Positions 1 to 35,443 of a stretch of 35,443 bases of DNA are shown here, one piece after another. Numbering within the stretch: the first letter of the stretch is position 1; the number at the start of each line of letters is the position of its first letter. The stretch is from a virus: positions 1-35,443 of the IMG/VR virus record IMGVR_UViG_3300049856_000199; one strand, 5' to 3'. Below the pieces are notes generated by a model, which made no database searches, had not been told where the DNA came from, and saw only the letters and a program-made list of their open reading frames with translations. The position numbers were made by a program, and so were the translations under genes.

Positions 1-2777
1 GTTGTGCCGTCGGTAATTAAATTCTCACAGAAGATCTTCACTATTCCAGCTCCGCCACCACCGCCACCGCCGCCGAATCCAGATAGAGCTCCGGTTCCGC
101 CACCACCGCCGCCACCAGCTCCGCCACCGCCGCCAGTGATCAAGTTATTAAGCCTGATAAGTGGGGTTTGAATTAAAGAAGCAAATTTTGAAAAGTTAGA
201 TGCAGCAGCTCCATTTCTAAGAGCTCCGCCTGCGCTTGATGATGTGCCTCCAGCTCTACCGACTCCGCCTGATCCACCATTTGATGGATTCTGCGCAGTT
301 GGCGCAGCAGCCTGTGCTCCAGCATTGACTGCACCAGCTCCGCCAGTGCTTCCATTTCCAGAGCCGCCGTTATATGTGCTAGTTATTCCAGAGCCAGCGG
401 CTCCGCCAGTTGTTGTTGTAGAAGCCGCACCGTTTGATGCATTCACATTGATTGCATTGGCACCCGCACCGGAAAGATCTAGAGTTTTGCAATAGATATC
501 ATATCCAGCAGAGTTCAATACACCCGCGCCATTGATTGCTAGTGTCGAATAATATGCATTTTGAGTTAGCGTTGTTGTTCCAGTAATTGTCACGCTTCCA
601 AGACTTGCATCTCCGAAGAAAGAAGCTTCTGGCGTTCCCCATGATGCGGCTCCAGATAAAACCTTCAGAGCTTGGCCTGTTGATCCGATTCCAAGTCTAG
701 AGGCAATCCCTGCTGCTCTTGTAATCAGATCGCCGTTTGTAGTCATTGGGTCGTACATCATTGTGCCGCTAGCGTCTGGGATAGTTACAATCCTAGTCGC
801 CGTGTGAGCGGTTGAATCAAATGCGCATGCTGTTGTTGACGCTGAATTCTTCCAGGCAAGTCTACCAGTAGCTCCAGAATATATACGAATGCCGTTTGTT
901 GGTGCAGTTGGAGTTACTGCTTGCGGAGCATACTCAACAAACCCTTGTCCACCAGTATCAGTCAATGTCAAAGCACCAGACATTGAGTCACCTGTCTTGG
1001 TAACTTTGCCAGTCAACTGTGTTTGAACTGCTGATGTGGTTCCGCTAAGATAATTAAGCTCTGTTGTTGTAGTCGTAGCAGCAACTGGAAGCCCGTTTGT
1101 ATCTGAAGCCAGTGCTCTAGAGGCAGTGATTGCCGCTGCTTCAACAAGAGCACCACCACTTGAAACAATAGCTCTATTATTATTTAGAGCCGTTCCAGAA
1201 TTTGTTCCGCCCTTTGCAATAGGCAGTGTTGTAATGGTTGGTTCTTTTGCATTGATTTGAGTTTGAATTGCACTGGTTACACCACTGACAAAATTCAATT
1301 CTGCAGTTGTAGTCGTAGCAGCAACTGGAATTCCATTTGAATCACTTGCCAATGCGCGGCTTGCTGTAATGGCAGCAGCTTCAACAATAGCGCCACCGCT
1401 TGATTGCATGACTCTATTATTACTTAAGGAGTTTACAGAATTAGTGCCGCCCTTAGCAATTGGAAGCTGGGTGATTGTTGGCTCTTTAGAGTTGATCTGT
1501 GTTTGGATTGAAGAAGTAACCCCGTCAAGAAAATCAAACTCTGAGTTTGAAACAACTCCGGTTGAAATCTTTTGAGCATTGATTCCTGTAGCAACTTTAG
1601 CATCAGTGATCGATGCAGCGTTGACGTCAAAGGTGATAAGGTTTCCAGCATCATTATATGTTGGAGTGATCGTCGCTGTGGCATTTAATGCTGTGCCTAT
1701 TGCATCCTGTGCAGCTTCTGTGAAATCAGAAATAGTCGATGATAGTTGAGTTCCTGTGTGGTTTGCACGAGCCTTAACTTCAGCATCTTTTGCTGCAGAC
1801 AATGTTGGATTTGGATACGAGCCAGTTAGGTCACCACCTGCTGATCCGCCTGGAGTTGTTCCTGTGATTGTCACATTGGCAACAGTTGTGGCACGACCCT
1901 TGGCATCTACAGTTACTTGCGCAACTTGAGTCGCTGACCCGTATGTTCCTGCAGTAACGCCTGATGTTTGAAGCGTTGGATTTGGATAGTTTCCAGTCAA
2001 ATCCCCACCAGCAACACCCGTTGGCGAAGCGCCAAGGATAGTTGTGTTTGTAACGGCAGTGACTCGACCCTTAGAGTTTACAGTGAAGGCAGGAACTGTA
2101 TATGCGTCTCCATAGCTTCCAGCTGTTACGCCAGAAGTTGTGAGCTTTGCATCATCAATTGTGGTATTTCCAACAGTTGGATTTGGATATGTCCCTGTTA
2201 GATCACCGCCAGCGGCTCCGCTTGGAGGCAATGCGCTTGGCGTTCCGCTCAGATCACCATAAGCGCCGCTTGTAGCAACGGTCGCTAGTCCAGTAATTGT
2301 TGATGAGCTTTGAGTTCCAGTATGATTCGCACGAGCCAATAAATATGCATCTGATTGGTTCGCAGTTGCTCCACTTGCAACGCTATCGATCTTCGTCTTA
2401 TCAGATGGCGACATAAATCCAGCAACAGATCCTGTAGCAACTGGATGCTCAGAAGCACCGCCTGCGCCAACGTGAGTTTGTGGAGCCTTTTCAGAATCAA
2501 GTTCATTGATTGCCGACTGAACATTTGTAGCAACGATATTTCCAGCAGGAGTGTTTGTGATCTCAGATCCTGCATAGTCTCCCGCCGTGGCGACTACTGC
2601 TCCAGATCTTCCCTCGAAAGAAGACACACCAGAAGCAACGTCTTCAATAGAAACGATAGTTCCAGAAGAGTCTTTTCTCTTAAACTTCCCGTCAACCGAA
2701 TCGATATATGTGCTTGTCTCACCAGACGCAGGGTTTGTAACGCTTGCGCCTGTTTGATTTCCATAAGTAACTGACAT
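1..2777 (-). CDS. Fibre A / adhesin, N-terminal 925 codons (runs off left edge)
   Basis: Open from ATG at 2777 to the window edge with no stop codon. The start overlaps nothing but directly follows the stop of the 114-aa gene (TAA at 2780-2778). The N-terminus begins [13 protein letters not shown]. The middle carries three copies of a module containing GGDLTGxYPNPT, a motif frequent in phage fibres, then 80-residue repeats with [10 protein letters not shown] and ASRALASD, then a [17 protein letters not shown] segment. The last 130 or so residues are glycine-rich with runs of 5-8 Gly and a [10 protein letters not shown] segment. It probably continues into the glycine-rich fragment at 35151-35443. 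Role inferred: virion fibre or receptor-binding protein. Its place between capsid and neck genes also allows a head fibre. Confidence 0.85.
1060..1539 (-). repeat. Tandem 240-nt (80-aa) repeat inside fibre A
   Basis: Two adjacent units, about 1060-1299 and 1300-1539, encode near-identical 80-residue blocks with [45 protein letters not shown] and [11 protein letters not shown] stretch reading GTAGTCGTAGCAGCAACTGG is identical at the same place in both. A third, partial unit follows toward 1540-1580. The DNA has diverged at many third positions, so this is an old expansion and not an assembly artefact. Trimeric fibre shafts commonly grow by such duplications. Confidence 0.75.
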
Positions 2778-3122
2778 TTAAACCACCTCTAGTGAACCAA
2801 GAACCGTAAGATTACCTAAAATCCTAAGGTCGTTCTTATATAAAAGCATTCTATTTTGTTTCACAAGTACGCTCTCCCCAGCCCCGATCAAGGTATAGAA
2901 GAACTCATCCTTGCCTCGCTGGCTGATATCCACCATGCTTCCAAGCACGCGAAGATCTCCAAGCACTCTCACGTCCCCATCAACAAGCATTTGCTGATTG
3001 AGTGGAATAGTTTTTGTCTCTCCAGACTCAATCTTCTTATATGAGAAGTTATCGTCAGAAGATGCTGCGCTATCATTGACCAAATCAAATGGATCGCCGA
3101 GCGGATTGAAAGCAAACTTCAT
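2778..3122 (-). CDS. 114-aa virion-associated protein with beta-repeat motifs
   Basis: The ATG at 3122 overlaps the preceding stop (ATGA), and the gene ends one base before the fibre A start. The protein has two similar halves: IPLNQQMLVDGDVRVLGDLRVLGSM (about 40-64) and VLVKQNRMLLYKNDLRILGNLTVLGSLEVV at the C-terminus. The alternating V/L-x-G pattern suggests stacked short beta strands, as in small fibre-base or adhesin-associated proteins. No enzyme motif is visible. Tight coupling to fibre A suggests it caps, anchors or assembles that fibre. This is inferred from position and repeat pattern only. Confidence 0.75.
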   Translation of the reverse strand: MKFAFNPLGDPFDLVNDSAASSDDNFSYKKIESGETKTIPLNQQMLVDGDVRVLGDLRVLGSMVDISQRGKDEFFYTLIGAGESVLVKQNRMLLYKNDLRILGNLTVLGSLEVV

Positions 3123-3406
3123 ATCAGCTCACCGCCTGTAAGGTCTGGATCTGGTGCTGATAGGTAATAAACTTTGATTGTCTTAAGCACAGCCCCAGCA
3201 ATTCCGCCGGTCCGATATTCAATAGTCTCTGTATTCCCAGCAACTGAACGCGTGAAAGCATCAGTACCTGCTGGAGGAGCGAAGGGACCTGGAGAAGCTG
3301 TAGCTGTAATGTTTCCTGTGATTTCAACTGCCGCACCATCTGTGCGGGTCGGAGACTGGACAAACTTGTCGAGCTCCCTTTGCCGTATGTCATCCTTCAT
3401 CGCCAT
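3119..3406 (-). CDS. 95-aa hypothetical protein in head/fibre module
   Basis: The ATG at 3406 has AAAGAGG seven bases upstream, and a second in-frame ATG lies two codons later. The gene overlaps the 3390 stop upstream and the next gene by four bases. The protein starts MAMKDDIRQRELDKF (charged, helical). It then becomes Thr/Gly/Pro-rich with beta character (EITGNITATASPGPF, ETIEYRTGG, KTIKVYYLSAPDP). No family is recognised. The shape suggests a small structural protein with a helical anchor and beta domain, translated together with the 114-aa protein and fibre A. No signal peptide or membrane segment. Confidence 0.7.
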   Translation of the reverse strand: MAMKDDIRQRELDKFVQSPTRTDGAAVEITGNITATASPGPFAPPAGTDAFTRSVAGNTETIEYRTGGIAGAVLKTIKVYYLSAPDPDLTGGELI

Positions 3407-3557
3407 TTAAGACCTCTTTAGGATTAGTAGGTGCAAAGTCTTGATCTTGAAGATCGTCATAGAACCAGGCAATCCAAACTGCAGATCCGTTTAAGATCGT
3501 TGGTTGGATATCAAAATAGCGAACAAATGCACCAAGTCTAGCATTAGTCTTGAGCAT
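3390..3557 (-). CDS. 55-aa protein downstream of the capsid gene
   Basis: I chose the ATG at 3557 (MLKTNARLGAFVRYFD) over an upstream in-frame TTG at 3626. The opening resembles a small protein often found right after capsid genes in phages (MxKTNxRLxxFVRYDG type), and GGAGG lies just upstream. Spacing from that ribosome site to the ATG is only three bases. The site is buried in a strong hairpin (3561-3588), so translation may be conditional. The protein is acidic at the C-terminus (DDLQDQDFAPTNPKEVLNGDEG). Function unknown. A minor capsid or decoration role is a guess from position. Confidence 0.6.
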   Translation of the reverse strand: MLKTNARLGAFVRYFDIQPTILNGSAVWIAWFYDDLQDQDFAPTNPKEVLNGDEG

Positions 3558-3560
3558 ATT

Positions 3561-3588
3561 CCTCCGAAGCCCTTGCGGGCTCCGAGAG
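3561..3588 (-). promoter_or_regulatory. GNRA-capped RNA hairpin covering a ribosome-binding site
   Basis: On the minus-strand transcript a nine-pair stem (arms at 3577-3585 and 3564-3572) closes a GCAA tetraloop. After one mismatch, two further pairs extend it. Two of the nine pairs are G-U pairs that work only in minus-strand RNA. The 3' arm contains the GGAGG in front of the ATG at 3557, so the fold would hide that site. It lies between the capsid stop (3645) and the next gene. It has no U-run, so it is not a classical terminator. A role in lowering downstream translation or protecting the capsid mRNA 3' end is inferred. Confidence 0.65.
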
Positions 3589-3644
3589 GTTATAAAGTTA
3601 GGTATCTGCCTTGGATTGGCATCCAATTAGGACCCCTATCTCAA

Positions 3645-4487
3645 TTAGATTTTTGTGATCAATGGAGAAGCAGGAGCAGTAGTTCCCAATTCACCTTGTT
3701 GTAGAGCAACAACACCGAACTTCTGGTCAACTGCAATACGTTTTGCAGAAGAACCGAATTCGTTCGCGCCTTGCTCAGACATCTGAGGTTGTTTTTGGAA
3801 AGCGTATCCGATACCAGATTTCGCCCACATGTATGCCTTACCAGAAGTAACGCCTGAGTGAACAAGAACTGGAACGCCATACACTTTACCGATAACACCA
3901 GAAGGGATGTTAGATGAACCGTATGCATCACCGCGTGTGAACTCATCGATTTTCATCATAACTTTCTCTTCGTCAGGGTGAACCAACAAAGCCAACTCAT
4001 CAAGCATCGCTTCGTTCTTCAAGAGATATGCACGCATATCCAAGATAAGGTCACGAGTGATTGGAGCAGAACCAACGTCCAAACCAGCAGATGCTTCAAG
4101 CTTAGCGATAAGCTGAGAATCTACATAGCGACCATGAGCTGCAGCTGCACGCTTCATGTATTCAATTTGAACATCAAGAGACGATTCAATTTCGTCAGCA
4201 GAATCTACGATCCATGCAACATATGCATTGAAATCAAGATTCATGGTGTCTTTGCTAGCAGTCAAAACAGAAGCATCACCTTGAGCGGCAGATGCACGGT
4301 TCACAACTGTGAAAGAAGAAAGCTTCGGAATACCGATAGACTTCATTCCTTTTCCTGCGAAAGACGAGAAGTCAGTTGCGTATGGCAAAAGCTTCGCTGC
4401 GAATTTCAATTCTTTTTGAACCAAAGAGATGATCAGATCATTCTTTGTTGCAGATAACTGCGTGTTACCCGTTACTACATCAGCCAT
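3645..4487 (-). CDS. Major capsid protein (HK97-fold type)
   Basis: The 280-aa product begins MADVVTGNTQLSATKNDLI. The ATG at 4487 has AAAGGAG upstream, which decides it over a GTG two codons earlier. The length, the helical N-terminal part, the FNAYVAWIVDSADEIESSLDV segment (spine-helix-like), the central LLVHPDEEK and GVIGKVYGVPVLVHSG segments, and the C-terminal KRIAVDQKFGVVALQQG fit capsid proteins of siphoviruses. It is encoded directly after a scaffold-like gene, the standard order. It would form the icosahedral shell around the scaffold and portal. The N-terminus shows no obvious cleaved delta domain, consistent with a separate scaffold. Confidence 0.85.
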   Translation of the reverse strand: MADVVTGNTQLSATKNDLIISLVQKELKFAAKLLPYATDFSSFAGKGMKSIGIPKLSSFTVVNRASAAQGDASVLTASKDTMNLDFNAYVAWIVDSADEIESSLDVQIEYMKRAAAAHGRYVDSQLIAKLEASAGLDVGSAPITRDLILDMRAYLLKNEAMLDELALLVHPDEEKVMMKIDEFTRGDAYGSSNIPSGVIGKVYGVPVLVHSGVTSGKAYMWAKSGIGYAFQKQPQMSEQGANEFGSSAKRIAVDQKFGVVALQQGELGTTAPASPLITKI

Positions 4488-4516
4488 ATTCACTCCTTTA
4501 AATATGTTTTCCGGGG

Positions 4517-5110
4517 CTAGTTATAAGCTCCGGACTTAATTAGTTTCTCAATTTCAGCACTAGACATTTCACCAACAGTCTTGCCGGAGATATTTCCGCC
4601 AGTCCCTGGTGTTACGTCTTTAGGAGATGAAGGAGCTTTGTCCTTGAACAGGTAGCCTTTGACTTTTTGCGTCCTTGCAACTGCTTCCTTAAGGCGTTCT
4701 TGATCAACTGTGAAGTTGTCAGGGTCGATCTCCACTCCTTGGAAATCTGCTACCTTAATGAAGTCGTCAGCGGCTTCTGGTCTGACACCCATTGAGATCG
4801 CTACTTGTTTGGCTTCCTTCTCGAACATCTGATAAGCAAATTGCTTTTTTGTCTGAGACAATGAAGCACTATACTCATCGCGTTCTTTTTTTGCCTTCTC
4901 GTAGAGATCTTTAAACTGGTTGTCCTCAGCTAACTTCTTCTCGCTCAATTCTTTAAGCTGTGACTCAAGCGCTTGTCTTTTTGCCTGCTCCGATTTCTTT
5001 TCAGATAGAACCCTAGCATAAGTTGCATATTGCACTGAATCTTTGCTTTGTTCCTGATCGTTGCCACCGGCTGGGTCAGGTTGACCACTGGTCTTAGAAT
5101 CTTCGCTCAT
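4517..5110 (-). CDS. Scaffolding protein
   Basis: The 197-aa product is highly charged, Lys/Glu/Gln-rich and predicted coiled coil over about residues 30-95 (SEKKSEQAKRQALESQLKEL, EKAKKERDEYSASLSQ). A Ser/Pro/Gly-rich linker (SSPKDVTPGTGG) and a short C-terminal helix (SSAEIEKLIKSGAY) follow. This layout matches phage scaffold proteins (GP20-type), whose C-terminal helix binds the coat. The ATG at 5110 has GGGAG eight bases upstream. It lies immediately before the capsid gene. It should guide procapsid assembly and leave before packaging. No protease domain is seen here or nearby. Confidence 0.85.
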   Translation of the reverse strand: MSEDSKTSGQPDPAGGNDQEQSKDSVQYATYARVLSEKKSEQAKRQALESQLKELSEKKLAEDNQFKDLYEKAKKERDEYSASLSQTKKQFAYQMFEKEAKQVAISMGVRPEAADDFIKVADFQGVEIDPDNFTVDQERLKEAVARTQKVKGYLFKDKAPSSPKDVTPGTGGNISGKTVGEMSSAEIEKLIKSGAYN

Positions 5111-5141
5111 CTTTTCTCCCTTTGGTTATTGGTGTCAAATA

Positions 5142-5729
5142 CTATTTAAACAGTCCTAAGACCCTACTGGACCTTCGGATATAGTTAATGACCTTTTGTT
5201 TTAAGACTGGAATTAGAGTCGGCCTGACTTTGACGAAGTCTCGGCCTTGCTCAGCAACGTACTTTGCTAAGTCTTCATTTGCCACCCTGGCGCCGATAGT
5301 TCGCACACCCGATTTGTTCGATGTGATGAGAGTTTTCTTCCCAGCAGCACCGATGCGATACCATGATTTTCTATACTGAGCTTTGTATGGCGTATGAATT
5401 CCGGCAAAGCCAATAAGGATATTGCCAGCTTTTGCAGTTAGAATCTTAAGGGAATCAATAAGCTGGCCGGTTAATGTAAGGTTACTTCTAGCAGGACTAA
5501 AGCTTTGTGCTGTGGCTGTTGCTTTGGCGATCTGCTTTCGTTCAGCAATCCAGTCTTTAGATAATGGCTTGAACTTTCCTTTTCTAGTTTGAAACTTAAT
5601 GTCTGTGATGATGGTCTCGCCGAGTTCTTTGAGCAGGACCTGATTGTTGATAACCTTGTTGAAAGATTCACGAACTGATTTCTCAGCGTTATCAACACTC
5701 TTTGAATCAAGCTTTACAGAAAAGCTCAT
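5142..5729 (-). CDS. Virion morphogenesis protein (Mu gpG / HK97 gp10-like), copy 2
   Basis: The ATG at 5729 has AGGA seven bases upstream. The 195-aa product has a helical N-terminus, then FKPLSKDWIAERK, the NLTLTGQLIDSLKIL segment near residue 95, an HTPYKAQYRKSWYRIG segment, and a basic C-terminus ending RRSSRVLGLFK. The order 'full-measure/Ser-Lys - LT(L)TGxLxxSL - final beta' is typical of the tail-completion or head-closure group. The neighbouring 185-aa gene has a parallel NLTLSGDMLGKI segment, so the two may be diverged paralogues. They sit between portal and scaffold, earlier than the usual neck position. Exact role not provable. Confidence 0.6.
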   Translation of the reverse strand: MSFSVKLDSKSVDNAEKSVRESFNKVINNQVLLKELGETIITDIKFQTRKGKFKPLSKDWIAERKQIAKATATAQSFSPARSNLTLTGQLIDSLKILTAKAGNILIGFAGIHTPYKAQYRKSWYRIGAAGKKTLITSNKSGVRTIGARVANEDLAKYVAEQGRDFVKVRPTLIPVLKQKVINYIRRSSRVLGLFK

Positions 5730-5744
5730 CAACCAATCCTTTGG

Positions 5745-6302
5745 TTATCTGTTGTTTAAAGTGAATTCCAATAGCGAAGCCAAGTCAATCCCCTGCTTCT
5801 GCTTATCTTCTTCCTTCTTAGCCCTCAGCAAATCGTCCTTATACGCTGGAAGGATTTCTTTCTTAATGTCCTCAACACTAACGCCAAAGAACTGTCTCTT
5901 CGGACCATTGTCGATTGTTGGGTGACCTTCAAATCCAGAGATCAATCCAAATGCCCGAGGAGTTTCTTCTGCGGCAACTGCGATCTTCACAGTGCTGCCG
6001 TCTTCTTCAACGATATCAATCTTGCCGAGCATGTCTCCGCTCAAAGTGAGGTTCACGTTATTGCCTTTGCCTGCGGCTTTAAACTCAGCAGATGCCTTGT
6101 AGCTTGCAGAATACTTTGCAAAGGACTTATTGCTATTGTCTTCCCCGCCTTGAGTGCGCTTCACCATGTAGTCGATAATGTCTTGAGCTATCTCTCTGCG
6201 AAGTCGTGGCTTGTCAGATAGATCAACGCCAGTAAGCTTCTCCAAATCAATGGTCTGGCTTACTTCGTCAATAGTGATCTTAGTGCCCTTAATTCTGCCC
6301 AT
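5745..6302 (-). CDS. Virion morphogenesis-like protein, copy 1
   Basis: The ATG at 6302 lies 14 bases inside the portal gene's end, so the two are translationally coupled. The 185-aa product carries RREIAQDIIDYMVKRTQGG, then KSFAKYSASYKASAEF, NLTLSGDMLGKIDIVEEDG, a GFEGHP segment, RQFFGVSVED and a charged C-terminal tail (LLRAKKEEDKQKQG). The LTLSGDML and FFGVS signatures resemble those of gpG/gp10-type neck or tail-completion proteins (established for the family; assignment here is by eye). A role in closing or completing the portal vertex is inferred from its position directly after the portal gene. Confidence 0.6.
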   Translation of the reverse strand: MGRIKGTKITIDEVSQTIDLEKLTGVDLSDKPRLRREIAQDIIDYMVKRTQGGEDNSNKSFAKYSASYKASAEFKAAGKGNNVNLTLSGDMLGKIDIVEEDGSTVKIAVAAEETPRAFGLISGFEGHPTIDNGPKRQFFGVSVEDIKKEILPAYKDDLLRAKKEEDKQKQGIDLASLLEFTLNNR

Positions 6303-7758
6303 TATTATCCGGGATTTGTGGCCGTGGCATCAATGAAGGCATTGCTATTTCCTTATCAATCTCTGCCTTAACCTTGGCGGCTTCTTCTAGATCCAAGCCT
6401 CGATCAAAAGCGATAGCCTCAACCTGACTCATGATTCCAAGATCAGTCTTAAGCTGAATGACTTCGAGCTTTTCTTTCTCGCTCATCATCATCTCAGGTT
6501 TCTTGTATTGGATTTCAACATTAGCGCCTTCTGGGATAGCTCCGATGTTATACTTAAAAAGCTCTGTCCCCGAATAGGTGTTGATGTATGCAGCAATGAT
6601 TTTGAACAGCTTCTTCTCCGCGTATGCGAACAAATCCATGTCAGCTTTTGATGCCTCGAACTTATCGATCATCGCTAGCAATCGCTCAATGCCTGATGAA
6701 TAGCTTTGGCCTTGGGCTTTACCGCTCACGATATTTGGATCAACTCCCTGAGCCGATAAGAATGTCGATAGAAGCATCTCGATATAAGAGATCGACCCTG
6801 CAAGATCTGAATTAGGATTGGCAAAGCCGAACTCTGTTGTCGTTGGCTTATCTGGATTTACTGGAAGCTTTAGAACGTAGTTTGGACCAATCTGAATATT
6901 CTGAGGCATCAATGATTCTTCACCAATCAAATATGCTTGCGCGAATCCTTGCATACGAACGATCTGGCCTAAGTCTGACATTGCAGAATTGAACTGCACT
7001 GTGAAATCAGTAAGGCTCATGCTTGGTCTGACCCAGTACTCATAGTCTTTCTGATTTGAGATATCTACGAACGGCTTCACCTTGATTGGATTCGCCACGT
7101 CAGGCCCAGAGACGATATTGCCTTGAACGTCCATGATGAAATTGAACTCATCAGACCATAGAGCAAGCTTGGTTACGCCTTTGTAGTCTTCAGGGTCAGC
7201 GATCAGCTGATTGAACTCATCTTCGTTTTCATTCAATCGCGGAGCAAACATGCTGCGATCAAAGCCAGATACAATATATGCATCGGCTTGTTCTGGATCT
7301 AATGGAGAAGGAACAGCATCTAGGTGATGCCGCATCATTGGGCGAACGCACAGCTCGCCATTGATAAGAACAACTTGAAGATGCGTCTGGTCCTGAAGCT
7401 TATATGCCTCATTGGCCTTAGCCATCTTCACATTGATGTTCATGTATTCGTAAAGTTCTTCTAAGGCTTTGGCTTGCTCTTCGCTAACGCCAACGAATGT
7501 CCTGATCGGCGCTTCTTTGTAGATGCTAGCCTCTTGTTTGATCACTCGTTTGCAAAGGTTGATTGAGCTCACAATAGGCATCTCAGAAACTGATTCTTTA
7601 GACAGCATGCCCTCAAGGTATTCTTTCACATATGGATAGATGCGACCTTTGAAGATCTCGAACTCCTTAAGAGACTCCTTCTTTTGGTTCTGATTATTGA
7701 AGGCTTTGATCTCATCTAAGATCTGAATTCGCAGTTGTGGATTGCCGTAGTTAAGCAT
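6289..7758 (-). CDS. Portal protein
   Basis: The 489-aa product sits right after the large terminase, with ATG at 7758 and AAAGG upstream. It has a charged helical N-terminus, the SSINLCKRVIKQEASIYKEAP segment, beta-rich central parts, GSISYIEMLLSTFLSAQGVDPNIVSG (clip/stem region style) with GQSYSSGIERLLAMIDKFEASK, and a Pro/Asn-rich C-terminus. Length and order match portal proteins of siphoviruses (SPP1 gp6/DUF1073-like variety). Twelve copies should form the DNA-entry vertex and dock the terminase during packaging. The C-terminal MMMSEKEKLEVIQLKTDLGIMSQVEAI motif is common in portals. Confidence 0.85.
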   Translation of the reverse strand: MLNYGNPQLRIQILDEIKAFNNQNQKKESLKEFEIFKGRIYPYVKEYLEGMLSKESVSEMPIVSSINLCKRVIKQEASIYKEAPIRTFVGVSEEQAKALEELYEYMNINVKMAKANEAYKLQDQTHLQVVLINGELCVRPMMRHHLDAVPSPLDPEQADAYIVSGFDRSMFAPRLNENEDEFNQLIADPEDYKGVTKLALWSDEFNFIMDVQGNIVSGPDVANPIKVKPFVDISNQKDYEYWVRPSMSLTDFTVQFNSAMSDLGQIVRMQGFAQAYLIGEESLMPQNIQIGPNYVLKLPVNPDKPTTTEFGFANPNSDLAGSISYIEMLLSTFLSAQGVDPNIVSGKAQGQSYSSGIERLLAMIDKFEASKADMDLFAYAEKKLFKIIAAYINTYSGTELFKYNIGAIPEGANVEIQYKKPEMMMSEKEKLEVIQLKTDLGIMSQVEAIAFDRGLDLEEAAKVKAEIDKEIAMPSLMPRPQIPDNNGQN

Positions 7759-7760
7759 GG

Positions 7761-9119
7761 TTACCTTTTCTGTGAGCTGATCTGAGATCTAACTCTAGTT
7801 GTGTCGTAATAAATTCCGTACCCGAGCGCCGTTGTTACATGTTGATATGCCTTCGAGTCGTCCTCGACATAGTTTGCCCCAGGCTTGAGTGCTGTCAATC
7901 TCAAACCTTCATCAACAGTCTTCGCCTTTTTGTAAACAGTCATCCTGCACTGGCCAAGCTCGTTCATGCAGTAAGCGTTGAGCCTGTTATGCCTAGTCCT
8001 GATGGGTGGGTTTTCACGTGGAACTTCCATCTTAAACTTTAGTCCAGGAATGTTTGATAGATACTTCTTGATCACATCGTAGTCAGAAAGAATCGATCGT
8101 GTGTCTCTTGCCGCGCCTGTAGCATCCCCGTGAACCAATATCTCATATCCTTTTGTGAGGATTCCAGATTCAAACCATTCGTCCATGATGTCCGATGTTC
8201 TAGCGCCTTCAACAATCTTCTGATCAAATACATGGAAGTGATCATTGATGTATTGATAGGCGCATGAGCTCATAGGTTTTCCGAGAGCAATATTAAAGTC
8301 AAAACAGATAGCAACAGGATAATAAGGATTGATTCCATATTCAGTTTCCTTTTTGAATTGTTTGTCTGAATCGTATGAATGATAGACTCGTTCTTCTTCG
8401 ATCTCTATCCACTCGCCATATATCATGCGCCGAGCTTGCTTTGGATCTAAGTCTTGCTTCAGCTGTCTGATGTATTCTTCCGGCAGGAACTTATTGTCTT
8501 CAGTCCTTGATAGATACACATGTCTTGTTGGCCGAGCGTCAGTGAAGAAATACTTATATGCCCAATGACTTGGTGAAGATGGATTGGTCGCACACAGAAT
8601 AAACTTCTTCTTCACATGCGGAAGCCTTCCAACGCGCATTTTTATCTCGTCATATGCTGCCTTGTCTTTGTCGTCATTCTCTGTAAGTTCTTCGATAATG
8701 GCTGCTGAAATTTCAAGCGATCGCATCTTGAGGTATTTCTTATCTGCCCATGACCTGCTGATGATCTCACTGCCTGTAGCAAATCTGATCTTTGCAGTGT
8801 GATGGGTGACCCAATAATGAATCCCTTCTTTGAGATCTGATCCTTCAAGGTGCTCAAGGATCTTATTGAAGATAGTATCTTTGAGATCTGGCATAGCCTT
8901 GCGACCAAGCAGGATTCTAGCGTTGTTGTTTTCAATGCAATGTCTGACAGCAATATGGGCCATGAGAATTGATTTTGCTGATCCAACTGAGCCACTCAGA
9001 AGAACCTCATGAGTTCCTAGTTTGTAGTCGTATTTTTTATATATGTCTTTGATGACCTTGAATTGATAAGGAACATCCTTAGGATTGAACTCCGAGAAAT
9101 GCGGAGTTGAACTATTCAT
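7761..9119 (-). CDS. terL: Terminase large subunit (packaging ATPase/nuclease)
   Basis: I chose the ATG at 9119 (MNSSTPHFSEF), which overlaps the small terminase stop by eight bases. An upstream ATG at 9137 would give a longer overlap. The 452-aa protein has Walker A GSVGSAKS (43-50), Walker B IIEE (141-144) and the coupling motif CATN (176-179). The RNase H-like nuclease domain has acidic residues at FDFN (D274), HGDATG (D332) and VEDDSKAYQH (D420/D421). It hydrolyses ATP to pump DNA through the portal and cuts concatemers. All key residues look intact. The stop is three bases upstream of the portal ATG. Confidence 0.95.
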   Translation of the reverse strand: MNSSTPHFSEFNPKDVPYQFKVIKDIYKKYDYKLGTHEVLLSGSVGSAKSILMAHIAVRHCIENNNARILLGRKAMPDLKDTIFNKILEHLEGSDLKEGIHYWVTHHTAKIRFATGSEIISRSWADKKYLKMRSLEISAAIIEELTENDDKDKAAYDEIKMRVGRLPHVKKKFILCATNPSSPSHWAYKYFFTDARPTRHVYLSRTEDNKFLPEEYIRQLKQDLDPKQARRMIYGEWIEIEEERVYHSYDSDKQFKKETEYGINPYYPVAICFDFNIALGKPMSSCAYQYINDHFHVFDQKIVEGARTSDIMDEWFESGILTKGYEILVHGDATGAARDTRSILSDYDVIKKYLSNIPGLKFKMEVPRENPPIRTRHNRLNAYCMNELGQCRMTVYKKAKTVDEGLRLTALKPGANYVEDDSKAYQHVTTALGYGIYYDTTRVRSQISSQKR

Positions 9120-9531
9120 CGTCCATCGTATATGCAAGGGCTATTGGTTTTTGATTTGATTGAGCTGCATCTACCGTGATTCGATCAGTCCATCCAAATC
9201 TGTTCTTCATATTGAACATCCAAACAGATGAATTCAAAGACTGAGCCCCAACTCCAACGATTGATTTGCTGACGATATGATCGAGAGCAATCTTCTCCCA
9301 AAACATCCTGCAAGACTCTCTCGCTAGACGCTTGGCGGCGGAAAACTCTGGGTGTACATCGCACCATTCATTTAAGGTGTCTTTTGCCACTAGAATCTTT
9401 CCCGCGAAGGCCTCGAAAGAATATCCTTGAGACATGAAGTCTATAAGGTCTTGGCAATACTCTTTTTTGTATTTTGTGGGTCGTCCACCTGGATGTTTCT
9501 TCGGCGCCACAGGCACTAAAGCTTTTGACAT
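9112..9531 (-). CDS. terS: Terminase small subunit
   Basis: The start at 9531 (MSKALVPVAPKKHPGGRPTKYKKEY) is preferred over an upstream in-frame start because GGAAGG precedes it and the GGRPTKY opening is typical of small terminases. The 139-aa protein has a helix-turn-helix region (about 25-60: QDLIDFMSQGYSFEAFAGKI, then DTLNEWCDVHPEFS), then a helical core (AAKRLARESCRMFWEKIALDH). It should bind the packaging site and hand DNA to the large subunit. It is the first gene of the late minus-strand block, so a late promoter is expected upstream. I see no clear consensus promoter there. Confidence 0.85.
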   Translation of the reverse strand: MSKALVPVAPKKHPGGRPTKYKKEYCQDLIDFMSQGYSFEAFAGKILVAKDTLNEWCDVHPEFSAAKRLARESCRMFWEKIALDHIVSKSIVGVGAQSLNSSVWMFNMKNRFGWTDRITVDAAQSNQKPIALAYTMDDE

Positions 9532-9556
9532 AATCCTTCCACTGGAAATCAATGTC

Positions 9557-9573
9557 TGCCTCAACATGAGGCA
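9557..9573. repeat. 17-bp inverted repeat in the small terminase leader
   Basis: TGCCTCA and TGAGGCA arms (9557-9563 and 9567-9573) are perfect and separated by ACA, 26 bases upstream of the small terminase ATG. As RNA it is a seven-pair hairpin. As DNA it is a symmetric binding site. Its place next to the terminase genes makes a packaging recognition site or a late-gene operator possible. Neither is shown. A related arm (GCCTC/GAGGC) occurs in the hairpin at 9893-9927. Confidence 0.55.
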
Positions 9574-9698
9574 TGGCAGCATTATTCTTAAAAATAGACT
9601 CAAGGTCTAAAGATTAATGCCGATACATTCGATTAGGGCCAATTTATTTGCCTAAAGTCCAGCAAAAAGATGCCGATAAGATATGTATGGAGGACAAA

Positions 9699-9887
9699 AT
9701 GGCCAAAAAAGAAAAGCTCGAATTGATACTGAAGGAGATCTCAACCGTCGAAACACAGCTTCTAATATGGTCTCACGTGATCACTGCACACACATCTGAT
9801 CTAGGTATGAAACCAAAGCTACAAGCTCTTGAGAGCCTTCTGGCTGAGCTTAAAGCGGATCTAATGGAAGAGATTGAGAAGGGATAA
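9699..9887 (+). CDS. 62-aa helical protein, divergent from terminase
   Basis: The ATG at 9699 has GGAGG five bases upstream, which decides it over a TTG far upstream without a ribosome site. The product is MAKKEKLELILKEISTVETQLLIWSHVI and onward, ending LAELKADLMEEIEKG. It appears fully alpha-helical, with heptad-like leucines. It is isolated, transcribed away from the late block, and followed by a hairpin at 9893. No family is recognised. A small regulatory or anti-host protein is possible, but nothing in the sequence identifies its partner. Confidence 0.7.
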   Translation: MAKKEKLELILKEISTVETQLLIWSHVITAHTSDLGMKPKLQALESLLAELKADLMEEIEKG

Positions 9888-9892
9888 AAAGG

Positions 9893-9927
9893 AAGCCTCA
9901 ATGCCCGGATGAGAAGCAAAGAGGCTT
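9893..9927 (+). terminator. Hairpin after the 62-aa gene
   Basis: AAGCCTC (9893-9899) pairs with GAGGCTT (9921-9927) across a 21-base loop, starting six bases after the stop codon. Only TTAG follows, not a U-run. It is therefore a weak intrinsic terminator at best, or a 3'-end protecting stem. Confidence 0.4.
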
Positions 9928-9996
9928 TAGTCGCAACGAAAGGACTATCCGATTGGATTACTACAAGTGTTAGGCCTTAGGGAATAGTGATCAATC

Positions 9997-10029
9997 TTTG
10001 ACGCATAGTTTACAAATAAACTAGTCAAA
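9997..10029. promoter_or_regulatory. Long palindrome, operator site 1
   Basis: The inner arms TAGTTTA (10006-10012) and TAAACTA (10017-10023) flank CAAA and are perfect. Outer arms TTTGAC (9997-10002) and GTCAAA (10024-10029) extend the symmetry, with a three-base GCA bulge on the left. The core contains GTTTACAAA, shared with sites at 10318 and 11273. The size and symmetry suggest a protein-binding site or cruciform. It lies in the spacer between the 62-aa gene and the minus-strand gene ending at 10045. The 158 bases before that gene contain nothing else notable apart from the hairpin at 9893. Confidence 0.6.
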
Positions 10030-10044
10030 TGTGGAGTTCAGGAT

Positions 10045-10242
10045 TTAAGCGGCGTCGAGACCTAATGCCATCTCTTGCAACACCATTTGTACGCGCTCAA
10101 TTGCGGCTTCTCTGGATAGGTTCATCGCTATCGTCTGCCACTCAGGAGCTTCATCCAGGAACGAGTCTACATGGACCTGGACGGTGTACGTGTCACCAAA
10201 AGACAACACCTTCACTCGACTGCCAATATTCTGCTCGAACAT
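10045..10242 (-). CDS. 65-aa hypothetical protein
   Basis: The ATG at 10242 has GGAG nine bases upstream. A TTGACA promoter-like box lies 44 bases upstream. The product is MFEQNIGSRVKVLSFGDTYTVQVHVDSFLDEAPEWQTIAMN, a probable beta-rich half, followed by an amphipathic helix (SREAAIERVQMVLQEMALG). A plus-strand ORF covers the same bases but has no ribosome site, so I prefer this strand. It is a single-gene minus-strand unit next to the operator region. No family is recognised. The acidic surface and small size would suit a modulator protein, but this is a guess. Confidence 0.6.
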   Translation of the reverse strand: MFEQNIGSRVKVLSFGDTYTVQVHVDSFLDEAPEWQTIAMNLSREAAIERVQMVLQEMALGLDAA

Positions 10243-10263
10243 TGGGCAATCTCCTTGGCTAGG

Positions 10264-10291
10264 AGCGTAACATATTAAATTATTATGTCAA
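10264..10291 (-). promoter_or_regulatory. Putative promoter for the 65-aa gene
   Basis: On the minus strand a perfect TTGACA (10291-10286) is followed after 16 bases by TACGCT (10269-10264). The -10 box is poor. Transcription would begin near 10257, giving a very short leader that still contains the GGAG at 10254-10251. The AT-rich spacer supports promoter function. Confidence 0.4.
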
Positions 10292-10316
10292 CAGGGTGCA
10301 AAAAGGCATCGCCAAG

Positions 10317-10334
10317 TGTTTACAAACGTAAACA
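10317..10334. promoter_or_regulatory. Operator site 2 (perfect 18-bp palindrome)
   Basis: TGTTTAC (10317-10323) and GTAAACA (10328-10334) flank AAAC. It shares GTTTACAAA with two other sites and overlaps the -35 box of the plus-strand promoter at 10319. It sits between the minus-strand 65-aa gene and the ORF-less RNA-like region. The overlap with a -35 element fits a repressor operator. The cognate protein was not identified. Confidence 0.65.
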
Positions 10335-10347
10335 AATGGCGAAGAAT
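10319..10347 (+). promoter_or_regulatory. Putative promoter of the ORF-less RNA region
   Basis: TTTACA (10319-10324) and AAGAAT (10342-10347) are separated by 17 bases: five and four matches to the sigma-70 consensus. The -35 is inside operator site 2. The start point would be near 10354, four bases before the first strong stem of the structured region. Confidence 0.45.
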
Positions 10348-10353
10348 TGGATT

Positions 10354-10840
10354 TGTGGAATCGAATTGAACTCAGGTTAATCCTAAAGATTCGATTCGGT
10401 CAACAAAATGGGGCCCTCCTGTTTAGGCCTACAGCATCATGAGCTAATCATAGCGATTCATGGTGTGGGAGTGCGAAACTCCTCGGTCGAAAGATCTAGC
10501 ATACCTGGCTTGAATGATTTCAGAGCCAGGATTACAGGGGTTGAAAGCGTCCGAAGACTCAGGGTCTAGGGGCACAAGACCAGACTAAGGAACTGACCTC
10601 AAAAGGCGAGATAACAATTAGCCTTCGAGCAAGAGTCCGATGCATAAGGACAGCAGTGAACCTTAACTGGCATATTTAAGAACGAGTTGAACTGGTAAAG
10701 GGCTTATCCAAAAAGCCTATACACACCAGCAACTACAGGGATGCATCCCAGAGAATAGATTCAACGGAGAATATCGAAGTCTCTTAATGGTTTCCTGCGT
10801 CCTCAGATCTTGGGTCTAGCGACTCGATTATGAGACCCTT
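10354..10840 (+). ncRNA. Candidate large structured non-coding RNA (unknown class)
   Basis: About 480 bases without an ORF of 60 codons on either strand. Stems read on the plus strand: 10358-10366 with 10389-10397 (nine pairs, inner AGG/CCT at 10374/10382). 10434-10446 with 10451-10466 (13 pairs including two G-U pairs, a three-base bulge, ATCA loop). 10468-10472 with 10478-10482 (GCGAA loop). 10504-10513 with 10520-10530 (ten pairs, one bulge). 10563-10567 with 10577-10581. 10603-10607 with 10621-10625. 10662-10666 with 10676-10680. 10692-10696 with 10725-10729 enclosing 10700-10705/10713-10718. 10812-10817 with 10833-10838. The palindrome GGGATGCATCCC lies at 10738. The octamer GGGTCTAG occurs at 10562 and 10812. 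The G-U pairs favour plus-strand RNA. It does not match tmRNA, 6S or tRNA hallmarks I know. The 3' end is uncertain because no U-run follows the last stem. It may run into the opposing gene. Confidence 0.5.
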
Positions 10841-11091
10841 GTGTTCCTATCGTAAACCTTCTGCAGCACCAGCATTTGTTTCTCGGTCAAGTAATCGTGA
10901 TCCATCCAAAACTTCTCGATACGTTCAAGCCAGACGATGTCACCGTAAGGCAGCCTATCGATAACTTTCTCTAGGGTAGCCATCTTTTTGTCGACTGCTC
11001 TTTGTATTGAGAATCTTCTCTCTGTGATTACTCCGACTGGAAACTGCATTTGAGAGTTGTCAGTTAAGGTCTCGTTCGATTTCTTTCCCAC
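10828..11091 (-). CDS. 87-aa protein with C-terminal LTEKQ motif, possible regulator
   Basis: GTG start at 11091 with AGGAG six bases upstream. The product has a polar N-terminus (GKKSNETLTDNSQMQFP), a central helix (QRAVDKKMATLEKVIDRLP), and ends VWLERIEKFWMDHDYLTEKQMLVLQKVYDRNTRVS. The 'xLTxKQxxxLxxxYxR' ending recurs in small phage and replication-associated proteins (recalled, not searched). It is transcribed divergently from the early operon across a 235-bp regulatory region and converges on the candidate RNA. Position suggests a regulator, but there is no clear helix-turn-helix. Confidence 0.65.
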   Translation of the reverse strand: MGKKSNETLTDNSQMQFPVGVITERRFSIQRAVDKKMATLEKVIDRLPYGDIVWLERIEKFWMDHDYLTEKQMLVLQKVYDRNTRVS

Positions 11092-11182
11092 GCTTACTCC
11101 TGTTGCTTAAGTTCTGCGCACCAATAAACTAAGCCTGGCGGTTTGCAATTTTTTTAGTGCCGAATTGTAAAGTTTTCACTGT

Positions 11183-11223
11183 GGTGACAATTTTTGGCAA
11201 AAAATGTGACGTTTTTTGTCACC
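11183..11223. promoter_or_regulatory. GTGAC/GTCAC operator cluster between divergent genes
   Basis: GGTGACA (11183-11189) and TGTCACC (11217-11223) form perfect outer arms. An extra GTGAC at 11206-11210 pairs with GTCAC at 11218-11222 around GTTTTTT. A small TTTTTG-g-CAAAAA symmetry lies at 11191-11203. TACAAT -10-like boxes flank the cluster on both sides: 11169-11164 on minus and 11234-11239 on plus. The minus one has TTGTCA 15 bases upstream. The plus one has no well-spaced -35. Likely operators for divergent control. The binding protein is unknown. Confidence 0.55.
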
Positions 11224-11263
11224 GTGTATTTATTACAATGTTGTTTGTCGGAGCATTGCGAAA

Positions 11264-11301
11264 TGTAAATGTGTTTACAAAACCTAATCACTGAATAATA
11301 T
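11264..11301 (+). promoter_or_regulatory. Operator site 3 and early promoter
   Basis: TGTAAA (11264-11269) and TTTACA (11274-11279) flank TGTG. The right half continues as GTTTACAAA (11273-11281), shared with sites 1 and 2. TTTACA doubles as a -35 box, with TAATAT (11296-11301) 16 bases on as the -10. Transcription would start near 11308, just before the ribosome site GGGAG (11316-11320) of the first early gene. Confidence 0.5.
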
Positions 11302-11326
11302 CCATTAACGCACTTGGGAGACTTGA

Positions 11327-11647
11327 TTGAAATATTCGCTTAGCGATCCTCAGTTATTGCAGATCTACGAACAGCATTTGAAAGACGGATGGTCGGCATC
11401 CTCATTTAGTGGAAAGCTTCAGCGGGGAAACAGCGATCACCGCAAGCTCATGAAGATGGAAGAGTTTAGGCGGGTTCGTGAAAAGTATGCAAAGGGACGA
11501 TTCAACTGGAAGGAGGCTGCAGTCAATGCATCTCCTCCAGCCCCTAGATGGGCCTTCATTGTCGCACAGATCGACCGTGAGGCAAAGATGGCTGAAATTA
11601 AGGCTAGGCGTAGGGCTTTGAAAAGATTGCAAGAGGAGCCAATTTAG
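11327..11647 (+). CDS. First early gene, 106-aa basic DNA-binding-like protein
   Basis: TTG start at 11327 with GGGAG six bases upstream. There is no nearby ATG in frame. The protein begins MKYSLSDPQLLQIYEQHLKDGWSASSFSGKL. The GW/YSxxxFxGK pattern resembles the helix-turn-helix part of this phage's small terminase (GYSFEAFAGKI), though later residues differ. The C-terminal third is strongly basic and helical (REAKMAEIKARRRALKRLQEE). It heads the plus-strand early cassette behind operator site 3. A DNA- or RNA-binding regulator is inferred. No enzyme motif is visible. Confidence 0.7.
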   Translation: MKYSLSDPQLLQIYEQHLKDGWSASSFSGKLQRGNSDHRKLMKMEEFRRVREKYAKGRFNWKEAAVNASPPAPRWAFIVAQIDREAKMAEIKARRRALKRLQEEPI

Positions 11648-11690
11648 GGCGCTTGTATAGTATAGAGTTTAAACAACGAAAGGAATATGG

Positions 11691-11900
11691 ATGGAACAGG
11701 GATGGAAAGAATTGAATGATAGGGTAAAGCTGGACTCTTCTCTAGATCATTTTGTGGCACATATAAAAGCTCAGAATGCAGCACTTAGGCATAAAATAGA
11801 AACACAGGAAATGCATAACGGGGTTTTGTTAGCCAATCTTAAAGAATATTGGCAGCACTGTGAAGACCTATATTCAATAATCAATGAAGGTGATCTATGA
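11691..11900 (+). CDS. 69-aa coiled-coil early protein
   Basis: ATG at 11691 with AAAGGA seven bases upstream. Its stop overlaps the ERF start (ATGA), so the two are co-translated. The protein is helical throughout: WKELNDRVKLDSSLDHFVAHIKAQNAALRHKIETQEMHNGVLLANLKEYWQHCEDLYSIINEGDL, with a heptad pattern in the middle. No family recognised. Direct coupling to the annealing protein suggests a recombination accessory, but there is no motif evidence. A TATAGT box lies at 11656-11661 without a good -35. Confidence 0.7.
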   Translation: MEQGWKELNDRVKLDSSLDHFVAHIKAQNAALRHKIETQEMHNGVLLANLKEYWQHCEDLYSIINEGDL

Positions 11901-12571
11901 CTGAAACAATGGACAGATCAAAACTATTTGAGGCTCTTTCGCTAGCCCAAGGTCAGTTTAAAAAGGCAATCAAGGACGCTTCAAACCCGTTCTTCAAATC
12001 AAACTACGCAGACTTTGAATCAATCATAGATGCTGTTCGTCCAGCTCTTGCTGCCAATGGCTTATGTATCCTTCAGCCAACAACTGTCATAGGAGATAAG
12101 CTATACGTGCAGACAATTGTAGCACATAAGTCTGGTCAGATGATCGATGGCTTATATCCAGTTGTGGCAATGAAGCAAGATCCTCAAGCTTTGGGCTCCG
12201 CTATCACATATGCCAAACGATATGGAGCAGCTGCCATGCTGGGTGTGATTACATCTGAGGATGATGATGGCGAAGCTGCTATGATTAGGACACAGGTACC
12301 AGCTCCAGCGGTTAATAAGCCAATTGTGAATCATGCTCCAAAGCCAAACATGCAGATAACGAATCTTTCAGAAGCTCAGATCAAACGAGCCCACGCTATG
12401 GCTCATAAGCTTAACTGGAAGAAAGAAGAATTCGATGGCTTCATTCTTAAGATGACTCAGAAGAGTTCAATTAAAGACTTATCACCAACAGAATATCAGC
12501 AAGTGACCAATGAAATGGACATTCAAATAAAGCTAGCGCAGGCAAAGGCTGATAATGAAATTCCTTTCTAA
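11897..12571 (+). CDS. erf: ERF-family single-strand annealing protein
   Basis: The 224-aa product has the ERF superfamily core: NPFFKSNYADFESIIDAVRPALAANGL (about 30-56) and DPQALGSAITYAKRYGAAAMLGVITSEDDDG (about 94-124). It promotes annealing of complementary single strands in phage recombination and genome circularisation or repair (known for P22 Erf). A linker rich in Pro/Asn and a helical C-terminal part follow. The last residues are KADNEIPF, very like the acidic tip of bacterial SSB (DDDIPF), which recruits host repair enzymes. The start overlaps the previous stop by four bases. The end overlaps a tiny membrane ORF. Confidence 0.9.
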   Translation: MTETMDRSKLFEALSLAQGQFKKAIKDASNPFFKSNYADFESIIDAVRPALAANGLCILQPTTVIGDKLYVQTIVAHKSGQMIDGLYPVVAMKQDPQALGSAITYAKRYGAAAMLGVITSEDDDGEAAMIRTQVPAPAVNKPIVNHAPKPNMQITNLSEAQIKRAHAMAHKLNWKKEEFDGFILKMTQKSSIKDLSPTEYQQVTNEMDIQIKLAQAKADNEIPF

Positions 12572-12728
12572 GGCCATCGCAGTCACCGCAGTCACAGTCA
12601 TTGGGACAGTATTCTACATAGGAGTACTGCCATTTGTTTTAATAATTCTTGCAGATTCTATTTGGGAAAAGGATGGGTTTTCATGGACAAACGAAGAGAC
12701 GAAGAATTCGAGCGACAATCAGCATTAG
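12555..12728 (+). CDS. 57-aa small membrane protein (overlapping frame)
   Basis: ATG at 12555, 17 bases inside the end of the ERF gene, with AAAGG eight bases upstream. The product starts MKFLSKAIAVTAVTVIGTVFYIGVLPFVLIILA, one long or two short membrane segments with a central proline. A soluble tail rich in E/T/N follows. It overlaps the next gene by 46 bases in another frame, which is long but seen in compact phage cassettes. Role unknown. Small early membrane peptides often affect the host envelope or superinfection. Confidence 0.45.
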   Translation: MKFLSKAIAVTAVTVIGTVFYIGVLPFVLIILADSIWEKDGFSWTNEETKNSSDNQH

Positions 12729-13036
12729 ACACATTCCACAACAATGACGACTGGTTCTACATGCGAAAAGATCAGGATATCAAAAATGATAACCTTGATC
12801 GATATATGATGGACACAGTCTCAAGCATTGAATCGATTCGCTTCAACAGCGATGGATCGTTCTATACAAATCAAGATCTCAACGGTGGCAAGGCATCTCA
12901 CGTCTGGCCAATGACATGCATGATTGTAAAGAAGTGCTGGGACAAAGTAGAGACAGAACGCATTGACGAAAGAACTTGGAGATTACGAATTAAAGATTCC
13001 CAATTCTGGGACTTAACCATAAGGGAGAGCTTATGA
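12683..13036 (+). CDS. 117-aa hypothetical early protein
   Basis: I chose the ATG at 12683 (MDKRRDEEFERQS) because AAAAGGA lies about nine bases upstream. A TTG seven codons earlier has no good site. The protein is acidic and charged at the N-terminus. It then has FHNNDDWFYMRKDQDIKNDNLDRYMMD and a Trp-rich C-terminal half (SHVWPMTCMIVKKCWDKV, ERTWRLRIKDSQFWDLTIRE) that looks like a beta domain. No family recognised. The end overlaps the next start (ATGA), so the two genes are co-translated. Confidence 0.65.
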   Translation: MDKRRDEEFERQSALDTFHNNDDWFYMRKDQDIKNDNLDRYMMDTVSSIESIRFNSDGSFYTNQDLNGGKASHVWPMTCMIVKKCWDKVETERIDERTWRLRIKDSQFWDLTIRESL

Positions 13037-13377
13037 AACGATTTGAGTCAGAGAAACTATACAGAAGAACAATCAAAAGATTGTACCGACAAACCAATGA
13101 CTACACAGAGACATTCAAGGCAGTCAAAGATCTCGGCTATGATCTTGGCCCTCGCGGAAAGCCGATCAGTGCGCAGAATATTGCTGGGACAATTCGATAT
13201 CTAGGTCTTGCGCCAAAGAGAGCATATAAGAAGAAGGCTCAAGCTATAGAAAACACATTCTCAAATCCATTTGGGATGACAGACGTTCAAAGCAATCTTT
13301 CTGTGATATCTGAAGTGATGAAGATGAAAATATCTGACAATACAAAACGAACCATCATCATGGAGCTGTTGAAGTGA
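13033..13377 (+). CDS. 114-aa helix-turn-helix-like protein
   Basis: ATG at 13033 overlaps the previous stop by four bases. The first half (ESEKLYRRTIKRLYRQTNDYTETFKAVKDLGYDLGPRGKPISAQNIAGTIRYLGLAPKR) is basic. Its GKPISAQNIAGTIRYLG segment resembles a winged or recombinase-type helix-turn-helix with a recognition helix near residues 45-57. The second half has KISDNTKRTIIMELLK at the end. Likely a DNA-binding early protein. The specific role (transcription or replication) cannot be told. It is the best helix-turn-helix candidate in the cassette for binding the palindromic sites. Confidence 0.6.
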   Translation: MKRFESEKLYRRTIKRLYRQTNDYTETFKAVKDLGYDLGPRGKPISAQNIAGTIRYLGLAPKRAYKKKAQAIENTFSNPFGMTDVQSNLSVISEVMKMKISDNTKRTIIMELLK

Positions 13378-13553
13378 AAACAGTTTTAATTATTATCGCG
13401 TTTTTAATGTCAGGGTGCGGGGTTATCAATAGATTCTCTGCTGAATTTAAAGAATACACTTATATGTGTGTTGATGGGGTCTCTTATTTGCAGTTTCCAA
13501 GTGGAGCATCTGTTCAATTGGATAACACTGGGAAGCCTGTGGTTTGTAAATGA
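13374..13553 (+). CDS. 59-aa lipoprotein
   Basis: GTG start at 13374 inside the previous stop region, with GGAG eight bases upstream. The product begins MKTVLIIIAFLMSGCGVINRF: a basic n-region, a hydrophobic core and a lipobox LMSGC with the modified Cys at position 15. The mature part is about 45 residues with two further cysteines (YMCVDG and VVCK), which could form a disulfide. It would sit on a periplasm-facing membrane leaflet. In phages, such early lipoproteins may exclude superinfecting phages. This is not shown here. The stop overlaps the next ATG. Confidence 0.65.
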   Translation: MKTVLIIIAFLMSGCGVINRFSAEFKEYTYMCVDGVSYLQFPSGASVQLDNTGKPVVCK

Positions 13554-13708
13554 GCCCAGAAATCGCCTTCATGGAAGTTTTAAAAATACTTTGGAGAGAT
13601 AAAGAAATACCGCTATTGGGAAGATTTATAATTTCAGTTTTTATGATAGCAAATTTCAAACAAATAAAACATCAAGCGATGAGATCAATGATGGGAGCAA
13701 TAAAATGA
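13550..13708 (+). CDS. 52-aa hypothetical protein with hydrophobic stretch
   Basis: ATG at 13550 overlaps the lipoprotein stop, and its own stop overlaps the next ATG: a chain of ATGA couplings. The product has MSPEIAFMEVLKILWRDKEIP, a hydrophobic stretch LLGRFIISVFMIANF (about 21-35) and a basic, Met-rich end (KQIKHQAMRSMMGAIK). It is probably membrane-associated and amphipathic. No family recognised. Confidence 0.5.
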   Translation: MSPEIAFMEVLKILWRDKEIPLLGRFIISVFMIANFKQIKHQAMRSMMGAIK

Positions 13709-13842
13709 GCCAGTATTATTGGGATTTTTTGACGTTACTGCTAGCGCTTTCTTGTTTATCGGTAATCTGGCTATCCGTTTGTATCGGTATTTTTTGTCTC
13801 AAGACGGGGAGAGCTAGAATGATTATTGCGAGGAAGAAGTGA
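13705..13842 (+). CDS. 45-aa single-span membrane peptide
   Basis: ATG at 13705 overlaps the previous stop. The product is MSQYYWDFLTLLLALSCLSVIWLSVCIGIFCLKTGRARM and onward: one transmembrane helix (about 9-33) followed by a basic cytoplasmic tail (KTGRARMIIARKK), so the N-terminus is probably outside. Its end overlaps the GTG of the nuclease-like gene. Function unknown. It fits the run of tiny envelope proteins in this cassette. Confidence 0.55.
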   Translation: MSQYYWDFLTLLLALSCLSVIWLSVCIGIFCLKTGRARMIIARKK

Positions 13843-14336
13843 GCGCACATAAATACAAGAATAAGGTATTCGTCAAATTAAGCGATGACTTGATTTCAAA
13901 AGCGACAGATCTTGCAAAAAAAACAATCGCGACGGCAGACAGTATGGGCGCAAGAGACTTTACTATTCCAAAAGATAGGCTTGATGCCCATAAGACTGGA
14001 TTCATTGGAGAGCTTGTTGTTGCAGGATATTTAGGAAAGAAACATCTGAATGCTGAATTCGTTACAAGAAAGGATTCAGATGTTGGAGATAATATTGAAG
14101 TCAGGGCAACAAGGAATAAGAATGGAAACATAATGCTGAACGAGAGAGATGCTGTTACCAAGCGATATGTCTTGGTGAAGATATTTGAGGAGCGGATGTT
14201 TGCTGAGATTGTTGGGTGGGAATATGGGCAGAATATAAAAACAGAGATTAATAGATTTGATAGGCCACAATTCAAAGAAAAGATGTATCGGATGATGGCG
14301 AATAATTTAAAACATATTGAAACGATAGGGGATTGA
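13839..14336 (+). CDS. PD-(D/E)xK-like nuclease
   Basis: GTG start at 13839 overlapping the previous stop. The 165-aa protein has GFIGELVVAGYL (E58), then DSDVGDNIEVRATRN (D84, E87, R89) and VLVKIFEERMFAEIVGWEYG. The order Glu - Asp - (Glu-x-Arg) - hydrophobic strand - GW is the restriction-endonuclease-like fold seen in phage nucleases with the consensus Lys replaced by Arg. It may process recombination or packaging intermediates, or attack host DNA. The N-terminal 50 residues are helical (DDLISKATDLAKKTIATADSMGARD). Activity is unproven because the Lys is changed. Confidence 0.65.
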   Translation: MSAHKYKNKVFVKLSDDLISKATDLAKKTIATADSMGARDFTIPKDRLDAHKTGFIGELVVAGYLGKKHLNAEFVTRKDSDVGDNIEVRATRNKNGNIMLNERDAVTKRYVLVKIFEERMFAEIVGWEYGQNIKTEINRFDRPQFKEKMYRMMANNLKHIETIGD

Positions 14337-14337
14337 A

Positions 14338-14538
14338 ATGACATTGAAAGCACTGGCCCTAGAGATAAGCAAAAGAGAGGGCCTCAAAAAGCAAGTGGAC
14401 ATAGCGCAGATTAGCGAAATCTTGAGGGTGTTCTTTGATATCTATTTCAGCAAAAACACTGGAATGGAAATGTTGGTTCTTGCTGAGTATGCAAAAAGAT
14501 CAAAGCCAAAGAAGAAATCCAAAGGAAAGAAACGATGA
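14338..14538 (+). CDS. 66-aa basic helical protein
   Basis: ATG at 14338, one base after the nuclease stop, with GGGG about seven bases upstream. The product begins MTLKALALEISKREGLKKQVDIAQISEILRVFFDIYF. This looks like the helical start of HU-like or small DNA-associated phage proteins. It ends in a Lys/Pro/Ser tail (KRSKPKKKSKGKKR) that should bind nucleic acid. No beta-arm domain follows, so it is not a full HU protein. It overlaps the next ATG. Confidence 0.65.
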   Translation: MTLKALALEISKREGLKKQVDIAQISEILRVFFDIYFSKNTGMEMLVLAEYAKRSKPKKKSKGKKR

Positions 14539-14651
14539 GCACATCACTAGCAATCCTCTGGTGCTACATCCGAGGGCATAAGTGGGTTCATACTCAGGGG
14601 TTCACTCATAATTGGCTAACTTGCACTCGCTGTGGGGAGACGAAGGGATGA
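14535..14651 (+). CDS. 38-aa zinc-ribbon-like protein (DUF1660-like)
   Basis: ATG at 14535 overlaps the previous stop. The tiny product has a Cys at 10, GHKWV (14-18) and CTRCGE (30-35). This is the C...GHKW...CxxCG layout of small prophage proteins of the DUF1660 type (recalled by eye). Cys10, His15, Cys30 and Cys33 could bind one zinc. It was easy to miss because of its size. Function of the family is unknown. Confidence 0.6.
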   Translation: MSTSLAILWCYIRGHKWVHTQGFTHNWLTCTRCGETKG

Positions 14652-14818
14652 AACTCAGAGAACATTTTGCGATAGAAATATATAAGCACCTGCTACTCAA
14701 TAACATCAGATGGGGACATAACTTTAAAGACTACGTGTCCATAGAACAAGGTGCTGTTGTTATGGCAGACAGGTTAATTTCTGAACTAAATAAAAAACCA
14801 AGCAGGAGAAAGAAATGA
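14648..14818 (+). CDS. 56-aa hypothetical protein
   Basis: ATG at 14648 overlaps the zinc-ribbon stop. It is preferred over a TTG 12 codons earlier because the coupled start keeps the cassette pattern and GGGGAG lies upstream. The product is MKLREHFAIEIYKHLLLNNIRWGHNFKDYVSIEQGAVVMADRLISELNKKPSRRKK, mixed alpha with a basic end. It is of a type common in phages (xxMADRLIxELN). Function not known. Confidence 0.65.
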   Translation: MKLREHFAIEIYKHLLLNNIRWGHNFKDYVSIEQGAVVMADRLISELNKKPSRRKK

Positions 14819-14895
14819 AACTCATGATCATATTTTTGCAGCTACAACTGATTGCGATGTACATTGGGACTTTTTATCTGTTGGTGAGACATTGA
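14815..14895 (+). CDS. 26-aa membrane peptide
   Basis: ATG at 14815 overlaps the previous stop (ATGA), with AGGAGAAAG directly upstream. The product is nearly all hydrophobic: MKLMIIFLQLQLIAMYIGTFYLLVRH, one membrane helix with a basic residue at each end. The strong ribosome site and coupling support translation. The small size keeps confidence moderate. Confidence 0.45.
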   Translation: MKLMIIFLQLQLIAMYIGTFYLLVRH

Positions 14896-14896
14896 T

Positions 14897-14965
14897 ATGA
14901 CCCTCCCCTTCGCATACACATGTGTCTTGATGCTGGTTTGGGTGTGGTTTTGGATTTTTAGTTAA
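14897..14965 (+). CDS. 22-aa Trp-rich hydrophobic peptide (possible)
   Basis: ATG at 14897, two bases after the previous stop. The product MTLPFAYTCVLMLVWVWFWIFS is a single hydrophobic helix with four Trp (three within five residues). It continues the chain of adjacent starts, but no clear ribosome site precedes it, and a random ORF of this length is common. Listed as possible only. Confidence 0.25.
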   Translation: MTLPFAYTCVLMLVWVWFWIFS

Positions 14966-14981
14966 CAAAAAAGGAGGCCTT

Positions 14982-15278
14982 ATGGCTAAAACAAAAAAGA
15001 AATATGTGATCGTTAGAACTTATTCAGCAGGGGTTTTTGCTGGATATCTTGAGAAGAAGAAAGGGCAAGAGGTTGTACTTTCTGAAGCAAGAAGGCTTTG
15101 GTATTGGAAGGGCGCTGCATCTCTTTCGCAACTTGCAGTTGACGGAGTTAAGTACCCAAATGAATGTAAATTTCCTGTAGCAGTTTCAAAAATTGAACTG
15201 ACTCAAGCAATTGAGATTTTGGATACGACGGCAGTGGCAAAAAAATGTATTGAAAAGGTTCCGGTATGGGTAGCGTAA
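14982..15278 (+). CDS. 98-aa DUF6948-like phage protein
   Basis: ATG at 14982 with AGGAGG five to ten bases upstream. The sequence KKYVIVRTYSAGVFAGYLEKKKGQEVVLSEARRLWYWKGAASLSQLAVDGV is a strongly conserved motif set that I recognise from many unrelated phages (DUF6948-type; name from memory). The C-terminal half has KFPVAVSKIELTQAIEILDTTAVAKKCIEKVPVWV. Function unknown. In other phages a short Gly/Asp/Ser/Tyr repeat protein often follows it, as here. It overlaps that gene by 13 bases. Confidence 0.8.
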   Translation: MAKTKKKYVIVRTYSAGVFAGYLEKKKGQEVVLSEARRLWYWKGAASLSQLAVDGVKYPNECKFPVAVSKIELTQAIEILDTTAVAKKCIEKVPVWVA

Positions 15279-15478
15279 AGGATGACGGCTCCGGCAACGG
15301 CTCCGGCTCCGGCAACGGCTCCGGCTCCGGCTACGGCTACGGCTACGGCGACGGCTACGGCTCCGGCTACGGCTACGGCGACGGCAACGGCAACGGCAAC
15401 GGCTACGGCTCCGGCTCCGGCTCCGGCAACGGCTCCGGCTCCGGCTCCGGCGACGGCTCCGGCTCCGGCGACGGCTAA
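15266..15478 (+). CDS. Gly-X dipeptide repeat protein, 70 aa
   Basis: ATG at 15266, overlapping the end of the DUF6948-like gene, with AAAAGG about nine bases upstream. After MGSVKD, residues 7-70 are 32 X-Gly dipeptides in which X is only Ser, Asn, Tyr or Asp. The chain must be disordered, hydrophilic and flexible. It may phase-separate or act as a linker. Every X codon is NNC and every Gly is GGC, so the DNA is a strict hexameric repeat. No enzymatic role is possible. The partner is probably the protein encoded just upstream. A second frame through the repeat is also open (Ala/Thr/Pro), but it has no convincing start. Confidence 0.75.
   Translation: MGSVKDDGSGNGSGSGNGSGSGYGYGYGDGYGSGYGYGDGNGNGNGYGSGSGSGNGSGSGSGDGSGSGDG
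15284..15475 (+). repeat. NNC-GGC hexanucleotide repeat, 32 units
   Basis: The 192-bp tract alternates GGC with TCC, AAC, TAC or GAC. Only the first two bases of the alternate codon vary, so slippage in steps of six bases would keep the frame while changing length. GC content is far above the neighbours. Strand asymmetry is marked, with pyrimidine at every third position. Confidence 0.9.
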
Positions 15479-15491
15479 AATATAAATATAT

Positions 15492-15509
15492 GGGGCCTCT
15501 ATTGGCCCC
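15492..15509 (+). terminator. Hairpin after the repeat gene
   Basis: GGGGCC (15492-15497) and GGCCCC (15504-15509) form a perfect six-pair GC stem with a TCTATT loop, 14 bases after the stop. TGCTTTAC follows, so the U-run is weak. It could partly terminate or process the transcript between the repeat gene and the genes from 15533. Confidence 0.5.
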
Positions 15510-15532
15510 TGCTTTACACAGAGAGGTGACGG

Positions 15533-15775
15533 ATGGAAGAAAACAGCTTTATAACTGCATTATTTGAAGGAGCAAGTGAGGCTATAAAAAGCCAAGCCAT
15601 AACAACAAATGCTGCCTATAAAAAATGGAACGGCAAAAAATCTCTTCTGATTGAGGCAAAAGAAATAGCTTCGATTGCAGAGAAACAAGAATCGGCTGCA
15701 TATCTAGAATTTAGAAGAGAGGAAAGAATTTACGGTGAACTTCTGTTGAAAGACAAACCAAAGGACCAGCCATGA
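15533..15775 (+). CDS. 80-aa helical hypothetical protein
   Basis: ATG at 15533 with the strong site AGAGAGGTGA upstream. The product is alpha-helical and charged (SFITALFEGASEAIKSQAITTNAAYKKWNGKKSLLIEAKEIASIAEKQESAAYLEFRREERIYGELLLKDKPKDQP). It restarts the cassette after the hairpin at 15492. Its stop overlaps the next start. No family or motif is recognised. Confidence 0.7.
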   Translation: MEENSFITALFEGASEAIKSQAITTNAAYKKWNGKKSLLIEAKEIASIAEKQESAAYLEFRREERIYGELLLKDKPKDQP

Positions 15776-16038
15776 ATAAAGAGCTTGAAAGGATAATGGA
15801 TAGGCTAGCGGAAAACTATGCGTTTTCTTCTAAGGGAAACGCCCACAGCATTAGAGAGACTGGATTTATAAACGGCTTCCAAGCTTGCTATGCCGAACTC
15901 TCCCCACAACTCACCCGCCTACAGAAGCAGCTTGAGCAGATATCAAAATACTGTGCACCACATACGGACCAAATGTGGGCTGCTGTGATATCCGGAATTA
16001 TCCTTGAATGTGACTTTAGGGATGTTCCACAGCCATAA
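15772..16038 (+). CDS. 88-aa hypothetical protein
   Basis: ATG at 15772 overlaps the previous stop. The product has helices LERIMDRLAENYAF and GFINGFQACYAELSPQLTRLQKQLEQISKYCAPH, ending MWAAVISGIILECDFRDVPQP. The 'xxGFxxGFxAC..L.P.L..L..QL' pattern looks like small phage accessory proteins with a helical hairpin. No catalytic motif. Function unknown. Confidence 0.65.
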   Translation: MNKELERIMDRLAENYAFSSKGNAHSIRETGFINGFQACYAELSPQLTRLQKQLEQISKYCAPHTDQMWAAVISGIILECDFRDVPQP

Positions 16039-16051
16039 GTCCTGATTATTC

Positions 16052-16072
16052 AATATTCCAATACTGAATATT
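16052..16072 (+). terminator. AT-rich hairpin between early genes
   Basis: AATATTC (16052-16058) pairs with GAATATT (16066-16072) across a seven-base loop, 13 bases after the stop at 16038. It is AT-rich and has no long U-run. It may be a weak terminator or an operator half-site pair for the following gene. Confidence 0.3.
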
Positions 16073-16104
16073 CCTGCCCAAACAATGTGCAGGTAAGATC
16101 AGTC

Positions 16105-16368
16105 ATGAAGCACATGTACCTATACATCTGCCTGTCCCTGCTCCAACTCAACTCATACGCCTGCAAGCTTCTCTGTATCCGTGACGGCTATTCTGGCGGA
16201 TATATGGCGGATAAGCAGTGTGCCTGCATTGACCTTAAGGGAACGCCTGAACAGCTCGCCAAGCGATCCATTAACCTAGGTGAACATATAGAGCCTGACG
16301 TTCCAGCAAAGACAACACAGCCCAAGGGTGGGCTTTATATATCCCCATCATGGGGCTTCGGTGAGTGA
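16105..16368 (+). CDS. Exported Cys-rich protein, 87 aa
   Basis: I chose the ATG at 16105 (MKHMYLYICLSLLQLNSYACKLLC) over a GTG at 16087, because the ATG directly starts a signal peptide and AGG lies 11 bases upstream. Cleavage near SYA-C is likely. The -3 position is Ser, not Leu, so lipidation is uncertain. The mature protein has paired cysteines (CKLLC, CACID) and a Pro/Thr-rich tail ending SPSWGFGE. It is probably a small disulfide-bonded periplasmic protein. No family recognised. Confidence 0.6.
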   Translation: MKHMYLYICLSLLQLNSYACKLLCIRDGYSGGYMADKQCACIDLKGTPEQLAKRSINLGEHIEPDVPAKTTQPKGGLYISPSWGFGE

Positions 16369-16516
16369 TTCAGAGAAGCTTCAGGCACTGATAGATCTCT
16401 TGGAATGCTGCCACCTGACTCCATGGATACGCGTTCAGTTAGAAAAGATTGTTGGCAAGCCCATAATAAAGAGCCAGAATCGACTCTATGGTGATGATAT
16501 TCAACGAGAAGAATGA
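16361..16516 (+). CDS. 51-aa hypothetical protein
   Basis: GTG at 16361 (MSDSEKLQALIDLLECCHLTPWIRVQLEKIVGK) is coupled to the previous stop. GGGG lies six bases upstream. An upstream GTG at 16328 would add a tail read from the exported gene's end in another frame, so I reject it. The protein is helical, with a CC pair and LTPWIRVQLEKI. It overlaps the RusA-like gene by 29 bases. Possibly a small accessory to that enzyme. Confidence 0.55.
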   Translation: MSDSEKLQALIDLLECCHLTPWIRVQLEKIVGKPIIKSQNRLYGDDIQREE

Positions 16517-16964
16517 ACAGTTCTATTGCACAATATTGCAATTCCCTATGCCCCCAACTTCAAACAAGCAGCTGACTAGAGCTAGATTCGGCAACAGATT
16601 CATCAAAACAACGCTCGCTAGAAGCTTTGATTCAACTGTTGATCTATATCAGAAGCAGCACGGTGACGACTTCGCCAGGCTATCTGTTGTTATGGAGCAG
16701 TTTAAAATGAAAGGGTTTGGATTCAAAGTGGACACCACATTCTATTTCCCCAGGGAGAAGCTGCTCACCAAGAAAGACATCCTTAAGAAGATCGATGCTT
16801 CAAACAGGATCAAGGCTACACATGATGCTATTGCAAGGCTTACGAATATTGATGATCAATACTTCATTAGCGGAAGCTTTGACAAGCAAGTCAGTCCAAA
16901 CGATGGCAGCTCTAGACCAGAGTTCAGCAACATCAAAATATCTTTGATCAAGTGGAAATACTGA
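16488..16964 (+). CDS. rusA: RusA-like Holliday junction resolvase
   Basis: The 158-aa product starts MVMIFNEKNEQFYCTILQFPMPPTSNKQ. The PP-T-N segment and R-FGNRFIKT match the opening of RusA family proteins. The active-site region reads KKIDASNRIKATHDAIARL and NIDDQYF (about 101-126). Compared with RusA (D-x-D-N ... DD), D103 and D122/D123 align, but the second Asp is Ser105. It should resolve four-way junctions made by the ERF-type annealing protein upstream. The Asp-to-Ser change may alter catalysis or reflect a family variant. Confidence 0.75.
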   Translation: MVMIFNEKNEQFYCTILQFPMPPTSNKQLTRARFGNRFIKTTLARSFDSTVDLYQKQHGDDFARLSVVMEQFKMKGFGFKVDTTFYFPREKLLTKKDILKKIDASNRIKATHDAIARLTNIDDQYFISGSFDKQVSPNDGSSRPEFSNIKISLIKWKY

Positions 16965-16976
16965 TATCATTTCTAG

Positions 16977-17180
16977 ATGGCCAAAGGCGAGATCGACGCA
17001 GACTTAGAAGACATTGACGAAGCAAAGCTGCTGTTTCTATTTCAGCAGGTCCTCGAATGCATAATGGATGACAAGGGAGTTTCCCCATTCTGCACAATGA
17101 TGGGGAAAGATGTGATGTTGTTTGAATATGATGATCTACGATATCGAATCGAAGTCAGGAATATAAAGCAATACAACTAA
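16977..17180 (+). CDS. 67-aa acidic protein at the end of the early cassette
   Basis: ATG at 16977. No strong ribosome site is seen, but the gene lies 12 bases after the resolvase gene. It is acidic (GEIDADLEDIDEAKLLFLFQQVLECIMDDKG), then has a beta half (DVMLFEYDDLRYRIEVRNIKQYN). It resembles small phage modulators in size and charge only. Its stop codon overlaps the stop of the opposing late gene (17177-17180), leaving no space for a terminator between the convergent operons. Confidence 0.65.
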   Translation: MAKGEIDADLEDIDEAKLLFLFQQVLECIMDDKGVSPFCTMMGKDVMLFEYDDLRYRIEVRNIKQYN

Positions 17181-17899
17181 TGGCAGAATGGCAGAGCTTT
17201 TGTCTTTGCCTGAATCTGCGGAACCTTTCCGTATCGTCCACCAATTTGCAAAACACTCCAATAATGTTTAAATGGAAGCGACAATGCCCCTTTGTTTTTA
17301 ATCTGTTTGTCCAAAATTATGAAGGCGCAGTCCATATTTATAAAAGGATCAAAGATCGTTTTTTTAGGATCATTTTTTGCCAGAACCTTGTCCTTTGACC
17401 AATCCATTTTGCATGATGGAGATACCAAAACATCCATATAACTGAGTTGAGTCAATCCTTCCGAAGCTACTGGCTGTTTTGTTATTGGATCTGGCTTTGG
17501 AAATGAACTTTGAGGCTCAACCATTCTTGAAGTTGGACTCCAACCAGACTCATAATATATGACCCATACAAGCAGCTCGGACCACATGTTCACCTTCTGA
17601 TCTTTGCTTAGCGAGTCAAACTTTGGACAAAATGCTTTGTTGTCTTTTGCAGAATTGAACGCATCAAAGTGCTTTACTGACAATTGGGACTTCAAAAACT
17701 GTCCCCATGCCTCACGCTCAGGATGCTTTGAATCTTTCCATCCTAGGTCAGCCTGGAGCGTTTTATCGATAGCCATTGTCGTAGTCGTAGCGGCAACAAT
17801 CTCAGGCTTTGCCATCAGGGTTTTCTCACACCCAGAAATCACCAGAACCATGGTTAGAACGAACACAACGATTGATAAAACGACGATAGGATATTTCAT
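17177..17899 (-). CDS. Lipoprotein with lysozyme/transglycosylase-like domain
   Basis: ATG at 17899 with GGAGG four bases upstream. The 240-aa protein has an uncleaved-looking hydrophobic start and a lipobox VISGC (Cys24), then a soluble domain. WVIYYESGWSPTSRMVEP (Glu117 as general acid) and ASEGLTQLSYMDV match the SLT/lysozyme-like fold (E-S-G-W ... G-L-x-Q-x). It likely cuts peptidoglycan and is lipid-anchored to the membrane. This is the last gene of the late block. It may be the endolysin, or an envelope enzyme acting on the host in infection. The C-terminus ends with Cys-His. Confidence 0.7.
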   Translation of the reverse strand: MKYPIVVLSIVVFVLTMVLVISGCEKTLMAKPEIVAATTTTMAIDKTLQADLGWKDSKHPEREAWGQFLKSQLSVKHFDAFNSAKDNKAFCPKFDSLSKDQKVNMWSELLVWVIYYESGWSPTSRMVEPQSSFPKPDPITKQPVASEGLTQLSYMDVLVSPSCKMDWSKDKVLAKNDPKKTIFDPFINMDCAFIILDKQIKNKGALSLPFKHYWSVLQIGGRYGKVPQIQAKTKALPFCH

Positions 17900-17930
17900 A
17901 AAGCCTCCAGCAAGAAGGCTAGCTATTGGC

Positions 17931-18245
17931 CTACCGCTTTGTCAGCTTAAAGTTTTCGATCATCACATGGGTGTAACCCTCGACTATGATCTCGATAATC
18001 TTTGGATCGATAACACCCACTAGGTATAAGCGCTGCATCAATGCATGGCCCATCTCATGGATCAGGGTTTCTAGAAGCTCAGGCTTTGTTTGTGAATCAT
18101 CAAGGTAGATTGTCCATGTGGCAGGATCAAAGCATCCGAATACTGGCTGATCTGTGACAAGATCCTTTGCTAGATATACAGGCACTATTTTGCCGAATAT
18201 ATTGACTGGTTTTTTTGGCTTTGATTTCTTCCGTGGCTTCTTCAA
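17931..18245 (-). CDS. Small HExxH zinc metallopeptidase-like protein
   Basis: TTG start at 18245 with GGAGG four bases upstream. The 104-aa protein begins with a Lys/Pro-rich tail (MKKPRKKSKPKKP), then a beta domain and LIHEMGHALMQRLYLVG (His63, Glu64, His67). IIEIIVEGYTHVM, whose Glu89 could be the third zinc ligand, follows. This is the minimal zincin fold (ImmA/SprT-like small phage peptidases). The substrate is unknown: repressor cleavage, virion maturation or host factor degradation are all possible. It lies at the end of the late block beside the phosphoesterase and the lysozyme-like lipoprotein. Confidence 0.7.
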   Translation of the reverse strand: MKKPRKKSKPKKPVNIFGKIVPVYLAKDLVTDQPVFGCFDPATWTIYLDDSQTKPELLETLIHEMGHALMQRLYLVGVIDPKIIEIIVEGYTHVMIENFKLTKR

Positions 18246-18337
18246 GAGACCTCCAAAAAAAAGAGGCCCATTGTTGTAGCAGTCGAAATACTCGCGTGGG
18301 ATCGTTGGCTACAGGTCCAGGCCATGATTAGGATAGC

Positions 18338-19048
18338 TTAAACAATCTTCCCAATCCATCTTCCTTCGCGGTCCAAGACCATGGGAAGAAGTCTAGGTTG
18401 GCCGTCAAGAATCACACCACACCCAATTATCTGTTTGTCACCGGTGGTTTTGGCATATGCAAAGGCAAGTGATCGGCGCTCAATAAGGCATCCGACAGTC
18501 ATTCCCCAGTATAGGTCTAGTTCGTTGGCCCAGTATCTGATTTCAAACTTGCTGTGGAAATGGCCCTGTACGAAGGACATTGAAACATTCTTTGAGCTCT
18601 TCAAAGCATCGCTAGATCTTCCATGACAGAAGTAAACAAGCTTTCCATTGCTGCACTTTAATACCAAATGGTCATGCCATTTCCATCCGCGAGGAGCTTG
18701 TATAATTTCTCGATATGACTTGATAAGTGTTGATGGAATTCCATTAGCAGATGCCTGTCTATAAACAAGCGAACCATGGTTTGAATCAACAAGATCCATC
18801 TCTGGAAACATTTTATATATTGGCTGAAGTCTTCTTATTGATATTGCAAGTTCTGAAGATGGGCTTAGCAGGTCAGGACTTTTTGGGTGAAAGCTCATCG
18901 AATTCCAGTCAACTTCGTCCCCAATGTTCACAATCTTGTCTGGCTTGAACTTTGATTTGCACGCACGCAGGAATGCGACAATGTCCGGGTGATTATATGG
19001 GAAATGCTGGTCACTTATTACTAAGATAGACTTGTAGCCTTTTGCCAT
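18338..19048 (-). CDS. Calcineurin-like metallophosphoesterase
   Basis: The 236-aa product has all metal-binding blocks in order: SDQHFPY (D13, H15), NIGDEVDWN (D44), SNHGS (N90, H91), YFCHGRS (H142) and GHFHSKF (162-165). It should be a two-metal phosphodiesterase or phosphatase. In phages such enzymes have nuclease, protein phosphatase or cyclic-nucleotide-degrading roles, and the substrate cannot be chosen from sequence. A role in breaking host second-messenger defence is possible but speculative. The ribosome site upstream of ATG 19048 is weak. An inverted repeat lies 13 bases upstream. Confidence 0.8.
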   Translation of the reverse strand: MAKGYKSILVISDQHFPYNHPDIVAFLRACKSKFKPDKIVNIGDEVDWNSMSFHPKSPDLLSPSSELAISIRRLQPIYKMFPEMDLVDSNHGSLVYRQASANGIPSTLIKSYREIIQAPRGWKWHDHLVLKCSNGKLVYFCHGRSSDALKSSKNVSMSFVQGHFHSKFEIRYWANELDLYWGMTVGCLIERRSLAFAYAKTTGDKQIIGCGVILDGQPRLLPMVLDREGRWIGKIV

Positions 19049-19060
19049 TGACCGTAAGCA

Positions 19061-19075
19061 TTACAGAGTCTGTAA
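19061..19075. repeat. 15-bp inverted repeat upstream of the phosphoesterase
   Basis: TTACAG (19061-19066) and CTGTAA (19070-19075) flank AGT. It lies in the 53-base spacer between the phosphoesterase start and the preceding virion gene. It could be an operator or a weak hairpin that separates expression of the accessory trio from the virion genes. Confidence 0.4.
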
Positions 19076-19101
19076 GAAATGGTAGTCCAGTTGTCTAGTT
19101 A

Positions 19102-19533
19102 TTAGGCAACAAACTCTTTCACAACGAAATTATATTGGTATGTCGCAAGAGATGATACCGGTTGAAACTTCACAGTCTCTCCAGCAACAAGCTTAAACTT
19201 CATTGGAAAGTTCGCTGGCAAGCCTGGTTGAGATTGGTTCAAGTTTGTGCTTGGCGTGGTTACGGTTCCGCCAACAACTCCAACAGCCCCTGGATAATTT
19301 CCAGCTGTTGCTGCGATCACCAAAGGCGTGCTTCCGCCACCAGAGAAATCGATCTTGAAGTTTGTCGTTGGATCAGCAGATCCCCAGTTCAGATATTGAA
19401 TCTCAACTTCGGCTTCGCGCTGTGCTGGGACTGTATATAGCGTCTGCTCAGCGCTTGTTCCTACGGCTCCGCCTGCGGTTCTAGTGTATCGAGTTGTAGA
19501 GACGAAAGCCTGTGAGCTTGAATATGTAGCCAT
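19102..19533 (-). CDS. 143-aa virion-like beta protein
   Basis: ATG at 19533 with GAGG five bases upstream, directly after the 182-aa gene. The composition is Ser/Thr/Gly/Ala-rich with beta strands: EQTLYTVPAQREAEVEIQYLNWGSADPTTNFKIDFSGGGSTPLVIAATAGNYPG, then FPMKFKLVAGETVKFQPV and YNFVVKEFVA. 'LYTVPA...AEVE' and 'L.AGETV' are typical of small phage tail-tip or fibre-cap beta-sandwich proteins. No signal peptide. It is probably a minor virion component. The exact location in the tail is not shown. Confidence 0.65.
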   Translation of the reverse strand: MATYSSSQAFVSTTRYTRTAGGAVGTSAEQTLYTVPAQREAEVEIQYLNWGSADPTTNFKIDFSGGGSTPLVIAATAGNYPGAVGVVGGTVTTPSTNLNQSQPGLPANFPMKFKLVAGETVKFQPVSSLATYQYNFVVKEFVA

Positions 19534-19535
19534 AA

Positions 19536-20075
19536 TTACCTCAGCCTGAAGTAAAGCGCGAGCCCTGCGTTCTGACCGCCGCTTTGGATTTGTTGAATAT
19601 TTAAAACCAATTTGTCGTGGGTATTGAAATCACTGATCGCCAATACTGGAACTGTACACCCAGCAGGATTCCAAGGCGTTGTCCCAGAAACAAAGTCTCT
19701 GAACATTGTCGAATCATTACCTGAAGTATAAACGAGCTTTGGCGTAGTACTGAAGATCGAAGCCGATCCACCACCGCTAGGCAGCCTAAGCACATCAAGC
19801 TCAAGGGTTCCAGAGGCGCCAGCTACCTGGTTGTACATATGAACACCGACAAGGGTCATTGGGCGCATTAGGATATATTCCCCATCAACCTTTGTCTGAG
19901 GCGATCCTCCGTTGAAATACGGGCCATTCATGGTCCATCGGTAGCAAGCCACCTCATTATTTAAAACAAGATTCAAGCTTCCGCCCACATGGTTCATGGC
20001 GCCTTCGCTTGCCGCAGCACCGGTGATCATTTCTTCTTCTGTAATTAGGACTCTCGCCCCTGAGATTTCTGCCAT
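19536..20075 (-). CDS. Virion-like beta-sandwich protein, 179 aa
   Basis: I chose the ATG at 20075 (MAEISGARVLITEEEM), which overlaps the stop of the 915-aa gene (TAATG). An upstream start three codons earlier lies inside that gene. The middle is beta-rich (GSLNLVLNNEVACYRWTMNGPYFNGG, YILMRPMTLVGVHMYNQVAGASGTLELDVLRL) and suggests a jelly-roll, as in minor tail or carbohydrate-binding proteins. The C-terminus ends AGLALYFRLR. Its gene is co-translated with the hub-like protein, implying a shared baseplate. Confidence 0.65.
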   Translation of the reverse strand: MAEISGARVLITEEEMITGAAASEGAMNHVGGSLNLVLNNEVACYRWTMNGPYFNGGSPQTKVDGEYILMRPMTLVGVHMYNQVAGASGTLELDVLRLPSGGGSASIFSTTPKLVYTSGNDSTMFRDFVSGTTPWNPAGCTVPVLAISDFNTHDKLVLNIQQIQSGGQNAGLALYFRLR

Positions 20076-22822
20076 TACACCCATCCATATGGTTGGCCTT
20101 CATCGGAAACAAATCCTACGAAGTCGATTTTTTGACCAGCAGACGGAACAAATCCTAGTCCAGTCTCGACCGTTATGGTCACGCCAGTTATATTGATAAC
20201 TTTAATTCCCTTACGACCAGAGTCAATAGTGTAGTCATCGCTATGAACCCTGACAATACCGTCAACGAATAGCTTCGCTGCATGCGGAGCTGAAACTGTG
20301 AACTGCGTTGTGGATATACCAGTTACGATATCAAGCGTTGGGGTCCAGAACGGATGTACAAGCTTCAAGAATGTATCCCCGACAGTGATGTTATCATAGT
20401 CAGCAATGTCAATCTGCCAGCCAGCGGCGGGTGCCCCAGCAATCGCAGGGTCGATCAGCATCTTGTAGGGATTGGTCGGGTCAAAGCCCTGGATAGTGGT
20501 CTGGTATGAAGTAGCAAAGTCAGCAGTGTGAATAATAATGTCCTTACCCAGATAGTTGGCCCACTTGTCCTTTTCTTTTTTAGGAAAGCTGGTTCCAAAG
20601 CTATCGGTTATTACGATCACAGATGTGGTTGATCCAGTTCCTACAGTTGTTGAAGGAGACCAAACAGCATATCGAATGTTTTGATTATAGGCGGTGTCCA
20701 CGATCTTAAGGCGAATGTCGCCAGTTTTTATCGAGAGCTCTTTATTAAGAACCTCGAAGATCCTTGGCTTGAACTTGCGTGTGCCAGTTGTGATATCAAC
20801 AGCCTTCAGATCATCAGATCCAAATACCACAGAATCTCCAACCTCAACAGTCCAGCCGACCTTGAACGGAACATCGACCTGAAGTCCTTCAGCAGCAAAC
20901 TGATACCTCTGTAGGAATCTGTCTGCGTTTCTCTCAATCAATGATCGCGTCGCTGGCGTGTCTCTAAGGCCACCGGCTTCAATCACATAAGGCTTTGTTG
21001 GTGAGTCGATCTGATTGAACGAATCTTCTGAATCGTAGACCACACCAGAAAGACTTTTGCCCTCAAGCGAGTCATCGTTGAATTTATAAACAATGGCATT
21101 GTAGAAGTTAGCATTCACGCTTCTATCAAGCTTCAACTGCGACGGCTTTTTGACAGTAGTTAGGTCCAGCGTCTTTGTATTCTCTGAGTATAGAGGCGGA
21201 GCGGTCATCGATACAGAGATCTTTCCCTTGCGAGGAATTGAATATAGTGCCGATGGCAACAGAATCTGCTGATTGATAAGGTCCTTCGCAGTCACATTGT
21301 CTTTGATGTATATCTGATAGTTTGCAATCGATGATGAATAGAGCGCCTTGATATATCTGAACTGATCAATGTCTACCTGGTTGGGCAGAAGCCCTACACC
21401 ATCAGGCAAGATATTGTACTGGCTTTGAAATGAAACCACTGCTGCTGAATCAAGCTCCACAACAAGCGAAGGTCCAGAAACTACAACGTATGATCCGAGT
21501 TCAGTGAGGACAATATCCGAAACAAAAGCTCCGCTGAAATTATTAGCAGCATTAGCGGCACCTGTAGAGCTAACCAGGTCACCCACCGTAATGTTGTAAA
21601 GAGTTTTGACGTCAATGCCGTCATAGAAAATCGCATTTGTTACATCCTCGGTTGGCGAAATAGTGATGAAATTCTTCGGATCAGATACCGCATAATTAGT
21701 ATCGGCGCCACTAAGAAGAAGCCACAGAGAAAGATCGATAGCATTCCCGCTACCAGATGTATCGTCACCAAGAACATAAAAACTTGATACAGTCTCACCA
21801 ACATCTGCGGTCGCTCCGAAGGTGTTAAGTTGAGCTCTGGTTATACCAGTGAGTTTATTCAGAGCTAAATCAATTCCTGTGTACTGGACTATCTCATCCC
21901 CAACTCTGGCGTAGGTGAGAAACTTTGTTCCAACAGCAGAGAAGAATTGAGAAGCATCACTGACAAAGATCTGGGAATCAGCAGTCAGCGAAGTGATCGC
22001 CTGAACGGCCTGCACAGCGCCGCCATTTCCTGTGATCTTTACAGTCACCAGCTGGTTTGCGTCCTCGTCGTTTTCTACTTTCTTCTTAATAGACTTAGCA
22101 AAAGTGACCCCAGGATCAATGAACACAGTAATCTGATTTCCTGCGACTGACACAGTAGGATTTTGGCCTGTTCCACCAGACTGATATTGGATACTAACTG
22201 TTCCTGTAACATCACCCCTCGCTTGGTAGAATAGGTCCTGAATATCGACAGACTGAAACTTGAACTTCTGAGTCGTTACCGTCTCAGCTTTAAGAAATAT
22301 ATTTGATCTTTTTAAATCCTCTGGATGTGCGATTGTTAGATCGACAAACGAAGGACCTGTCTTCACTCCCTGAATCTTTCCATTGAACATCTGAATGTAG
22401 TCTTCAGGGAAAGCACAGTTTGGATTTGGAGCTAGGTATACTTGAGCATTGCGATAAAGAATATCGTCAACCACAACTCCAGGACTTACAATCCTAGACA
22501 TCTCCCCGCCGATATCAGCAAGGCGAATGGTCATACTTTGCGTAGAGCTTGCTCCGCCCTTATCGGGCTCAAGCTGTTGAGAGATTGTATCTGTAGTTCC
22601 ATTCATTGAAACAAAGTCACGAGACAAGGACGACTCTGTAGTGCCGCCCCAGACAAGGCCCTCTAAGCCCCAGACAAGTCCGTCTTGACCCCAACGAGCC
22701 AATACCTTAACTATCTGTGCGCCAAAGCGCTCATCAATTCCATCGATTGTTAATACGATTTGAGGCGAGATCGCTGTCTGAGATGCATATAGATTCGCCC
22801 TCTCAGTTACAGCAAATGACAT
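20075..22822 (-). CDS. Tail hub/baseplate-like protein, 915 aa
   Basis: ATG at 22822 with GAGG upstream and coupling (TAATG) to the peptidoglycan hydrolase gene. The first 200 residues (IVLTIDGIDERFGAQIVKVL, repeated GLVWGLEGLVWGG, QSMTIRLADIGGEMSRIVSP, FNGKIQGVKTGPSFVDLTIAHPEDLKRSNIF) are of the hub type found at the tip of siphovirus tails. The middle is a long beta region (TVKITGNGGAVQ, GDDTSGSGNAIDL). The end has IDFVGFVSDEGQPYGWV. It probably forms the tail tip to which fibres and the hydrolase attach. Assignment rests on size, order and the N-terminal motif. Confidence 0.7.
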   Translation of the reverse strand: MSFAVTERANLYASQTAISPQIVLTIDGIDERFGAQIVKVLARWGQDGLVWGLEGLVWGGTTESSLSRDFVSMNGTTDTISQQLEPDKGGASSTQSMTIRLADIGGEMSRIVSPGVVVDDILYRNAQVYLAPNPNCAFPEDYIQMFNGKIQGVKTGPSFVDLTIAHPEDLKRSNIFLKAETVTTQKFKFQSVDIQDLFYQARGDVTGTVSIQYQSGGTGQNPTVSVAGNQITVFIDPGVTFAKSIKKKVENDEDANQLVTVKITGNGGAVQAVQAITSLTADSQIFVSDASQFFSAVGTKFLTYARVGDEIVQYTGIDLALNKLTGITRAQLNTFGATADVGETVSSFYVLGDDTSGSGNAIDLSLWLLLSGADTNYAVSDPKNFITISPTEDVTNAIFYDGIDVKTLYNITVGDLVSSTGAANAANNFSGAFVSDIVLTELGSYVVVSGPSLVVELDSAAVVSFQSQYNILPDGVGLLPNQVDIDQFRYIKALYSSSIANYQIYIKDNVTAKDLINQQILLPSALYSIPRKGKISVSMTAPPLYSENTKTLDLTTVKKPSQLKLDRSVNANFYNAIVYKFNDDSLEGKSLSGVVYDSEDSFNQIDSPTKPYVIEAGGLRDTPATRSLIERNADRFLQRYQFAAEGLQVDVPFKVGWTVEVGDSVVFGSDDLKAVDITTGTRKFKPRIFEVLNKELSIKTGDIRLKIVDTAYNQNIRYAVWSPSTTVGTGSTTSVIVITDSFGTSFPKKEKDKWANYLGKDIIIHTADFATSYQTTIQGFDPTNPYKMLIDPAIAGAPAAGWQIDIADYDNITVGDTFLKLVHPFWTPTLDIVTGISTTQFTVSAPHAAKLFVDGIVRVHSDDYTIDSGRKGIKVINITGVTITVETGLGFVPSAGQKIDFVGFVSDEGQPYGWV

Positions 22823-23268
22823 TATTTTGCCTCGTAAGGAATGTTCATCAATCTGTTGAAGTCATTCGACCAGCGATATCCAAGCACTCTCCATGTCGGA
22901 TACCATTTGTAACAAACCTTATCGCCCTGGTTTCCACCAAGGACTTTCACTAGACCCGGCATTTTGCTCACGCCAAAGGCCACGTGTCCTGCATTTGGAC
23001 CGCGAGAGAAAACAACAACGCATCCTTCTTTGAAAGATGGAAGTGCATAGCCCCATTCAAGATAGCTTCTAGCCCAAGCGCTGCCAGTGAAATTACATCC
23101 ACATGTAGATAGAACCCAGCCTACAAAAGCTGCACACCAAGGAACAGAGTCGTCAGATCCTTTTGATGAAACTGAATTATGATATTTCTCAATGCGAGGA
23201 TTTGATTTCCCCTTCTCAAGATATTCTTGAACACCAAGTTCTTTGATAGCGCATTCCATCCACTTCAT
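22822..23268 (-). CDS. Cys/His peptidoglycan hydrolase (TIGR02594/NlpC-P60-like)
   Basis: The 148-aa protein has WCAAFVGWVL (Cys45), GHVAFGVS (His95) and GGNQGD (Asn113), the Cys-His-Asn set of TIGR02594/CHAP-like amidase-peptidases. It lacks a signal peptide, so it would need a holin or spanin to reach the wall if it is the endolysin. It is encoded between the spanin-like pair and the tail hub protein. This is also where tail-borne NlpC/P60 enzymes sit in siphoviruses. Both lysis and entry roles remain open. Confidence 0.8.
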   Translation of the reverse strand: MKWMECAIKELGVQEYLEKGKSNPRIEKYHNSVSSKGSDDSVPWCAAFVGWVLSTCGCNFTGSAWARSYLEWGYALPSFKEGCVVVFSRGPNAGHVAFGVSKMPGLVKVLGGNQGDKVCYKWYPTWRVLGYRWSNDFNRLMNIPYEAK

Positions 23269-23274
23269 GTGTAC

Positions 23275-23565
23275 CTACTTCTTTTTGCATTCATAGTTTT
23301 GAGAAATGTCTTTGCCCCACGCTCTCCATGCTTGGATTTCTCTAGGAGATACCATGAAGTATCCATCAAAAGCAGGGTTCAACATCTCAGATTTTGTTCC
23401 ATCACAGCTGAATCGAAAGTTCTTTGGATCGGTCATATTGCATGGGATCACTGTGAGCTTGCGCTCTTGCAACACCCATGGGTTTACAGCCGGAGGCTTT
23501 GGCAATCCGCCACATGCCATCAGAGATGCCATCATGAAAGCGAAGACAGTTATTCTAATCGCCAT
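23275..23565 (-). CDS. Lipoprotein, candidate outer spanin
   Basis: Start at ATG 23565 (MAIRITVFAFMMASLMACGG) with AGAGG eight bases upstream. This removes an unlikely 57-residue extension read from the neighbouring gene's other frame. The lipobox SLMAC puts the modified Cys near residue 18. The mature part opens GGLPKPPAVNPW (proline-rich, as in outer spanins), has more cysteines (IPCNMTD, FSCDGT, NYECKKK) and is about 80 aa. It overlaps the 68-aa gene by 11 bases, as in Rz/Rz1 pairs. Outer-membrane anchoring would allow fusion of the membranes at lysis. A virion or envelope lipoprotein is the alternative. Confidence 0.6.
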   Translation of the reverse strand: MAIRITVFAFMMASLMACGGLPKPPAVNPWVLQERKLTVIPCNMTDPKNFRFSCDGTKSEMLNPAFDGYFMVSPREIQAWRAWGKDISQNYECKKK

Positions 23566-23761
23566 TAAGTACATCCTCTGCACGCTTTTCCACTTCTGCA
23601 TCAGGAGCTCCCGATTTGATGGCGTCAGTATATTTTTGTAGATTTTCTTCGTCCTTCTTCTTCTGATCGGCAATCCGACGAGCAGCTGCGGCCTCTTTAT
23701 TAATGAGGCCCAGCACGAATTCAAATAGCCTCTCAAAAAAGATTTTGATCAGCCAATTCAT
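23555..23761 (-). CDS. Small coiled-coil membrane protein, candidate inner spanin
   Basis: The 68-aa product has an N-terminal hydrophobic amphipathic segment (MNWLIKIFFERLFEFVLGLI), then a charged helix (NKEAAAARRIADQKKKDEENLQKYTDAIKSGAPDAEVEKRAEDVLNG). An N-terminal membrane anchor followed by a coiled coil and an overlapping lipoprotein gene is the spanin layout. The first segment has charged residues (E10, E14), so a true transmembrane helix is uncertain, and 68 aa is short for a spanin. A holin accessory is the alternative. Confidence 0.55.
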   Translation of the reverse strand: MNWLIKIFFERLFEFVLGLINKEAAAARRIADQKKKDEENLQKYTDAIKSGAPDAEVEKRAEDVLNGD

Positions 23762-23762
23762 A

Positions 23763-23966
23763 TTACAATACCATCAACATTTTCTCGACCCATGCAATAG
23801 CTGCATCGTCGACTGGCGTTGCGGTCTTAGCACAAAGCTTTTTAAGCTCAGCGATCAAATCAATCTTTGCCTCAAGAGCGATGACAAGCTTGCCATCTTT
23901 GCCAAGATCAACTGAATATCCACCGAATTCACCTAGTTTTCCTTCTACTTCTTTACCTTCCAACAT
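23763..23966 (-). CDS. 67-aa hypothetical protein
   Basis: Sits between the holin-like and spanin-like genes with no gaps over two bases. A clear site precedes the ATG (GGAGAAATA). The product is MLEGKEVEGKLGEFGGYSVDLGKDGKLVIALEAKIDLIAELKKLCAKTATPVDDAAIAWVEKMLMVL: an N-terminal beta hairpin with GKLGxFGGYSVDLGKDGKLV, then helices. No family recognised. The location suggests a virion or lysis accessory. Confidence 0.65.
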   Translation of the reverse strand: MLEGKEVEGKLGEFGGYSVDLGKDGKLVIALEAKIDLIAELKKLCAKTATPVDDAAIAWVEKMLMVL

Positions 23967-23967
23967 A

Positions 23968-24210
23968 TTATTTCTCCTTCTGTTGTTCGTACAAAAATTC
24001 CACTTTGGATTTTGTCTCTGTTGTGTTTATCAGAATCTGCTGAATGTTATTTTGCAATGATATAGTCGTCTCTTCAAGTCGCGTTATTGCCTTCGCGTTT
24101 GCCTCGCCACCGCTGTAGATAGTGGTCATCCATGAGACAGCTCCTGCTAGAGCGATGATAAGCCCTATCGAGATTCCAGTATTTTCATTTATGATCTCAC
24201 TGACTTTCAT
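23968..24210 (-). CDS. Holin-like protein (one TM plus coiled coil)
   Basis: The 80-aa product has one predicted transmembrane helix (ISIGLIIALAGAVSWMTTIYSG, about 13-34) followed by a coiled coil (NAKAITRLEETTISLQNNIQQILINTTETKSKVEFLYEQQKEK). This is the layout of XhlA-like hemolysin/holin accessory proteins. It lies upstream of the spanin-like and hydrolase genes, where a holin is expected. It may form the lesion that starts lysis, but there is no functional test in the sequence. The start is adjacent to the previous stop. Confidence 0.6.
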   Translation of the reverse strand: MKVSEIINENTGISIGLIIALAGAVSWMTTIYSGGEANAKAITRLEETTISLQNNIQQILINTTETKSKVEFLYEQQKEK

Positions 24211-24708
24211 CTATCCTACTTTGGCGTCTGCCTCTTCTAGAAGTTTAATAAGCGACAATTTCTCTTCTGAAGAAAACAGGGACTCGTCTAGCTTCTCAAC
24301 GTGTCTTTTTGCATCTAGAAAGAATCCGCCCTTAATAAACCTATCAATTGCAGAAAGTGTTTTATCTTCAATGAGCGCATCGGCCATCCCATCTGTAACG
24401 CCCTTTTGCTTAATTAATACCCAGGCGTTCGCCCAGACCTCTTGGCCAAGCTGTTGGGCAAGAATTGCCCTATTAATTGAATTCTTTTTTTGCTGCTCTT
24501 CGGAGACATCAAAATATTCAACTGTAAACTGTTGAGGTATAATTTCTCCCGTTGGCTTTCCATCAATATCAACAAGAGTCTTTTCTAAAGCCCCAAAAGA
24601 ACCATTTGCAGACTCTTTAAAAAACCAGCTTTCTGCAATTTCTTGGGATTCAAAATCAGCCTGGTTTGTAATTTCACCCATAAGGTTTTTAATTGTCGCT
24701 CGAATCAT
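24211..24708 (-). CDS. 165-aa protein coupled to fibre C
   Basis: ATG at 24708 is shared with the stop of fibre C (TAATG-like overlap). The product is mixed alpha/beta with acidic and amphipathic parts (FESQEIAESWFFKESANGSFG, IPQQFTVEYFDVSEEQQKKNSINRAILAQQLGQEVWANAWVLIKQK, DAKRHVEKLDESLFSSEEKLSLIKLLEEADAKVG). Small genes directly after fibre genes are often fibre assembly chaperones. Here that is inferred from position only. Confidence 0.65.
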   Translation of the reverse strand: MIRATIKNLMGEITNQADFESQEIAESWFFKESANGSFGALEKTLVDIDGKPTGEIIPQQFTVEYFDVSEEQQKKNSINRAILAQQLGQEVWANAWVLIKQKGVTDGMADALIEDKTLSAIDRFIKGGFFLDAKRHVEKLDESLFSSEEKLSLIKLLEEADAKVG

Positions 24709-26711
24709 CAGTTACCGATCCTTTTTATCATCCACTTTACTATGTTATTATCTGCAGCAAGAGAAAGGGCTCCGCCACTTGATTGAAATGTTGCTGGCCT
24801 AATAATATCCCCAGCAATCATTTTCCCCTGCCAGCTACATGGAGATACAATGTTTAGGGTCGCACTTCCTGCAACACTTTGATAGGCAACTGCAGACCCA
24901 TTTAATAGAATCCTTGATTGCCTATCCCCGACTGCATTTGTTGCATATGCCAAAAGTAAGTGTGCTTCATACTCACCGCTTATTGGAGCAGTAAATTGTC
25001 CGTCTGTTGCTAGTGAATTGTGAGAATTTGTATCAATAGTCCAGCCAGTAATGTTTGTAACTGTGCTGTTTGAAATGCTTTGGCCACCGGAATTCTTTGC
25101 AGAAGCATATACTGATTCAGAAGCCGCAATCTGATTTGGACCAGAAACGCGCTCGATCGCTACAAATTGTCCAGTTCCATTCATTCCAAGTGAGGCGCCC
25201 GAATCCTGATAAAATGCTATTTGTATATTGTCGCCAGCATTTAATTGTATTGTGGTCGCTCCAGCTGCAGTGACTGCTTGAGAATGTGTGGTTGTGGCAA
25301 ACACCCTTGTTATTCTCTCTGCCTCAGAGCCATTTTTATATAAAGCCAGAATTATTGATTCTCCAGCACCCCAGCCACCGCCAGAAGTGACCCCTAAACC
25401 AGAGGCAACTGTATAGAACCCGGGCAATGGTGCTACAAATTTCCAACCGCTTCCACCCGTAGTGTTGTTTCCACCGCCAGCGCCTGTAACTGCTCCGTGT
25501 GTGTCCCAAGCTAGAGAAGTGAAATCAATCATTGTGAAAGTTGCGTTTGCGATTGATGTTGTATTGCTTGTTGCATACCTCGCAGCACAAACGCGAGAAT
25601 CTGTTTCTGAAGAAACCACAGAGTTTGCTGACCAACCAGTTATTGGAACTGCTATATCTAAAGACAAAACATCGCCAGATGAACCTATCGATGTACCGCC
25701 CGCCGCGCTTAAAGAAGCATTAATAACACCAAAATTTAATGTGTTGCTTGCAGACGATGCAAGGACAGCAATCTTTACTGGTGCGGCAGTTGTTCCGCCA
25801 AAGACAGCATATCCAACATGTCTTATTGCTGAGACATTGGCCGTCAGGCTTCCAGGTAAAGTCATTGATGCAGTTGTTGCTGTCGTAGTTCCAAGCGTAA
25901 TCTTTCCTTGGATTCTCATAATAGCGCCCTGACGAGAGTGCTTCATTTCTGTGGTGGTTACTGTGCCAAAGCCTGCATATGTAGGTGTATAGTCAGTTGG
26001 ATCATATGCGGCGGCGCCAACAGCATATACAACTGGGCCGACAGAGATATCATCAAGCTTCACCGTATATGCAGACGCCGAAGTTGTGGCCACATGAAAT
26101 ATCAATCGATAGCTTGAACTATTTGAAGCTGCTTGAAAGTTGGCAGTCAAAACATAATTGACGCTGGAAACGCCACCGTCTAGCTTGTAGCCAGAAGGTT
26201 GAATGACAACAGCGTTTGTAACGTCATAGATATAGCAAGTAAGGTCTGAATCAGTTGAGCTGGTGCCTCCAGAATAGGTTCCCGAAGCAATCTGATATGG
26301 AACTCTGATTTGAAGGGGTTTTGCCTTGTCTTCTTCTGCAATTGTAAAGTCATAGCTTGCGCCTTGACCTTGTCTATTTGCAGCGTCTTTTGTGAATAAG
26401 AAAGATCCTGTCCCTCGAAGCGGCGTGGATGTTGTCCTTGTCCATGTAACATTCGGACTTCCGCCAGTTCCATCAACTGGCAATGCGCCAGCAGCATCGG
26501 CATATGTCGCCCAGCCTGTGGTATCTGTTTCTGCGTTGAAATTTGTGATGTAGTTTATACCAGAACCACCGCCAATATCGCCATTGGTAATGGCCTGTTC
26601 TAAGCGCTTTCCAAGAGACGTCACATAAATCTTATTTGCATTGATCAAACTTGAATCAGCAGAAACATCTGCCGATCCCTTAACGTCTGCGTCTTGAATA
26701 TATTTAGGCAT
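24708..26711 (-). CDS. Fibre C: 667 aa, with C1q/TNF-like C-terminal domains
   Basis: ATG at 26711 with GGAG six bases upstream. The N-terminus is a short helical attachment (MPKYIQDADVKGSADVSADSSLINANKIYVTSLGKRLEQAI). Next comes GSGINYITNFNAETDTTGWATYADAAGALP, an opening seen in carbohydrate-binding-type beta-sandwich domains of environmental phage proteins, then a Thr-rich beta segment. From about residue 390 two similar beta-sandwich domains follow (FTMIDFTSLAWDTHGAV ... APLPGFYTVASGLGV; then TVTNITGWTIDTNSHNSLATDGQFTAPISGEYEAHLLLAYA). This C1q-like pattern fits trimeric receptor-binding tips. The likely role is host recognition. Confidence 0.8.
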   Translation of the reverse strand: MPKYIQDADVKGSADVSADSSLINANKIYVTSLGKRLEQAITNGDIGGGSGINYITNFNAETDTTGWATYADAAGALPVDGTGGSPNVTWTRTTSTPLRGTGSFLFTKDAANRQGQGASYDFTIAEEDKAKPLQIRVPYQIASGTYSGGTSSTDSDLTCYIYDVTNAVVIQPSGYKLDGGVSSVNYVLTANFQAASNSSSYRLIFHVATTSASAYTVKLDDISVGPVVYAVGAAAYDPTDYTPTYAGFGTVTTTEMKHSRQGAIMRIQGKITLGTTTATTASMTLPGSLTANVSAIRHVGYAVFGGTTAAPVKIAVLASSASNTLNFGVINASLSAAGGTSIGSSGDVLSLDIAVPITGWSANSVVSSETDSRVCAARYATSNTTSIANATFTMIDFTSLAWDTHGAVTGAGGGNNTTGGSGWKFVAPLPGFYTVASGLGVTSGGGWGAGESIILALYKNGSEAERITRVFATTTHSQAVTAAGATTIQLNAGDNIQIAFYQDSGASLGMNGTGQFVAIERVSGPNQIAASESVYASAKNSGGQSISNSTVTNITGWTIDTNSHNSLATDGQFTAPISGEYEAHLLLAYATNAVGDRQSRILLNGSAVAYQSVAGSATLNIVSPCSWQGKMIAGDIIRPATFQSSGGALSLAADNNIVKWMIKRIGN

Positions 26712-26720
26712 TCATATCTC

Positions 26721-28994
26721 CTACGTTACCCATTTTGCCCAAATATTCTGGCTCGTAGCCGGGGCAGTTGTCATTGTTATGCTGGTGCCTGAAATAGTAT
26801 AATCAGTGCCTTGGCGTTGATATAAACCATCAAGATATAAATCCACACTTGCCGCTTGAGCAGGTGTGCTTGAAAGAGTGAATGCAGTATTTGATCCATT
26901 TATAGATCCAGTAGGTGTCCCCTGATTCCAAGTATACGTAACAACAGCCGCAGGAGTTTGCCATGTAGGCACTCCGCCGATCACAGTCAGAACCTGATTT
27001 GTTGATCCTATAGATCGTTTGCTCAATACGTTTGATGCAGAAGAATAAAGAATATCTCCTGTGGTATATGTCGACTGTCCAGTTCCACCATTTGTAGCAG
27101 AAATGGGAAATGTTACTGTCGATGATACATCTACCCATGATCCGCCGGAATAGATCCAAAGCTTGTTTGCTCCGCTATCAACAACTATTGGTGCAGATCC
27201 AGCAATGCTAGACGGCACGCCTGTCGGAGTTCCCGTAGTCTTTGCAACATATAGAAATCCGTCGGTGGCTGTTGTAGAAAGATCTGTTCCTGTTGTTACG
27301 GCGAAGCCACCAGCAGCAGGGATCTTTGCTTTTTGAGTCCCTGTTGTCTTAAGTAATACGTCTTCAGCGTCCAGAGATCCGATCGATAGTGGTCCTCCAG
27401 CGCTCTCAACACTTGGCACATCTCCATCTGTTGAGCTCAAGACCTTCATCTCAATAGTTCCAGATGCAGAATCATTGACTGCCAACAAAGAACTGTATGA
27501 TCCTGTGGCGCTATCTAAGTTCTGAGCCCTTACGGTAACGCCGAGGCCAGTTCTAGTATTGGTGGCATCGATATCTGTAACGGGAGCGCCTGTTCCAACT
27601 CCCAGATATTTATTATTGAAGTCCCAAAGAAATCCTGCATCTTCTTCAAATCTATTGTTGTTGTAATACGGAATAGATCCGCTTGTTGTGATTACAGACT
27701 CAAGAACTTTCCTCCATCCGCTTGAATAGAAATAAAGCTGGCTTTGAGATTTGTTTACAACTAGTTGAGATACGTTCGCTGTATATGAGGCAGGCGTTCC
27801 GCTTGGGGCTCCATTCATAATTGGAATGGCAAAGAATCCTCCGGTAGCCGAAGTGCTCATTGCAGAGCCAGTCGATACAACAAAGCCACCATTTGAATTG
27901 ATGAAGGCTTGAGTCGTTCCACCTTGAGCAAAGTTTGTAGTCTTTGTCGCTGGCGTATTGAAGAAGATGCCGTTTCCAGAATTGCTGATGAATCCCCAGC
28001 TAGCTAAGAACGGATGAGTTGTGCTCAAAGTCCCGAAAGTGGTTGAGCTCGTACCGTTTGAAGAGCTCAAACCAGAAAGGCTTGATGACCCCGTGTTTGA
28101 ATTGGTCGTGGTAAGTCCAGAGAATGCATTGACAGATTTTGTTATTGCAGCACTTTCAATGAATGTCTTTGCACCACCGAAGCTTTGAGTTCCAGTAGAA
28201 ACAACACCACGCTGAGTCGTTGTTGCGTCAACCACATCACCAGTAATGTCCAGAGTTCCAAAGCCCAATGGGTTTGATGGAATTGTAGGCCGAGTTTCAA
28301 GACTAAATACTTCCCAGAACATGACTTCAATATCTTGCGAAGCTAATGAGTGTGATGTTTCTGTTCCGGCTTCATTTGTAAAGAAGTCCAGGCTCCAGTT
28401 TGGAGCTGAATATGTAATCCTGCCGTATACCTTTTGCCCGCCAGCATCTTCAATCTCTGTTGCAGTCGTAGAGTTTCTGATTGCTACCATGTTGAATGGA
28501 GGATCAGTGATCACACCATAAGCAACTGGCCCACCGCCAGCAACTTTGCCAGTCATCTCAGCAGTGATATCAACAGTAGTTCCAGAAGCCCCAGCGTGTG
28601 CAATAACCTGTGCGTGAGCTTCATATTTATTGATGTTGTCTAGGTCTTCAGCACTGATAACAGCGCCGTCTCCAGCTGCTCCGCTATGAGCATGTCCTGC
28701 AGATAAGTTGAACATTTGATCAAGCTTGCCGATAGCTTCCTTCCGGTCGTCCCCGTCAGTGATCACTTCATTGCTTGAATAGACATTACGATTTGAGTCC
28801 CCAATGCCAGTCATTCCGACAGCATCAAATGTCTCATTGTGAGCGCGCTGAGAGTTTGAAACAATGGCGCCAGAATTTACATCTGATGTGTTTTCTAAAG
28901 ACACCTTGCCAGTCGTGCTGGTGTCAGTGGTCCGGCTCATCAGCTTGGAATTTGTATATGTTGCCTCTACAGGCGCATTATTTACTACAGCCAA
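26721..28994 (-). CDS. Fibre B: 757-aa tail fibre
   Basis: TTG start at 28994 with GGAGGA upstream. The N-terminal 260 residues (GKLDQMFNLSAGHAHSGAAGDGAVISAEDLDNI, then a beta domain) are a virion-attachment part with the HxHxG motif common in fibres. The centre has TTTQRGVVSTGTQSFGGAKTFIES. Two similar modules read GGFFAIPIMNGAPSGTPAS...LYFYSSGWRKV and GFLYVAKTTGTPTGVPSS...LWIYSGGSWVDV. It then has PISATNGGTGQSTYTTGDILYSSASNVL. The C-terminus is SVDLYLDGLYQRQGTDYTISGTSITMT. These are repeated tail-fibre elements, so it is likely a receptor-binding side or tip fibre. Confidence 0.8.
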   Translation of the reverse strand: MAVVNNAPVEATYTNSKLMSRTTDTSTTGKVSLENTSDVNSGAIVSNSQRAHNETFDAVGMTGIGDSNRNVYSSNEVITDGDDRKEAIGKLDQMFNLSAGHAHSGAAGDGAVISAEDLDNINKYEAHAQVIAHAGASGTTVDITAEMTGKVAGGGPVAYGVITDPPFNMVAIRNSTTATEIEDAGGQKVYGRITYSAPNWSLDFFTNEAGTETSHSLASQDIEVMFWEVFSLETRPTIPSNPLGFGTLDITGDVVDATTTQRGVVSTGTQSFGGAKTFIESAAITKSVNAFSGLTTTNSNTGSSSLSGLSSSNGTSSTTFGTLSTTHPFLASWGFISNSGNGIFFNTPATKTTNFAQGGTTQAFINSNGGFVVSTGSAMSTSATGGFFAIPIMNGAPSGTPASYTANVSQLVVNKSQSQLYFYSSGWRKVLESVITTSGSIPYYNNNRFEEDAGFLWDFNNKYLGVGTGAPVTDIDATNTRTGLGVTVRAQNLDSATGSYSSLLAVNDSASGTIEMKVLSSTDGDVPSVESAGGPLSIGSLDAEDVLLKTTGTQKAKIPAAGGFAVTTGTDLSTTATDGFLYVAKTTGTPTGVPSSIAGSAPIVVDSGANKLWIYSGGSWVDVSSTVTFPISATNGGTGQSTYTTGDILYSSASNVLSKRSIGSTNQVLTVIGGVPTWQTPAAVVTYTWNQGTPTGSINGSNTAFTLSSTPAQAASVDLYLDGLYQRQGTDYTISGTSITMTTAPATSQNIWAKWVT

Positions 28995-28997
28995 AGC

Positions 28998-29777
28998 TTA
29001 GTCCTCCACGATTCGCCAAGTGAGGATGCCTGTTGAATAATAACCCGGCAGTCCTTGGCCTAATTTCTCATTGAGCTTATAGCCGATTCCCTGTCTATTG
29101 CTCGCAGTTGATTCTAATAACAGTGTGTAATAGGTATCAACATCATTCCGATCAGGCATGAATTCAACATGCCCCTTCTTAATAATGTCCTTAAGGAAAT
29201 CAATAGCATCCTGCTTTCCAGTCAGATTTGTCTCTATGGCATCGTTGTCCTGGAAGCAGATATCGGTAATGAAGTCGATATTCATGGTGATGGTTCGCTT
29301 CTGGCCAAAGGTCACAACTTCAATACGTCCAGATCCAGTTTCAGTGCTATTGGCCTCCACGGCCTGCACGTCTTCATCTGGCCCTACCCAGTCAAGTAAG
29401 AAGAACTGGGGCTTATATTCAAACCCTGAAGCATTGGTGAAGGTATACGTATTGGCTCCGGTCAGGTCCCCTCCGGAATAGCCTAGAAGATCATATAATG
29501 GATTGTCAGCGTGAGGCCCAGTGGCTTTTCTCAGGGCGAAAGTCCCGCTTGCTGAGATAGTGATGATCCTAGTGGATCGATCAATGCCAACGGCATATAT
29601 CAAAGCGCCAGCTTCTGTAAGAGCCCGCTGAACTTCAATGATGAACTCTGTTATTGAATAGTACCCTACGGATAGCTCTGCTGTAAGGATCGGCCCGCCC
29701 TCGTCGAAGTCGATGCTTGTAGATCCTTCTAAAATCTGGTGGCCATAATAAAACTTTGCTCTAGTTTGTAGTGCCAT
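28998..29777 (-). CDS. Distal tail protein-like, 259 aa
   Basis: ATG at 29777 shares bases with the tape measure stop (TAATG). The product is beta-rich (DFDEGGPILTAELSVGYYSITEFIIEVQRALTEAG, GIDRSTRIITISASGTFALRK, GSGRIEVVTFGQKRTITMNIDFITD) and ends RRQGIGYKLNEKL-type loops. A protein of this size right after the tape measure is the usual place for the distal tail protein, which joins the tube to the tip. The family was not recognised, so the assignment is positional. Confidence 0.65.
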   Translation of the reverse strand: MALQTRAKFYYGHQILEGSTSIDFDEGGPILTAELSVGYYSITEFIIEVQRALTEAGALIYAVGIDRSTRIITISASGTFALRKATGPHADNPLYDLLGYSGGDLTGANTYTFTNASGFEYKPQFFLLDWVGPDEDVQAVEANSTETGSGRIEVVTFGQKRTITMNIDFITDICFQDNDAIETNLTGKQDAIDFLKDIIKKGHVEFMPDRNDVDTYYTLLLESTASNRQGIGYKLNEKLGQGLPGYYSTGILTWRIVED

Positions 29778-31729
29778 TAAGCAAGAACTCCCCTGCGAAC
29801 GCTCACGCCCTGTTTGTCGAAAGCATCATTCAGAAGTCTGGTTATGCGTAGTCCAGTTTCATCGCTGTCTAGTACGTCGCCTTGGATGTTAACCACGACG
29901 CTGGTGTCGTTTCTTCTTGTTAGGTCTGCTGTTGGCGTTGGTCCTATTGGCTCAACCACTGTTGGATTATCGGCTGTGCCAGATGCTGGAGCAAAAGAAG
30001 ATCCGCCGCCACCGCCGCCCACAGCAGATATTTTTGCTATATTTGCAGCTGCCGCCGCACCAACAAGTGCTGCTGCTGCAAAGTTGAAAGGATATGGAAC
30101 CGTTGCTAGGGCGTTTTGAACAGCACGATATCCATCAATTGTCGCCTGAGCTATCGCCGCTGCCTTACCTATTTCAGCAAGAGTTCCCGTTGAGTTTTGC
30201 TGAAGAGTTGCAATTTGTCCAAGGGCTGTCCTTGTTCCATCAATCTGCTGTTGTCTGCTTTTCTTGTCAGTATCAAGAATCAGCTTATTTGCTTTATCGT
30301 TGATATCGGCAAGGTCTTGTCCAAGTTTAGCCTTAAGTATCTTTTCTTCATCATTGAACTGCTGTATAGTCGCAATCTTTCCTGTTCTGAAATCAAGCTC
30401 TAGCTTATTGTCTTGATTTATAAACTCTTGTTCCTTGGCAATTCTTAATGCATTCAGTCCATCAAGCTGAGCAATAAGCTTCTGTTCTGCAGTTCCTTCA
30501 CCATCAGCTGCCAGCGCAATGCTCTTTTCAATTCCTGCTTGTTTTATTGTGGCAATAGCTGTGTTGAATCTGATTTCTTCTGCAAGCTTAAAGTCGGAGT
30601 TTCTCTGAAGTCTTTTTTGCTCTTCTTTTATTGCTTGTTCTGATTGAGCTTTTGCATCTTCTGAAGATCTTCCACCGAGATCGCTAAGCTGCCTGTTTAA
30701 AAGCCTAAGGGTTTCTCTAAACCCCTCAAGCCTAGCCTGCACAGGGCCAGCGGCGAGAAGGCCAATGTCTGAAATGCTGTTTACTGCTCCATTTGAAACA
30801 GCCTCAAGCTCTTTAATCTGATCTTGAATATCTTTTATCGATGCATTTAGCTTGTCGGCACCAGACCCATAATTTTTATCAATAGCATCTTTGGCTTTTT
30901 TGGCGCCAGCAGCAATTAAATCAAAAGCATCTCTGAATGCAGGTCCAAAAACATTGCTTGCAAGAACAGAGGCGGCCTCTAGAGAATCTTTTGCAGCGTT
31001 CTTTAATCGAACAAATGCATCTCCTGTTTGATTAAGAGTAAGGTCAACCTCGGCGTATTTCTTCTTTCCCTGTTCAAGCGTTGCATTTAATATCGCTTGT
31101 TGTCTTTCTTCTTGAGACAGAAGATCAACACTAATTCCAAGGCTTCTTGAATAATCCTTCAAAACTTTATCTGTATCTAAATATATACCAACGGCTTTAA
31201 GCGCCTTTTGAGATCCAGAAGCAATTGCTTGATTCAATCTTTCAAAGTTTGAAACAAGATCACCACCAAATACGGCACCAACTTGTCTTGCAAGGGCTAG
31301 GGTTTCTGGAAGCCTTTTTGCGTTTTCTCCAAACTGTACAAAACCTTCGCTTGCCGCCTTAAGTAAATCAGTTGTATCAGCCAGGCCGCCAGCAGCTGAT
31401 TCTAGCTGGCTCTTTATTGCTTGCCCTGCAAGGCCAGAGCTTTGAGCAAGAAGATCAAACTGGGCATTGATAGACTTTATCTTCTCGCCCTCAAGAACAA
31501 ATTCAAATGCAGTCTTTCCAATTTCAGCGATAGCACCGAGAGCAGACTTAATTAAAAAAAGTCCGGCAAGAATATCTGTTGGGCTGGATATGCTAGTCAA
31601 AGCGCTGGAAAACGAGCTGCCTATGCTTTTTGCGGCGTCATCACCAGAAGACTTAACCTTGGCAAATCCTCTTTGGATTGTTCCATCGTCAAGAATAATT
31701 TCTAAAACAATCTGGTTATCAGATGCCAT
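29777..31729 (-). CDS. Tape measure protein
   Basis: The 650-aa product starts MASDNQIVLEIILDDGTIQRGFAKVKSSGDDAAKSIGSSF. It shows long helical and coiled segments with hydrophobic patches (DILAGLFLIKSALGAIAEIGKTAFEFVLEG). It ends with the tape measure-type motif YRAVQNALATVPYPFNFAAAALVGAAAAANIAKIS and a Gly-rich tail. At about 0.15 nm per residue (known rule) the tail would be near 100 nm. The start overlaps the stop of the G/GT chaperone pair, the standard order. The N-terminal 'DDGTIQRGFAKVKSS' pattern is typical of this group. Confidence 0.9.
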   Translation of the reverse strand: MASDNQIVLEIILDDGTIQRGFAKVKSSGDDAAKSIGSSFSSALTSISSPTDILAGLFLIKSALGAIAEIGKTAFEFVLEGEKIKSINAQFDLLAQSSGLAGQAIKSQLESAAGGLADTTDLLKAASEGFVQFGENAKRLPETLALARQVGAVFGGDLVSNFERLNQAIASGSQKALKAVGIYLDTDKVLKDYSRSLGISVDLLSQEERQQAILNATLEQGKKKYAEVDLTLNQTGDAFVRLKNAAKDSLEAASVLASNVFGPAFRDAFDLIAAGAKKAKDAIDKNYGSGADKLNASIKDIQDQIKELEAVSNGAVNSISDIGLLAAGPVQARLEGFRETLRLLNRQLSDLGGRSSEDAKAQSEQAIKEEQKRLQRNSDFKLAEEIRFNTAIATIKQAGIEKSIALAADGEGTAEQKLIAQLDGLNALRIAKEQEFINQDNKLELDFRTGKIATIQQFNDEEKILKAKLGQDLADINDKANKLILDTDKKSRQQQIDGTRTALGQIATLQQNSTGTLAEIGKAAAIAQATIDGYRAVQNALATVPYPFNFAAAALVGAAAAANIAKISAVGGGGGGSSFAPASGTADNPTVVEPIGPTPTADLTRRNDTSVVVNIQGDVLDSDETGLRITRLLNDAFDKQGVSVRRGVLA

Positions 31730-32285
31730 TAACGACTTCTCATTATTTCAAAGAGTTCTTTTGTTGAAAGAATTTTATTTCCGGAAGAATTGTAAGATTT
31801 TGGATATGCAATCTTATGAAGATCTTTCCACTCTCGCGAACGAATGCTTTCTTTCTTGTTAGGCCAGTCCATTTGACCAAGTCCAACAAGTCTTTCGTGT
31901 GAATCTATTGATCGCATTGCTTGCACATATACTCCAAGTTCATCGACATAAAGTTGATCTATGTCTCTCGGTGTCCAACCATAAAACCGACAGAGCCTGG
32001 CATATGTTAGCTCTAGTTCTGTGGGCTTACCGTCTTTTTTTTTGGATTGAAGATGAACTCGATGAGGTCAATGAAGTCTTGGGCATCCAAAAGATCAGAT
32101 GCTTTAGCTCCGAGACCTAGGCCCATGAAGAAAGCATCATACACATCATAAACCTCAGCAGGGTCTGCAGCCTTAAGCTTTGCTTCCAAAACCTTCTGCT
32201 CGCCGAGCTTAGGCACGCGCATTGAATACGCCTGCCCGTTTGCTTTGATGGATACTGTTTTCTCTGAGCCTATTTCAAAGTTCAT
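31729..32285 (-). CDS. Tail assembly chaperone GT fusion (programmed -1 frameshift)
   Basis: Ribosomes starting at 32285 can slip -1 on the A9 run (32043-32035 on the minus strand). They then read a second open frame to TAA at 31731-31729, which abuts the tape measure. That frame continues DGKPTELELTYARLCRFYGWTPRDIDQLYVDELGVYV and then MQAMRSIDSHERLVGLGQ, a typical T-domain. The fused protein would be about 185 aa. A 65-aa piece starting at 31926 has no independent ribosome site. The lambda G/GT system needs the same arrangement. A stem (TAGAGC/GCTCTG) begins 20 bases downstream. Confidence 0.75.
32013..32285 (-). CDS. Tail assembly chaperone G
   Basis: The 90-aa unshifted product has ATG at 32285 with AGGGG five bases upstream. 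It reads MNFEIGSEKTVSIKANGQAYSMRVPKLGEQKVLEAKL, then acidic helices (DPAEVYDVYDAFFMGLG, DLLDAQDFIDLIEFIFNPKKKTVSPQN). It lies between the tube protein and tape measure genes, as chaperone G does. It coats the tape measure during assembly and is absent from virions in known systems. It terminates shortly after the slippery A9. Confidence 0.8.
   Translation of the reverse strand: MNFEIGSEKTVSIKANGQAYSMRVPKLGEQKVLEAKLKAADPAEVYDVYDAFFMGLGLGAKASDLLDAQDFIDLIEFIFNPKKKTVSPQN
32035..32043 (-). promoter_or_regulatory. Slippery A9 site for -1 frameshift
   Basis: Nine adenines on the minus strand contain an A-AAA-AAA heptamer. The zero frame reads CCA-AAA-AAA-AAG, and re-pairing in -1 is fully possible. 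The -1 frame is open from here to 31729. Transcriptional slippage on A9 could give the same product. Confidence 0.7.
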
Positions 32286-32294
32286 CTAATCCCC

Positions 32295-33224
32295 TTATGC
32301 TACTGGAATCGCTCCAGCGTCGCCGTATGAGAAGAAGTTAACAGCTTGAGCTTTAGTCAGGTCAAGATATACAACTGCTTCGACAGGCAGCACCAATTCG
32401 TTTTCAGCAGAGAAAGTCAATTCGCCAAGCTTCAGCTTTGCTTTGTGGAAAGTAAAGTCCTCTGAAGGATTTTGGTCCGCAACGAACTTCAAAGGTCTGA
32501 AGACAAGCTTTGTAGAAACGTCTGAAGTTGATTTGAACAAGTTCTTAGAACCGTATCCAGTGATCACCTTTGCAGAAGCATCGTCAGTCACAATGGTAGA
32601 TCCGTAGAAGTTTAAAGCTCTACGAACATTGGCTACACTTGTATCCTTCATTTCAAAAGCCGCACCGCCAGTTAGGCCTTTGCGGATTTCTTCTAAGACG
32701 AAGTCTCCATATTGAGGAGCTGTGATATCAACCAATTGCTCGTCGATAGTAACAGTGGTGTCACCGCTTGTAGCTCCAACATCAACTTGAGTTTGGCCGA
32801 ATTGGCTAACAGTGATGGTGAAGTTTGTGCGAGAAGCTTCCGCAAGAGCATCGCGACCTTCGTATGCATAACCATTGGTCACAAAAGTCACCTCGATATG
32901 TTCTCCGGTAGCTGTTGATGCCGCCCATGCAAGAGCATCGATCACTCCAGAAACTGCAGTTGCAACAGCAATTGCTGTAGCATTCGCAGAGATGGCAACA
33001 GCGTGTCCAGTTGCTACTGGAACAGCCGGATCAACACCCGCGCCACCGACGTTCATCCAGAAATAATGCTTAAGCTGAGTGACTGGCTCGTGCAGGATGA
33101 AATATTTGTTTTGCAATGAGCTTGAAACGTCTGCTTTAGCAACGATGCAAGTTGTTTGCGCTGTATCTTCCCCAAGGAGGATACCTACGACCCCTAAATT
33201 ATAAGAACTGGTATTACATGACAT
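32295..33224 (-). CDS. Major tail (tube) protein
   Basis: ATG at 33224 with GGGAGG upstream. The 309-aa protein begins MSCNTSSYNLGVVGILLGEDTAQTTCIVAKADVSSS. The middle has a strand-rich region (THIEVTF-type: GEHIEVTFVTNGYAYEG) and the end is ENELVLPVEAVVYLDLTKAQAVNFFSYGDAGAIPV. Size, beta-rich character and the position just before the G/GT chaperones identify the tube subunit. It would polymerise along the tape measure into the tail tube. Ala-rich insertion (about 75-110) may be a surface domain. Confidence 0.8.
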   Translation of the reverse strand: MSCNTSSYNLGVVGILLGEDTAQTTCIVAKADVSSSLQNKYFILHEPVTQLKHYFWMNVGGAGVDPAVPVATGHAVAISANATAIAVATAVSGVIDALAWAASTATGEHIEVTFVTNGYAYEGRDALAEASRTNFTITVSQFGQTQVDVGATSGDTTVTIDEQLVDITAPQYGDFVLEEIRKGLTGGAAFEMKDTSVANVRRALNFYGSTIVTDDASAKVITGYGSKNLFKSTSDVSTKLVFRPLKFVADQNPSEDFTFHKAKLKLGELTFSAENELVLPVEAVVYLDLTKAQAVNFFSYGDAGAIPVA

Positions 33225-33258
33225 GACTTTAACCTCCCTGTTAAATAGTCAAATTTTG

Positions 33259-33684
33259 TTAGCTAAGACAAACCTCAACTCTGCAGTCGAACACCATCAC
33301 CGCACGCACGACATTGTCATTCGTATCGAGATTGAGTGGTTCGAGCCCAAGACTGACGAGATAAACTCCCTTTATCCCTGTTCCCGCCTGGTTCAGAGTA
33401 TTACAACAAGCTTTAATTACTTCTTCACTCCTGTCAATCGCCTCATCTAAGGCAACAGCAGGCTCCCTATATCCCTTAAAATAACAACGGACCTCTACGG
33501 TCGCAGTCATTTCAAGATGCGTAGCTCCTGTTTCTGTTCCAGTGACTCCAACCAAAGACTGAAAGTAAGCACGGTCCATAAGAGTCGATGGAATATTATC
33601 GTCTTGGAAAGCGTCTTCCCATTCAGTGAAGGCCAAAGAGTCTAGTTGAGTTCTGAAGTATGGACGAACGTCTGATAAACTCAT
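33259..33684 (-). CDS. Tail terminator/completion protein-like
   Basis: ATG at 33684 overlaps the preceding stop (ATGA). The 141-aa protein has MSLSDVRPYFRTQLDSLAFTEWEDAF, a central beta sheet (THLEMTATVEVRCYFKGYREPAVALDEAIDRSEEVIKACCN) and ends VVRAVMVFDCRVEVCLS. The helix-beta-helix order with 'V.V.CYF.G.....A.D.A...' matches the fold of tail terminators (gpU-like) by pattern. It lies between the neck adaptor and tube genes, as expected. It should cap the tube end. Confidence 0.7.
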   Translation of the reverse strand: MSLSDVRPYFRTQLDSLAFTEWEDAFQDDNIPSTLMDRAYFQSLVGVTGTETGATHLEMTATVEVRCYFKGYREPAVALDEAIDRSEEVIKACCNTLNQAGTGIKGVYLVSLGLEPLNLDTNDNVVRAVMVFDCRVEVCLS

Positions 33685-34391
33685 CTTCGATAGATCCTGA
33701 TTGATCGCATTTCGTAAGCTTCGGCATTGGTTTGCTCGGTGTCTTTGTCAAAATCAATGAGCAGACGGCCTCTATTCTTAGCTTTAAGAACCTTATCTTC
33801 ATAGTAAGATCCTTTTTGAGAAAACACATCGTCAGGCTGATTCTGTAATCCGAAATAAATAAGCTGCAGGGCCCAATAGGTAGAAAGTTTTCTAACTTCA
33901 TCGGTTACAAGAATGTCTGCCTTGGTGAATCTATTGCCATCAATGTCCCAGATTCTTTGCTCATCAAGCCAATCAAGAATCTCTGTCTGTGCTGCTCGGT
34001 GCATATCAAGGAAAGAACTTCTTCCGGGCTTGATCCATTTCAATATGTCAGGCTCATACTTTACAAGATCTTGGTCACTAGACCACAGGCCGTCAACAAC
34101 AGCAGTCACGACAACAATGTCTTTTGTGACAACGACAGGTGATCCAGTTGTGGTGATCTCAATGCTGACAGTTTTTGTTCCAGCAGATGTATATGTCCAA
34201 TCCAGATACCAGTCTTTATATGAAAGACCCGTACCAGATACTGTGACAAAACCATTTCCAGTTTCTGGCTCGATACGAACTAGCGTGATAGCAGGCTCGT
34301 CCTTAGAAATATAAGATTTTGTCGCGTTCAAGCGAGTCTTATCGTTGACCTGCAGAATTGGTTCTAGTTCTAAAGCTCCGAAGATTGCCAT
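33681..34391 (-). CDS. Head-tail adaptor with N-terminal Ig-like domain
   Basis: ATG at 34391 (MAIFGALELEPILQVNDK) has AAGGAAT upstream, so I drop a 21-residue extension. The 236-aa protein has an Ig/PKD-like beta domain (about 30-95: GNGFVTVSGTGLSYKDWYLDWTYTSAGTKTVSIEITTTGSPVVVTKDIVV). A helical adaptor domain follows (SFLDMHRAAQTEILDWLDEQRIWD, VRKLSTYWALQLIYFGLQNQ, YYEDKVLKAKNRGRLLIDFDKD), like gp6/gp15 connectors. The fusion is unusual. The adaptor part should sit on the portal and the Ig domain may face outward. Confidence 0.7.
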   Translation of the reverse strand: MAIFGALELEPILQVNDKTRLNATKSYISKDEPAITLVRIEPETGNGFVTVSGTGLSYKDWYLDWTYTSAGTKTVSIEITTTGSPVVVTKDIVVVTAVVDGLWSSDQDLVKYEPDILKWIKPGRSSFLDMHRAAQTEILDWLDEQRIWDIDGNRFTKADILVTDEVRKLSTYWALQLIYFGLQNQPDDVFSQKGSYYEDKVLKAKNRGRLLIDFDKDTEQTNAEAYEMRSIRIYRR

Positions 34392-34392
34392 A

Positions 34393-34659
34393 TTATTCCT
34401 TGCTCCAAGACCAGAGTTCCTTTTCTTTCGGACACTCTTCTTTCTCAACAGCATTAAGACTGTGAGATATTTCTCCGCGAATCAAATACCAAATGTAGTC
34501 ATTCACATGAACACATGGAATCACCCACCACTTTGGATGCTCGCTCATGTAAGCTCTGCCCAAACGACCTGACAAGCTTTCATCGGGGTCGCCGAGCAGA
34601 AGAACATTCACAAACTGATCTAGGCCAAGACCTAGGTTATACAAAAACTGCTTGATCAT
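34393..34659 (-). CDS. 88-aa protein with LGDPDESLSGRLGRA motif
   Basis: ATG at 34659 overlaps the previous stop (ATGA). A longer start is rejected. The product is MIKQFLYNLGLGLDQFVNVLLLGDPDESLSGRLGRAYMSEHPKWWVIPCVHVNDYIWYLIRG and a charged tail. The 'GLDQxxNVLLxGDPDESLSxRxGRA' motif occurs in many phage proteins of unknown function (recalled by eye). The N-terminal helix is amphipathic and could lie on a membrane, and the Trp-rich part may be membrane-associated. Confidence 0.65.
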   Translation of the reverse strand: MIKQFLYNLGLGLDQFVNVLLLGDPDESLSGRLGRAYMSEHPKWWVIPCVHVNDYIWYLIRGEISHSLNAVEKEECPKEKELWSWSKE

Positions 34660-35141
34660 GCCCATCCGAGATAGGCCTTCATATCTGCAACTGTCCAAGC
34701 CAAGAACTCTGCACTTAAGCAATGATAAGGCTGAGACATATCGTCAGGAACACACAGCTGCAAAGCCACGCATCCTGTTTCAACGTCACCGCTTACAACA
34801 AGATTCAATAGATCCAAAGTAACAGTGATTGGAATTCCAATTGGAGTTAGATTTACATCAAGAGCTCTGAGCCTATGATGAATCCACATTGCTTGGCCAA
34901 TGTTCATATTGCTAGAAAGATTCAGCGCCTTCATTCGCTTCATTAGGCCTTGGGCATATTGCTGATTATCTTCAATCGTTTTGTTGATCTCTACAGTGAC
35001 CATTTCTTCTGGGCTTGGTGGGGAAACAGCATATGGAGCAAGCATTTCTGCCCATTGTTCTTCTGTCCACTCGATACCTTCGGGCTCAGAAAGCTGCCCG
35101 ATCACATTTGATTGATAGTCTAAAATATCTCTAGATGCCAT
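34656..35141 (-). CDS. 161-aa hypothetical protein after fibre A
   Basis: ATG at 35141 with AAGGGG six bases upstream, nine bases after the fibre A C-terminal fragment. The product MASRDILDYQSNVIGQLSEPEGIEWTEEQWAEMLAPYA is acidic and helical. It continues EMVTVEINKTIEDNQQYAQGLMKRMKALNLSSNMNIGQAMWIHHRLRALDVNL and ends DMKAYLGWA. No enzyme motif. A chaperone or fibre-assembly factor is inferred from the position right after the fibre gene. Confidence 0.65.
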   Translation of the reverse strand: MASRDILDYQSNVIGQLSEPEGIEWTEEQWAEMLAPYAVSPPSPEEMVTVEINKTIEDNQQYAQGLMKRMKALNLSSNMNIGQAMWIHHRLRALDVNLTPIGIPITVTLDLLNLVVSGDVETGCVALQLCVPDDMSQPYHCLSAEFLAWTVADMKAYLGWA

Positions 35142-35150
35142 TTTATCCCC

Positions 35151-35443
35151 TTACAAAGTTACTTGAGAATTCGCACCAGCTCCGCCAGTTGCTCCAGTTG
35201 AGCCAGAAGCTGTTCCACCAGTTGTTCCAGCAGAAGATGTTACATGCGTTCCAGATCCAGTTAGGATATTCAAAACCGTAACATATCCAGAATCTCCGCC
35301 GTCTCCAGCGTTTCCAGCTGTGCCAGTACCATTTCCGTTTCCAGAGTTTCCACCGGTGCCGCCGTTTGCTCTAATCAAAGAAGTGACTGCAGATCCTGTT
35401 TTGGTTCCATATACTAGAAGCACATAACCACCACCACCACCAC
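35151..35443 (-). CDS. Fibre A, C-terminal glycine-rich fragment (enters at right edge)
   Basis: Open in one frame from the window end with no start, beginning GGGGGYVLLVYGTKTGSAV, then Gly/Asn/Thr-rich repeats, ending GATGGAGANSQVTL and a stop at 35151. A run of Gly followed by YVLLVYGTKTG is typical of the C-terminal part of Gly-rich fibres whose N-terminal part ends like fibre A at the left edge ([10 protein letters not shown]). If the molecule is circular this is the same gene. Direct joining of the ends puts the two parts out of frame, so bases are missing. Confidence 0.75.
   Translation of the reverse strand, partial: GGGGGYVLLVYGTKTGSAVTSLIRANGGTGGNSGNGNGTGTAGNAGDGGDSGYVTVLNILTGSGTHVTSSAGTTGGTASGSTGATGGAGANSQVTL

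Follow-up and report, generated by a model that had tools for sequence, protein, structure and literature searches.

In a record of an uncultured phage (IMG/VR record IMGVR_UViG_3300049856_000199) we describe a candidate for a large structured noncoding RNA that is probably new among the large RNAs of phages; the whole 35,443-nt stretch of DNA analysed here is referred to as the window. The RNA region, about 490 nt at 10354–10843, lies where the leftward genes of the phage give way to rightward genes. Our computations establish directly that this region is noncoding and that its excess of folding is strand-specific, and they reveal, in a comparable place in sister phages, an RNA class whose helices covary and which is separate from the window RNA. 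Our preferred reading, to which we assign a probability of roughly 0.6, is that the window RNA is a standalone structured noncoding RNA gene with its own promoter that acts in trans during infection.

A noncoding stretch with a strand-specific fold

No gene-sized ORF is present in 10354–10843 on either strand, as an earlier note on this DNA had claimed for about 480 of these bases: the longest open run is 60 codons on the plus strand and 46 on the minus strand, stop codons number 6–10 per frame, and the sole ORF listed for the stretch encodes 53 aa. Compared with dinucleotide shuffles, the stretch folds with a z of −4.2 to −4.4 (−4.38) on the plus strand and of −1.89 on the minus strand, which answers the doubt, raised in the same note, that its stems might be no more stable than shuffled sequence. 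The excess over shuffles amounts to −29.3 kcal/mol and ranks second of 142 among 490-nt segments taken genome-wide from both strands. The first rank falls to a segment at 3431 on the minus strand (z −6.3); in that area of strongest fold excess (3390–3650, minus strand), an 8-pair hairpin adjoins the Shine-Dalgarno sequence of a small post-capsid gene.

The 5' part of the stretch, an array of hairpins, is stable on both strands (z −4.17 on plus, −3.43 on minus), as local palindromes are, and much of its stability is palindromic; the fold of the 3' part is strand-specific (z −3.72 on plus, −0.97 on minus). In related loci, 211 ORF-free stretches were frequently more stable than their shuffles, and z alone is therefore not proof for the window RNA. 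The high-z gaps of other loci, among them L161, L096 and L153, have the look of repeat or palindrome arrays and not of a single RNA class. Another locus (L142) holds an AT-rich, ORF-free stretch of 889 nt (6143–7031; z −13 on plus, −7 on minus) that has no Rfam match.

Domains and long-range helices

Pairing probabilities, taken from the partition function of 10354–10843, resolve the following elements.

10354..10843 (+): the whole candidate noncoding RNA, large and structured, about 490 nt (fold excess, pairing, no ORF)
10355..10532 (+): 5' domain of serial hairpins (pairing probabilities and fold z)
10360-10400, 10411-10430, 10434-10466 and 10467-10483 (+): hairpins of the 5' domain, the last with loop GCGAA
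10485-10496 and 10504-10530 (+): further hairpins of the 5' domain, the former with the GNRA loop GAAA
10533..10843 (+): 3' domain, 311 nt, closed by two long-range helices
10533-10542/10834-10843 (+): closing helix of the 3' domain, 10 pairs
10555-10567/10805-10817 (+): closing helix of the 3' domain, 13 pairs
10603-10625, 10635-10651, 10685-10734 and 10750-10784 (+): internal hairpins of the 3' domain

The serial stem-loops reported earlier are real as local stems, most of them with p > 0.9. The stem at 10434–10466 forms 9 + 4 pairs (p 0.94–0.98) and includes G-U pairs, as stated, and that at 10504–10530 is as described, with 7 + 4 pairs (p 0.87–0.96); the first stem, put at nine pairs, is present at 10360–10400 with 11. 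The two long-range helices that close the last 311 nt had been overlooked and are an addition of the present analysis. An uninterrupted 13-pair helix at such a distance was formed by none of 60 shuffles; its partners are the two copies of a direct repeat of 23 nt that is self-complementary and recurs at a distance of 250 nt, so that duplication of a DNA site could also explain the helix.

Promoter, 3' end and genome setting

10045..10242 (-): divergent small gene, 65 aa, Shine-Dalgarno AAGGAG, without family match
10309..10342: palindrome, operator-like, or the first hairpin if transcription begins upstream; overlaps the predicted -35
10319..10347 (+): promoter-like site TTTACA-17-AAGAAT (motif), weak consensus match
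10812..10837 (+): alternative 3' hairpin GGGTCT...AGACCC, −8.1 kcal/mol, weakly terminator-like, competing with the 13-pair helix
10828..11091 (-): convergent small gene, 87 aa, GTG start, AGGAG upstream, without family match
11897..12571 (+): ERF, the single-strand annealing protein encoded in the recombination operon, 3' of the RNA

The earlier note had placed a promoter under a perfect palindrome directly in front of the RNA. Both the site and the overlap were found, but the promoter is weak, matching at 9 of 12 positions (four such sites occur in the 2-kb region, where 3.1 are expected by chance), and the palindrome is larger than described, with 15-nt arms (10309–10323 and 10328–10342) that are 87% complementary. 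Its position over the −35 suggests that transcription is regulated. GTAAAC-type palindromes near 10.0, 10.3 and 11.3 kb were considered as a single operator family and rejected, their spacing and orientation being unlike. The 3' end of the RNA lacks any clear T-run terminator.

Packaging and head genes (3.6–9.6 kb, with the terminase at 7761–9603) run leftward on one side of the RNA, and on the other lies a rightward block (11.3–17.2 kb) whose genes include ERF and a RusA-like resolvase. The convergent gene and the RNA lie tail to tail, overlapping by 16 nt at their 3' ends, and a further intergenic stretch (11092–11326) precedes the rightward operon. Cumulative GC skew turns near the RNA region, and no tRNA genes were found in the 35 kb of the window. 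At 15266–15478 (plus strand) a 70-aa ORF consists almost purely of Gly-X repeats (GSGNGSGYGYGDG...); GC around it is 0.69, compared with 0.44 for the genome.

Searches for known families and homologues

Rfam 15 gave no match in the window at the gathering threshold and, when filters were relaxed and E values up to 5 admitted, nothing but a spurious miRNA match outside the RNA region; gathering and lax scans over the window and related loci returned nothing except two tRNAs in one locus (L009). Membership of GOLLD, ROOL, HEARO or OLE is ruled out by the lack of a match to their covariance models. Relatives of the window RNA were sought with BLASTN, as the earlier note had advised, and no homologue was found among phage and plasmid records; nothing was found either when related loci and whole records (about 240 loci) were searched with blastn, nhmmer and BLAST. 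A terminase profile scan of IMG/VR yielded 80 loci, with TerL identities of at most 62%, and by blastn and nhmmer the window RNA is absent from them. Megablast of the first 25 kb of the window against phage records identified no relative, a terminase profile search of GTDB contigs found no prophage relative, and in cultured phages of Pelagibacter and Methylophilales that carry a related phosphoesterase gene, the annotated stretches examined show no such 490-nt gap. Loop-anchored IUPAC scans of IMG/VR, and one of GTDB, produced matches that were rejected as coding sequence or as unlike the RNA outside the pattern. What had been proposed as a large structured noncoding RNA in a regulatory region is supported in part by the strand-specific fold, the absence of an ORF, the slot of its own and the absence of an Rfam family; that it represents a new class, as had also been suggested, is likely but unproven.

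A class of covarying RNAs in sister phages

Four nearer relatives (TerL 58–60% identical) each hold an ORF-free structured stretch of about 490 nt, with sister RNA copies as follows.

L108, 675-1160 (-)
L199, 2624-3115 (+), L199 belonging to the contig behind L113
L112, 1-257 (-)
L102, 5085-5560 (-)

Pairwise alignment identity among the L107, L199 and L112 RNAs is 73–91%, and their 5'-domain covariance model finds L102 (E 1e-6 in 1.1 kb) where a match is expected; judged by these alignments, L107/L108, L199, L112 and L102 are one RNA class. Double-sided changes occur at 18 of 76 pairs in a MAFFT alignment of three members that was not fitted to the covariance model. With L102 added, they occur at 37 of the 76, compared with 13.8 in shuffles (0 of 500 reached 37), in a four-member alignment that was so fitted and in which 94% of cells pair. 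Among the strongly conserved unpaired stretches are CCTGCCGGYGGC, GAAGGGG and ATAAGCCTGCCAATG. The sister class, a new covarying class of about 490 nt, has no match in Rfam or in cultured phages.

The window RNA and the sister class compared

By nhmmer, the window RNA has no similarity to the sister class. Sequence-plus-structure alignment of the two scored at or below shuffles, whereas L102 with L199 scored well above. The 5'-domain covariance models R1 and R3, run with filters off, gave a best E of 0.66 in 1.5 kb near the window RNA, at the palindrome, and of 1.3 in the whole window, away from the RNA; the 3'-domain model R2 made real matches only to L199 and L108 and missed L102 too, and is hence a weak test. 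Detectable membership of the window RNA in the sister class is rejected by the sequence, profile and covariance tests. Because every direct test was negative, what we claim is, as far as such comparisons tell, an analogy in place and size and not homology; since L102 itself is barely detectable, very distant homology is possible.

In L199, L107 and L102 the RNA is read in the direction of a recombination operon, made up of recT or ERF and then an SSB-like gene, with a small leftward gene behind it. The convergent leftward gene 3' of the RNA is that of an M15 peptidase in L199 and that of an HNH nuclease, followed by an M15 gene, in L107; in L102 the RNA runs into a rightward 122-aa ORF with a GGAGG site, followed by a leftward M15 gene. 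The window presents the same order (divergent gene 10045–10242, RNA, convergent gene 10828–11091, rightward operon), and the genes flanking its RNA are not homologous to those flanking the sister RNAs. GTAAAC stands upstream of AAGAAT at N8 in the window, L199 and L112 and at N7 in L107, and in 2.6 Mb GTAAAC-N7/8-AAGAAT occurs only upstream of the L107, L112, L199 and window RNAs, a pattern noticed post hoc for which we roughly estimate chance occurrence at one in ten. A small HNH nuclease gene (L175 8432–8887, minus strand) abuts the 3' end of a sister RNA and is missing from the L199 slot; a link to mobility is possible for it.

The slot is filled not by the RNA but by a 283-aa ORF without Pfam match (17752–18603, plus strand) in L198, which is a sister of L199; slot content has therefore been swapped. 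Tentatively, and with more doubt than confidence, we suggest that this clade has, next to the recombination operon, a dedicated accessory slot where protein genes and large RNAs of unrelated kinds interchange, its occupants being the window RNA, the L107/L199/L102 class and perhaps a region of about 1 kb in L159. If true, such swapping would resemble that of anti-defence or host-takeover genes, and large RNAs would be a recurrent accessory class of phages. The L159 region (600–1620, plus strand) is gene-free, with an HTH repressor on one side and recT on the other; 1000–1620 folds 4.5 SD better than shuffles on the plus strand and 0.9 SD better on the minus strand, which makes it a candidate for another giant structured RNA or a leader.

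Interpretation and alternative explanations

We infer how the window RNA would be transcribed, where it would end and that it would act in trans with some partner. Transcription would proceed rightward from its own promoter, between the leftward packaging and structural genes and the rightward recombination operon, and a regulator bound at the palindrome over the −35 would switch the promoter on or off. The transcript would fold into the 5' hairpin array and a 3' domain shut by the long-range helices, and transcription would end on running into the convergent gene 10828–11091. In the course of infection the compact RNA or RNP might then act in trans, for instance through binding of a host protein or through assembly of the kind that large phage RNAs undergo; by analogy with other such RNAs, a trans-acting RNA or RNP appears to be the most likely role.

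Lying upstream of the recombination operon and on the same strand, the RNA might instead be a cis-acting leader, the 5' part of a rightward early transcript that brings about put-like antitermination into the ERF operon. The put RNA of HK022 is a precedent for such a mechanism (PMC9378689). The structured region of L159 continues directly into recT, and the L102 RNA runs into a gene with a GGAGG site. However, in the window, as in L107 and L199, a leftward gene separates the RNA from the operon, the operon has a separate intergenic stretch ahead of it, and put elements are far shorter than the window RNA. An RNA that meets the next gene tail to tail would therefore not be an ordinary 5' leader, and a free-standing noncoding RNA is favoured both by the convergent gene and by the intergenic slot that the RNA has to itself; we consider a leader unlikely.

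The near-perfect palindrome, the self-complementary direct repeat, the stability of the 5' part on both strands and the nearby turn in GC skew are also what a DNA-level element (a replication origin, an operator cluster or a packaging site) that folds well as RNA merely incidentally might display. Yet the skew turn coincides with the gene-strand switch and needs no origin, no iteron array was found in the RNA region, and the strand specificity of the 3' domain (−3.7 versus −1.0) is unlike palindromic DNA, all of which makes such an element quite improbable. That the stretch is a decayed gene or chance intergenic structure without function would fit with its lack of homologues and with the fact that equally strong z values are not rare in phage intergenic DNA, but we regard this as very improbable given a long-range helix that outdoes every shuffle, the near-top rank of the whole-region excess and the presence, at a comparable position in relatives, of an RNA gene that covaries.

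To our knowledge, large phage noncoding RNAs are few, and we know of no established function for GOLLD or ROOL. Two apparently unrelated large RNAs at comparable positions in one clade, one of them strongly covarying, would provide a comparative handle. The context of the slot points to a role early in infection, and presence or absence of the RNA between sister phages makes that role testable.

Comparison with known systems

GOLLD, like the window RNA, is a large structured RNA of phages and prophages encoded by a free-standing gene. Many GOLLD members exceed 800 nt and GOLLD often lies by tRNA islands; its expression goes up in phage lysis (PMC12286853). The window RNA differs in length and in tRNA-island association, which is common and not obligatory in GOLLD and ROOL, and the window has neither an Rfam match nor a tRNA. 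ROOL is large, ornate, phage-borne and often found by tRNA islands (PMC12286853); the window RNA is also large and phage-borne, but again lacks the Rfam match and the tRNA. A homo-oligomeric cage made of RNA only is a further property of GOLLD and ROOL. HEARO, the omega RNA of IsrB–IscB, resembles the window RNA as a structured RNA of a few hundred nucleotides on mobile DNA. No IscB- or IsrB-like gene occurs among the window proteins scanned, and only in L107 does the sister RNA border on the gene of a small HNH protein, whose score is far under the IscB cut-off. The put RNA of HK022 is likewise structured and found where phage early transcription begins, but is much shorter and cis-acting, whereas the window RNA has a convergent gene in between. 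The sister class is unlike the window RNA in sequence, profile and covariance model, but resembles it in length, strand and slot and, in three of its four members, in the GTAAAC-N7/8-AAGAAT upstream.
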